From an uncultured Verrucomicrobia subdivision 3 bacterium (lineage in GTDB: Bacteria; Verrucomicrobiota; Verrucomicrobiia; Limisphaerales; UBA8199): DNA of 49,394 nucleotides. The DNA is taken from the NCBI GenBank assembly GCA_903913865.1, contig CAIWMU010000105.1, forward strand, positions 1 through 49,394, written 5' to 3'. The position numbers and the translations under genes were made by a program. Shown here piece after piece: positions 1-49,394 of this stretch. Each line of letters opens with the position of its first letter. Within the stretch, counting starts at the first letter, position 1. The notes under the pieces were generated by a model, which had not been told where the DNA came from, did not search any database, and saw nothing but the letters and a program-made list of their open reading frames with translations.

Positions 1-63
1 CCGTTCCATGGCGGAGATGGCGGCGATTTGTTCGAGCAGGTGTGCTTTTTTGGGTTGGTTCAT
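1..63 (-). CDS. N-terminus of an unidentified protein, truncated by the window edge
   Basis: An ATG at 63 on the minus strand opens a frame that runs off the left edge after 21 codons. The visible residues are MNQPKKAHLLEQIAAISAME followed by R, a charged, helix-prone start. Orientation is divergent from the next gene. The family cannot be assigned from 21 residues. It is listed because the frame stays open to the edge and starts beside a 7-bp inverted repeat at 67-84 that could be its operator. It could also be chance. Confidence 0.4.
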   Translation of the reverse strand, partial: MNQPKKAHLLEQIAAISAMER

Positions 64-66
64 ATA

Positions 67-84
67 TGCCTAGAAGGCTAGGCA
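67..84. repeat. Short inverted repeat next to a divergent start
   Basis: TGCCTAG at 67-73 and CTAGGCA at 78-84 form a perfect 7-bp inverted repeat around AAGG. It lies three bases upstream of the minus-strand ATG at 63, a position suited to an operator or a leader hairpin. The function is inferred from position only. Confidence 0.35.
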
Positions 85-209
85 CACATGACGCGAAAAA
101 CAAGCTGAAAAACTCAATCCGAAATTTTTTGTCTCACACCCACCGATACCGGATTTGGTGCTTTTACCTTGCACCGCGCGCTTCGCATCTGCTACAAGTT
201 CACCACCTT

Positions 210-965
210 ATGGCAGCAATCGGCCGGTTTCAGAATGGCGACGACGTCTTCCATGCCAAAGTTGTGGAGGGCGAATTGTTTCGTCTGCAGGGGGATGTCT
301 TCGGCTCTCCGACCTACGATAAGAAACCGCTCAAGATCAAGGGATTGCGAACGCTCACCCCTGTGGTTCCCTCAAAGATCATCGCGGTGGGGCTGAACTA
401 TGCTGATCACGCCCGTGAGAGCGGCAAACCCCTTCCGAAGGAACCTCTGTTCTGGCTCAAGGCCACCAGTTCACTAATCCCGGACGGCACCAAAATCGAA
501 ATCCCCTTCCCCCAGCACCGCACGGACTTCGAAGCTGAACTCTGCATCGTGATCGGCCGCAGGATGAGGAACGTCACCCCAACGGCAGCTGCCCGTTACA
601 TCTTTGGCTACACCGCCTCCCAGGATATCAGCGACCGAACAATTCAAAACAGCGAGAGCCAGTGGGCCCGGGCAAAGTCGTTCGACACCTTCACGCCGCT
701 CGGACCGTTCGTGGAGACGAAAATCGACCCGCACAACCTCAATATCCAGCTTTTTCAGAACGGGCAGCTGCGGCAGAATTCGAACACTTCCCAACTGATT
801 TTCAACTGTCATCACCTGGTGAGCTTCATCTCAACAAACATGACCCTGTTGCCCGGGGATATCATCCTGACCGGCACCCCGAGCGGTGTCGGTCCCATCA
901 CCTCCGGCGACCGTCTGGAAGTCCGGATCCAGGGCATGGCCCCCCTCGTCAACTCGGTGAAGTGA
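210..965 (+). CDS. Fumarylacetoacetate hydrolase family protein
   Basis: A cytosolic enzyme of the FAH superfamily, which hydrolyses, decarboxylates or isomerises beta-diketo or oxalocrotonate-type acids in aromatic and sugar-acid catabolism. The start at 210 gives 251 residues; the frame is open upstream to 42, but those codons do not resemble the family. A short N-terminal lid is followed by the catalytic fold from about residue 60 (PSKIIAVGLNYADHARESGK). The metal-binding acidic motif DFEAELCIVIG and the family signatures QDISDR and GDIILTGTPSGVGP are all present. The exact substrate cannot be read from the sequence. It is followed by proS after 118 bp on the same strand, with no obvious functional link. 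Confidence 0.9.
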   Translation: MAAIGRFQNGDDVFHAKVVEGELFRLQGDVFGSPTYDKKPLKIKGLRTLTPVVPSKIIAVGLNYADHARESGKPLPKEPLFWLKATSSLIPDGTKIEIPFPQHRTDFEAELCIVIGRRMRNVTPTAAARYIFGYTASQDISDRTIQNSESQWARAKSFDTFTPLGPFVETKIDPHNLNIQLFQNGQLRQNSNTSQLIFNCHHLVSFISTNMTLLPGDIILTGTPSGVGPITSGDRLEVRIQGMAPLVNSVK

Positions 966-1083
966 TTTCCCGGAATCTGGGCATCCCCGGATCCCCTCTC
1001 TTGCAGGATCGTCGCGACCCAGGGTCGGACCACCTTTGCAATCGACATCCGCGGCCCGGAACCGCACATTATGCCCCTGTATT

Positions 1084-2814
1084 ATGCGCTGGACACAGAC
1101 CATCATTCCGACACTTAAAGAAACACCCGCTGAGGCGGAGATCGTATCCCATAAACTCCTCCTGCGTGCGGGACTGATCCGCAAGCTCACGGGAGGGCTT
1201 TACATTTTCATGCCGCTCGGGTTGCGCGCACTGCGCAAAGTCGAGCAGATCGTGCGCGAGGAGATGAATCGCGCCGGGGCGCTGGAACTCCTGATGCCAG
1301 CCCTGCAACCGCCTGAGATCTGGGAAAAGAGCGGCCGCTACGAGACGGCCCGGGACGTCCTCTTCAAGGTGCGCGACCGGGCCAAAAAGGAATGGGTGCT
1401 CGGGCCGACACACGAGGAAGTGATCACCACCCTGGTTGCAGGGGAGATCAATTCCTACAGGCAGATGCCCAAGAATTTCTACCAGATTCAGACCAAGTTC
1501 CGCGATGAGATCCGCCCCCGCTTCGGCTTGATGCGGGCCAAGGAGTTCATCATGAAGGACGCCTACAGCTTCGACTCCTCGGATGCCGGGGCGCAGGAGA
1601 GCTACCACAAGATGTACAACGCCTACGCCCGCATCTTCCAGCGGTGCGGGCTCAAAACCATTGCTGTCGAAGCTGACACCGGGGTCATGGGCGGCAAATT
1701 CTCCCACGAATTCATGGTCCCGGCGGAGACGGGCGAGAACGATGTGGCCTACTGCGACGGCTGCGGCTATGCGGCGAACGTGGAGAAGGCTTCGAGCAAC
1801 GTCACCAAAACCGCTTCCGAACCTTCAGCCGCCCTCCCGGAAAAATTCCCCACACCGGGCGCTGTCACGATCGATGCCCTGACAAAAGCCCCGCACTCCG
1901 TTCCTGCGGAACGGCAGATCAAGACCCTCGTTTACGTGGCGGACAGCAAGATCGTTCTGGTCCTCCTGCGGGGGGATGATCAGCTAAACGAGGCCAAGCT
2001 GGCGGGAACGCTCGGTAGCACCATGTTCCGCCCCGGTGAACCGGAGGAAATTTTCACCGCCATGGGGGCACATCCCGGCAGCCTGGGTGCCGTGGCTGCA
2101 ACGCTCAAGGGAGATGGTTGGGCCATCTATGCAGATGAGCGCCTGAAGGACACCACCGGAATGACCACCGGCGCGAATGAGGATGGATTTCACCTGCGCA
2201 ACATCGAAATCGGCAGGGACATCAAGGTCTCGAAATGGGCCGACCTTCGCCTCGTCCAGGCCGGGGAACCCTGCGCCAAGTGCGGACAACCCCTCAAGGT
2301 TCAGCGCGCCATCGAAGTCGGGCACGTCTTCAAGCTGGGCACCAAATACAGCGAAGCTCTCCATGCCATGTTCCTGGATGAAACAGGCCGTCAACAGCCT
2401 GCCGTCATGGGTTGCTACGGCATCGGGGTCACCCGCACCCTGCAGGCCGTGATCGAGCAGAGCAACGATGCCAACGGGATCGTGTGGCCCATCAGCGTTG
2501 CCCCATATACCGTCTGCATCACCCCTCTCAACGTGGCGCCTGAAAGCCCCGTCATGCAGCTCGCGGAAAAGATCTACGCCGAGCTCACCAGCCTCGGCAT
2601 CGATACCATTCTGGATGACCGGAATGAGAGGCCGGGCTTCAAATTCAAGGATTCTGAACTCGTCGGCTTCCCCATCCGCATCGGTATCGGGGAAAAATCC
2701 CTCGCCAAAGGTGAGGTGGAACTGAAGCCCCGGGCCGGGGCGCTGACAGCGGTGAAAGTGGAAGATGCAGTGTCAGCAGTGCAGGCTCTGGTGCGGGCAG
2801 CGCTGGGTGCCTGA
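1084..2814 (+). CDS. proS: Prolyl-tRNA synthetase, bacterial type
   Basis: Charges tRNA-Pro with proline in the cytosol. The start at ATG 1084 (MRWTQTIIPTLKETPAEAE) gives 576 residues, close to the 572 of E. coli ProS; upstream codons in the same frame are not family-like. Class II motif 1 lies in LRALRKVEQIVREEMNRAG, motif 2 around FRDEIRPRFGLMRAKEFIMKD, and motif 3 around GCYGIGVTRTLQAVIE. The long insertion between motifs 2 and 3 is the editing (INS) domain that clears Ala-tRNA-Pro. The anticodon-binding domain ends the protein with the conserved DDRNERPGFKFKDSEL segment. Transcription probably ends at the hairpin at 2840-2871. Confidence 0.97.
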   Translation: MRWTQTIIPTLKETPAEAEIVSHKLLLRAGLIRKLTGGLYIFMPLGLRALRKVEQIVREEMNRAGALELLMPALQPPEIWEKSGRYETARDVLFKVRDRAKKEWVLGPTHEEVITTLVAGEINSYRQMPKNFYQIQTKFRDEIRPRFGLMRAKEFIMKDAYSFDSSDAGAQESYHKMYNAYARIFQRCGLKTIAVEADTGVMGGKFSHEFMVPAETGENDVAYCDGCGYAANVEKASSNVTKTASEPSAALPEKFPTPGAVTIDALTKAPHSVPAERQIKTLVYVADSKIVLVLLRGDDQLNEAKLAGTLGSTMFRPGEPEEIFTAMGAHPGSLGAVAATLKGDGWAIYADERLKDTTGMTTGANEDGFHLRNIEIGRDIKVSKWADLRLVQAGEPCAKCGQPLKVQRAIEVGHVFKLGTKYSEALHAMFLDETGRQQPAVMGCYGIGVTRTLQAVIEQSNDANGIVWPISVAPYTVCITPLNVAPESPVMQLAEKIYAELTSLGIDTILDDRNERPGFKFKDSELVGFPIRIGIGEKSLAKGEVELKPRAGALTAVKVEDAVSAVQALVRAALGA

Positions 2815-2839
2815 TCTGGAAGGCTTCATCCATCGTTTC

Positions 2840-2871
2840 GGGCGCGGGGGGGCAACCCTTCGCGCCCTTTT
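2840..2871 (+). terminator. Intrinsic terminator of proS
   Basis: GGGCGCG plus five more G at 840-851 can pair with CCCTTCGCGCCC at 856-867 (two G-T wobbles), closing a four-base loop, followed by TTTT. It sits 25 bp after the proS stop. Its T-run overlaps the stop codon of the convergent histidine kinase gene. Confidence 0.75.
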
Positions 2872-5206
2872 AGCTGTCCAGGCAGGAGCGAACGGTCTGG
2901 GAGAGGATCAGATGCGTGTAGGGCTTCTGTATGAATGCGGCAGTCCCCTGCCTCATGAACCCGATATCGATTTCGTCCATGCTGTAGCCGCTTGCAAAAA
3001 CTATGCGGAGATCCGGCCTCTGGGCATGCAGGGTCTTTGCAAGGTCCATCCCTGATATTCCCTCAGGCATCACCATGTCGGTCAGCACCAGGTTGATCTC
3101 ACTCCCCATTTTCTCCCAGATTCCAAGCGCCTCGACTCCTGACGCCGCATCAATGACCTTGTAGCCGCAGCTTTCCAACATGAAATGGGCCAGTTCACGC
3201 AGCACCGATTCATCCTCCACCACAAGGATGGTCTCCGTCCCCCGGGGAGGCTGGACGGATGAACTCTCCTGGGGAGCCAGGGCCTCGGCACACCGGGTAC
3301 TTGCGGGGAACAGGATTGAGAAAACGGTCCCCGCGTTCAGCTCACTGTTCACCGTGATCCACCCCTCGTGCTGTTGCACGATTCCATAGGCTGTGGCCAG
3401 ACCCAGGCCAGTACCCTTTCCGATCTCCTTGGTGGTGAAGAAAGGCTCAAAGATGCGGGACAGGGTCAACTGATCCATCCCGCAGCCGGTATCGCTCACC
3501 CGCAGAAGGACGAACGAACCGATCCGTCCCTGCGGATGCTCCTCAACATAAGCGTCATCGACCTCCACAGGAACGATTTCGATGGTGAGGCACCCACCCC
3601 TGGGCATGGCATCACGGGCGTTCACCGCGAGATTCATGACCACCTGTTCCACCATCCCGATGTCCGCGTGAATCATCGGCACGGCAGTGGCGGAGTGCAG
3701 ATTCAGGCTGATGGTCTCCCCGAGCAACCGGGTCAGCATCCTGCTCAGATTTGTGACCACATCGCGGAGGTCCAGCGCCTTGGGCTGCATCACGTTCTTA
3801 TGGCTGAACATGAGCAACTGGCGCGTCAGGCTTGCCGCACGCTCAGAGCCAAAGAAAATGGCCTGCACTGAGTCGCGCAAATGGGGTGGCAGGGTGGGGT
3901 TTGCGATCAACATCCCGGAATGCCCCTGGATGATGGTCAGCATGTTGTTGAAATCATGGGCAACCCCGGCGGCTAACTGACCCAACGACTCCATCTTTTG
4001 CGCCTGTCGCAGTTGTCCCTCAAGATTCAGCCGATGGGTGATGTCCTCGACATAACAATGGATGATGTCACTGTCGAGCACCGGGTGGAATGACCACGAA
4101 AGCGTATGGTTTTCAAAAACGGTGTCCACTCGCATCATACCGGGCCTCATCGCTATGCAATGCTGGGACAGCTCGGCAATATTCCCCGGCAGCAGCATCC
4201 CCGGATCAGCGTGCCCGACTGAGACAGCCAACCGGAGCGCGGCGTCATTATGATAAGTCACCTTGCCTCTGGCGCTCAACTCCATCGCCGGATTCGGGTT
4301 CAACTTGGCAAAGGCGGCAAGTTTCGAGAGCTCCGTTTCCGCCCGCATCCGCTCCACCGCCATGGCCAGCATCGTGGCCATCGAGAACAGCAGGTGCACT
4401 TCATCCTCGGTGAACCGGCGCTGGTGTGTTGTGTGCGCGGCAAGGACGCCATACGACCGGCCATTTCCGGCAATTGCGATGCTCATCCCGCTCCGCACAC
4501 CATGCCGGGTCAGAAAATCGCTCCCCTTGAAACGTCTGTCCGCAGGGAGGTTCTCAATGATGACAGGATCACGACTGGAAATGGTGTAGCCCGTCTCATT
4601 CTCAGGGGAGATCGGCAACCGAACGTTCCAGACCGATCCATCCTTCCACCCGGTCCCGGCCACCAGCACAAGTTCCTGAGTTGACGGATCAAGCTCGAAC
4701 ACCGCCCCATATTCCACTTCCAGTGTCTGGGCAGCGAGTATTGAAGCCTGATTGAGCAGGGCCGAGACATCCTTGGAAACCATCGCAAACTGTCCCAGGG
4801 CACCAATGACGGTCTGCTGCAGAGACCGGTTCAAGAGCGTCCGCTCGACGGCGTCCCTCTCCTTGATCCGCTCCTCCAGCGACCCGGCCATGGTGTCAAA
4901 TGCCCGGGCCAGTTCCCCCAGTTCCCCTTTTTCCCGTGCCAATCCGGTGCGACTCGACAAATCCCCCTGGGAGAGCCGCTGCGCTGCCATCAGGAGCATC
5001 CGCACCTGTCTCAACACGAAATGCTCCCCCCCGAACCAGGCCGCACCAAGCGCCATCAACCCGATTCCGCCGGAAAGAAGCGTCCATAGAAGATCGTCAC
5101 GATTCCCGGTTTCCTTGACGATCAGATAAATGACCAACCACGCCGGGGCAATGGCGAGAAACACCGTGCCCACCAGCCTCACACGCAAGCTTGAAAAACT
5201 CGTCAT
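2870..5206 (-). CDS. Membrane hybrid sensor histidine kinase with C-terminal receiver domain
   Basis: A 778-residue signal transducer. Two membrane segments (about 8-30 and 40-58) are separated by only a short loop, so sensing is probably cytosolic or within the membrane. A HAMP-like linker (about 60-120), a GAF domain (about 135-290) and a PAS-like region (about 295-395) follow. The dimerisation domain contains LAAGVAHDFNNML with phospho-acceptor His417. The ATPase domain shows N-box VMNLAVNARDAM, the DTGCGM box and GKGTGLGLATAYG. A receiver domain (about 658-778) carries Asp710 and Lys761. The start at 5206 was chosen because longer frames run into the divergent gene at 5394. There is no separate partner regulator nearby. 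The signal is unknown. Confidence 0.93.
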   Translation of the reverse strand: MTSFSSLRVRLVGTVFLAIAPAWLVIYLIVKETGNRDDLLWTLLSGGIGLMALGAAWFGGEHFVLRQVRMLLMAAQRLSQGDLSSRTGLAREKGELGELARAFDTMAGSLEERIKERDAVERTLLNRSLQQTVIGALGQFAMVSKDVSALLNQASILAAQTLEVEYGAVFELDPSTQELVLVAGTGWKDGSVWNVRLPISPENETGYTISSRDPVIIENLPADRRFKGSDFLTRHGVRSGMSIAIAGNGRSYGVLAAHTTHQRRFTEDEVHLLFSMATMLAMAVERMRAETELSKLAAFAKLNPNPAMELSARGKVTYHNDAALRLAVSVGHADPGMLLPGNIAELSQHCIAMRPGMMRVDTVFENHTLSWSFHPVLDSDIIHCYVEDITHRLNLEGQLRQAQKMESLGQLAAGVAHDFNNMLTIIQGHSGMLIANPTLPPHLRDSVQAIFFGSERAASLTRQLLMFSHKNVMQPKALDLRDVVTNLSRMLTRLLGETISLNLHSATAVPMIHADIGMVEQVVMNLAVNARDAMPRGGCLTIEIVPVEVDDAYVEEHPQGRIGSFVLLRVSDTGCGMDQLTLSRIFEPFFTTKEIGKGTGLGLATAYGIVQQHEGWITVNSELNAGTVFSILFPASTRCAEALAPQESSSVQPPRGTETILVVEDESVLRELAHFMLESCGYKVIDAASGVEALGIWEKMGSEINLVLTDMVMPEGISGMDLAKTLHAQRPDLRIVFASGYSMDEIDIGFMRQGTAAFIQKPYTHLILSQTVRSCLDS

Positions 5207-5393
5207 CTGATTTGTGACATCACGTTTCAGAATCAAAGATAGCGATTTGCACCGAACATGAAAAGGGTAAAGCCACCAGCCAGCCGGGAAAACCGCCAGG
5301 CCGCCTCTGAAATCACAACCCACCCATCGCATTGACGGCCATGCGATAATCTGCGAACCTGCCGACGAAGCAAATAAAACCCCGATTGAGGTT

Positions 5394-6239
5394 GTGGAAA
5401 TCAAGAAAGCTATCATTACGGCGGCTGGAAAATCGCAGCGAACCCTGCCCCTGCAAACCCTCGTGGACCGCGATGGAACATCCAAGGCGGCCTTGAGAAT
5501 CATCATTGAGGAGGTGGCCGCCGCCGGCATCGAGGAAATCTGCGTCGTAGTCTGCCCCGGCGATCAGGAATCCTACCGCGCCGCCGCCGGCCCGCACGGC
5601 TCACGGTTGCGTTTTGTGGAGCAGGCCAGGCCCCGGGGCTATGGGGATGCCGTCCTCAGCGCACGCCCTTTTACCGGCGTCGACCCCTTCCTGCTGCTGG
5701 TTGGCGACCATCTTTGTGTGAGTTCCTCAGAGCGCAGGTGCGCGGCTCAACTCGTCGCCGCAGCCGCCCAGGAAAACTGTGCCGTTTCAGGGGTCCAGGC
5801 AACCCATGAATCGAAGCTGCCCTATTACGGCGCTGTCGGCGGTCGGCTCTCCGCCGGAAGGAAATCTCTCTACGAGATCTCGGATGTTCTGGAAAAGCCC
5901 ACCCCCACTGAGGCTGAACAGCGGCTGCTGGTGCCAGGCTTGAGGGCCGGGCACTACCTCTGCTTTTTCGGGATGCATGTGCTCACCCCGACGGTGATGG
6001 AATTGCTGGCAACTGCAGCAGGGACGGCCGGGGATCGCCCGGTGCAACTGACCCCCGCACTCACAACCCTGGCACGGCGCGAGCGCTATCTGGCACTGGA
6101 ATTGGAGGGCCGCCGTTACGACATCGGCGTCAAATATGGATTGCTCACCGCCCAACTCGCCCTGGCTCTGTCCGGCAGTGATAGAGATGAGGTCCTGACC
6201 ACCATGATCGACCTGCTCGCCAGGCGTGAACAAAAGTAA
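5394..6239 (+). CDS. GalU-like sugar-1-phosphate nucleotidyltransferase
   Basis: A 281-residue protein of the GT-A nucleotidyltransferase fold, resembling UTP-glucose-1-phosphate uridylyltransferase. It starts with GTG at 5394. The expected N-terminal nucleotide loop is present but altered: [19 protein letters not shown] replaces the usual GxGTRxLPxxKxxPKxM pattern, so the canonical lysine of the signature is shifted or missing. The sugar-phosphate region is recognisable ([48 protein letters not shown]). It ends 14 bp before the kinase-pyrophosphorylase fusion, so the two are probably co-transcribed and act on related sugars. The product sugar cannot be assigned. Confidence 0.8.
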
Positions 6240-6253
6240 CCCGACCCATCCCC

Positions 6254-9200
6254 ATGTCGGCTCTTGTTCAAATCATCACGGCAACCGATCCCCGGACGCG
6301 CAACCGATCCCTTGAATCGGCATGCGCCGGAATGCCCCCCGATGCCCTTCTGGCAGAATGCGCTTCTCTGGAGCAGTTTCGACATACGAGCGACAATCTC
6401 TACGAGCGGGTTCGCGCCCTGTTCTTTCTCTACGCCATTCACCGGTTCCATCTGCCCAAGGCGCTCGAGTCCAGTCCCCACCGGGCAACCTCCCTCGTGC
6501 CATTTGCCGGCTTCGAGCATCTGCTCCAGCGCCGGTTTGAGGAGTCGATTGATTGCTTCCTCGCCGTCCAGCATCGTGAAGGTGCCAGCGATGCCATCTC
6601 GAGCGCACTTGCATCAGGCTACCACCGCCTCGCATTCCAGACACTCGCAGATCAGGTTCGACGCAGTGTTCGCACCGTCCGGGGCAACCAATGGATGTTC
6701 CGCATGGGCCATCCCGCCGATCATCCCCTGCGCCTGCGCCCGGAGTTGCTGCAGGCGGATCCTGCGGATGGCACCTACCCCATCCTGCGGGAACTCACCC
6801 CCGTCCGGATGGATCTCACCCACTGCGGCTGGAGCGATATCTTTTTTCTGGGAATGGACTACCCGGAGGGCGCCAAGGTTCTCAATGTGTCGATCGACCT
6901 CGGTGTCCACGGGCGCGATGAACATCCAAGACCGCCTGTTGAGGCCTGGCTGCGTGTCATCGAGGAGCCGGTCCTTCGGCTGGTCAGCGTGGATTTGGGA
7001 GCTTCCGCAGAGATTTCCAACCTCGCCGAGGTGTTTGATTTCGCCAAGGACTATCTCGGATTGCTGAAGGCGGCGGTCATTGCCTCGGGAATTGTGCCCC
7101 CCGGCATCGAAGGCTCCGGCCAGAGCCTGGCGGACCTGCTGGCCCGGGTCGTTGGCCCGGGCCGTGGTTTGGAGATTGTCAGCAACGTGAACAGCATCCC
7201 GAAAGGTTCACGACTGGCCGTTTCAACCAACCTTCTGGCAGCTCTCGTCAGTGTCTGCATGCGGGCCACCGGTCAGGCAACATCCCTCACCGGCCCGCTT
7301 CAGGAGAACGAACGCAGGCTTGTGCTGGCCCGCGCATTGCTGGGCGAATGGCTGGGTGGATCAGGCGGCGGCTGGCAGGACTCCGGCGGAGTCTGGCCTG
7401 GAATGAAATTAATAGAAGGTGTCCTTGCCGGGGAGGGCGATCCCGAACTGGGCATCAGCCGGGGGCGCCTCATGCCCAAACACCGGATTTTGAGTGATGT
7501 GGACGCCCCGGCGAGCACCCGGCAGAAACTGCAGGACAGCCTCGTGCTGGTTCATGGCGGAATGGCACAAAATGTGGGGCCCATTCTCGAAATGGTCACC
7601 GAAAAGTATCTGCTTCGATCCGAAGCCGCCTGGAAGGCACGCCAGAGCATGCTGGGTGTGCTGGATGAAATCCTCGATGCCCTGAAGCGGGGTGATGTGA
7701 GGGCCATCGGGGCCGCAACCACCCGTAATTTCCGGGAACCGATACAAACCGTCATCCCCTGGGCCTCGAATTATTACACGGAAACCCTCATCTCCCGCGT
7801 GTCGGCGGAGTTTGGAGCGGATTTCTGGGGCTTTTGGATGCTCGGCGGCATGTCCGGTGGCGGCATGGGCTTTATTTTTGATCCTGCCAAAAAGCCGCTC
7901 GCGCAAACCCGCCTGCAGGAGATCATGAGCGCAACCAAGCGTGAACTGGAGCATGCCCTCCCGTTTGCGATGGAACCGGTTGTTTACGATTTCGCCATCA
8001 ATCAGAACGGCACCACCTGCGACCTGTTGCAGGGGGATTCAGCCCTGATGCCCCAGGGCTATTACTCCATCACCGTCCCCGCCCTGCTCCGCCAGGATCG
8101 CCATGCCCTCTCCCGAACCCGGCGCGCCGAACTGGACAAGTTCGGGTTCGCCTGCCGCAACCGCCCGGAACTGAGAGGGGTGGTGCAGTCATTGTTCGAT
8201 GTCATGCTTCCCCGGGGCAAGGCAGCCAGCGGGACCGGATGCTCCCTTCAGGAGTTGCTGGATCAAAATGGCTTCGACAAAATCCAGCACGAGCAAATCC
8301 GTGCGGACCTGAAGGATGGCCGCATCGGGCTGCCCCAGAACCGCCTTCCGGCCAGTGCCTTGATCGAGAATGTCACATCTGCGGACGTGGATGATTTCTG
8401 CGGTGTAATTCCACGCCGGGCTGACTTCGAGACTCTCGGCAAAGCCTCACTGGCGGCCGGTGAGGTGGCTGTCGTCACCCTTGCAGCGGGAGCTGGCAGC
8501 CGCTGGACACAGGGTGCCGGTGTGGTGAAAGCACTCCACCCGTTCTGCCGTCTGGGGGGGCTTCACCGGACCTTCATGGAGACCCACCTCGCCAAGAGCC
8601 GTAAAGTCTCCCGTGCTTCAGGCACCTGGCTGCCCCATGTTTTCACCACAAGTTATCTCACACACCAGCCAACGGCGGACTTCCTTGCCCGGCACGAAAA
8701 CTACCGCTACGAGGGGCCGGTGATCCTGTCCCGGGGCAAATCGGTCGGGCTGCGTCTGGTGCCGATGGCCCGCGATCTGCGCTTCGCCTGGGAGGAAATG
8801 CCCCAGCAGGTGCTGGATGAGCAGCAGCAGAAGGTCCGGGACAGTCTCCGCCATGCCCTGATCCAGTGGGCGGAAAAGGCCGGGGAATGCTCCGATTATA
8901 CTGATAACCTTCCCTTGCAGTGCCTGCATCCCGTCGGCCACTGGTTCGAGATTCCGAACCTGCTCCGAAATGGAACCCTGGCCGCGCTGCTCAAGGACAG
9001 GCCTCAACTCAAATACCTCCTGCTCCACAACATCGACACCCTCGGGGCGACGGTCGATCCCACTCTGCTTGGATGGCACATCCAATCGCAAGCAGCTCTG
9101 TCGTTCGAGGTAATGACGCGCCGTCTCGAAGATCGTGGCGGGGGCCTGGCCCGCGTGAACGGATCCACCCGCCTCGTCGAAGGCCTCTCCATGCCGCGTG

Positions 9201-9589
9201 AGGACCTTGAATTCGCCCTCACCTACTACAACTCCAACACCTGCTGGATCGACATCGACAAGCTTTTGACGGCTTTCGGCCTCTCCAGATCCCTGCTGGG
9301 TGATTTGGAAGTGGTGCAAGCCTCCATTCGGCATCTTGCCGCCCGGATGCCCACCTACGTCACCCTCAAGGACGTCAAAAAACGCTGGGGTCACGGGCAG
9401 GAGGATGTTTTTCCCGTCGCCCAATTCGAAAAGCTCTGGGTGGACATGACCGCGTTGCCGGAGTTGGCATGCAGGTATGCCGTCGTTCCCCGGGAACGTG
9501 GGCAGCAACTGAAAGATCAGGCCCAGCTGGACGGTTGGCTGCGGGATGGTTCGGCCGCCCACATCGAGTCCCTTGCCGAATGGGATTAG
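6254..9589 (+). CDS. Bifunctional GHMP sugar kinase / UDPGP-type sugar-1-phosphate pyrophosphorylase
   Basis: An 1111-residue fusion. About 1-270 is a region I do not recognise. About 270-620 is a GHMP kinase close to the fucokinase branch: [11 protein letters not shown] (315-325) stands for the PxGSGLGTSS loop, [12 protein letters not shown] (368-379) is typical of L-fucokinases, and [11 protein letters not shown] (530-540) is the C-terminal GHMP motif. About 735-1095 resembles UDPGP pyrophosphorylases: LAAGAGSRW (743-751), HPVGHWFEI (892-900), [14 protein letters not shown] (926-939) and [14 protein letters not shown] (991-1004). The inferred job is to phosphorylate a free sugar at C1 and activate it with a nucleotide, in one polypeptide. 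In the known FKP enzyme the order is the reverse (nucleotidyltransferase first). The sugar and nucleotide are not determinable here. Confidence 0.82.
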
Positions 9590-9768
9590 TGCATTTTGAT
9601 CCAGATTTGCGGTCTGCGCCACCTCCGGAAGTTGCGAAACCCCGCGAATGCCCGCCGAAAGAACTTGCCTCTCTGGAAAGCCATGCCAAACTGAAAATCA
9701 AACACGAATGTTTTTTGCCGGGTTGGTGATCACAGCTGAATGAATAAAAATAAAAGTCAGGGGGGCCA

Positions 9769-10407
9769 TTGAGCCGCCCATTTCCCTCCCGTTTTCAATC
9801 CCGCGAACCCGCGCATCGACGTAACGGCAAGATCCGTGCACGCGAAGTCCGGGTGATCGATGAAACCAAGCAGCAGCTCGGGGTGATGTCCCTGGATGAG
9901 GCCCTCAGGTTATCCCGCGTGAAGGGTCTTGATCTCGTGGAGGTGGCAGCCACCGCAACGCCACCCGTCTGCCGGATCGTGGATTACGGCAAGTTTCTTT
10001 ACGAGGAGTCCAAGCGCGCCAAGGAATCTCAGGCGAAGCAGGCTGCCAACAAGATGAAGGAACTCCAGATCTCGGCCGCCATCGACCCGCACGATCTCGG
10101 TGTTAAACTTAACCATGCCATCGAGTTCCTGTGCGATGACATGAAGGTCCGCGTCAAATTGCGCTTCCGTGGCCGCCAGCGTGCCCACAAGGAGATCGGT
10201 TTTGAGGTCGTCAACAAGTTCGTCAGGGAACTCGCCGCATACGGCCAGGCGGATGCGCCACCCAAGATGCTCGGCGACAGGGATCTGAACGTGGTGATCA
10301 GCCCGCTACCCCGCAGCAAGCGCCCGGTCAGACCGCGTTCGAATGAGGAACCCCCCGAGGAACCCACTCCTTCCGCAAAAGCCCCTCCCGAGCCTGAGGA
10401 CGAATAG
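9769..10407 (+). CDS. infC: Translation initiation factor IF-3, TTG start
   Basis: IF-3 binds the 30S subunit, prevents premature 50S joining and rejects non-canonical initiation. The N-domain signature appears as NGKIRAREVRVIDETKQQLG, then VAATATPPVCRIVDYGKFLYE; the C-domain contains KMKELQISAAIDPHDLGVKL and VRVKLRFRGRQRAHKEIG. There is no ATG in frame before the N-domain. The best start is TTG at 9769, preceded by the Shine-Dalgarno-like run CAGGGGGG. Rare start codons on infC fit the known autogenous control by IF-3, as with AUU in E. coli. The C-terminus has an extra acidic, proline-rich tail (212 residues against 180 in E. coli). The usual downstream rpmI and rplT are absent. Confidence 0.95.
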   Translation: MSRPFPSRFQSREPAHRRNGKIRAREVRVIDETKQQLGVMSLDEALRLSRVKGLDLVEVAATATPPVCRIVDYGKFLYEESKRAKESQAKQAANKMKELQISAAIDPHDLGVKLNHAIEFLCDDMKVRVKLRFRGRQRAHKEIGFEVVNKFVRELAAYGQADAPPKMLGDRDLNVVISPLPRSKRPVRPRSNEEPPEEPTPSAKAPPEPEDE

Positions 10408-10433
10408 GTCCGGGTCAAAATCCGGTTCCGTCG

Positions 10434-10462
10434 TTGCCGTTCCTGTTAATGGGTTGTATAAT
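10434..10462 (+). promoter_or_regulatory. Sigma-70-type promoter before the desaturase gene
   Basis: TTGCCG at 10434-10439 and TATAAT at 10457-10462 are separated by exactly 17 bp. The -10 box is a perfect match and the -35 matches four of six. It would start transcription near 10469, inside the long nested palindrome, about 60 nt before the desaturase ATG. Confidence 0.7.
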
Positions 10463-10517
10463 ACATCCTGCTTGAAGCACCATTCCGGTGTCTTGAGCAG
10501 GATGCCAGCAACCCATT
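10448..10517 (+). promoter_or_regulatory. Seventy-nucleotide nested palindrome in the desaturase leader
   Basis: Three nested pairs of arms: AATGGGTTG (10448-10456) with CAACCCATT (10509-10517); CATCCTGCT (10464-10472) with AGCAGGATG (10496-10504); CACC (10478-10481) with GGTG (10487-10490). The two long pairs are perfect 9-mers. The -10 box lies in the internal loop between the outer and middle arms. RNA begun upstream would fold into one long hairpin ending 10 nt before the ATG at 10528. RNA begun at the local promoter would contain only the middle and inner parts. No T-run follows, so it does not look like an intrinsic terminator. Confidence 0.7.
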
Positions 10518-10527
10518 TGCAATAACG

Positions 10528-11616
10528 ATGAACGATGTCCCGGGATTTACCCCCCTACACCCTGCAGGTTCCAGCCTCCCTGATTCCCGGCAGACCACGA
10601 TTTCCAAACCACCCACTTCCAACAGCCGGAACTGGAGGGATATTGTGGCGAAGTATCAGATCCCTGCCCCCTGGCGGAGCACCTGGCAGGCGATCAATAG
10701 TTTCGGCGGCTTCATCCTTTCGTGGTGCCTCATGTATTGGAGCATCCCCATTTCCCTCTGGATCACCCTCCCCCTCGCCGTGCTGGCGGGTGGATTCGTG
10801 GTCCGGGTGTTCATCATTTTTCACGATTGCGGGCACGGCTCCTTTTTTAAGTCCCGGCTGGTGAATGACATCCTTGGCACCCTCGCCGGAGTGGTTACCT
10901 TCACCCCTTACTTTCATTGGAGATGGGAACACTCCGTGCACCATGCCTCTGCGGGGAATCTGGATCGCCGTGGGACGGGCGACGTCTGGACTTTGACGGT
11001 CCAGGAATACCTCAAAGCCTCCCGTTGGAAGCGTTTTACCTACCGCCTTGTCAGGAATCCGGTGATTTTGTTCATCATCGCCCCGCTGTTATTGTTCCTC
11101 GTCCGGGAGCGTTTTCCCACGCGTGGTGCGGGTCGGCGTGAGCAGCTTTCGGTCTATGGGACAAACATACTCCTGGCCTTGTATGCGCTGATGATGGGCG
11201 GGCTCTTTGGCTGGAAAATGTGGATTCTACTCCAGCTGGTGGTCCTCACGGTGGCAGCCTCTGCAGGGGTCTGGCTCTTCTACGTGCAGCACCAGTTCGA
11301 GGGGGTCTACTGGCAGCGCCACGAAAACTGGGATTATCAGGAAGCCGCGCTTCAGGGCAGCAGCTTCTATAAACTGCCGCGAATCCTCCAGTGGTTTTCA
11401 GGGAACATTGGCTTTCACCACATCCACCATCTCAGCCCGAGGATTCCCAATTACAATCTGGAAAAGTGCCACAACGCCGAACCGCTCTTCCAAACCGTCA
11501 CACCGGTCACCCTGCTATCCAGCTTGAGGACGATGAATCTTCGCCTCTGGGATGAGCAGGAGCAACGGTTGGTGGGGTTCGGCGCGCTGCGTCGCAGACG
11601 CGCCGAACCCAACTGA
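10528..11616 (+). CDS. Membrane fatty acid desaturase
   Basis: An integral-membrane di-iron enzyme of 362 residues that introduces a double bond into acyl chains of membrane lipids, using electrons from a ferredoxin or similar donor. The three histidine boxes are complete: HDCGH (99-103), HSVHH (135-139) and HHIHH (297-301). Hydrophobic spans lie at about 57-97, 115-130, 178-192 and 212-255. The segment FYVQHQFEGVYW before the last box is typical of the bacterial DesA/omega-6-like group. Regiospecificity cannot be read directly. It has its own promoter and structured leader, consistent with regulation separate from infC. There is no clear Shine-Dalgarno before the ATG. Confidence 0.92.
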   Translation: MNDVPGFTPLHPAGSSLPDSRQTTISKPPTSNSRNWRDIVAKYQIPAPWRSTWQAINSFGGFILSWCLMYWSIPISLWITLPLAVLAGGFVVRVFIIFHDCGHGSFFKSRLVNDILGTLAGVVTFTPYFHWRWEHSVHHASAGNLDRRGTGDVWTLTVQEYLKASRWKRFTYRLVRNPVILFIIAPLLLFLVRERFPTRGAGRREQLSVYGTNILLALYALMMGGLFGWKMWILLQLVVLTVAASAGVWLFYVQHQFEGVYWQRHENWDYQEAALQGSSFYKLPRILQWFSGNIGFHHIHHLSPRIPNYNLEKCHNAEPLFQTVTPVTLLSSLRTMNLRLWDEQEQRLVGFGALRRRRAEPN

Positions 11617-11631
11617 AATCATCCGAACGGA

Positions 11632-12492
11632 CTACTTCGCCTGGCCGTAGGCCCGGACGAAATCGATGCACTTGGTGACGTCAGGCACGCTGTTGTCCCA
11701 GTTGTATTCGTATTCGATCGAGATGTTGCCACTGAATCCCTGGGCCTTCAGCTCATCCAGGCAGCCCTTGATGTTCGCCACGCCTTCGCCGTAGGGAACG
11801 TCATGGCTCTCGCCGAATGCCAGCTTGTCCTTCAGGTGCGCGCTGACGATGCGACCCTTCAGGATGCGCAACCCTTCAACCGGGTTCAGCCCCGAGGTGC
11901 ACCAGTGCCCGGTGTCCGCTGCGGCTCCAATGCGTGAATCCCTGCCAACCAGCACGCCCGCGATGTAGAGGGGATTCCAAACCTTGTAATCCGCCTTGCC
12001 GAACGAGCCCGGGTGATTATGGAACCCGACACGGATGTCATATTCCTTCACCATCTTCTCAATCATGTTGATCGATTGAACAGATTCGGTAGTGATGATC
12101 GGAATGCCCATCTTTTTGGCGAACTCAAACACCTTGCGGGCCGCCGCCTCGTCTTCGGGAATCGAGACCACCCCGTAGTTCACGGCCTTCATTCCATGCG
12201 CCTTGAGTTTGGCCTGAACCTTCGCCAGCACCTCCGCGGAGGCATCATGGTCGATCTTCAGCGTGGGTTCCTCCTTGCTGAGCTTCTGACCCGGATAGAA
12301 CTCAATGACCTTGCCCCCGGCCTGGGCGGTCTTCTCAATCGCCTCAAAGGCGGTAAAGCGGTTGAAGGTGTAGGCTTGGCAACCGATCGCAAACCCGCCG
12401 GTCTTGAACTCGTCGGGAATGGATTGGGCAATGGCCACAGGCATCGCGAACGCAAACGCGAGGGCTGCGGAGAGTAGGACTTTGTTTTTCAT
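11632..12492 (-). CDS. Secreted sugar phosphate isomerase/epimerase-like TIM-barrel protein
   Basis: A 286-residue protein beginning MKNKVLLSAALAFAFAMPVAIAQ when the two parts MKNKVLLSAALAF and AFAMPVAIAQ are read together, a clean signal peptide cleaved after about residue 23. The mature part is an AP-endonuclease-2 / xylose-isomerase-like barrel: AIGCQAYTFNRFTAFEAIEK, then VGFHNHPGSF, AAADTGHW, VSAHLKDK and ISIEYEYNWDN carry the usual metal-binding His, Asp and Glu positions. Exported members of this family are frequent in Verrucomicrobia and Planctomycetes and are thought to act on sugars in the periplasm. The frame extends to 12690, but the signal peptide fixes the start at 12492. It converges on the desaturase gene with a 15-bp gap. 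Confidence 0.88.
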   Translation of the reverse strand: MKNKVLLSAALAFAFAMPVAIAQSIPDEFKTGGFAIGCQAYTFNRFTAFEAIEKTAQAGGKVIEFYPGQKLSKEEPTLKIDHDASAEVLAKVQAKLKAHGMKAVNYGVVSIPEDEAAARKVFEFAKKMGIPIITTESVQSINMIEKMVKEYDIRVGFHNHPGSFGKADYKVWNPLYIAGVLVGRDSRIGAAADTGHWCTSGLNPVEGLRILKGRIVSAHLKDKLAFGESHDVPYGEGVANIKGCLDELKAQGFSGNISIEYEYNWDNSVPDVTKCIDFVRAYGQAK

Positions 12493-12821
12493 TAGCTTCG
12501 ATGGTTTGTTGATGTTTGCTGCCTGCCATTTAACACACACTGACCCCTGCGGAAACAAGAAAATCTCCGCCACACAGAAAATGTTCGCCCCGGTCGTGGT
12601 GGACCCATCAATTTCCTTGAACTTTTCGCTCGCTCGCGCATGGCAAATCTTGCTAATACCCTTCTGTTGCATGCGGCATCGAATCAACAAGCGTCATCTC
12701 GCGGTCTCCCGGCACGGATGTCTGTTCCCTGTGGGATCCGATGCAACGGACGCCCTCAAAGCCCCCTCAATCCGCAGGCGGTGAGCCGATCCACCAACAA
12801 TCCACAACCTCCATTACCCGT
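12493..12821. other. Divergent intergenic region
   Basis: A 329-bp non-coding stretch between two divergent genes, so it must hold both promoters. A weak candidate for the minus-strand gene is a TTGTTT / TGTTAA pair about 17 bp apart, near 12527-12556. I see no strong plus-strand promoter, terminator or repeat. The open frames here are short and unlike any family. Confidence 0.4.
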
Positions 12822-13715
12822 GTGAACTCACAAATCTCGAACCTTGAATCCCCCTCCCGCATCACCTTTCTGGAGGGGCCGGGCGAGTTGCCCATGCTTG
12901 AAGTCTCCACTCCCTGGAGCACCGCGGAGATCTTTCTGCACGGAGCGCACGTGACCCGCTTTAAAAAGCACGGGGATGCCCCCCTGCTCTTTATGAGCCA
13001 GTGCAGCCGGTTCCAACAGGGATCCCCCATCCGGGGAGGAATCCCCATCATCATCCCCTGGTTCGGCTTCCGCGAGGGATTGGGCCAGCATGGAATCGCC
13101 CGGACACGGGCCTGGGAATTAAGGGACATCCGTTGCTCCCGGGAGGGAACTGTCACCGTCCGATTCTCCCTGCCGCAATCTCAGGAGGCCTCCACATTCC
13201 CTCCATTTCAGGCGGAATACAGTGTTTCGATTGGCGCGACTCTGGACCTCTCTTTGGAGGTTCGGAACCAATCCGCCGATCAGGTGCTCCCGCTGGAGAA
13301 TTGCCTCCACACCTACTTCGAAGTCGGCGATTCCACCACGATCACCATCACGGGACTTAAAGGATCGAAATACCTCGATCAGGTCGAGCAGTTCGCGCGA
13401 AAGGTTGATTCAGAAGATTCCATCCGGATCGGCAGCGAGGTGGATCGTCTCTATCTGGACACCGCAGCAACGGTGGAAATCAACGACCCGCAGCTCGGCA
13501 GGGTCATCCGCGTGGAGAAGAGTGGATCGGCATCCACGGTGGTCTGGAATCCGTGGGTGGAAAAATCCCGGCGCATGCCGGATTTCGGCGATGAGGAATT
13601 CCAGCGCATGGTTTGCGTGGAATCCGGCAACGTGGCGGACAACACCCTTCAGATCGCCCCGTTGGAAAAATCTGTGCTGCAAGTCCGTCTGGTCAGTTCC
13701 CGGTTGGGGGCCTAA
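12822..13715 (+). CDS. D-hexose-6-phosphate mutarotase-like aldose epimerase
   Basis: A galactose-mutarotase-fold enzyme of the YeaD type that interconverts alpha and beta anomers of glucose 6-phosphate. Conserved segments are GAHVTRFKKHGDAPLLFMS, SPIRGGIPIIIPWFG, HGIARTRAWE, LENCLHTYFEVGD, VVWNPWVEKSRRMPDFGDEE and CVESGNV, which match the family from end to end. The frame is open back to 12741, but GTG at 12822 gives 297 residues, close to the 294 of YeaD; the true start is uncertain. Its stop codon TAA (13713-13715) is interlocked with the TAG of the convergent gene (13712-13714). Confidence 0.88.
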   Translation: MNSQISNLESPSRITFLEGPGELPMLEVSTPWSTAEIFLHGAHVTRFKKHGDAPLLFMSQCSRFQQGSPIRGGIPIIIPWFGFREGLGQHGIARTRAWELRDIRCSREGTVTVRFSLPQSQEASTFPPFQAEYSVSIGATLDLSLEVRNQSADQVLPLENCLHTYFEVGDSTTITITGLKGSKYLDQVEQFARKVDSEDSIRIGSEVDRLYLDTAATVEINDPQLGRVIRVEKSGSASTVVWNPWVEKSRRMPDFGDEEFQRMVCVESGNVADNTLQIAPLEKSVLQVRLVSSRLGA

Positions 13716-14206
13716 TCGCCCTGGGGCTTTTTCCTGGCCTCAAGACCGCTGAAATTTCCCTCCTCGCAGCAGGAGACAAACTGCTCGGTAGCACTCTTCA
13801 ACTTCTCCCATCGGGCCCGGATTTGCTTGGCCTCCTTGGTGGTGATCTGGTTGTCCCCGGCAGCCGTGGCCACCACCGCCAACAGATCGGCAAATTCCTG
13901 AACGACCTGGTTCGTGGCCGGGATGAGATACTCCGGGTGCGGGTGGGTGCTCTTCGGGTTCAAGATGAAGAACCCGCCTGCGTGCTGGCAGACCCATTGG
14001 ACAAGGCGCCGATCCTGAGTGCAGCGCATCAGCGCTTCGATCCGGTCCAGGGGGTTCGTGCTGCCGCTGCCGGCAGCGGGATCGGGCGGCTCTGACCACT
14101 TGTAGATCATGGACAGGGAAAGCCCCATCCCGGCAGCCACCTGCTTGGGGCTGCACTCCTGAAACACTTCCCGGAGAAGTTCGTGCGATTGCATGGGCCG
14201 CATCAT
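13712..14206 (-). CDS. Small helix-turn-helix protein resembling phage CII-like regulators
   Basis: A 164-residue basic protein. The N-terminus (LREVFQECSPKQVAAGMGLS followed by LSMIYKWSEP) reads as a helix-turn-helix in which a Lys-Gln-Val-Ala helix precedes a recognition helix. This resembles the Phage_CP76/CII-type regulator family. The middle part (RRLVQWVCQHAGGFFILNP) and the C-terminal helical region (about 100-150) lack recognisable domains. It lies 50 bp downstream of the URO-D gene on the same strand and could be the last gene of that cluster. It shares four bases with the convergent mutarotase gene. There is no other phage gene in the window, so a chromosomal regulator is as likely as a prophage relic. 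Confidence 0.7.
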   Translation of the reverse strand: MMRPMQSHELLREVFQECSPKQVAAGMGLSLSMIYKWSEPPDPAAGSGSTNPLDRIEALMRCTQDRRLVQWVCQHAGGFFILNPKSTHPHPEYLIPATNQVVQEFADLLAVVATAAGDNQITTKEAKQIRARWEKLKSATEQFVSCCEEGNFSGLEARKKPQGD

Positions 14207-14256
14207 TGTGAAACCCGGCCCATCTGTCCAGCCCGGAGGCTCAAGCGGTTCACTCT

Positions 14257-15270
14257 TTACGGCGCATGATGGCGGGCGTATTCACACAGGGCCCGCAGGT
14301 TTTCCGGCGGTGTATCCCTCGGCACCTCGCAACCGGCACCCACGATAAACCTCGAGCCTGCCTGCCGATGGCACTCCGCAGCCACCTGCGTGACCAGCTC
14401 GGGAGTCCCATTCCGCAGAATCGTCACCGGGTTCATGTTGCCCAGCAAAATCTGGCCCGGGGCCGCCTGCTGGCGCGCATCGGAGAGGGCTGCCAGCGAA
14501 TCAAGATCCACCACCTCGCATCCCAGGCTGCCCATCCCTTTCAGAATCCGCCGGGTATTTCCGCAAATGTGCAACCGAACTCTTCCACCCATGGCGTGAA
14601 TCCCGTCCACTAACTGCTTCTCATACGGCCACACGAACTCCTCGTAAATCTGCGGACCGACCAGCGATGCTGCCGCATCCCCCATGCCGATCATATCGGC
14701 TCCCGCCTGGATCTGCTCCCGCGCAAACCGTAACTCCATCTCCACAACGAACGCGAAAAGATCCTTCACGAACACGGGATCATCAAAGAAATCGGTCATC
14801 AGCGTGTTGATGCCCCTCAGGTCGGAGGCCTCGGCGATCGGTCCTTCCACCCACCCTTCCACCATCTTTTCATTCCCAACCCGTTCCTTGAACAGGCCAA
14901 TCGCCCGGATGCCATTGTGCATCCGCCCGCCCCCCAGGGGATCGGGGATCTTGAGGGTGGCAAGGGTGGTTTTTTCTGTCAGCAGTGCCTGGTCCTCCAG
15001 GATGGCCACCGGCTGGTTCTCAAAGTATTCAATCGCGGCCCCGCAATCCGCCGCCTCCCGCGCCGGATCGGACATCGTGTTCACGTAGTCGAACCCGTAG
15101 GTTTCGGCCACATGAATCTGCCCCTCCACCAGCACCCGGTAATCGGTGCAATAATCCCGATACCTTGCCCCGATCCCCTGGCAGGCCAGCATCATCGTGA
15201 TGGGCATCAGGGGGAGCCTGTCCACAGGCTGACCTGCAATGTGGGCCAGCACACGTTCTCTCGAGTTCAT
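14257..15270 (-). CDS. Uroporphyrinogen decarboxylase-family corrinoid methyltransferase (MtaA/CmuA-like)
   Basis: A 337-residue TIM barrel of the URO-D superfamily. The zinc ligands of the methyltransferase branch are present: His234-x-Cys236 in RLHICGN and Cys314 in VGAGCEVPRDTP. The heme-pathway HemE arginine motif is not seen, so a methyl transfer role is favoured. Enzymes of this branch move methyl groups between a corrinoid protein and a thiol, or from a methylated substrate to the corrinoid. The start MNSRERVLAHIAG at 15270 is the family-typical one; the frame reaches 15285. It lies in a cluster with a corrinoid protein and a homocysteine methyltransferase but is separated from them by a 51-bp palindrome. 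Confidence 0.85.
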   Translation of the reverse strand: MNSRERVLAHIAGQPVDRLPLMPITMMLACQGIGARYRDYCTDYRVLVEGQIHVAETYGFDYVNTMSDPAREAADCGAAIEYFENQPVAILEDQALLTEKTTLATLKIPDPLGGGRMHNGIRAIGLFKERVGNEKMVEGWVEGPIAEASDLRGINTLMTDFFDDPVFVKDLFAFVVEMELRFAREQIQAGADMIGMGDAAASLVGPQIYEEFVWPYEKQLVDGIHAMGGRVRLHICGNTRRILKGMGSLGCEVVDLDSLAALSDARQQAAPGQILLGNMNPVTILRNGTPELVTQVAAECHRQAGSRFIVGAGCEVPRDTPPENLRALCEYARHHAP

Positions 15271-15287
15271 AAAATCATGGAGCAAAT

Positions 15288-15338
15288 GGGGTCAGTCCTC
15301 ACTTTTGACAGTAACTGTCAAAAGTGAGGACTGACCCC
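15288..15338. repeat. Perfect 25-bp inverted repeat with one-base loop
   Basis: The left arm at 15288-15312 (GGGGTCAGTCCTCACTTTTG then ACAGT) is the exact reverse complement of 15314-15338, around a single A. It lies between two minus-strand genes. No T-run follows on either strand, so it is not a classical terminator. The GGGGTCAG...CTGACCCC ends resemble REP-type palindromes mobilised by RAYT (TnpA-REP) enzymes, by recollection only. No RAYT gene is in the window. Confidence 0.9.
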
Positions 15339-15353
15339 TTTGCGGCGGGATTC

Positions 15354-16226
15354 CTAGCCCAGAAGCTGCTTCCGCACGGCGGCGATGAAGGCAGGACTGG
15401 TTCCGCAGCATCCCCCCACAAAGGAGGCTCCCGCTTTTACAAGCTCAGGGATCTGCGAGGCAAAATCATCCGAAGAGGTCCGATAGGAAGCCACGCCGTC
15501 CACCATCTCCGGCAGCCCGGCGTTCGCCTTGGCCCAGATCGGCACCTTCACTACAGCATGCATGCGGCGGCAGATCGGAATGAACCCGGCGATCCCCTGA
15601 CCGCAGTTCGCCCCGACAACATCCGCACCGGCCTCCACCAGAGCTGCCGCTGCAGCCTCCGGGGTTGCCCCCATCATCGTGCGGTCCTTGTCCTTGCCGC
15701 TGTCGAAAACCATGCAGGCAACCACAGGTAGACCGGTCAGCCGGGCCGCTTTAACAGCGAGGCAGGCCTCCTCGATCTCCGCCATCGTCTCGACCACGAG
15801 ACCGTCCGCGCCGCCCTCTGCCAGAGCATTCGCCTGCTCCGTGAATGCCGCCAGCACCTGCTCCGGCGTCACGTCACCGCTCATCAGCAGCAAACCGGTG
15901 GGACCCATGGAGGCAAAAACCTTCGCAACCCCGCCCGCAGCCTGCTTGGAAATGGCCGCCCCCCGGCGGTTCAACTCAACGGCCCGGGACTCCAGCCCGT
16001 GGGCCGCCAGACGGATCCGGTTGGACCCGAACGTATTTGAGAGGATCACCCTGCTTCCCGCTGCCACATAGGCCTGTGCCACCTCAAGAACCCGCTCCGG
16101 ATGATCGACATTCCACTGGTCGGGAAATTCCCCCACGGCAAGACCGCGTGCCTGCAACTGTGTTCCCCAGGCGCCGTCCGTCAGAACCGGGCCGGACGCC
16201 AACAACTCCGTCAACAGTGGATGCAT
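15354..16226 (-). CDS. Homocysteine S-methyltransferase family protein
   Basis: A 290-residue protein equal to the N-terminal module of cobalamin-dependent methionine synthase. It contains LTDGAWGTQLQARG, NTFGSNRIRL, and the zinc-binding cysteines Cys208 (GANCGQG) and Cys273-Cys274 (GGCCGTSP). Members transfer a methyl group to homocysteine, or act on other thiols or methylated donors. It starts 11 bp after the corrinoid protein, so the two form an operon and probably a functional pair: a MetH split into free modules. It lacks the folate-binding, cobalamin and reactivation domains of full MetH. Confidence 0.9.
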   Translation of the reverse strand: MHPLLTELLASGPVLTDGAWGTQLQARGLAVGEFPDQWNVDHPERVLEVAQAYVAAGSRVILSNTFGSNRIRLAAHGLESRAVELNRRGAAISKQAAGGVAKVFASMGPTGLLLMSGDVTPEQVLAAFTEQANALAEGGADGLVVETMAEIEEACLAVKAARLTGLPVVACMVFDSGKDKDRTMMGATPEAAAAALVEAGADVVGANCGQGIAGFIPICRRMHAVVKVPIWAKANAGLPEMVDGVASYRTSSDDFASQIPELVKAGASFVGGCCGTSPAFIAAVRKQLLG

Positions 16227-16237
16227 GGGTTCCTAAA

Positions 16238-16873
16238 TCAGGCGGCTACCGCCCGTTTCGCCAGCGCAACCGCGCCGACAGCATTCTCGCTATAGCCATC
16301 CGCGCCGATTTCATCAGCATATTTCTGCGTGATCGGTGCGCCACCAATCAAAACCTTCACCTTGTCCCGCACGCCGGCCTTTTTCAAAGCCTCGATCGTC
16401 GTCCGCATCGCGGGCATGGTGGTGGTCAGCAGCGCCGACATCGCCACGATGTTCGCCTGCCGGGTGTTGATTACTTCGATAAACTTCTCCGGCGGGACAT
16501 TGACACCCAGATCAATCACCTCAAAGCCACCACCTTCCAGCAGGGAGGCCACAAGATTCTTGCCAATGTCATGGAGATCCCCCTTCACGGTGCCGATCGC
16601 CACCCGACCCACCGGCTTGTCGCCCCGGGCCACCAGCAGCGGGCGGATCACTTCCAGTGCCGCCTTCATCGCGCGGGCTGAGATCAGCAACTCCGGCACA
16701 AAATATTCATTCGCCTCAAATCGGCGACCCACCTCATCCATGGCGGGCACCATGTAATCATTCACGAGTTGCAGGGGATCGACCCCGTCAGCAAGGGCCT
16801 GCTGGGTGATGGCCAGAGAAGACTTCGCATCTCCGCTCACAACAGCGTCATACAGCAGTTTCGGATCAGGCAT
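16238..16873 (-). CDS. Corrinoid (cobalamin-binding) methyl-carrier protein
   Basis: A 211-residue shuttle protein of the MtaC/MtbC/MetH-module type. A helical cap domain (about 1-85, with NEYFVPELLISARAMKAAL) precedes a Rossmann B12 domain. The base-off cobalamin signature is GDLHDIGKNLV with Asp99, His101 and Gly104, followed by VIDLGVNVPPEKF and VLIGGAPIT. It carries the methyl group as methylcobalamin between partner methyltransferases. It is the first gene of the cluster on the minus strand. No cobalamin riboswitch was recognised upstream, and no corrinoid reductive activator (RamA-like) is in the window. Confidence 0.93.
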   Translation of the reverse strand: MPDPKLLYDAVVSGDAKSSLAITQQALADGVDPLQLVNDYMVPAMDEVGRRFEANEYFVPELLISARAMKAALEVIRPLLVARGDKPVGRVAIGTVKGDLHDIGKNLVASLLEGGGFEVIDLGVNVPPEKFIEVINTRQANIVAMSALLTTTMPAMRTTIEALKKAGVRDKVKVLIGGAPITQKYADEIGADGYSENAVGAVALAKRAVAA

Positions 16874-17481
16874 GGTTTTCCTTTTTTATGGTTCTGTTCC
16901 ACAACTTTTATTCCTTCCCTGCCCCCCGGTCAATTCATTTCGGCAACACTTGCAAACTACAATTCTAAGAACCACTTAAGGAGTCGCGAGTCTGGATATC
17001 TCCCTTATCGATCTGTTGGTTGAAATCAGGAAGGTCCCGGCTCAACCCGATGAAGCTCATCCACCCATCGATCCTTCTCACATTCATCCAGCAGGCATCT
17101 CCGCTTCCATCAAGGAGTGATGCCCGGTTAGAAATGGGCGCGATTGATTTCATGAGTAGAGCCACTGGAATCTGCCGGAACCCTCCGAAAGTCAGTTCCA
17201 AGGGTGTGCTATCACCGTAGCCGGGAATGATCTTCAAATTTCACAGATTTCCGCAGATGGGAGATGGTCCACTTCCCGGGATCTGCGCTCATCTGCCGCA
17301 TCTGCGGATTCTCCCCATGGGAAGGCCATTGCAAGGGAGCTGAACGATCTAAATGATTTACATCATCCCGGTGGCTTTCTAAGCTCTGGGATCATTGAAT
17401 TCAGATCCGGAGGAACTGTGGCGTTGCCGGACTGATGCTGCTTTAGAGGTTGGTTACGCCGCAAAAAGCCGGGTAAAACTG
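16874..17481. other. Divergent intergenic region with a dispersed repeat
   Basis: A 608-bp gap between the minus-strand corrinoid cluster and the arabinose genes. It holds copy A of a dispersed repeat (17238-17316). A 90-codon minus-strand frame (16965-17237) starts with TTG, lacks a ribosome binding site and resembles nothing I know, so it was not called. The promoters for both flanking operons must lie here, but no convincing -35/-10 pair was found. Confidence 0.5.
17238..17316. repeat. Dispersed repeat, copy A
   Basis: A 79-bp segment built from inverted CAGAT / ATCTG words (CAGATTTCCGCAGATGGG at the left, ATCTGCCGCATCTGCGGATT at the right). It aligns along most of its length with 48777-48854. 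It can fold on itself, as the two ends are roughly complementary. Confidence 0.75.
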
Positions 17482-19167
17482 ATGAGTGCGAAATACACGA
17501 TAGGTCTGGACTACGGCACCAACTCGGTGCGTGCGTTGATTGTGGATGTTGCCAATGGCAGGGAACTGGCAGCGGCCGTATGGAATTATGCCCATGGCAC
17601 GAACGGCGTGATTCTCGCCCGGGATCCCAATCTGGCCCGTCAACATCCGCAGGATTACCTGGACGGGGCCGAGAAAACCATCCGCAAGGCTCTTGCAGAG
17701 GCGAGGAAAAGCGCCTCCGGCTTCAAACCGGAACAGGTGATCGGCATTGGCGTCGATACCACCGGGAGCACTCCCCTGCCCGTGGATGGCAAGGGCCAGC
17801 CGCTGGCATTCCAGAAGAAATTTGCAAACAACCCTGCCGCGATGGCATGGCTCTGGAAGGACCACACCTCCGTGGTGGAAGCGGCCGAGATCACCGCAAA
17901 AGCCCGCGAACTGCGCCCCCAATATCTGGCCAAGTGCGGTGGCATCTATTCCAGTGAATGGTTCTTCAGCAAGATTCTCCACTGCCTGCGCACCAGCCCG
18001 GCAGTGTTTCGGGCGGCCCATTCCTGGGTTGAACTGGCAGATTACGTGCCAGCCGCGCTGACTGGAACCGAGGCTCCGGACCGGCTTTCGGTCGGGATCT
18101 GCGCCGCAGGGCACAAAGCCATGTTCCATGAAAGCTGGGGTGGCTATCCCGATGCGGAATTCCTCTCAGCCCTGGATCCGGAGCTGGGACAGTTGCGGGC
18201 ACGGCTCCAACCGGTGGCCAAATCGGTGGATCAGTCTGCAGGGACTCTCACGGCGGAATGGGCGAAGCGGACCGGGTTGCCCGCCGGGATACCGGTGGCG
18301 GTAGGCGCTTTTGATGCGCACCTGGGCGGCGTTGGTTCCGGGATCACCCCCGGCACTCTGGTGAAGATCATCGGAACGAGCACCTGCGACATGATGGTTG
18401 CCCCCCTAAGTTCCACCCTGGCGGATGTTCCAGGACTCTGCGGGATTGTGCCGGGCAGCATTCTCCCGGGATTCCATGGGCTCGAGGCCGGCCAATCGGC
18501 AGTGGGCGACATTTTCAACTGGTTCGTGAACTACCTCCAACCGATGGGGAAGGCTGGTACGCATGAGGCACTGACTGCAGCCGCTGCAAAACTGGCTCCC
18601 GGGGAGTCCGGCCTTCTGGCTCTGGATTGGAACAACGGCAACCGTACCGTTCTGGTGGACCAGCGGCTGACTGGTCTTCTGCTGGGGCAAACCCTCTACA
18701 CCACCCCTGCCGAAATCTACCGGGCCCTGATCGAGGCCACCGCCTTCGGCGCCCTCGCCATCATACAGCGGCTGGAGGAATACGGCGTGAAGGTGGAGGA
18801 GATCGTCAATTGCGGCGGGATCGCCGAAAAGAATCCGCTCGTGATGCAGATTTATGCCGATGTGACCGGCCGCCCGATCAAGATCTCGCGATCGGGCCAG
18901 ACCTGCGCCCTCGGTGCAGCCATGGCGGGTGCAGTGGTCGCAGGAAAAAAGAACGGCGGGCACGCTGACTTCTCCGCCGCGCGAAAGGCGATGACCGGCC
19001 TCAAGCCAAAGGCTTTCAAGCCAAATGCATCGGCCCACGCGGTTTACAAACGGCTCTACACCCTCTACAGGAAGCTCCACGACGCCTTCGGCACCCCGGA
19101 GGGGGATGGCCGCCTGTATGATGTCATGAAGGAGTTGCTGGAAATCCGGGCCGCAGCCCGCAAGTAA
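17482..19167 (+). CDS. araB: L-ribulokinase
   Basis: Phosphorylates L-ribulose to L-ribulose 5-phosphate in arabinose catabolism. The start at ATG 17482 (MSAKYTIGLDYGTNSVRALI) gives 561 residues, near the 566 of E. coli AraB; the upstream frame is not family-like. The FGGY-kinase features are the N-terminal phosphate loop DYGTNSVRALIVD, the insert HGTNGVILARDPNLARQHPQ typical of AraB, IGTSTCDMMV, and the C-terminal NCGGIAEKNPLVMQIYADV and CALGAAMAG. araD follows after only three bases. The isomerase AraA is not in this window. Confidence 0.96.
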   Translation: MSAKYTIGLDYGTNSVRALIVDVANGRELAAAVWNYAHGTNGVILARDPNLARQHPQDYLDGAEKTIRKALAEARKSASGFKPEQVIGIGVDTTGSTPLPVDGKGQPLAFQKKFANNPAAMAWLWKDHTSVVEAAEITAKARELRPQYLAKCGGIYSSEWFFSKILHCLRTSPAVFRAAHSWVELADYVPAALTGTEAPDRLSVGICAAGHKAMFHESWGGYPDAEFLSALDPELGQLRARLQPVAKSVDQSAGTLTAEWAKRTGLPAGIPVAVGAFDAHLGGVGSGITPGTLVKIIGTSTCDMMVAPLSSTLADVPGLCGIVPGSILPGFHGLEAGQSAVGDIFNWFVNYLQPMGKAGTHEALTAAAAKLAPGESGLLALDWNNGNRTVLVDQRLTGLLLGQTLYTTPAEIYRALIEATAFGALAIIQRLEEYGVKVEEIVNCGGIAEKNPLVMQIYADVTGRPIKISRSGQTCALGAAMAGAVVAGKKNGGHADFSAARKAMTGLKPKAFKPNASAHAVYKRLYTLYRKLHDAFGTPEGDGRLYDVMKELLEIRAAARK

Positions 19168-19170
19168 CAG

Positions 19171-19923
19171 ATGGGAACACCCGCCCAAATGCTTCTGGAA
19201 CTGAAAAAGGCTGTATGCCAGGCCAACCTGGACCTCGTGCGGGAGGGGCTGGTCATCCAAACCTGGGGTAACGTGAGCGGGGTGGACCGTGAACAGGGAC
19301 TGATCGTGATCAAACCTTCAGGGGTGCCCTACTCGGAGATGAAGCCGAAGCACATGGTGGTTGTCTCCCTGGCAACCGGCCGCGCGCTCGAGGGGCAGCT
19401 CAAGCCAAGCTCCGATACAGACACCCATCTGGAGCTTTATCGAGCCTTCCCCTCCATAGGCGGGGTGGTTCACACCCACAGCCTCAATGCAACCGCCTGG
19501 GCGCAAACCTGCCTGGATGTCCCCGCACTGGGCACCACCCACGCCGATTATTTCCACGGCCCGATCCCCTGCACCCGGAGGCTTACCCAGCGTGAAATCG
19601 AGGGGGATTATGAGAAAAACACCGGCACGGTGATCGTTGAGACCCTCGCCAAGCGGGATCCACTCCACTGCCCCGCCATGCTGGTTGCCAACCACGGTCC
19701 CTTCTCCTGGGGTGCGACCGTCAGTGATGCTGTTCACAACGCGGTCATCATGGAGCACGTCATCAAGATGGCGATGCTCACTCTTTCTGTCCTGCCAGCT
19801 GCCTCGCCGATGCAGAAGGTCCTGCTGGACAAGCACTTTTTTCGGAAACACGGTCCCGGGGCCTACTACGGCCAGAGTTCCCCCCCGCCCGTCACGTCCC
19901 CAACCCGGAACAGGCGGAAGTGA
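19171..19923 (+). CDS. araD: L-ribulose-5-phosphate 4-epimerase
   Basis: A class II aldolase-fold zinc enzyme that converts L-ribulose 5-phosphate to D-xylulose 5-phosphate, feeding the pentose phosphate pathway. It has 250 residues (E. coli 231; the excess is a C-terminal proline-rich tail). The zinc histidines are His101 and His103 in [12 protein letters not shown] and His175 in [11 protein letters not shown]. Substrate-binding segments are [20 protein letters not shown] and THADYFHG. It is coupled to araB by a 3-bp gap. Confidence 0.96.
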
Positions 19924-19980
19924 GCCGATCCGGGGCGTGCCCTTGAACCAAAAAACAAAACAAAGCCGAGCCATATAAGT

Positions 19981-21126
19981 ATGAAATTAAACTCCCGTTC
20001 CTATCTGATGCTCCTGTCCGCGCTCGCGGGCGGCCTGCTCCTCTCAGGATGCCAGAATCTGGCACCCGCGACCTCGCAGGTCACCCGCATGCCCTGGGGC
20101 AAGACCAAAGAGGGCACCCCCGTGCAACTCTTCACCATCCGCAACGCCCGGGGTGCTGAAGCCAGAATTTCCAACTATGGGGGCATTGTCGTCTCCCTGA
20201 AGATGCCGGACCGGGATGGCAGGATGGGGGATGTGGTGCTTGGTTACGAGAAGCTGGATGATTACATCAAGGAAACCCCCTATTTCGGCTGCCTCGTCGG
20301 CCGTTATGGCAACCGCATCGCGCGCGGCAAGTTCTCCCTGAACGGCACCGGCTATTCACTCGCCACGAACAACTACCCGAATGCGCTCCACGGCGGGCTC
20401 AAGGGCTTCGACAAGGTCGTCTGGGAACCCACCATCGTCGGTCGGCCGGAAGGTCCCGGTCTCAAGCTCCAATATATCAGCCCTGATGGCGATCAAGGCT
20501 ACCCGGGCACTCTCAATGTGACCGCCGTTTACACCCTGACCGAGGACAACAGCCTCAAGCTGGAATACACCGCCACGACCGACAAGGACACCGTGGTGAA
20601 CCTGACCCACCACTCCTACTTCAACCTCGCGGGTCGCGGGGACATCCTCGCCCACATGGTGATGATGCCTGCTGACCGCTTCACGCCGGTGGATGAAACC
20701 CTGATTCCGACCGGGGAACTCAAGCCGGTGGATGGCACCCCGTTCGACTTCCGCTCGGCCACAACCATCGGGGCACGGATCGAGCAGACCGATGAGCAAC
20801 TCAAATTCGGCAAGGGCTACGACCACAACTGGGTTTACACAAAGGCACCGGATCAGTTCACGCTCCTGGCACGGGTCTCCGAACCCACCACAGGCCGCGT
20901 GCTCGAAGTTCTCTCGACTGAACCGGGCCTGCAGTTCTACTCCGGCAACTTCCTCGATGGCACCCTGACCGGGAAGAACCGTTGGAATTACAAATTCCGC
21001 AACGGTTTCTGCATGGAACCGCAGCACTTCCCGGATTCCCCGAATCAGGCGGCATTCCCCTCCGTGGTTCTCAAGCCGGGCCAGATTTACCGCAACAGCA
21101 TCGTTTACCGGTTCTCAGCCAAGTAA
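19981..21126 (+). CDS. galM: Aldose 1-epimerase, predicted lipoprotein
   Basis: A mutarotase interconverting alpha and beta anomers of free aldoses. It has 381 residues. A type II signal peptide ends in the lipobox LLLSGC, so Cys24 would be lipidated and the enzyme anchored in a membrane facing the periplasm. The catalytic His is in LTHHSYFNLAG and the catalytic Glu in VLSTEPGLQFYSGN; GNRIARGKFSLNG and NALHGGLKGFDK are typical. Its position between araD and a sugar-type symporter suggests it supplies the transported anomer of arabinose or galactose. A 12-bp hairpin separates it from the symporter. Confidence 0.94.
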   Translation: MKLNSRSYLMLLSALAGGLLLSGCQNLAPATSQVTRMPWGKTKEGTPVQLFTIRNARGAEARISNYGGIVVSLKMPDRDGRMGDVVLGYEKLDDYIKETPYFGCLVGRYGNRIARGKFSLNGTGYSLATNNYPNALHGGLKGFDKVVWEPTIVGRPEGPGLKLQYISPDGDQGYPGTLNVTAVYTLTEDNSLKLEYTATTDKDTVVNLTHHSYFNLAGRGDILAHMVMMPADRFTPVDETLIPTGELKPVDGTPFDFRSATTIGARIEQTDEQLKFGKGYDHNWVYTKAPDQFTLLARVSEPTTGRVLEVLSTEPGLQFYSGNFLDGTLTGKNRWNYKFRNGFCMEPQHFPDSPNQAAFPSVVLKPGQIYRNSIVYRFSAK

Positions 21127-21135
21127 AAAACCCGC

Positions 21136-21173
21136 TGCCGGGCTTTCGGATGCCGCAATCTGAAAGCCCGGCA
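21136..21173. repeat. Intercistronic hairpin between galM and the symporter
   Basis: TGCCGGGCTTTC at 21136-21147 is the exact reverse complement of GAAAGCCCGGCA at 21162-21173. No T-run follows on the plus strand. It is probably an mRNA stability or processing element within the operon rather than a terminator. On the minus strand a T6 run lies beyond it. Confidence 0.7.
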
Positions 21174-21200
21174 TGCAACTCCCCTCACCAACCCCCCCCC

Positions 21201-23000
21201 ATGACATCCATCCCCCTCGCAGAAGCCCATCCCGTCAGCACCTCCCTGAACGGGCTCGATTGGCTCGCCATCGCCCTCTATTTCGGTGTCCTCATCATTG
21301 TTGCCTGGAAGGCAATCTCGAAAGAGAAGGAAACCACCGCCGATTATTTTCTGGCAGGGCGCAACCTCAGCTGGTGGGTGGTTGGTGCCTCCATCTTTGC
21401 GTCCAACATCGGCTCCGAGCATATCGTCGGACTGGCCGGTTCCGGTTCCAAGGATGGTGTGGCGCTGGCCCATTATGAACTCCATGCGTGGTGTCTGCTG
21501 GTGCTGGCGTGGGTGTTCGTGCCGTTCTACGCGCGGTCACTCGTGTTCACAATGCCGGAGTTTCTTGAAAAACGCTTCTCAACCGGCAGCCGCTACGTCC
21601 TCTCCATTGTTTCCCTCCTGACCTTCATCGTTTCCAAGATCGCGGTCGGAATCTTTGCCGGTGGCGTTGTATTCGGCACACTGCTGCCTGAAATGAAGAT
21701 CACCCTGGGCTCCATGGTGATCGACAGCTTCTGGATCGGCTCGGTGCTCGTTATTGTCCTGACCGGTCTCTACACCACGCTGGGCGGCATGAGGGCGGTG
21801 GCCTACAACGATGCTGTCCAGGTGATCGTGCTGATCGGTGGATCCACCCTGCTCACCGGCTATGGACTCGTGCAGTTGGGCGGATGGGGTGAACTCAAGC
21901 GCATCTGCGGGTCTGAGATGTTCAACCTGTGGAAGCCACTCATCCCGGATGGCATGCAGGGCACCTGGTCCCCCGTCAAGGAACCCACCCGTATTGCCTG
22001 GTATTTCAATACAAACTATCCCTGGCTGGGCATGGCAATCTGCGCCCCTGTGATCGGCCTCTGGTATTGGTGCACAGACCAATACATCGTGCAGCGCGCG
22101 TTGGGGGCCCCGAATCAGAAGGTCGCCAGGCAGGGCAGCATCTTTGCCGCCTTTCTGAAGTTGTTCCCCGTTTACCTGTTCATCATTCCGGGCCTCATCT
22201 GCTTCGCCCTCGCCAAGAGTGGCAAAGTTCCAGGACTCGCCCCGGTCTATGACGCCACCACCGGCCAGGCCACCAATGCGGCTCAGGGTGCGTTCCCATT
22301 GATGGTTCAGCAACTTCTGCCGCCCGGTCTTCGTGGCATCGTCGTCGCGGGACTGCTCTCCGCGCTGATGGGATCCCTGGCTGGCGTTTTCAATGCCTGC
22401 TCCACCCTGTTCACTGTCGATATCTACGAGAAACTCCGGCCCAAAGCCACCCAGAAGGAACTCGTCAAGGTTGGTCGCATGGCAACCGGAGTCATGGTTT
22501 TGATCGCCATGCTCTGGATTCCGGTCGTCAAGGGTGCTGACGGCCTCTACAACTACCTGCAGGCTGTTCAAGGCTATCTGGCGCCGCCGATCTTCGTGGT
22601 GTTCTTCTTCGGTGTCTTCTGGAAACGCCTCAATGCCCAGGGATGTTTCTGGGCCATGGTCATTGGATTCATCCTCGGCCTCTTCCGGATGCTCGTGGAT
22701 ACCCCGATCACCCTCAAATACATGGTGGGCTATCCCGAAGGATCCTTCTTCTGGATCGTCAACAACATCAACTTCCAGTATTTCAGCATCCTGATCACCA
22801 TCGTGTCGGCCATCGTCATGGTGGTCGTCAGTTACGCCACCCCCGCCCCCGATTACGACAAGATCAAGGGACTGACCTTCGCCACATCCTCCACGGCTGA
22901 TAAGGCGGAGACCTGGGCCAGCTGGGATTGGCGGGAAGTCTCGGCTTCCGTGCTGGTCCTGGTGTGCATCATTGGTGCCTACCTATACTTCAGAAACTAG
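21201..23000 (+). CDS. Sodium:solute symporter, SGLT-like
   Basis: A 599-residue inner-membrane secondary transporter of the SSS family, with about 14 hydrophobic segments. The start at 21201 (MTSIPLAEAHPV) was chosen because the frame upstream overlaps galM. Signatures are TTADYFLAGRNLSWWVVGAS, FASNIGSEHIVGLAGSG, YTTLGGMRAVAYNDAVQV, and the TM8 sodium-site region GLLSALMGSLAGVFNACSTL. The arabinose enzymes around it suggest a monosaccharide substrate, driven by the sodium gradient. The gene ends at TAG 22998-23000. The insertion sequence begins at the G of that stop codon, leaving the protein intact. Confidence 0.93.
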   Translation: MTSIPLAEAHPVSTSLNGLDWLAIALYFGVLIIVAWKAISKEKETTADYFLAGRNLSWWVVGASIFASNIGSEHIVGLAGSGSKDGVALAHYELHAWCLLVLAWVFVPFYARSLVFTMPEFLEKRFSTGSRYVLSIVSLLTFIVSKIAVGIFAGGVVFGTLLPEMKITLGSMVIDSFWIGSVLVIVLTGLYTTLGGMRAVAYNDAVQVIVLIGGSTLLTGYGLVQLGGWGELKRICGSEMFNLWKPLIPDGMQGTWSPVKEPTRIAWYFNTNYPWLGMAICAPVIGLWYWCTDQYIVQRALGAPNQKVARQGSIFAAFLKLFPVYLFIIPGLICFALAKSGKVPGLAPVYDATTGQATNAAQGAFPLMVQQLLPPGLRGIVVAGLLSALMGSLAGVFNACSTLFTVDIYEKLRPKATQKELVKVGRMATGVMVLIAMLWIPVVKGADGLYNYLQAVQGYLAPPIFVVFFFGVFWKRLNAQGCFWAMVIGFILGLFRMLVDTPITLKYMVGYPEGSFFWIVNNINFQYFSILITIVSAIVMVVVSYATPAPDYDKIKGLTFATSSTADKAETWASWDWREVSASVLVLVCIIGAYLYFRN

Positions 23001-23024
23001 TGTAGTGTCCCTCAAATAACTGGA

Positions 23025-23047
23025 CTTACGTCTTTCGATGACGTAAG
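23025..23047 (+). promoter_or_regulatory. Hairpin at the 5' end of the transposase mRNA
   Basis: A perfect 8-bp stem (CTTACGTC with GACGTAAG) encloses TTTCGAT and ends nine bases before the transposase ATG at 23056. Such structures in insertion sequences commonly limit translation of transcripts entering from outside. This role is inferred. Confidence 0.55.
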
Positions 23048-23055
23048 GTCATGAG

Positions 23056-24183
23056 ATGTCCAAACAAAGCGCGCCTGTGATATTGAGTCCCGAAGATCGC
23101 CAGCAACTCGAAGAGTGGGAAACATCCCACAAAACCCCGCAACAAGTTGCCCTTCATTGTCGGATCATACTGGCCGCCGCCAATGGCCAACCCAGCCTGC
23201 AAATTGCTTCGGCCTTACACATCAACCGGCACACCGCTGCCCTCTGGCGGCAGCGCGCCCGGAATGACGGCATCCAATCCGTCTGGGAAATAGCTCCGGG
23301 ACGCGGACGCAAATATCACTATGACCAGGCCAGACGCAACGGGGTGATTCAGGCCACCCTGGAGACCAAACCCAAAGGCATGACTCATTGGAGTTGCCGG
23401 ACCATGGCCAAGGCCCAGGGAATGAGCAAGAGCACGGTCAACCGGCTCTGGCAAATGCATAATGTGAAGCCGCATTTGCATCAAACGTTTAAGTTGTCGC
23501 GCGACCCGAATTTTGTGGCCAAACTGACCGACGTTGTGGGGCTGTACTTAAACCCTCCGCAGAAAGCCATCGTGCTGTGTCTGGATGAAAAGAGCCAGAT
23601 TCAAGCTCTGGACCGCACCCAGCCCGGACTGCCTCTCAAGAAGGGGCGTTGTGGCACCCACACTCACGACTATGTCCGGCATGGGACGACAACCCTCTTT
23701 GCCGCACTGAATGTGCTCGATGGTAAAGTGATTGGGCAATGTCAGGCCCGTCACCGACACCAGGAGTGGCTGAAGTTTTTGCGTCTGGTGGACCGAGAGT
23801 TTCCAGACGTGGACCTGCACCTGATCATTGACAATTACGGGACGCACAAGGAACCGCACGTCAAGGCATGGCTGGCCAAACATCCGCGCTTCCACTGCCA
23901 TTTCATTCCTACCAGTTCGAGTTGGCTCAATCTGGTGGAAAGGTGGTTTGGGGAAATCAGCGAAAAGGCCATTCGGAATGGAAGCTTTGTGAGTGTGCCG
24001 GAACTGGAGAAAGCCATTCAGGATTTTCTGGAGGCGTGGAACAAAGACCCTCGCCCTTTTGTATGGACCGCCAAAGTGGAGGACATCATCGCAAAACTGG
24101 ACCGGGCTCGGCGAAAGCTCGAAGCAATCAAGCCGGGGTGCACCACCCGGGCAACCAGATCAAAGGCAGATCCAATTGTATAA
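23056..24183 (+). CDS. IS630-family transposase (DDE)
   Basis: A 375-residue transposase that cuts and joins the element at TA targets. An N-terminal paired helix-turn-helix region (about 15-130) includes LQIASALHINRHTAALWRQR and MSKSTVNRLWQ. The catalytic acidic residues are visible as Asp in VLCLDEKSQIQ, Asp in LIIDNYGTHK and Glu in SSWLNLVERWFGEI. There is no frameshift or internal stop, so the enzyme is probably active. Confidence 0.95.
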   Translation: MSKQSAPVILSPEDRQQLEEWETSHKTPQQVALHCRIILAAANGQPSLQIASALHINRHTAALWRQRARNDGIQSVWEIAPGRGRKYHYDQARRNGVIQATLETKPKGMTHWSCRTMAKAQGMSKSTVNRLWQMHNVKPHLHQTFKLSRDPNFVAKLTDVVGLYLNPPQKAIVLCLDEKSQIQALDRTQPGLPLKKGRCGTHTHDYVRHGTTTLFAALNVLDGKVIGQCQARHRHQEWLKFLRLVDREFPDVDLHLIIDNYGTHKEPHVKAWLAKHPRFHCHFIPTSSSWLNLVERWFGEISEKAIRNGSFVSVPELEKAIQDFLEAWNKDPRPFVWTAKVEDIIAKLDRARRKLEAIKPGCTTRATRSKADPIV

Positions 24184-24215
24184 TTGTTTATGAGACACTA
24201 CACTAGGAGACCAAC

Positions 24216-25223
24216 ATGAGATCGAGCAAACCCATCCTCGCCGCCGTGCTGGCGGCCTTCTCAACCCTGACTGCCGTGGCTGAATCACCCCTCGTGTATG
24301 AGGGGGGGGCCGGCCCCGGAAAGGGGAAACATATCGTGTTTCTGGCCGGGGATGAGGAATACCGGTCGGAGGAGGCGCTACCCATGATGGCCAAAATTCT
24401 GGCCACCCGGCACGGGTTCAAATGCACAGTCCTGTTTTGCATTAATCCCAAGACAGGGAACATCGATCCGTTGGTGACCACCAACCTGCCCGGCACCGAG
24501 GCTCTCGCATCGGCCGACCTCTGCTTCATGAGCCTGCGTTTTCGGGACCTTCCCGAGGACCAGATGAAGCCCATTGTTGACTATGTCAATGCCGGGAAGG
24601 CGATCATCGCGCTGCGAACCAGCACCCACGCATTCGCCATCAACGCGAACAAGTCCGGTCCCTACGCAAAATATGACTGGCAGAGCAAGTCGTGGCCGGG
24701 GGGCTTCGGGCAACAAATCCTGGGGGAGACCTGGATAAACCACCACGGCGATCATGGGAAGCAGAGCACGCGGGGAGTCCTCAATTCCAACGTCGCCAGC
24801 CACCCGGTGCTGAAGGGAGTCACCGACATCTGGGGCCCCACGGATGTCTATGGGGTGATCCACCTGCCAGCGGATGCCACCGTTCTCGTCCAAGGCCAGG
24901 TTCTCACCGGAATGAATCCGGCAGATGCTCCCCTGCCCGGCCCGAAGAACGATCCAATGATGCCCCTCATCTGGCTGCGGGAGCATGATTTCGGCAGCGG
25001 CAAGGCCAGTCGAATCGTCACCAGCACGATCGGAGCCGCTGTGGATCTCCAAAGTGATGGTCTTCGCCGGCTCCTGGTGAACGCCTGTTACTGGGCCGCC
25101 CGCATCGAGGCAAAAATCCCCGACAAGGCAGATGTCTCTTATGTGGGCCCTTACACCCCCCGCTATTTCGGCTTCGGAAAGTTCCAGGAAGGCCTCAAAC
25201 CTTCCGACCTGAGGTTGCAATAG
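24216..25223 (+). CDS. Secreted ThuA-domain protein
   Basis: A 335-residue protein with an N-terminal signal peptide (about 1-22, MRSSKPILAAVLAAFSTLTA). The mature part is a ThuA-like / class I glutamine-amidotransferase-like fold (IVFLAGDEEYRSEEALPM, ADLCFMSLRFRDLPEDQM, GKAIIALRTSTHAF), associated with trehalose or other sugar utilisation but without a defined reaction. The Shine-Dalgarno GGAG at 24206-24209 lies seven bases before the ATG, immediately outside the insertion sequence. Before the insertion this gene followed the symporter by about 15 bp and was evidently the last gene of the arabinose operon. The IS probably changes its expression. Confidence 0.88.
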   Translation: MRSSKPILAAVLAAFSTLTAVAESPLVYEGGAGPGKGKHIVFLAGDEEYRSEEALPMMAKILATRHGFKCTVLFCINPKTGNIDPLVTTNLPGTEALASADLCFMSLRFRDLPEDQMKPIVDYVNAGKAIIALRTSTHAFAINANKSGPYAKYDWQSKSWPGGFGQQILGETWINHHGDHGKQSTRGVLNSNVASHPVLKGVTDIWGPTDVYGVIHLPADATVLVQGQVLTGMNPADAPLPGPKNDPMMPLIWLREHDFGSGKASRIVTSTIGAAVDLQSDGLRRLLVNACYWAARIEAKIPDKADVSYVGPYTPRYFGFGKFQEGLKPSDLRLQ

Positions 25224-25246
25224 CATCCATCAGACGAAAGTGTCCC

Positions 25247-25275
25247 AAGGGGAGCGTGACGATCACGCTCCCTTT
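25247..25275 (+). terminator. Intrinsic terminator after thuA
   Basis: A 13-bp stem, AAGGGGAGCGTGA with TCACGCTCCCTTT, closes a CGA loop 23 bp downstream of the thuA stop. The T-run is short (TTT), so efficiency is uncertain. It marks the end of the araB-to-thuA unit. Confidence 0.7.
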
Positions 25276-25350
25276 CCACATTCCCAATTCCCCCTCGACC
25301 CTGCGGCACCGGGAAGGTAGTCTTTTGCAGGAAATGAGCTGACTTGTTTT

Positions 25351-25830
25351 ATGGATGAATTACTCAAAATTTTGCAGACCAACGCGCTGGAATCGCGCGA
25401 AAACCTGGCCCGCATGCTGGCGTGCCCGGTTGCCGAGATTAACGAGCGCATCGCCGGGTTCGAAAAAGACGGTGTGATCCGCGGCTATCAGGCCATCCTG
25501 AACGAGGACAAACTGGGCCTGGACAAAGTCACTGCAGTAATCGAAGTGAAGGTCACTCCCCAGAGGGAGGGCGGATTCGACACCATCGCGGAGAGGATCA
25601 GCCGGTTTCCGGAGGTCAGCTCGGCCTACCTGATGAGCGGCACCTACGACCTGCTCCTCTTCGTGGAGGGCCGGACACTCCGGGAGGTGGCCTCCTTCGT
25701 CAGCGAACGGCTTTCCCCGCTGGAGGGAATCCTCTCGACCTCCACCCATTTCATGCTGAAAACCTATAAACGCTTTGGCGTTTTGATGCGCCAGGACAAA
25801 TCCGATGAACGCCTCTCCGTCTCTCCGTGA
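25351..25830 (+). CDS. Lrp/AsnC-family transcriptional regulator
   Basis: A 159-residue DNA-binding regulator. The N-terminal winged helix-turn-helix (about 1-55, with SRENLARMLACPVAEINERI then AGFEKDGVIRGY) is followed by a RAM ligand-binding domain (about 65-145, with TAVIEVKVTPQ and SSAYLMSGTYDLLLFVEG). Such proteins usually sense amino acids. It overlaps the aminotransferase start by 26 bp, so it probably controls that gene and responds to its substrate or product. No alternative start seems likely. Confidence 0.93.
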   Translation: MDELLKILQTNALESRENLARMLACPVAEINERIAGFEKDGVIRGYQAILNEDKLGLDKVTAVIEVKVTPQREGGFDTIAERISRFPEVSSAYLMSGTYDLLLFVEGRTLREVASFVSERLSPLEGILSTSTHFMLKTYKRFGVLMRQDKSDERLSVSP

Positions 25831-27010
25831 TTTTCTAAACACGACCGTGCGGGACATCCCCCGCTCCGGGATTCGCGACTTCTTTGACATCGTCACCACG
25901 ATGAAGGACGTGATCAGCCTGGGCATCGGGGAACCCGATTTTGACACCCCCTGGCATGTCCGGGAGTCGGCCGTATTCGCCCTGGAAAGGGGAGTCACCC
26001 ATTATACGAGCAACCTGGGATACCTCGATCTCCGCGTCGCATTGGCAAAGTATGCGGCCAAGGCCTTCGGTGCCGAATACAAGCCCGACACAGAGGTGCT
26101 GGTAACAGTCGGTGTCTCCGAGGCACTTGATCTGGCTCTGCGTGCCCTGCTCAACCCCGGGGATGAGGTCCTCTACCACGAACCCTGCTACGTCTCCTAT
26201 CGCGCGACGATCCTTTTTGCACATGGAGTGCCTGTCGAGGTGCCCACGAGCGCGGAAAACGGATTCCGCCTCACCCGCGCCATGCTGGAGGCCCGCACCA
26301 CCCCCCGCACCAAGGTGCTGATGCTCAATTTCCCGAACAATCCCACGGGAGCCGTCATGAGCAGGGAGGATCTGGAGGACATCGCAGCCTTCATCAGGGA
26401 GCGAAATCTCATTGTCATCACAGATGACATCTACGGGGAGTTGACCTATGACCAACCCCACACAAGCCTTGTGAGTCTGCCCGGGATGCGGGATCGCGCC
26501 ATTCTCCTGCACGGATTCTCCAAGGCCTGGGCCATGACCGGTTTCCGGCTGGGCTACGCCTGCGGCCCGGCGGTGCTGATCGACGCGATGATGAAGATTC
26601 ATCAGTACACCATGCTCTGCGCCTCCTCGCTGAGCCAGAAGGCAGCACTCGAAGCCCTCACCCGCCCCGAAGTGGATGTGACCCAGATGGTCGATGAATA
26701 CCGGCGTCGCCGGAATTTCATCGCTTCCGCACTTGGCGACATGGGTCTGCAGTGCCACCGGCCGCTGGGGGCCTTTTATGCATTCCCAAGCATCGCTGGT
26801 CTCGGAGTCACCTCGCACGAATTTGCAATCAGGCTGCTCCATGAGGAGCGTGTGGCTGTGGTGCCCGGTACCGCCTTTGGCGCCTGCGGCGAGGGATTTG
26901 TCCGGTGTGCCTATGCCACGAGCATGGACAACATCAAAGAGGCGATGCTCCGCATGGACCGGTTTGTGTCGAAGCTCAGGAAAGCACAGGGCGCCGGCGC
27001 CCCGATCTGA
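25805..27010 (+). CDS. PLP-dependent class I aminotransferase
   Basis: A 401-residue fold-type I aminotransferase. The PLP lysine is Lys240 in HGFSKAWAMTGFRLGYACG. LNFPNNPTGAVM (174-185) and ITDDIYGELTYD hold the ring-stacking and Asp contacts, and the C-terminal arginine contact is in EGFVRCAYATS. Substrate could be aspartate, alanine, an aromatic amino acid or LL-diaminopimelate; this cannot be decided here. It overlaps the upstream lrp-type gene by 26 bp (start at 25805 within SDERLSVSP of the regulator). A histidine kinase gene follows after 29 bp. Confidence 0.93.
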   Translation: MNASPSLRDFLNTTVRDIPRSGIRDFFDIVTTMKDVISLGIGEPDFDTPWHVRESAVFALERGVTHYTSNLGYLDLRVALAKYAAKAFGAEYKPDTEVLVTVGVSEALDLALRALLNPGDEVLYHEPCYVSYRATILFAHGVPVEVPTSAENGFRLTRAMLEARTTPRTKVLMLNFPNNPTGAVMSREDLEDIAAFIRERNLIVITDDIYGELTYDQPHTSLVSLPGMRDRAILLHGFSKAWAMTGFRLGYACGPAVLIDAMMKIHQYTMLCASSLSQKAALEALTRPEVDVTQMVDEYRRRRNFIASALGDMGLQCHRPLGAFYAFPSIAGLGVTSHEFAIRLLHEERVAVVPGTAFGACGEGFVRCAYATSMDNIKEAMLRMDRFVSKLRKAQGAGAPI

Positions 27011-27039
27011 AGCCCGCGGAAAACCAGGCACTCCATATC

Positions 27040-28227
27040 ATGGCCAGAGCACCCTCAGAGCCACTGTCAGCACTGGATGGGAGTCCCCGCCATTTCTTCC
27101 TCCGGATCGAGGATCTTGAGCGGAAAGTGGCCGCTTTGGAGTCCGAGAACCGGATGCTCCGCGCCGAGGGGGAACTGCTCTCGAGCGATGCCCGCTTTCG
27201 GCAGGTGATTGATGCCTCTCCGGTGCCCCTCTCCGTCGATGACATGAGGGGCACCATCGAGTATGTGAATCGCAAGTTCGAACAGAAATTCGGCTATTCC
27301 CACGCCGAGGTTCCCACCTCGGCTGCGTGGTTCTCCCGGGCCTATCCCAACGCCGCCTACCGTGCACAGGTCGCTGAGGAGTGGAAATCGTTCGTGGAAG
27401 CGGGACTCAAGCACGGGACGGATATCGGACCGCACGAGGTCGAAATTACCTGCAAGGATGGCTCGCTGAGGCGGGTTGAATTTTTGGGAACCCTCCTCGG
27501 CAGCCGTCTCCTGATTGCAGCCCGGGATATCACGGTGCGCAAGCGGCTGGAGAAGGAAATTCTCGAGATCTCCGAGCAGGAGCAGGAACGGATCGGGCAG
27601 GACCTGCACGATGGATTGTGCCAGTTGTTAAGCGGGATCAAGTTCAAGACCACGCTACTGGAGCAGAAGCTGCAATCGAAGGCCCCGGCAGAGGCCCACG
27701 AGGCCGCCGCGCTGGAAAGGCTCCTCAACCAGGCCATTGAACAGGCCCGGGATATTGCGCGGGGCCTGCATCCGGTGGATCTCGAGGCCCGGGGGCTCAT
27801 GTCCGCACTGGAGGAACTGGCCGCCAGCGTCTCCAATGTTTACGGCGTTTCCTGTGTCTGCCACTTTCCAAAACCGGTCCTGATCCACGACCATCAGGTG
27901 GCAAAGCACCTCTTCCGCATCGCCCAGGAAGCCATCAACAACGCCATCCGCCATGGCCAGGCGGGCTCCATCACGGTGCGGCTCACAGCCAGAAGCGGCC
28001 GTCACGTCCTCACCATTCAGGACGACGGCATCGGCATGAGCTCACGGCCCAAGCGGAAGAAGGGCGGCATGGGGATCCAGCTCATGAACTACAGAGCAAG
28101 AACGATTGGAGCCGCCTTGTCCTTCCATACCGACACGAATGGGGGCACCACCGTCACCTGTGACCTCCGTCTGACCTGCCCTCCCAACACCTCTGAAACC
28201 CATGTCCGCCAAGGCACGCACCATTAA
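27040..28227 (+). CDS. Soluble PAS-domain sensor histidine kinase, NarL-system type
   Basis: A 395-residue kinase without membrane segments. A coiled coil (about 20-48) leads into a PAS domain (about 50-170; RFRQVIDASPVPLSVDDMRG, ITCKDGSLRRVEFLG). The HisKA_3 dimerisation domain has the phospho-acceptor His190 in ERIGQDLHDGLCQLLSGIKF. The ATPase domain shows EAINNAIRHG (297-306), DDGIGM (328-333) and GGMGIQLMNYRA. The start at ATG 27040 was chosen because the longer frame overlaps the aminotransferase. The 3' end overlaps the response regulator gene by 26 bp, making the two a cognate pair. Confidence 0.93.
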   Translation: MARAPSEPLSALDGSPRHFFLRIEDLERKVAALESENRMLRAEGELLSSDARFRQVIDASPVPLSVDDMRGTIEYVNRKFEQKFGYSHAEVPTSAAWFSRAYPNAAYRAQVAEEWKSFVEAGLKHGTDIGPHEVEITCKDGSLRRVEFLGTLLGSRLLIAARDITVRKRLEKEILEISEQEQERIGQDLHDGLCQLLSGIKFKTTLLEQKLQSKAPAEAHEAAALERLLNQAIEQARDIARGLHPVDLEARGLMSALEELAASVSNVYGVSCVCHFPKPVLIHDHQVAKHLFRIAQEAINNAIRHGQAGSITVRLTARSGRHVLTIQDDGIGMSSRPKRKKGGMGIQLMNYRARTIGAALSFHTDTNGGTTVTCDLRLTCPPNTSETHVRQGTHH

Positions 28228-28873
28228 GCACCGCATCCTGCTGGTGGAGGACCATCCCGTCACCCGGGAGGGCTTTGCCCAGCTGATCAATTACCAGACC
28301 GACCTCGAAGTCTGCGGGCAGACAGGTTCCGCCTCGAGGGCAATGACCAGTGCTGAGACCCTCCACCCCGATCTAGTCATTGTGGACATTTCACTGGCTG
28401 ATTCAAATGGACTTGAGCTGATAAAGAATCTGAAAACCCGGTTCCCAAAGCTTCCCACCCTCGTGCTCTCCACCCATGATGAGGCGCTCTACGCCGAAAG
28501 AGCCGTCCGTGCCGGGGCATCGGGCTATGTGATGAAGCAGGCTCCCACATCGGCAGTCATGGCCGCCATTCGCGAGGTCTTGAAAGGGAACCTTTACCTC
28601 AGCGAATCCATTCGAAGCCAGTTGGTCCGCCAGCAGGTCCATGGCACTCCCGCAGCCCCCTCCTCAGGCATCAGTGCCTTGAGCGACCGCCAACTTGAGG
28701 TGTTCCAACTTCTGGGTCAGGGCGAAACCACCCGGGAGATTGCCTCACGCCTCCACCTGAGCCTGAGCACCGTCGAAACCTACCGGGCCCACATCAAGCA
28801 GAAGCTCGGTCTTGCGAACGCCACAGAGCTTGTGCACAGGGCCGTTGAATGGGCCAACTCCCAGCGCAAGTAG
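28202..28873 (+). CDS. NarL/LuxR-type response regulator
   Basis: A 223-residue DNA-binding response regulator. The receiver domain (about 10-125) has the acidic pocket Glu16-Asp17, phospho-acceptor Asp62 in LVIVDISLADSNG, and the conserved Thr/Ser and Lys in VLSTHDEA and YVMKQAP. A linker leads to the GerE/LuxR helix-turn-helix (about 160-218; LSDRQLEVFQLLGQGETTRE then SLSTVETYRAHIKQKL). Its start lies within the kinase gene (26-bp overlap), which implies translational coupling. Targets are unknown; the aminotransferase operon itself is a possibility. Confidence 0.95.
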   Translation: MSAKARTIKHRILLVEDHPVTREGFAQLINYQTDLEVCGQTGSASRAMTSAETLHPDLVIVDISLADSNGLELIKNLKTRFPKLPTLVLSTHDEALYAERAVRAGASGYVMKQAPTSAVMAAIREVLKGNLYLSESIRSQLVRQQVHGTPAAPSSGISALSDRQLEVFQLLGQGETTREIASRLHLSLSTVETYRAHIKQKLGLANATELVHRAVEWANSQRK

Positions 28874-29052
28874 CGGGGGGCCTGGACATTCAGCCACACA
28901 CAGCCCGCCGCTCCGGTCCGCATCCCCTCCTCGCAGGCATCATGGTTTCCACTATGCCGCAATCATGGGTGACATGATTTGAAAACAAAAGCTGCTTGAC
29001 TACATTCCCTGCGCTCCGGCGAACCCATTGTGGAACAAGCCGGAGAAACCAA

Positions 29053-29286
29053 ATGAATAAGAGAATAACAGACGAGTTCACGCACCTGGAGATTTCGCGA
29101 CAGCGGAAATACCAGCTCCGCATGCAGCGGGACAAACGCTGCACCGAATGCGGCGCCCCTGCCGCCCAGGGGTCGCGCTGCATTGAACACCTGGTCAAAG
29201 CCCGGGAGCGTCAACGCACGAAGCGCGGCCTCAAACGCCGGTACCTGAACACCCTCAGCTACAAACTTCAGGCTGTTGCGGCCTGA
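29053..29286 (+). CDS. Small basic zinc-finger-like protein, copy 1
   Basis: A 77-residue, strongly basic protein with a single Cys/His cluster, Cys30-x2-Cys33-x9-Cys43-x2-His46 (CTECGAPAAQGSRCIEH), that could bind one zinc ion. It is flanked by Arg/Lys-rich helices (SRQRKYQLRMQRDKR; KARERQRTKRGLKRR). This is compatible with RNA or ribosome binding, but I do not recognise the family. The start at 29053 has GGAG nine bases upstream. A second copy at 39586-39822 is identical at 49 of 77 aligned positions. It has its own terminator, so it is a single-gene unit. Confidence 0.8.
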   Translation: MNKRITDEFTHLEISRQRKYQLRMQRDKRCTECGAPAAQGSRCIEHLVKARERQRTKRGLKRRYLNTLSYKLQAVAA

Positions 29287-29345
29287 ACTGCCCACCTTCC
29301 CAAGCCCCGGTTTCATTGCCGGGATGATTGAGCCGTTTGATGGAA

Positions 29346-29376
29346 AAAGGCGGTCTGGAAATTCCAGACCGCCTTT
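29346..29376 (+). terminator. Strong hairpin after the small zinc-finger gene
   Basis: A perfect 15-bp stem (AAAGGCGGTCTGGAA with TTCCAGACCGCCTTT) has a one-base loop. It lies 60 bp after the stop of the 77-residue protein. Because both arms end in A or T runs, it can terminate in both directions. Confidence 0.85.
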
Positions 29377-29617
29377 ACTACAACAACTCAAACCTAAACA
29401 GAAAAGCATCCGACTTTTCTATCCTACACCAGATAGGCCCCATCAGCAACCCGGGTGTATCCCTGAAAAACATCCCGGGGATTCCCCGGTCACCACCCCG
29501 CAGATTTTTTATTCCGCTCATTTGGCTTGCAGCCAACCTGTTGACCAGCAATCATTCATGCCAATGACCCACCGCTTTGCCCACCCGACTACTGAGTCTC
29601 ATCGCTGACCTTGTCCT

Positions 29618-29893
29618 ATGAAATCCATCACGCTCCGCGCCCCGGCTTTCCTGATGCTGATCATTTCCCTGGCAACGCTGCCCGGTGCCATGAGGGATAC
29701 CAAATGGTGGCCGCCCCTGTTTTTTGGATTCCTTCCGGCCGCCTTCTTTCTGGTCGCAGCGATGATGTCTAAAATGAACCGCGAGAACGCCCGCCTCCGG
29801 CGCCGGGTATCCCGGCTTGAGCAGCGCCTTGATCGCAGCCGAACCTCCATTCCCGGCCCCCTCCCCAACGAGTCGGACGCGGATGATGAATAG
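29618..29893 (+). CDS. Small membrane protein with cytosolic coiled coil
   Basis: A 91-residue protein with two hydrophobic segments (about 9-25, APAFLMLIISLATLPGA; and 31-50, WPPLFFGFLPAAFFLVAAMM) joined by a short charged loop. A basic heptad-like helix (about 53-73, NRENARLRRRVSRLEQRL) and an acidic tail follow. It resembles small phage-shock or cell-division accessory proteins only in layout; no family was recognised. There is no good Shine-Dalgarno before the ATG. Composition and hydrophobic pattern favour a real gene over a chance frame. Confidence 0.6.
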   Translation: MKSITLRAPAFLMLIISLATLPGAMRDTKWWPPLFFGFLPAAFFLVAAMMSKMNRENARLRRRVSRLEQRLDRSRTSIPGPLPNESDADDE

Positions 29894-29964
29894 GCGAACT
29901 TCCCTTTCCGATCCCCCGGAACCCTGTTTCATCCGTCCTCGCTGACATCCCGCCAGAAATCCCC

Positions 29965-30054
29965 CGTTTGAGTTTCATCATGCCTGAATTCCGCTTTGAC
30001 AGAAGGCGGGGCGATTGGCATCGTTTGAGTTCCGCTTTTACGCGGTATTGGCAT
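29965..30054 (+). repeat. Imperfect tandem duplication upstream of the phosphofructokinase gene
   Basis: Three words occur twice in the same order: CGTTTGAGTT (29965-29974 and 30022-30031), TTCCGCTTT (29989-29997 and 30030-30038) and TTGGCAT (30015-30021 and 30048-30054). A perfect TTGACA lies at 29996-30001 without a good -10 at the right distance. This could be a duplicated regulator site in the promoter region of the gene at 30103. Confidence 0.6.
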
Positions 30055-30102
30055 TTGAACGGCTGACCGGGTCTCGGCTGACGTCAAGCAACAGAAAGAA
30101 TT

Positions 30103-31380
30103 ATGGCTGAATTAGTCGGAAATCTATTAGTAGCGCAATCAGGCGGCCCCACGGCCGTCATCAACTCCAGTCTCGCAGGTGTCATCCAGGAAGCAGGACG
30201 CCACGATTGCATAGAGGAGATTTACGGGGGAGCCAACGGCATCCTCGGCATCCTGAACGAGGAGTTGATCGACATCAATGATGAGAAGGCCAAAACCATT
30301 GAAGGCCTCAAGAGCACCCCGGCAGCAGCCTTGGGAACATGCCGCTACAAGATCGATTTCAAGAAAAAGCCCGAAAAAGCGGCCAAGGACATGGATCGCC
30401 TGTTCGAGGTCTTCCAGGCGCACAACATTCGTTACTTTTTTTACGCGGGCGGCAACGACTCGCAGGACACCTCCCACAAGATTCATGAGGAGGCGGTCAA
30501 ACGCGGATACGAGATGCGCGTCATGGGCGTCCCGAAGACCATCGACAACGATCTCCCCTTCACCGACAGCTGCCCGGGCTACGGATCCGTCATCAAATAC
30601 GCTGCCACCACAGTGATGGAAGTGGGCATCGACGTCGCCAGCATGGCCACGGATGATGGCTCCTGCTGCATCATCGAGGTCATGGGCCGCTCGGCTGGCT
30701 GGATCGCCGCAGGCACAGTGCTCGCGAAGCGCGGCAACGCGGCAAACCCGCCCCACATCATTCTCCTGCCTGAGATCAAATACAACGTCGACGCGATCCT
30801 CGCCAAGGTCAAAGAGACGGTGACCACCTACGGCTACTGCATCATGGTTGTCGGCGAGGGAATCCGCGATGAGCAGGGTCATGAAATCGGCGCGGACAAG
30901 ACCCGCCTCGATTCCTTCGGCCACCCCGTTCTCGCCGGTGCTGCGGAGAAGATCAAGGAACTGGTCCAGGATCGCCTCAAGACGAAGACCCGCACCGTGC
31001 TGCTTGGGTATGCCCAGCGGGCGGCGGAACACTTTGCAAGCCTCACAGACTCAACGAACGCCTACGCCTGCGGTGAGGCCGCCGTGCGGGCCGCCGTGAA
31101 TGGCCAGAGTGGTTACATGGTGAAAATCGTCCGTAACACAGAAGGTGGCACCATCAAATGGGGCACCGACCTTCAGGAACTGGGCACCGTGGCAAACGTC
31201 GAGCACTTTGTCCCGAGGGAATGGGCCACGGAAGACGGGTTCCTGCCCAACGAGAAATTTGTCGAATACGCCCGTCCGCTCATCGAAGGCGAGGTCAAAA
31301 TCCCCTTTGAAGGCGGTCTCCCGAAGTATGTGACCCTCGAAAAGAGCAAGGTCGAAAAGAAACTGGCTCCGAGAAGCTGA
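30103..31380 (+). CDS. 6-phosphofructokinase, probably pyrophosphate-dependent
   Basis: Interconverts fructose 6-phosphate and fructose 1,6-bisphosphate in glycolysis. It has 425 residues. The phosphoryl-donor site is GGNDS (116-120) and the catalytic loop is PKTIDND (144-150). In this superfamily Asp in GG(D/N)DS and Lys in PKTIDND mark PPi users, while ATP enzymes have GGDGS and PGTIDND; both positions here are of the PPi type. MGRSAGWIAAGT binds fructose 6-phosphate. It is probably reversible and cytosolic. The carB2 gene follows after 10 bp. A membrane pyrophosphatase nearby fits a PPi-based economy. Confidence 0.93.
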   Translation: MAELVGNLLVAQSGGPTAVINSSLAGVIQEAGRHDCIEEIYGGANGILGILNEELIDINDEKAKTIEGLKSTPAAALGTCRYKIDFKKKPEKAAKDMDRLFEVFQAHNIRYFFYAGGNDSQDTSHKIHEEAVKRGYEMRVMGVPKTIDNDLPFTDSCPGYGSVIKYAATTVMEVGIDVASMATDDGSCCIIEVMGRSAGWIAAGTVLAKRGNAANPPHIILLPEIKYNVDAILAKVKETVTTYGYCIMVVGEGIRDEQGHEIGADKTRLDSFGHPVLAGAAEKIKELVQDRLKTKTRTVLLGYAQRAAEHFASLTDSTNAYACGEAAVRAAVNGQSGYMVKIVRNTEGGTIKWGTDLQELGTVANVEHFVPREWATEDGFLPNEKFVEYARPLIEGEVKIPFEGGLPKYVTLEKSKVEKKLAPRS

Positions 31381-31390
31381 GTTTTTGACG

Positions 31391-33181
31391 ATGAACGCCG
31401 AGCTATTGGCCAAAGCCAAGTCGTTGGGGTTTTCCGATCGCCAGATCGCAAACCTCACTGGTCGGACTGAGGATCAGGTGCGGGCTGAGCGAAAATCGCT
31501 CGGCCTTGTGCCGAGCTACCGGCTGGTCGACACCTGCGCGGCGGAGTTTGAGGCATACACTCCCTACTACTATTCCACCTACGACCGTGGAGACGATGAG
31601 GTGCGCCCCAGTGACCGCAAAAAGGTCATGATTCTGGGGGGGGGACCCAACCGCATCGGTCAGGGCATCGAGTTCGATTATTGTTGTGTTCATGCCGCCT
31701 TCGCCCTCAAGGAGGACGGTTTTGAGACCCTGATGGTCAACTCCAATCCGGAGACGGTGTCCACCGATTACGACACCAGCGACAAACTCTACTTTGAACC
31801 GCTCACCCTGGAGGACGTCCTCCACATCTATGAGCGGGAAAAGTGCTGGGGAGCCATCGCCCAGTTTGGCGGCCAGACACCTCTGAACCTCGCCCTGTCC
31901 CTTCAGAAGAACGGTGTCAATATCATCGGCACATCCCCCCAGAGTATTGAGGTCGCCGAAGACAGGAAGCTCTTCGCGGCGATGCTGCGGAAGCTCGACA
32001 TTCCCCAGCCTCCGAATGGCATCGCCACCAACGAAGCCGAGGCACTGGCTGCCGCCCACGAACTGGGTTATCCGGTGCTCGTTCGCCCCAGCTTCGTTCT
32101 CGGGGGGCGGGCGATGCAGATTGTTTATTCCGACACCGAACTCCATCACTACATGCGGTTCGCCGTAGAGGCATCCCCGGAGCGTCCGGTTCTCGTGGAC
32201 AAATTCCTTGAGGACGCCACAGAAGTCGACGTCGATTGCATTGCCGATGTCGGGCAGTTTGAGGATCAATCCGAGGGCACCATGGTCATAGGCGGCATGC
32301 TGGAGCATGTCGAGTTTGCCGGGGTTCATTCCGGCGACGCAGCCATGGTTTTGCCGCCACACACACTTTCACAGGAGGTTATCGGGACCATTCGCCAATA
32401 CACCCACGCCATGGCGCGGGAGCTCAAGGTCATCGGCCTTATGAACGTGCAGTATGCCGTCAAGGGAACCACCGTCTATGTGCTTGAGGTCAATCCCCGC
32501 GCATCCCGGACGGTTCCATTTGTCAGCAAGGCAATCGGCGTTCCCCTGGCCAAAATGGCAGCCAAGGTGATGGCAGGAAAGTCCCTCAAGGAACTCGGTT
32601 TTACGAGCGAAATCTGGACCAAATACTGGACGGTGAAGGAATCCGTCTTCCCCTTCAACCGCTTCCACGGTCAGGATATCCTGCTCTCTCCCGAGATGCG
32701 ATCCACGGGCGAAGTGATGGGGCTGGATGCCGATTTGGGGATCGCCTATGCCAAATCGCAGATGGCGGCAGGCGCGGCCCCTCCCCTGTCCGGAACCGTT
32801 TTTATCAGCGTCAGCGATGCTCACAAGGATGACCTCCCTGAAGTCGCCCGCCTCTACGCCGATCTGGGCTTTGAACTGATTGCCACGAACGGGACTGCAG
32901 CGATCCTTGAGAAAGCTGGCATGAAGGTGCGCCGCGTCTCCAAGCTCTCCGAGGGCAGGCCCAACGCGGTCGATCTCCTCAAGAACAAGGAGATACAGCT
33001 CGTCATCAATACCCCGGCAGGTCAGGCCCCCAGGGCTGATGAGGTCAAGATACGGACCACGGCCGTTTACACGGGCACTCCCATCATGACCACCATGAGT
33101 GGTGCCCGCGCCATGGCTCTGGGCATCTCTGCCCTGCGCAAAAGCGGCTACTCCGTCAAGACCCTGCAGGAGTATCACTAG
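31391..33181 (+). CDS. carB2: Carbamoyl-phosphate synthase large subunit, C-terminal half (separate gene)
   Basis: A 596-residue protein corresponding to E. coli CarB from about residue 485 to the end. It begins in the oligomerisation domain (NAELLAKAKSLGFSDRQIAN; VDTCAAEFEAYTPYYYSTY). The second ATP-grasp unit (MILGGGPNRIGQGIEFDYC, RPSFVLGGRAMQIVY, EVNPRASRTVPFVSKA) phosphorylates carbamate. The MGS-like allosteric domain ends it (GTVFISVSDAHKDDLPEVAR, LVINTPAG). ATG 31391 is preferred over the upstream TTG at 31385. The N-terminal half is the separate gene at 40075-41580. It supplies carbamoyl phosphate for pyrimidines and arginine together with that half and an unseen CarA. Confidence 0.95.
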   Translation: MNAELLAKAKSLGFSDRQIANLTGRTEDQVRAERKSLGLVPSYRLVDTCAAEFEAYTPYYYSTYDRGDDEVRPSDRKKVMILGGGPNRIGQGIEFDYCCVHAAFALKEDGFETLMVNSNPETVSTDYDTSDKLYFEPLTLEDVLHIYEREKCWGAIAQFGGQTPLNLALSLQKNGVNIIGTSPQSIEVAEDRKLFAAMLRKLDIPQPPNGIATNEAEALAAAHELGYPVLVRPSFVLGGRAMQIVYSDTELHHYMRFAVEASPERPVLVDKFLEDATEVDVDCIADVGQFEDQSEGTMVIGGMLEHVEFAGVHSGDAAMVLPPHTLSQEVIGTIRQYTHAMARELKVIGLMNVQYAVKGTTVYVLEVNPRASRTVPFVSKAIGVPLAKMAAKVMAGKSLKELGFTSEIWTKYWTVKESVFPFNRFHGQDILLSPEMRSTGEVMGLDADLGIAYAKSQMAAGAAPPLSGTVFISVSDAHKDDLPEVARLYADLGFELIATNGTAAILEKAGMKVRRVSKLSEGRPNAVDLLKNKEIQLVINTPAGQAPRADEVKIRTTAVYTGTPIMTTMSGARAMALGISALRKSGYSVKTLQEYH

Positions 33182-33248
33182 ACGATCCGCACGGATCCGA
33201 TCCCGGATAGGGCCTGAACCCTGTCTACCCCCTCTCATGCTCCCTGTT

Positions 33249-33270
33249 GGAGGCTGGTCTTCCAGCCTCC
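33249..33270 (+). repeat. Hairpin downstream of carB2
   Basis: GGAGGCTGG (33249-33257) and CCAGCCTCC (33262-33270) form a perfect 9-bp stem with a TCTT loop, 67 bp after the carB2 stop. There is no T-run, so it may be a REP-like element or 3' mRNA stabiliser. Confidence 0.55.
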
Positions 33271-33326
33271 TGCAGGATGGCCCCCTACCCGGATTCAAAT
33301 CAAAGTTCCGATGGGGCCAACCACAT

Positions 33327-33364
33327 AAAAAAACACCCGCCCCACCTTGCGATGGGACGGGTGC
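33327..33364 (-). terminator. Intrinsic terminator of the membrane pyrophosphatase gene
   Basis: On the minus strand CACCCGTCCCA pairs with TGGGGCGGGTG (11 bp, one wobble) and is followed by T7. It lies 18 bp downstream of the hppA stop and is a textbook intrinsic terminator. Confidence 0.9.
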
Positions 33365-33382
33365 ATGAAAAATCCGGATCTC

Positions 33383-35857
33383 TTAATTCTCCTCAGGAAT
33401 GCGCATTCCGTAGAAGGACCGGTAAACAAACACCAGAGCGATCAGGAAGAAAACGCTGCCAATGGCCGTCTTGAGCCCCTGATCCTTCATGGTGACTGCA
33501 ATTTCCACCGCCAGCAACCCGAAGAGGGTCGTGAATTTGATGACCGGGTTCAGGGCCACAGAGGAGGTATCCTTGAAGGGATCGCCGACGGTGTCACCCA
33601 CGACCGTGGCAGCATGAAGCTCAGTGCCCTTCTGTCTCATGTCCACTTCGACAATCTTCTTGGCGTTGTCCCACGCGCCGCCCGCGTTTGCCATGAAGAT
33701 GGCCTGGAACAACCCGAAGAAGGCGATGCCGATCAGGTAGCCGATGAAGAAGTAGGGGTTGAAGAACGGCAGACCGAGAGCAAAGCAGAACACCACGATG
33801 AAGATGTTCCACATCCCCTTCTGGGCGTAAACCGTGCAGATCCGCACGACTTCCTTGCTGTCCTTCTCAGACGCGGTCGTCGCATCCAGCTTCATGTTCT
33901 CCTTGATGTAAACCACGGCACGGTAGGCCCCGGTGACCACCGCCTGACAGGATGCACCGGTGAACCAGTAGATCACGGCTCCACCCATGATCAGGCCCAG
34001 AATAATTTCCGGCTGCACGATCGAAAGGGCGTCGATGACCGGCTTGAACGGGCCGGCAATACCAGACTCAACCTGCTTCTCATAAAGCCCCTGGAGAAGC
34101 ATGATGATGCCGAACACCATCGTCGTGGCCCCCACCACCGCAGTCCCGATCAACACCGGCTTTGCCGTGGCCTTGAATGTGTTTCCTGCCCCGTCACCCT
34201 TCTCGAGTTGGTACTTGGCATTTTCAAAATCCGGCTTGAATCCGAAATTCTTCTCAATGTCCTCACGGATGCCTTTGCGTCCCTCGATCTGGCTCAGTTC
34301 ATAAACCGATTGCGCGTTGTCCGTCACCGGACCGTAGCTATCGACGGCGATCGTCACAGGTCCCATTCCCAGAAATCCGAATGCCACAAGACCGAATGCA
34401 AAGATCGGGGCGGCAAAGAGGAATTTCGCGGGCATGAGTGCCAGCAGGGCCGGGTTCTGTGAGAAGTAATAGGAGGTGGCCATCAGAAGCATGATCACCA
34501 ATCCCATCCAGAAGGCCGACATGTTGCCCGCCACAAAGCCGGACAAAATGTTGAGCGACGCGCCACCGTGTTTCGAGCAGTTCGTCACTTCCTTCACATG
34601 CCTGGAACTTGTGCTGGTGAATACCTTGGTGAACTCCGGAATCAGGGCCCCGGCGACCGTTCCGCAACTGATGATGCACGACAGCACCCACCACAACGCA
34701 GGTTGCGCCGTGCCACTGGCATCCTTGAAATCACCGAGCAGCATCTTGCTCGCCACGAAGGTGATCAGGATGGAGACAGCCGAGGTGATCCACACCAGGT
34801 GGGTCAACGGAGCCTCGAAATCAAAATCCTTCTTGCCGCCAAACATCGCTTTGCTGATGCCTTCGTTCACAAAGTAGGAAATGAGCGAGGTCACGATCAT
34901 CAGCGCCCGCATGGTGAACAGCCAGATGATCAGCGTGGCGCAAATTTCAGGGCTCTTGGCCAGTGCCAGCGCCAGAAAGGCGATCAAGGCAACGCCCGTC
35001 ACTCCATAGGTTTCAAACCCGTCCGCTGTCGGTCCGACAGAGTCACCGGCGTTGTCACCTGTGCAATCGGCGATCACGCCCGGATTCTTGGGGTCATCTT
35101 CTGGCAGCTTGAACACAATCTTCATCAGGTCCGAGCCAATGTCGGCGATCTTGGTGAAAATACCGCCGCAGATACGGAGAACCGAAGCGCCCAGGGATTC
35201 GCCAATCGCGAAACCGATGAAGCACGGCCCCACCAGTTCCCTCGGCAGGAACATCAGAATGCAGATCATGAAGAACAACTCCACAGCGACGAGCAGCAGC
35301 CCGATGCTCATTCCGGAACGCAGCGGAATTCCGAGGGTTGCGAGCGGATTGCCTTTCAGGGCGGAGAATGCCGTCCGTGAATTCGACATCGTGTTGATCC
35401 GGATTCCGAACCAGGCCACACCGTAGGAGCCGAGGATGCCCAGAATCGAGGCCATCAGGATCACGAGCACATGGGGCAGCGTGTTATTCTGCAGAACACT
35501 GAAATAGTAGAACATGCAGACAGCGATCATAACCCAGAGAATCGCCAGAAACTTGCCCTGCGTCAGGAGGTAGGTCTTGCAGGTTTCATAGATCGTATGG
35601 GAAACCTTTGCCATGCTCTCATGCACCGGGAGCGCTTTGGTCTGCATGTATTGAACGATCCCGAATATCGCCCCGATTGCGCAGATGACGATACCAAGAT
35701 ACATCAGCCAGGCACCGCTGATCCCCCCCAGACCTTCAAAACGGACCCTTGAAAGATCTGGAATGGCAATGTCGGCCTCACTGGCGAAAGCGCCTGTTGA
35801 AGCCCCGGCGAAGGCGCACAATAGCGCGCCCCGTATGTTACGATTTATGTTTCTCAT
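33383..35857 (-). CDS. hppA: Ion-pumping membrane pyrophosphatase, divergent type
   Basis: Hydrolyses PPi and pumps H+ or Na+ across the inner membrane. It has 824 residues with about 16 membrane segments and an extra N-terminal signal-like segment (residues 1-26). The catalytic core is present but diverged: GGIFTKIADIGSDLMKIVFK and PEDDPKNPGVIADCTGDNAG, where classical enzymes read GADLVGKVE and IADNVGDNVGD. The GNTFKATAK segment has Lys at the position that marks potassium-independent enzymes. The C-terminal GAWDNAKK and HAATVVGDTVGDPFKDT motifs are intact. Which ion is pumped is not certain. It works naturally with the PPi-dependent phosphofructokinase 2 kb away. Confidence 0.93.
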   Translation of the reverse strand: MRNINRNIRGALLCAFAGASTGAFASEADIAIPDLSRVRFEGLGGISGAWLMYLGIVICAIGAIFGIVQYMQTKALPVHESMAKVSHTIYETCKTYLLTQGKFLAILWVMIAVCMFYYFSVLQNNTLPHVLVILMASILGILGSYGVAWFGIRINTMSNSRTAFSALKGNPLATLGIPLRSGMSIGLLLVAVELFFMICILMFLPRELVGPCFIGFAIGESLGASVLRICGGIFTKIADIGSDLMKIVFKLPEDDPKNPGVIADCTGDNAGDSVGPTADGFETYGVTGVALIAFLALALAKSPEICATLIIWLFTMRALMIVTSLISYFVNEGISKAMFGGKKDFDFEAPLTHLVWITSAVSILITFVASKMLLGDFKDASGTAQPALWWVLSCIISCGTVAGALIPEFTKVFTSTSSRHVKEVTNCSKHGGASLNILSGFVAGNMSAFWMGLVIMLLMATSYYFSQNPALLALMPAKFLFAAPIFAFGLVAFGFLGMGPVTIAVDSYGPVTDNAQSVYELSQIEGRKGIREDIEKNFGFKPDFENAKYQLEKGDGAGNTFKATAKPVLIGTAVVGATTMVFGIIMLLQGLYEKQVESGIAGPFKPVIDALSIVQPEIILGLIMGGAVIYWFTGASCQAVVTGAYRAVVYIKENMKLDATTASEKDSKEVVRICTVYAQKGMWNIFIVVFCFALGLPFFNPYFFIGYLIGIAFFGLFQAIFMANAGGAWDNAKKIVEVDMRQKGTELHAATVVGDTVGDPFKDTSSVALNPVIKFTTLFGLLAVEIAVTMKDQGLKTAIGSVFFLIALVFVYRSFYGMRIPEEN

Positions 35858-36014
35858 AAAATTGAGCCGTAACTATGAAAAATTCAGGGGCGTCCTGCCA
35901 AGCCATTTTTTGAGGAAAACAGTACATTTGTTGCCCTTAAGGGGACAATTTCAATTCAGACTCCCCTTTTTTGATGAAAACGGGGGGGTGATCCTCTCCA
36001 ATCTGGCCGGTTTC

Positions 36015-36830
36015 CTACTTCACCACAGTGGTCCGGACCCTCAACCATGCCAGATCCCGATTACCCGGGGATGAATCGTTGTGTTTGTGGAAGTCTGCTG
36101 ATTTCGGATTTATGGTCCTGCCATCCACCCATTTATGGTATTCCGCATGTCCGTCGCTGAATGAGAAAACAGCCCCGCTGCTGTGCGAGCTGCCCGGGTA
36201 GTTGAAAAAAACATCCCTGTCCATCACCACCCCGAAGTATGGCCAGCAGATGCTGTCCCGATGGACATCGCCGAACAGAAAGGTTCCCTGCGGCATCGCG
36301 GCGTTCACCTGTGCGTATTTCTGAAAAACCCGGTAATTTGCCGCAAGCCGGTTATCCCAGGTCCCCGCCCAACCCAGATAACCGTTGAGGGAGTAGCTCC
36401 GTATGCGCTGCTGATTCACTCCGTTGACCCTCACCTGGGTTTGATCCGTGGGACACGCATAAACCTTGATGGTCCTCAGGTAATTGGCAAAAAGCGCGTA
36501 GTTGGGATCCAGCAGCAAGGCCTGGTTCGTGGTGTCGGTAAGGTTGAAGAAGGCGCCCTGAACCCACTGCTTCAAGGTTCTGCTTGGGGGATCGTTATGG
36601 CCGTTGGCTGCCAGCCTGTCGCTGTTGTCACCGGCATAAATGACCCATGTGGCAGCCAGCTGCCGCTGGTTGTTGATGCATTGAATGCGCCTTGCTGCCG
36701 CCTTGGCCCGTGCCAGACCTGGCAGCAACAGTGCCGCCAGAATCGCTATCACAGCGATTACAACGAGCAACTCGACCAATGTGAATCCGCACGAAATCCT
36801 CAATCGTAGCTTCGTGGGCTCATGGTTCAT
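36015..36830 (-). CDS. Pseudopilin-like protein with prepilin N-terminus and H-X9-DG motif
   Basis: A 271-residue protein. The type II/IV prepilin leader ends [20 protein letters not shown], with cleavage expected after Gly, methylation of Phe, and Glu at +5. The globular part carries the H-X9-DG motif (His in [19 protein letters not shown]), characteristic of the large families of pseudopilin-like proteins in Planctomycetes and Verrucomicrobia. The start at 36830 ([15 protein letters not shown]) gives a normal leader. Function is unknown; such proteins probably assemble in a type II secretion-like pseudopilus. It is divergent from a second pseudopilin, and no secretion ATPase or secretin gene is in the window. 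Confidence 0.88.
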
Positions 36831-37321
36831 GGGCAAAGAATCGCACACAAAGTGGATGAATGCCAATGATTATGGTTCGGGGAGATTTTATCAGACAGGC
36901 CACTCTTCACTGGCAACCTGACAGCTCAGGAAATCGAAAACCCGAAGCATCCACACCAGTCATGAAAAAGGACCACAGGGAAGATGCAAGGCGGACAACA
37001 AGCAACCGAGGCGGATTCGGCGCCCGGGAACCACCCCGGGCGCCTGGTGCAGTAGACCAACCCAACAGCCGTGATATTTCAACCCAACGGATCCAGCCAC
37101 CCAAGCGGAACCGCTCACGGTCTGAGCCAAAAGAGAACCACAACCGGACAATCGGCGCCATACCACAAAATAGGTAGGTAAGTCCCCCAAAAAGGGGATG
37201 GCGCACCCCAAGGCAAACCAGTTAAGTTTGGGGCATCGAAGCTTTATCAGAACATCAGCATGGGTGCGAACTGTTGCCTTGGCAGCAGAATCCATCCATA
37301 AATCAGAACCGCGCACAACGA
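36831..37321. other. Divergent intergenic region between two pseudopilin genes
   Basis: A 491-bp non-coding gap that must hold the promoters of both pilin-like genes. Near the plus-strand gene, CGCACCC (about 37202-37208) can pair with GGGTGCG (about 37262-37268), enclosing CCCCAA...TTTGGGG and the word GGCAAACC. This suggests a folded leader. Frames inside the gap are not convincing. Confidence 0.4.
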
Positions 37322-38110
37322 ATGAAAAAAAACGAACCCACCCTGTCCAGCAGGAAGCCTGAATCAAGTTCACGGGGCTTCACCCTGATTGAACTCCTGG
37401 TTGTCATTGCCATCATCGCCATTTTGGCAGCCATGCTTCTCCCCGCTCTGTCGAGTGCCAAGGAGAAGGCCCAACGAACCCAGTGCGTCAACAACTGCCG
37501 GCAGATTGGCCTCGCCATTCACATGTATTGCGGTGACAGCCGTGACAAGCTGCCGTTTCCAAACTGGAACCCGCCGTGGCTCAAGGGTTGGCTTTACGAT
37601 CCGAAAACCACCGGCACACCCCCGAATCTGGACGTCGCCCCCTACAACCAGAACCCCCAACTCGCTTATGAGGGAGGCCTCCTTTGGTCTTACATCAAAA
37701 ATATCGGGGTATACCGCTGCCCTCTTGACAAGACCAATACAATAACCTTCAAGGGCCGATCCAACAAAATGTCCACCTACGTAATGAATGGTGCGGTATG
37801 CGGCTACGGTGCACTTGTCCCCCAGGGCAACACCTACAACCAAACCGATTTCAAGCAGGACGCCTTCATGATGTGGGAGCCTGACGATATCAGCCCCACC
37901 CTCGGCGCGAACAACTACAACGATGGATCCAGCTACCCCGATCCAACTTATGACTTCGGTCTGGGTCGGCGCCATGGAAAGATTGGCGGCATCGTCCTCG
38001 GATATAGCGGAAGTGTCCAGATGGTCAAATACGCCGAGTGGAGCCGCGAAGCGCTGTTCATCAACAAGAACCGCCTCTGGTGCAACCCCGGCACGGCCAA
38101 TGGCCATTGA
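37322..38110 (+). CDS. Pseudopilin-like protein with prepilin N-terminus
   Basis: A 262-residue protein. The leader [19 protein letters not shown] precedes [20 protein letters not shown], a textbook prepilin cleavage and methylation site with Glu at +5. The globular part ([30 protein letters not shown]) matches the Verrucomicrobia/Planctomycetes pseudopilin-like families. The H-X9-DG position is degenerate: His in [18 protein letters not shown] is followed after nine residues by Tyr-Ser-Gly. It is unlike its divergent neighbour outside the leader, so this is not a recent duplication. The role in secretion or surface assembly is inferred. Confidence 0.88.
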
Positions 38111-38159
38111 CCCCAAACTCTGGCAGTTTAGATGACTTTCATCATTCCATTCAAATATT

Positions 38160-38213
38160 CCAAAGGGAACCAGCTTTTTTCGGAGGAAACTCCGACGGGA
38201 TACGGATGTCCCG
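38160..38213 (+). promoter_or_regulatory. Cluster of leader hairpins before the Gfo/Idh gene
   Basis: TCGGAG-GAAA-CTCCGA (38180-38195) is a 6-bp stem capped by a GNRA tetraloop. CGGGA (38196-38200) pairs directly after it with TCCCG (38209-38213). A smaller TTCC-AAAG-GGAA precedes them. They lie 32-85 nt before the ATG at 38245. This may be a structured 5' leader; the ligand or regulator is unknown. Confidence 0.45.
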
Positions 38214-38244
38214 GAACCACCCCCATCCACCAAGACTCACTAAT

Positions 38245-39558
38245 ATGAAACAGCCCCAAATCCCGAACACAAACCAATCCAGACGACAATTCCTGAGAAA
38301 TTCCGCCATCGTGGGCGGCATTCTCGCCGCCCCGGCGATCCTGCCCGGCAACCTGTTCGCTGGCACAAATTCCGAAACGCTGAAGGTCGGCCTCATTGGA
38401 TGCGGCGGACGTGGCTCCGGAGCGGCCAACCAGGCCCTGAAGGCCGATCCAAACGTTGTCCTGACCGCCATGGGGGACGCTTTTGATGATCGTTTGCAGG
38501 GCAGCCTGCGCGAGCTGCAGGCGGCGGTCCCGGGCCAGGTCAAGGTGACCCCGGACAAGTGCTTCGTGGGATTGGATGCCTACCAGAAGGTGATCGACAG
38601 CGGCGTGGACGTGGTCCTTCTGGCCACACCTCCCGGCTTTCGTCCGCAGCACCTGAAAGCCGCAATTGCCGCAGGCAAGCACGTCTTTTGTGAGAAACCG
38701 ATGGCGACCGATGCGCCTGGAGTGCGCACCGTGCTGGAAGCCGTGGAACAGGCCCGCCAGAAGAAGCTCAGCCTCGTTGCTGGCTTTTGCTACCGCTATA
38801 ATTCCGGCGTCCGCGCCATCATGGAGAAGATTCACAGTGGAGCGATTGGTGATGTGCGCGCCCTGTATACCACCTACAACACCGGCTACGTCTGGTCACC
38901 GTTCCAGCGCAATCCAGCGTGGACAGACCTTCAAATGCAGGTCAAGAACTGGTATTACCACACCTGGCTCTCGGGCGACCATATCGCCGAGCAGGCAGTC
39001 CACAGCATCGACAAGATGGCCTGGGTCATGAAGGATGTGCCCCCCCTCAAGTGCGTTGCGCACGGTGGCCGGCAGGTCCGTACCGGCGCTGAATTCGGCA
39101 ATATCTATGACCATTTTTCCGTGGTCTATGAGTATGCCGATGGCGTCAAAGGATTCCATTTCAGCCGCCAGCAGATGGACTGCGCCAATGACAACTCCGA
39201 CTATTTCATGGGCGCGGACGGCGCAGCCCATATCGTTCGGGCTTTCAGCGGACCCTTCGTCATCAAAGGGAAGAACTCCTGGCGCTTCAAGGAGGAGAAG
39301 CCCACTGACATGTATCAGCAGGAACACAACGAGCTCTTTGAATCCATCCGCAAGGGCACTCCGATCAACGACGGTATCCGCATGGCCCACAGCACCCTGC
39401 TGGCGATCATGGGCCGCATGGCCGCCTACACCGGTCAGGAAGTCACCTGGGAACAGGCACTGAACTCAAAGGAGAGCCTGGTTCCGGAGACCCCCAACTG
39501 GAATTCCCCCGTCACCCAGCCCCCTGTTCCAATGCCAGGCCGCACCAAAATCAGTTAA
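38245..39558 (+). CDS. Tat-exported Gfo/Idh/MocA-family oxidoreductase
   Basis: A 437-residue NAD(P)-dependent oxidoreductase. The N-terminus has a twin-arginine signal (SRRQFLRNSAIVGGILAAPA), so the folded enzyme is exported to the periplasm with its cofactor. The Rossmann motif is VGLIGCGGRGSGAA (residues about 46-59). HVFCEKPMATDAPGV contains the conserved EKP lysine, and DHIAEQAVHSIDKMAWV holds the catalytic-region histidines. The start at 38245 gives a proper Tat leader. Family members oxidise or reduce sugars and inositols; paralogues of this exported type are numerous in Verrucomicrobia and Planctomycetes. The substrate is unknown. The small zinc-finger gene follows after 27 bp. Confidence 0.93.
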   Translation: MKQPQIPNTNQSRRQFLRNSAIVGGILAAPAILPGNLFAGTNSETLKVGLIGCGGRGSGAANQALKADPNVVLTAMGDAFDDRLQGSLRELQAAVPGQVKVTPDKCFVGLDAYQKVIDSGVDVVLLATPPGFRPQHLKAAIAAGKHVFCEKPMATDAPGVRTVLEAVEQARQKKLSLVAGFCYRYNSGVRAIMEKIHSGAIGDVRALYTTYNTGYVWSPFQRNPAWTDLQMQVKNWYYHTWLSGDHIAEQAVHSIDKMAWVMKDVPPLKCVAHGGRQVRTGAEFGNIYDHFSVVYEYADGVKGFHFSRQQMDCANDNSDYFMGADGAAHIVRAFSGPFVIKGKNSWRFKEEKPTDMYQQEHNELFESIRKGTPINDGIRMAHSTLLAIMGRMAAYTGQEVTWEQALNSKESLVPETPNWNSPVTQPPVPMPGRTKIS

Positions 39559-39585
39559 CCCCCCCCAACCCCCGAGCAAAGGTAA

Positions 39586-39822
39586 ATGAGAAGACCTATC
39601 AAAGATGAATTCACGAACCTGAAGGTCTCACGGCAGCGCAAATATCAATTGCGCAAGCAGCGAGACCGTCGGTGCACCGAGTGCGGTGCCCCCGCGCAGA
39701 GCGCCTCCAGATGCCTCAAGCATCTGATTGCCGCCCGCGAGCGTCAAAGGGCCCGCAACAAGCCAAGCAAGCGCTATCTGGGCACACTCAGCTATCGTCT
39801 GGAGGCAAAGGCCAAAAACTGA
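39586..39822 (+). CDS. Small basic zinc-finger-like protein, copy 2
   Basis: A 78-residue paralogue of the protein at 29053-29286. The cluster Cys-x2-Cys-x9-Cys-x2-His (CTECGAPAQSASRCLKH) is kept exactly, as are DEFT, SRQRKYQLR, ARERQR and the C-terminal LSY-L-A pattern. The region after ARERQR is the most variable. AAAGG lies four bases before the ATG. It may be co-transcribed with the oxidoreductase gene (27-bp gap), unlike copy 1. A terminator-like hairpin follows at 39892. Function unknown; nucleic-acid binding is a guess from charge and the finger. Confidence 0.8.
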   Translation: MRRPIKDEFTNLKVSRQRKYQLRKQRDRRCTECGAPAQSASRCLKHLIAARERQRARNKPSKRYLGTLSYRLEAKAKN

Positions 39823-39891
39823 GCTGAGTGCCCCCCAAAAACCGCTAACAACCCTAGTCCGGGATCCCGGTTGAACCCGGGTAACTCTCAC

Positions 39892-39926
39892 CAAACGGGG
39901 ACGGCTTGCAAAGTCGTCCTCGTTTG
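39892..39926 (+). terminator. Terminator-like hairpin after the second small zinc-finger gene
   Basis: CAAACGGGGACGGCTT (39892-39907) pairs with AAGTCGTCCTCGTTTG (39911-39926), 16 bp with two G-T wobbles and a GCA loop. The following T-run is poor (CTATTC). It lies 70 bp after the stop, similar to the arrangement of copy 1. Confidence 0.65.
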
Positions 39927-40074
39927 CTATTCAGCCACAGGAGCGGCAGGCAAACCTGCGGGCTTCCCCGGGTAGAACTCCTCCAGGCATCCCCAACCAC
40001 CACAGAAATAGACTTGTCGAAAAAAAGCATCGACTTGAAGGCCGCAAGAGTATTTCATCATCGGGAATTTTAAG

Positions 40075-41580
40075 ATGGCAAAACGCTCCGACATTCACTC
40101 CGTCCTGATCATCGGCGCCGGCCCGATCATCATTGGTCAGGCCTGCGAATTTGATTATTCCGGCACCCAGGCCTGCAAAGCTCTCCGCGAGGAGGGCTAC
40201 AGGGTGGTGCTCGTAAACTCCAACCCGGCAACGATCATGACCGATCCGGAGTTTGCGGATCGCACCTACATCGAACCCATCACTCCGGAATGCGTCGAGA
40301 AGATCATCCTGCGTGAGCTCGAAGAAATGAGGCGCATCGGTGCCAATGGCAAACTGGTGCTCCTGCCAACGCTCGGCGGCCAGACAGCTCTCAACACCGC
40401 CATGTCCCTCTGTCGCAGTGGTGTTCTCGAGAAGCATGGGATCGAGATGATCGGTGCCAACGCACGAGCCATCGAACGTGGCGAGGATCGTCAGGTTTTC
40501 AAGGACCTCATGCTGGAAATCGGCTTGGACGTCCCCATCAGCGGGACAGCCCATACCGTGGAAGAGGCGCGCCAAATCGCGGAGAGAATCGGCAAGCTCC
40601 CCCTCATCATCCGCCCCGCCTTCACCCTCGGTGGAACAGGCGGGGGCATCGCCTACAACCGTGAGGAATTCGAGGAGATATCCAAACGGGGTCTTGAACT
40701 CTCACCGGTGTCGGAGATTCTCGTCGAGGAATCCCTGCTCGGCTGGAAGGAATTCGAGATGGAGGTCATGCGGGACCGCAATGACAACTGCGTGATCATC
40801 TGCTCGATCGAGAATTTTGATCCGATGGGGGTCCACACCGGAGATTCCATCACCGTGGCCCCCATCCAGACGCTGACGGACAAGGAGTTTCAGCTCATGC
40901 GGGATGCCTCCTTTGCCGTCATCCGGGCTGTCGGAGTCGAAACGGGGGGATCCAACATCCAGTTCGCTGTCAACCCGGACAACGGCCGCATGGTCATCAT
41001 CGAGATGAACCCGAGAGTTTCGCGATCCTCGGCCCTGGCTTCAAAGGCCACCGGATTTCCGATCGCGAAAATCGCCGCAAAACTTGCTGTGGGATACCTC
41101 CTTGACGAGATTCGCAACGACATCACCCGGGAGACCCCGGCGAGTTTTGAACCCACCATCGATTACGTTGTCACAAAGATCCCCAGGTTCGCTTTCGAGA
41201 AATTTCCCCAGGCCGATCCCACTCTGAACACGCAGATGAAGAGCGTCGGCGAGGCCATGGCCATCGGACGCACCTTCAAGGAATCCCTTCAGAAGGCCCT
41301 CCGCTCTCTGGAAATCGGCCGGTATGGCTTGGGGGGTGATGGAAAGCCCTGGAGAATCGGAGAGAAAGTCATCGGAGATCGTGACATCTTCCCCAGGGAT
41401 CTCATCATTCAAAAACTCAGTGTTCCGAACGCTGAACGCATTTTCTACATACGTCACGCCCTCCGGGCTGGATTTGATATCGAGCAGATTTTTGGACTCA
41501 CCAAAATTGACCGATGGTTTCTGGTTCAAATCAAGGAACTCGTCGATTTCGAAGAGTGCCTGGCCGCCAGCCGTGAGTAG
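40075..41580 (+). CDS. carB1: Carbamoyl-phosphate synthase large subunit, N-terminal half (separate gene)
   Basis: A 501-residue protein matching E. coli CarB from residue 1 to about 478. It has the first ATP-grasp unit that makes carboxyphosphate: [69 protein letters not shown]. It continues into the first part of the oligomerisation domain and stops right after [20 protein letters not shown]. The next residues of a normal CarB begin the other gene (31391-33181), so the break loses only a short linker. There is no frameshift remnant downstream; a terminator follows. It acts with carB2 and CarA in carbamoyl phosphate synthesis. Confidence 0.95.
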
Positions 41581-41632
41581 CGCAGTATGAGGTAGCCCGT
41601 CTGTTGCCTGCCTCCGGGGATCACTGTCCCCA

Positions 41633-41690
41633 TGCTTTCGAAAACCCACCGACCAAAGGCCTGCGCCTTTGGCCGGTGGGCTGCGAAAGC
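41633..41690. repeat. Long compound hairpin between carB1 and fusA
   Basis: Outer arms TGCTTTCG (41633-41640) and CGAAAGCA (41683-41690) enclose CCCACCGACCAAAGGC (41644-41659) and GCCTTTGGCCGGTGGG (41664-41679), with one mismatch that becomes a G-U wobble in minus-strand RNA. Altogether 24 paired positions over 58 nt lie in the convergent gap, 50 bp after carB1. It could act as a terminator aid or be a REP-like element. Confidence 0.7.
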
Positions 41691-41750
41691 ACTTCCTCAT
41701 CCCCCCATTCCCCCACCCGGATCAAGGATTTCTCCGGGTCCAGAAACAAT

Positions 41751-41781
41751 AAAGCCCGCCTGGTTTCCCAGACGGGCTTTT
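41751..41781. terminator. Bidirectional intrinsic terminator between carB1 and fusA
   Basis: AAAGCCCGCCTGG (41751-41763) pairs with CCAGACGGGCTTT (41768-41780), 13 bp with one wobble, followed by T. A-rich and T-rich flanks on both sides allow it to end transcription from both convergent genes. Confidence 0.85.
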
Positions 41782-41798
41782 GTAGATTAACAGATTTC

Positions 41799-43988
41799 TT
41801 AGGACCTTGCGGCAGGCTTGCCCTTTGCAGAGTCCAGAATCGTGGCTGCGATGGATGAAGGCACCGGCTCGAACCTGAACGGCTCCATCGAGTAGGCGGC
41901 ACGTCCCTTGGAGAGGGATCGGATCGCTGTCGCGTAACCGAACATTTCAGACAGGGGAACTTCAGCCTGCATGATCGTGGTGTTGTCCTTGGCATCGATC
42001 TGGATGATCTTGCCACGGCGGCGGTTCACATCGCCCAAGAGATCGCCCTGATACTCATCCGGGGTCGTAAGTTCGACCTTCATGATGGGCTCCAGCAGAA
42101 TCGCACCCGCCTGCTTGGCTGCCTCTTTGAGCGCAAAAATACCGGCCATCTTGAATGCGAGTTCGCTCGAATCGACTTCGTGGAACGTCCCGTCGATGAC
42201 CTGAACCTTGATGTCGACGACAGGGAACCCTGCGATGACACTCCCCTTGACGGCCTCTTCGATACCGTGAATAACGGCAGGAATGAATTCCTTCGGAATG
42301 GCACCGCCAACGATCTTATTCTCGATCTCGACACCCTTGCCGCGCTCGTTCGGTTGAACGGATACGACTGCATGTCCGTATTGTCCACGACCACCCGACT
42401 GGCGGATGAACTTGCCAACGCCCTCAGCCGCTTTGGTGAAGGTTTCACGATAGGCAATCTGGGGGGCCCCGGCGTTTGCAGTGACCTTGAACTCCCGGAA
42501 GAGACGGTCCCGAATGATTTCCAAATGCAGCTCACCCATCCCCGCGATGATCAGCTGGCCTGTATCCTCGTTGGTGAAGCACCGGAACGTGGGATCTTCC
42601 TCAGCCAGACGACCAAGTCCCTCGCTCATCTTCTCACGATCGGCCTTGGTCTTGGGTTCGACGGCCATCGAGATAACCGGCTCCGGGAACGTCGGAGGTT
42701 CGAGCATCACGTCAAAATCCTCGTCGCACAGGGTGTCGCCTGTGGTGATGTTCCTCAATCCGACCAGAGCGGCGATATCACCGGCAAACGTCGTCTCAAC
42801 ATCGATCCGCTTGTCCGCCTGAATCATCATCACGCGGCTCACACGCTCACGCTTGCGGGTTCGCGGATTGTAAATGGTATCCCCCTTCTTCAGCTGACCG
42901 CTGTATACGCGGAAGAAAACGAGCTTGCCCACGAAGGGATCAGTCCAAAGCTTGAAGGCCAGAGAGCAGAACTTCTTGTGGTCGTCCGAAGGAACATCAA
43001 CAACAATATCGGTTCCCGGCTCGATTCCCTGTGCGTGAGGCACATCAAGCGGGGAAGGCAGATAATCGATGACTGCATCCACTAGAGGTTGCACTCCGCG
43101 CTTCTTGAAGGCGGAACCGCCCAGCACAGGAACAAATTCAATCTTGCAGGTCAGGCGCCGAATCGCGGCCTTGAGGATTGGAGCAGTGATATCCTTGCCT
43201 TCGATCACCAACTCCGCGATCAGGTCGTCCTTGTTCGAGACGGCATCAATCAGCTCAGCGAGGGCTCTCTTTCCATATTCCTTCATGTCATCAGGCACAT
43301 CGGTGACCTGATACTTCAAACCGGTCTCATCCGTTTCGTCATAGATGATGGCCTTCTGGTTGACAACATCGAGAACTCCGGTCAGAAAGTCCTCCTTGCC
43401 AACGGGGATCATCACCGGAAAGGCATAGGCACCCAACTTCTTGCGCAAATCGTTCAGGGCGTTTTCAAAATTTGCTCCGGTTCGGTCCATCTTGTTGATG
43501 AAGGCGATCCGGGGAACCTTGTACTTCGTGGCCTGGCGCCAGACGGTTTCAGATTGGGGCTGAACACCGGCGACACCACAAAACACGGCAACGGCACCAT
43601 CCAGCACGCGCATGGAGCGCTCAACCTCAGCGGTGAAATCGACGTGACCCGGGGTGTCAATGATGTTGACGCGGTGGGTGATGGACTGAAAAGCCTTGTA
43701 GGTGCTGTCGTCCTTCTGCGTCCAGTAGCAAGTGGTGGCGGCGGATGTGATGGTGATGCCACGCTCACGCTCCTGCTCCATCCAGTCGGTGACGGTGTTA
43801 CCATCATCGACATCACCCATTTTATGGATCAATCCCGTATAGAACAGGATCCGCTCCGTGGTGGTCGTCTTGCCTGCATCGATGTGAGCAGCAATGCCGA
43901 TATTACGGGTGCGCTCCATCGGGTAAGGTCTCCCTGCCGCGTTAGGGCCGGAAGCCGCCGATTTGTTTTTGTCCGCTGGTGATTCCAT
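41799..43988 (-). CDS. fusA: Translation elongation factor G
   Basis: The GTPase that drives ribosomal translocation. The P-loop is AAHIDAGKTTTTER, the switch I/G2 region is RGITITSA, G3 is DTPGHVDFTAEVERSM, G4 is NKMD, and domains II to V are complete with the C-terminal NRRRGKI signature. The start at 43988 gives 729 residues with a 23-residue extension before MERTRNIGI. An alternative ATG at 43919 has a better Shine-Dalgarno (AGGGAG) and gives 706 residues, close to E. coli (704). I kept the longer one because RPYP before MERTRN looks family-like; this is unsure. It is the last gene of the str operon. Confidence 0.95.
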   Translation of the reverse strand: MESPADKNKSAASGPNAAGRPYPMERTRNIGIAAHIDAGKTTTTERILFYTGLIHKMGDVDDGNTVTDWMEQERERGITITSAATTCYWTQKDDSTYKAFQSITHRVNIIDTPGHVDFTAEVERSMRVLDGAVAVFCGVAGVQPQSETVWRQATKYKVPRIAFINKMDRTGANFENALNDLRKKLGAYAFPVMIPVGKEDFLTGVLDVVNQKAIIYDETDETGLKYQVTDVPDDMKEYGKRALAELIDAVSNKDDLIAELVIEGKDITAPILKAAIRRLTCKIEFVPVLGGSAFKKRGVQPLVDAVIDYLPSPLDVPHAQGIEPGTDIVVDVPSDDHKKFCSLAFKLWTDPFVGKLVFFRVYSGQLKKGDTIYNPRTRKRERVSRVMMIQADKRIDVETTFAGDIAALVGLRNITTGDTLCDEDFDVMLEPPTFPEPVISMAVEPKTKADREKMSEGLGRLAEEDPTFRCFTNEDTGQLIIAGMGELHLEIIRDRLFREFKVTANAGAPQIAYRETFTKAAEGVGKFIRQSGGRGQYGHAVVSVQPNERGKGVEIENKIVGGAIPKEFIPAVIHGIEEAVKGSVIAGFPVVDIKVQVIDGTFHEVDSSELAFKMAGIFALKEAAKQAGAILLEPIMKVELTTPDEYQGDLLGDVNRRRGKIIQIDAKDNTTIMQAEVPLSEMFGYATAIRSLSKGRAAYSMEPFRFEPVPSSIAATILDSAKGKPAARS

Positions 43989-44021
43989 TATAAAGAGGGT
44001 CTTAAAGTTGCTGTGGGAATG

Positions 44022-44051
44022 AAAAAGCCCCGACAATAAAATGTACGGGGC
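44022..44051 (-). terminator. Intrinsic terminator between rpsG and fusA
   Basis: On the minus strand GCCCCG (44051-44046) and CGGGGC (44032-44027) form the stem and T5 follows (44026-44022). It lies 19 bp after the rpsG stop and before fusA, so part of the ribosomal-protein transcripts would end before EF-G. Confidence 0.7.
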
Positions 44052-44069
44052 CGATCTGCCGGGAATTGA

Positions 44070-44543
44070 CTACCAGCGGAAGTGGGCGAAAGCCTTGTTG
44101 GCCTGGGCCATCTTGTGAACGTCATCGCGCTTGCGGATGGCATTCCCCTGACCCTGATAGGCATCCAGAATCTCAGATGCGAGAGCGACCTTCATCGGCA
44201 CGCCTTTGCGCGCATCAGCAAAATCCACCAGCCACCGCAGAGCGAGGGCAAACTGACGGTCAACAGGAACCTCCAGGGGAACCTGATATGTGGCACCGCC
44301 AACACGCCGGGCCTTCACCTCAAGACGCGGCTTGGCGTTGTCAACGGCTCGCTGAAGAATTTCCAGCGGGTTGCTGGTGGGATTCTTTGCGGTAATCTCT
44401 TCAAACGCACCATAGACGATGCGCTGTGCGGTGGTCTTCTTTCCACCATACATCACGGTGTTCACCAGACGTGAAACGAGCGTGCTGTTGAACTTGGCAT
44501 CCTTGGATACGGGCCGTTTTACGGCTTGACGACGTCTAGACAT
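44070..44543 (-). CDS. rpsG: 30S ribosomal protein S7
   Basis: A 157-residue primary assembly protein of the 30S head that binds 16S rRNA near the decoding centre and mRNA exit. It contains MSRRRQAVKRPVSKDAKFNS, VMYGGKKTTAQRIVYGAF, NPLEILQRAVDNAKPRLEVK and RVGGATYQVPLEV, as usual, ending in KAFAHFRW. It lies 42 bp after rpsL. In E. coli S7 represses its own operon by binding the rpsL-rpsG intercistronic RNA; no such structure was recognised in this short gap. Confidence 0.97.
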   Translation of the reverse strand: MSRRRQAVKRPVSKDAKFNSTLVSRLVNTVMYGGKKTTAQRIVYGAFEEITAKNPTSNPLEILQRAVDNAKPRLEVKARRVGGATYQVPLEVPVDRQFALALRWLVDFADARKGVPMKVALASEILDAYQGQGNAIRKRDDVHKMAQANKAFAHFRW

Positions 44544-44585
44544 GTTAGCGTGGGCTGTTAAAAGTTTATTTGTGAAAAATGACGG

Positions 44586-44978
44586 TTACGCCGCGGGTTT
44601 CGCACCCGCCTTCGGGCGTTTGACACCATACTTGGAGCGGCTGACACGACGCTTTTCAACACCGGCAGCGTCAAGCGTGCCACGAACGATGTGGTAGCGA
44701 ACGCCCGGAAGATCCTTCACACGGCCGCCACGCACGAGAACGATTGAGTGTTCCTGCAGGTTGTGGCCCTCGTCCGGAATGTATGCGATGATCTCGTAAC
44801 CATTCGTCAAACGCACCTTCGCCACCTTCCGCATCGCGGAATTCGGCTTCTTGGGCGTACGGGTCATCACCTGAATGCACACGCCACGGCGGAACGGCGA
44901 GTTTTCCAAGGCTGGCGACTTGGACTTGTGCTTCAGCTTGTTGCGGCCTTTGCGGACCAACTGATTAATTGTCGGCAT
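44586..44978 (-). CDS. rpsL: 30S ribosomal protein S12
   Basis: A 130-residue decoding-centre protein. The start at 44978 ([12 protein letters not shown]) is the family start; the longer frame is leader sequence. The accuracy and streptomycin loops are intact: [18 protein letters not shown] and [16 protein letters not shown] (with the Asp that is methylthiolated in E. coli). There is no sequence sign of a classical streptomycin-resistance substitution. It is the first gene of the str operon, with a promoter at 45035-45063 and little Shine-Dalgarno. Confidence 0.97.
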
Positions 44979-45005
44979 TTCGTGTAAAAATTTTGTCTGC
45001 CCGGA

Positions 45006-45023
45006 TTGGCATTCTAGTGCCAA
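45006..45023 (-). promoter_or_regulatory. Palindrome in the rpsL leader
   Basis: TTGGCA (45006-45011) and TGCCAA (45018-45023) form a perfect 6-bp inverted repeat around TTCTAG. It begins a few bases after the predicted transcription start of the str operon. A leader hairpin or an operator is possible. Confidence 0.5.
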
Positions 45024-45034
45024 ACGGAGCAAGG

Positions 45035-45063
45035 AATATAACAAACGGGCAAAGGCATGCAAC
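45035..45063 (-). promoter_or_regulatory. Sigma-70-type promoter of the str operon
   Basis: On the minus strand TTGGCA (45063-45058) and TATATT (45040-45035) are 17 bp apart; each matches consensus at five of six positions. It predicts a transcript start near 45028 and a leader of about 50 nt before rpsL. Confidence 0.7.
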
Positions 45064-45190
45064 AACTATTTCTCCTCTTTTTCATTCGATCCCTCCAAAC
45101 GCTCCTTTTAATCACCATTTCCGCCCCCACATGCCACCCGCCTACCCCTATTTTTGCACCAAATCCCATTCGCACGCGAATCGCTCTTGT

Positions 45191-45210
45191 TACCACCCGT
45201 TGGAGTGGTA
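45191..45210 (+). repeat. Inverted repeat upstream of the Ser/Thr kinase
   Basis: TACCAC (45191-45196) and GTGGTA (45205-45210) flank an 8-base loop, 13 bp before the kinase ATG. It may fold in the mRNA near the start codon or be an operator half-site pair. Confidence 0.45.
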
Positions 45211-45223
45211 GATTGCAACAGCC

Positions 45224-46228
45224 ATGAGTGACACCCCACTGAAGATGGTTACCTGCAGCGGATGCGAAGGACGCGCCTTCATACCCGGCGACATGCCCCC
45301 GCTGGCCACCATTCCATGCAGCAAGTGCGGACATCCCATCATGATGCCCATGGCCATCCGCCAGTTCGAGCTCCGCAGTAAAATCGCCTCTGGTGGCTAC
45401 GGCAAGGTTTACCGCGCCTGGGACACCGTCCTCCAGCGCATGGTCGCTATCAAACTCATGCGCAAGGAGTTGGAGAGCGACCCGGTCGCACTGGAGAGCT
45501 TTTACCGCGAGGCCCGGGCCTGCGCATCCCTGAACCATACAAATATCATCCACATCTATGCCTTCGATGAGTTTGAAGGCCAGCGTTACCTCGTCATGGA
45601 ACTCGCGGACCGGGGCAGCCTCGACAGCCGCATCGAGCAAAACCAGAAGATTCCCGAGTTGAACGTGCTGGATGTGGGGATCAAGATCGCCTCCGCCCTG
45701 GACCTTTCCCTGCGCCACAGCCTGCTGCACAGGGATATCAAACCCGGGAACATCCTCTTCAATTCTGACGACGAACCCAAGCTGGTGGATTTCGGCCTGG
45801 CCCGCAGCACGGAGGCGGAGCACGAGGCCTCCGCAGTGACTGAAGGCACCCCTTATTACGTCGCCCCGGAAAAAATAAAGCGGGAGCCGGAGACATTCCT
45901 CTCGGACATGTACAGCCTGGGATGCACCCTCTACCATGCCCTCACCGGGCACGTGCCCTTCGAAGCACCCACTGTGGAGGAACTCGTCGCCGCGCACGTC
46001 CACACCCCCCTCACCGCCCCGAACGCAGTCCTGCCTGAGGTGACCACCCCGACCAGCGACGCGCTGGTGAAGGTCCTGGCCAAGAACCCTGCAGACCGGT
46101 TCCTGAGCTATGATGAATTCAAGATGGCGCTGGAGCTTGCCAGAAGCCAGCTCCTCATCGCGCAGAGCACTGGAGCCATCCAGCCGAAGTCCCCCAAAGG
46201 CAAGACCAGCTGGTGGCGCAGGACATAG
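45224..46228 (+). CDS. Eukaryotic-type Ser/Thr protein kinase with N-terminal zinc ribbon
   Basis: A 334-residue soluble kinase. Residues 11-35 form a Cys4 zinc-ribbon-like unit (Cys11-x2-Cys14 and Cys32-x2-Cys35). The kinase domain (about 48-310) has the glycine loop IASGGYGKVYRAWD, Lys77 in VAIKLMRKEL, the catalytic loop LLHRDIKPGNILF, the DFGLAR metal site and the GTPYYVAPE activation segment, so it should be active. There is no transmembrane segment or extracellular sensor, unlike typical PknB. The zinc ribbon may serve as sensor or docking module (inference). It is divergent from the str operon. Substrates are unknown. Confidence 0.92.
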   Translation: MSDTPLKMVTCSGCEGRAFIPGDMPPLATIPCSKCGHPIMMPMAIRQFELRSKIASGGYGKVYRAWDTVLQRMVAIKLMRKELESDPVALESFYREARACASLNHTNIIHIYAFDEFEGQRYLVMELADRGSLDSRIEQNQKIPELNVLDVGIKIASALDLSLRHSLLHRDIKPGNILFNSDDEPKLVDFGLARSTEAEHEASAVTEGTPYYVAPEKIKREPETFLSDMYSLGCTLYHALTGHVPFEAPTVEELVAAHVHTPLTAPNAVLPEVTTPTSDALVKVLAKNPADRFLSYDEFKMALELARSQLLIAQSTGAIQPKSPKGKTSWWRRT

Positions 46229-46283
46229 GGAGTCCCAAAGACTTCAGGCCGGCCACGGCCCCATCGTGGAACCGGCTCGTGGT

Positions 46284-46721
46284 CTAGTTTTTGGTGGAGG
46301 TTCCGGCTGCCTCCGGCTTCTCCCCGATCCGAAGGCTGACCGCAAAAGCCCGTCCATCCGGGGCCTTTCTGGCATAACCCACCACACTTTGACCCGGCTT
46401 GAAATCCACCAGCCGGCCCTGAGCCCCATTGATCATCAACTTCGTTTCCGGGCTGATGTAGTAGGTGCTTTTGCCGATCTTGATGATGCCCGCAGGGGCG
46501 TTCACCGAGACCAGCTTGCCCCGGAAAGGATAACCCGGGGATTTTTTGACCGCTGGAACCGGGAGTCCCGGGGATGGAGCCTGCACTGCTGGCGCGGAAC
46601 GGGAAGTTTTGGCGGGAAGCGCATTGGTCCCGGAATTCGCCTGCACGGTGACATTTGTGGAGGCTGAAATCGAACCCGCCAGCCCGAATGCACAAAACAG
46701 AGCGAGGAGGGTGGGTTTCAT
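46284..46721 (-). CDS. Exported hypothetical protein, small beta-rich domain
   Basis: A 145-residue protein with a signal peptide (about 1-20, MKPTLLALFCAFGLAGSISA). A low-complexity Ala/Pro/Ser linker (about 25-62) is followed by a small beta-rich domain: GKLVSVNAPAGIIKIGKSTY, then PETKLMINGAQGRLVDFKPG. This looks like the DUF5666 or OB-like domains of exported proteins, but the match is weak. It starts 13 bp after the lptE-like gene on the same strand and is probably the last gene of that operon, so an envelope role is likely. Confidence 0.75.
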   Translation of the reverse strand: MKPTLLALFCAFGLAGSISASTNVTVQANSGTNALPAKTSRSAPAVQAPSPGLPVPAVKKSPGYPFRGKLVSVNAPAGIIKIGKSTYYISPETKLMINGAQGRLVDFKPGQSVVGYARKAPDGRAFAVSLRIGEKPEAAGTSTKN

Positions 46722-46734
46722 GCTGGTTTAAGTC

Positions 46735-47247
46735 CTACCAACTGCCTTCCGCAAGCAGGGCTGTGATGGTCTTCGCGAGGTCCGCGGCGAGCAACGGCAG
46801 CGCCTGCCGCTCACTGCTGACGAGATCCTTCCCCACGCGCACGAGGGTGTAGCCGGTCACGTTCTGTTCCAGCAGTACTTTGCCGGAAGATCTGTCCTTG
46901 GCGGTCACTCGGGCCGTCAGAGCCACCCGGTAATCCTGAACCGTCGCAATATCGCGCGGGGAGAAGCTCAACTCCTGCCGCTCATAGGTCACCAGAACTC
47001 CACTGACAACGACATCCCCGTCATCATGCGAGGCGATCCGGAACGTCCCATCCTTCTGCACCTGCTTCCGGATCTGCTGGGTCACCGCATCCGAAAGTCG
47101 CGGTTCCAGAGTCTGGTTCACAAAGGGTATCACCTGCAGCGATCTCTCCCCCAGCCCGGAGCCGTTCGTTGGCCCAAGCCGATATCCCGCGCAACCCGTG
47201 ATCAGGGCGATCAGCAACAACGAGAAAAGTAAGCGGACGGACTTCAT
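46735..47247 (-). CDS. lptE: LptE-family outer-membrane lipoprotein
   Basis: A 170-residue lipoprotein of the LptE (LPS-assembly) type. The type II signal peptide ends at the lipobox LITGC, and CAGYRLGP is the typical mature start of LptE proteins. VIPFVNQTLEPRLSDAVTQQ and DVVVSGVLVTYERQELSF match the family's beta-alpha layout. It would form a plug in LptD and help insert LPS in the outer membrane. A GTG start at 47259 would overlap the stop of the upstream gene; ATG 47247 is preferred because the signal peptide begins there. It is co-transcribed with the bamD-like gene. Confidence 0.82.
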   Translation of the reverse strand: MKSVRLLFSLLLIALITGCAGYRLGPTNGSGLGERSLQVIPFVNQTLEPRLSDAVTQQIRKQVQKDGTFRIASHDDGDVVVSGVLVTYERQELSFSPRDIATVQDYRVALTARVTAKDRSSGKVLLEQNVTGYTLVRVGKDLVSSERQALPLLAADLAKTITALLAEGSW

Positions 47248-47255
47248 TGGATGGG

Positions 47256-48257
47256 TCACTTTTTCGGGGTCGCCGCCATCTGAGCCTGGGCTTTGTCCTT
47301 CAGCGCCTCAATACGACGCTTCGCAATAGGGGCAAAGGCGGAGTTCGGGTCCTGCAGCAGCACCTCGTTGTAATAAACCACCGCACCCCGCCACTTCTTT
47401 TTCTTCTCGTAAAACTTCGCGATGTTGTAACTCCCCCGCGCCTGCTCAGTCCGGAGGCTGGAGATGATCTTCCGCACACCATCCACCCTGGAATCGTTCG
47501 GGTAGAGGGTCATGAAATCGGTGAACGACGCAATCGCCTGCCCCGCCGCGCTCTGGTCGTATTCCGCCGTCTGGGCCTGCTTGTTGTAGGCCATGCCGGC
47601 CTTGTAAAGGGCGTCCGCTGCGATCTTGGGCTGGTCGTTGTAGCGGTCAGCAGCCGTCTCATAGGCTTTGACTGCCATCGGATAATTGTGCTGCTTCTCC
47701 CGGGCGGCACCGATTTTCATCTGGGCCTGGGGAGCCACTTCGCTGTAGGGCCCGCTCCTGACAACCTTCTCATACATCTCCGCAGTCCGGTCCATCGAGG
47801 GGAACAGGGGCAGCACTCCCCAAAGTCGGAACCATTTGCCCGCCAGATACTTGTTGGCAATATTATACTGTCTGGCAAGGATCTCCTGATAGGCGGGAAT
47901 CTTCGGGTACTTCTCCAGAACTTTTTGATATTCCTTGAAGGCCTTCTCATCGTTGCCCTTGGCTTCATAGCAACGGGCAACAAGGTATTGGGCCTGTCCG
48001 GCATAGTCGGAAAGAGGCCACACCTTCACCACCCGGCGGGCGGCCTTCAGCGCCATGCCGTAAACCTTTTTGTCGAAAGCGGCCTGAGCCACATCCAGCT
48101 GGTCCTTGGCGCGTGTCTGGCGCCACTTGCTGTCGCCCCCCACCGGCTCGTAAGTCCACCCCTCGCCGGGGGTATAGATGAGCGGTGCTGGCGCCGTGAG
48201 AGGCAACGCCAACAGGCACAAAATCACGAGCAGAAAACGGCTGGGCCGACACTTCAT
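47256..48257 (-). CDS. BamD-like tetratricopeptide outer-membrane assembly protein
   Basis: A 333-residue exported protein. The start at 48257 (MKCRPSRFLLVILCLLALPL) gives a signal peptide without a clear lipobox Cys, unlike canonical BamD. Helical repeats of the TPR/outer-membrane-lipoprotein type cover about 50-310 (ALKAARRVVKVWPLSDYAGQ, AFKEYQKVLEKYPK, AVKAYETAADRYNDQPKIAA, AVVYYNEVLLQDPNSAFAP). The family helps BamA fold beta-barrels. It is longer than E. coli BamD (245), with an extra repeat region. It is the first gene of a three-gene operon with lptE. Confidence 0.8.
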   Translation of the reverse strand: MKCRPSRFLLVILCLLALPLTAPAPLIYTPGEGWTYEPVGGDSKWRQTRAKDQLDVAQAAFDKKVYGMALKAARRVVKVWPLSDYAGQAQYLVARCYEAKGNDEKAFKEYQKVLEKYPKIPAYQEILARQYNIANKYLAGKWFRLWGVLPLFPSMDRTAEMYEKVVRSGPYSEVAPQAQMKIGAAREKQHNYPMAVKAYETAADRYNDQPKIAADALYKAGMAYNKQAQTAEYDQSAAGQAIASFTDFMTLYPNDSRVDGVRKIISSLRTEQARGSYNIAKFYEKKKKWRGAVVYYNEVLLQDPNSAFAPIAKRRIEALKDKAQAQMAATPKK

Positions 48258-49136
48258 AAGCCGCACGGTAACCATCCCCCCCCATCAAGTCAAACCGGAA
48301 TGGTATCTCAATAAAAACCCCGTCGAGCTGCGTTGCCCGATCATCATTTTAAACACCGCCGCATTGGCGCTCCGGCACCCCTCCGCGATGCGGGGTTCTC
48401 TTTGACTTTCCACCCGTGGTCTCATGGCGTTGCTCTTCAACCACCGCCGGGGTTGAACATGAGCGACACCCCGGGGCCTGTCGGAAAAGCCATCAGGCCC
48501 CCACGCTGCGCCCCAGAACGTTGCAGGTCCAACCAGTTGAAGCTTCCCGTTCACGAATCCATAGAAAATCGAAGGCCAATGCACACCGAAACACCCAAGA
48601 TCACTGACCACGAGGCTCGTGAGCGCGATACCCCAACTCTAAACGGCCATGCTCCACACCTCCCGGTGGCAATGATCCTCCTACCTCCTGAACAGTCACA
48701 GCACGCGAGTCACAGTGGTTTCGACACAACCCACGCCTCCCCCCGCGTCAGGCCGCTGGCCCGATATTATCCGCAGATTTCGCAGATTACCGCAGATGGG
48801 CAAGCAGGGGCTGGCCGGAATCTGCATTGATCTGCGCCATCTACGGATTTCCCCTCGGAGATCGGTTATCGCAGGATATCCGCGAATGGGGATCCGTTTG
48901 CGGACGGGTTTGGAGTTGTGCAACCTTCTCCTGTGGTTTACTCGGGAGTTTGTGCAAGCCGGGAACGGAGCGTAGCGTTTGGACTGTCCGCCCGCAGGGA
49001 AAGAAGGGCAGCGGGTCGGCGGCCAGGACAAAAAGCGCAGAGGATTGACGGGGTGGGAAAGCTCAACGATGAAACCTCAGCGGGGGAAGCCAAGTCTTGT
49101 TTTGCGGCGTAGATCATTCAAGGGGAATCGCCCCGC
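48258..49136. other. Long intergenic region with a dispersed repeat
   Basis: An 879-bp gap between the bamD-like gene and the ankyrin gene, both on the minus strand. It holds copy B of the dispersed repeat (48771-48854). Short frames on both strands show no family features and overlap the repeat. No tRNA and no clear promoter was found. Confidence 0.5.
48771..48854. repeat. Dispersed repeat, copy B
   Basis: CCGCAGATTTCGCAGATTAC then CGCAGATGGG on the left and ATCTGCGCCATCTACGGATT on the right. It aligns with copy A (17238-17316), sharing both ends, the order of the words and nearly the length (78 against 79 bp for the aligned part), with a diverged middle. Confidence 0.75.
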
Positions 49137-49394
49137 TCAGTCTCCGCGAGGGGGGGGCGGTGACGTGTTTGTCCTGGCTTGCGACTTCTGCATATCAGTC
49201 AACAACTCAATCACCTTGGGTTTCGCGGGGGTGGACTTTCCTAATTCAAAGACCGTTTGTCCTGAGTTGTCTCTGCGATTCGAATCAGCTCCCTTGTCGA
49301 TGAGGTAATTAATCAATCCGATAGCATCGTCCCCACGGCTCACGGCCATCATCAACGGAGTTTCACCGTCTTTCGAGGGAAGGTTGACGTCGGC
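49137..49394 (-). CDS. Ankyrin-repeat protein, C-terminal part
   Basis: The frame enters from the right edge without a start and ends at TGA 49137-49139; 85 codons are visible. ADVNLPSKDGETPLMMAVSR followed by GADSNRRDNSGQTVFELG shows one complete ankyrin repeat and part of a second (the typical G-TPL-A and G-A-N patterns). A Pro-rich, charged tail follows. Function is unknown; ankyrin repeats bind proteins. An export signal, if any, lies outside the window. Confidence 0.82.
   Translation of the reverse strand, partial: ADVNLPSKDGETPLMMAVSRGDDAIGLINYLIDKGADSNRRDNSGQTVFELGKSTPAKPKVIELLTDMQKSQARTNTSPPPPRGD

Follow-up and report, generated by a model that had tools for sequence, protein, structure and literature searches.

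A strong nested fold-back between the gene for a second copy of IF3 and a fatty acid desaturase gene is the main finding of this study, and it is a real, single-copy, and non-random structure. It was found in the window, by which we mean the whole stretch of 49,394 nucleotides that was analyzed (contig C105 of a verrucomicrobial genome of 6.27 Mb), and its parts are listed in Table 1. We propose, with a probability of about 40%, that it is a genus-specific RNA boundary element at the IF3-desaturase junction. By computation, the full nested fold is strong and occurs in each of the two genus members examined, and a conserved promoter overlaps its 5' half. According to this proposal, the outer 5' arm and the lowest part of the inner stem would be missing from messages started at the desaturase promoter, and only transcripts continuing from the IF3 gene would be able to fold completely. 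On such read-through RNA, a helix would clamp the nucleotides directly ahead of the desaturase start codon, so that the RNA would be poorly translated into desaturase. The IF3 message has no intrinsic terminator, and the fold might in addition serve as a cap or protection for its 3' end. The desaturase would then be made mainly from its own promoter.

Table 1. Features of the IF3-desaturase junction, in window coordinates
Feature	Position	Strand	Remarks
Second IF3 gene (infC paralogue)	9769..10407	+	Upstream, co-directional; Pfam IF3_N/IF3_C, NCBIfam TIGR00168
Desaturase promoter TTGCCG-17-TATAAT (predicted)	10434-10439 (-35), 10457-10462 (-10)	+	10/12 matches
Outer stem, 5' arm AATGGGTTG	10448-10456	+	Exact; inside promoter spacer
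Inner perfect arms CATCCTGCT / AGCAGGATG	10464-10472 / 10496-10504	+	Exact
Inner stem, 5' arm, G-U counted	10464-10475	+	12 pairs; spans predicted transcript start 10468-10470
Top helix GCACC/GGTGT, 5-nt loop	10477-10491	+	Not present in sister genome
Inner 4-bp pair CACC / GGTG	10478-10481 / 10487-10490	+	Exact
Inner stem, 3' arm, G-U counted	10493-10504	+	Pairs with 10464-10475
Outer stem, 3' arm CAACCCATT	10509-10517	+	Exact
Fatty acid desaturase gene	10528..11616	+	FA_desaturase (Pfam)

The upstream gene, which the initial annotation had named infC, does encode IF3, with the qualification that it is a second copy, another being present elsewhere in the genome (at G000:C51:4330). The nearest NCBIfam model of the desaturase is Delta(5) desaturase DesA, with a match below the model cut-off, and a search of solved structures with this protein gave no match. 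The IF3 stop codon and the desaturase ATG are 120 nt apart, and no intrinsic terminator is predicted in 9600-10700, hence none between the two genes. Genes for the IF3 paralogue and the desaturase are often found close together: five of the 12 genomes having both carry them on one contig at most 3 kb apart, in differing arrangements. In G021, an RRM_1 protein gene sits between the two, which suggests a cold-response neighborhood. A literature search found no paper on the IF3-desaturase locus. As a separate observation, the IF3 gene is preceded by a 10-codon ORF (9740-9772) with its ATG at -29, whose TGA overlaps the TTG start of IF3 (TTGA). An ATG at -29 or -32, opening an ORF that ends at the same overlap, is found at 15 of 16 infC loci (L150-L165, two of them of a more distant type; L160 is without the leader ORF), and the peptide often reads MNN.QP..., so that judging from sequence this ORF looks like a conserved coupled leader peptide.

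The geometry initially described for 10448-10517 was borne out in every part: the two perfect 9-bp arm pairs and the inner 4-bp pair are all exact, the fold ends 10 nt before the ATG, and the TATAAT lies in the internal loop or at its edge. Weaker pairing widens the whole fold-back to about 10438-10527. The minimum free energy of 10436-10530 is -45.8 kcal/mol, against a mean of -20.8 (sd 3.3) for dinucleotide shuffles, none of which folded as well (z -7.66; 0/200). By GC-adjusted energy, the fold-back ranks second among 44,750 overlapping 95-nt stretches covering 449,394 bases (the window with 20 further stretches from its genome, + strand as given, in steps of 10). These 449,394 bases contain two sites with perfect 9/9 arms that are nested and separated, the fold-back and a continuous palindrome at 15288; first-order Markov copies of the window, 987,880 bases in all, gave two. 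That other palindrome (15288-15338, near-perfect over 51 nt, GGGGTCAGTCCTCACTTTTGACAG...) is the top GC-adjusted fold in the 449 kb examined and is possibly a REP-like element or a transposon end. Several other strong hairpins of the genome carry T-runs. The fold-back is without one, and an intrinsic terminator was rejected on this ground together with the terminator prediction above.

The initial annotation had considered that the palindrome might be scattered elsewhere as an unrelated repeat, and it was not found to be. Searches for dispersed copies returned one full match and seven short ones (E 0.31 or worse) in its own genome and three short, weak matches in 96 other genomes; a dispersed palindromic repeat (REP/MITE) or mobile element was rejected in view of the single full copy. 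Rfam 15 gave no match in the window at the gathering threshold and one chance-level match (E 0.81) below it, and a wider family pattern search with up to three mismatches gave chance-level matches except for the two genus members. An integron attC-like site, an idea that came from the GTT/AAC ends, was rejected because its polarity is opposite. Among 14 infC-paralogue loci, the fold is present only in the two with a desaturase directly downstream on the same strand; the other 12, where a desaturase is never directly next on the same strand within the flank examined, are without it, in keeping with a junction element. Folding of the 130 nt that follow the infC stop was matched by 0/200 shuffles in the window, 5/200 at the same-genus locus, 7/200 at L152, 17/200 at L156, and at least 36/200 at the other ten loci. 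An element of infC 3' ends in general was rejected, because folding is clearly better than in shuffles only in the window among these 14 loci. An element general to desaturases was likewise rejected, because the strong hairpins before the five other desaturases inspected (L113, L148, L082, L145, and L104) differ in sequence and place, the one before L113 having a T-run. Just upstream of the desaturase at L025 (G010), there is a long imperfect inverted repeat of GTTACAT-like units, unrelated in sequence.

The promoter inside the fold is the sole sigma-70-like site within 9600-10700. The pattern TTGCCG + 16-18 nt + TAnnnT within 120 nt upstream of the start, which was picked after the window had been seen, occurs at 11 of 80 distinct desaturase loci, the window and its sister being two of the 11, while 200 shuffles gave a mean of 0.08 and a maximum of 1. 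The loci counted were those whose desaturase match began by query residue 40 with 45% identity or more, that had a start codon close to the projected position, and for which 150 nt or more of upstream sequence was available; 86 loci passed, of which 80 were distinct. At L013 a GTG inside the leader was picked as start, and its distance was left out. Conservation in relatives thus supports TTGCCG-17-TATAAT as a real promoter. The distance from the end of the -10 to the ATG is 11-12 nt in four relatives (L078, L086, L088, and L113) vs 65 in the window, which suggests that the hairpin leader was added later in the window's genus. By eye, the GGGTT before the -10 is seen also in hairpin-less relatives such as L078, and the outer 5' arm may therefore be kept for promoter reasons alone.

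Since transcription is predicted to start within the inner stem, we infer that transcripts arriving from the IF3 gene are the only ones able to form the fold in full. That read-through and locally started RNAs would fold differently, as had been suggested at the outset, agrees with the predictions, in which the start falls downstream of the outer 5' arm. Both stems are predicted to form on read-through RNA, the inner with a probability of 0.85-1.0 in both genomes and the outer with 1.0 in the window and about 0.74 in the sister. A local message starting 6-8 nt after the -10 would be without the outer 5' arm and the inner-stem foot; in the window it would retain 6 to 8 inner pairs and the top helix, and the inner stem is predicted to hold for starts up to 8 nt after the -10, vs 6 nt in the sister. 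For the window, the predicted cost at 37 C of opening the stretch from -18 to +15 relative to the ATG is 7.2-9.6 kcal/mol on local RNA (seven starts, 10463-10472) vs 22.7-25.5 on read-through RNA. The order is reversed in the sister, at 6.3-7.2 for read-through vs 10.5-11.3 for local RNA (five local starts, 7-12 nt after the -10). The models thus predict a translational clamp in the window species, whereas in the sister they predict the fold and not the clamp. The idea of an anti-read-through device is partly supported: the predicted folds differ, there is no terminator, and the start in the window is predicted to be harder to open on read-through RNA, but this last point does not extend to the sister.

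Our comparison within the genus involves one sister genome, G001, two genomes altogether, and therefore counts as one evolutionary event; the hand alignment and the four-fold sites below both rest on it. Gene order in G001 is the same as in the window. The stretch GTTAATGGGTTGTAT (10445-10459), which contains the outer 5' arm, is kept there, the -10 is TATTAT, one change from TATAAT, and CAACCC of the outer 3' arm is kept at an arm spacing of 57 vs 58 in the window. The inner core CTGCTT/GAGCAG is common to both, and by hand alignment CATCCTGCTTGA/TTGAGCAGGATG of the window corresponds to CACTGCTTA/TGAGCAGTG of the sister, with three inner-stem pairs found on both arms in one genome and on neither arm in the other. 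The comparison with related genomes proposed at the outset thus shows a paired change in the one same-genus relative. The region in G001 folds with a z of -3.08, reached by 1/200 shuffles; taken singly, its helices are not rare, since the outer one of 7 Watson-Crick pairs arises in 70/3000 shuffles and its inner helix of 9 pairs in 196/3000, and both helices, with G-U allowed in the outer, in 106/3000. Four-fold site identity between the two genomes is 43% (42/97) and 31% (36/118), which is near saturation, so that mere recency is unlikely and the arms are probably kept by constraint, as far as sequence can tell. Two of the three paired gains or losses (10466-10467 / 10501-10502) precede the predicted start. 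If that start is right, the kept pairing includes bases that local messages should be without, which makes a hairpin at the local 5' end less likely than a function in read-through transcripts or an origin at the DNA level, for example by template switching.

The alternative that survives best, although we consider it unlikely, is such a 5'-terminal hairpin of the local desaturase message, in which the inner stem-loop would protect against decay as in the ompA leader, and the outer arms would be incidental or belong to the promoter. In both genomes the predicted start lies within the inner stem, 10463-10530 folds by itself at -28.4 kcal/mol (z -5.61), and stem-loops in 5' leaders are reported to be protective (PMC7509114). 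Against this, the sister's inner stem is predicted to be mostly lost at starts at least 7 nt after the -10 (probability at most 0.4), the pair-changing bases precede the predicted start, and the kept CAACCC of the outer 3' arm is unexplained.

A DNA-level possibility is that the hairpin is functionless, having been made and kept perfect by template-switch (quasipalindrome) mutation that copies one arm onto the other. This too we hold to be unlikely, and we place it second among the alternatives. Mutations of this type create and maintain perfect stems (PMC8794818), paired gains and losses are the trace expected of them, and the top helix differs between the window and the sister. However, free drift would be expected to shift the arms and their spacing, whereas the arms and core stem are kept though the four-fold sites are near saturation, and the leader alignment score is reached by 4/2000 shuffles.

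It is improbable that the outer inverted repeat consists of operator half-sites around the promoter, perhaps forming a DNA loop, with the RNA fold a by-product. Such sites would agree with an arm spacing that is almost constant despite the intervening sequence being largely replaced, and with an outer 5' arm at the -10, where a repressor would act. But TTAATGGGTTGT, with at most one mismatch, is not clearly enriched (14 vs control 7 in G000, 7 vs control 16 in G001), and the inner stem is unexplained. An RNA thermometer controlling access to the desaturase start had also been raised at first. Desaturases are classical cold-response genes and the RRM protein gene in one relative fits, yet we judge a thermometer very improbable, because the computed opening cost falls smoothly as temperature rises, the computed read-through fold stays closed from 10 to 60 C, the local leader changes gradually with no switch and in the window leaves the start largely open, and there is no Rfam match.

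A more ambitious form of the boundary-element reading, which we consider rather unlikely, is a chromosomal promoter-in-hairpin switch belonging to neither phage nor transposon. IF3 read-through RNA would be silenced and capped and local RNA would not, and rapid paired turnover of the inner stem would keep the fold while its sequence changes. If true, ordinary chromosomal neighbors would be insulated by RNA folding in place of a terminator, with the promoter forming part of the fold, and more cases could be sought by a simple rule, namely co-directional gene pairs with no terminator that are separated by a strong nested hairpin whose 5' half contains a conserved -10.

Parts of this arrangement recall known systems. 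Like an intrinsic terminator, the fold-back is a stable hairpin soon after an upstream gene, but unlike one it has no T-run. Insertion sequences have a comparable device: IS10/Tn10 is protected from external read-through by an inverted repeat that contains the internal promoter and, when transcribed from outside, folds so as to hide the start. The predicted behavior of the fold-back is similar, although it is single-copy in sequence and comes without a transposase or mobile element. As with 5' stabilizers of the ompA type (PMC7509114), a stable stem-loop is found where the message is predicted to begin, or close by; unlike in these, transcription is predicted to start within the stem, and the promoter lies inside a further, outer stem. 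The device has also been described for phage late genes, and for phage T4 I-TevI, segB, soc, and gene e, and Aeh1 mobE, PMC2988022 describes a promoter placed so that local transcripts are without the inhibitory hairpin. The fold-back differs in that the Shine-Dalgarno is sequestered there whereas none is evident here (no purine-rich one was seen on inspection of the 10-15 nt before the ATG at 10528), and that the desaturase gene is chromosomal and the sister genome is without occlusion. For want of an evident Shine-Dalgarno, and because the sister does not show the occlusion, we do not class the fold-back as a T4-type member. Nevertheless, as in the T4 leaders, the hairpin lies upstream of the gene, the long RNA would carry the whole structure and the local RNA would be without its 5' arm, and in the window species the start region is predicted to lie within a helix on the long RNA. 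The T4-type promoter-in-hairpin switch is the best-matching known mechanism.
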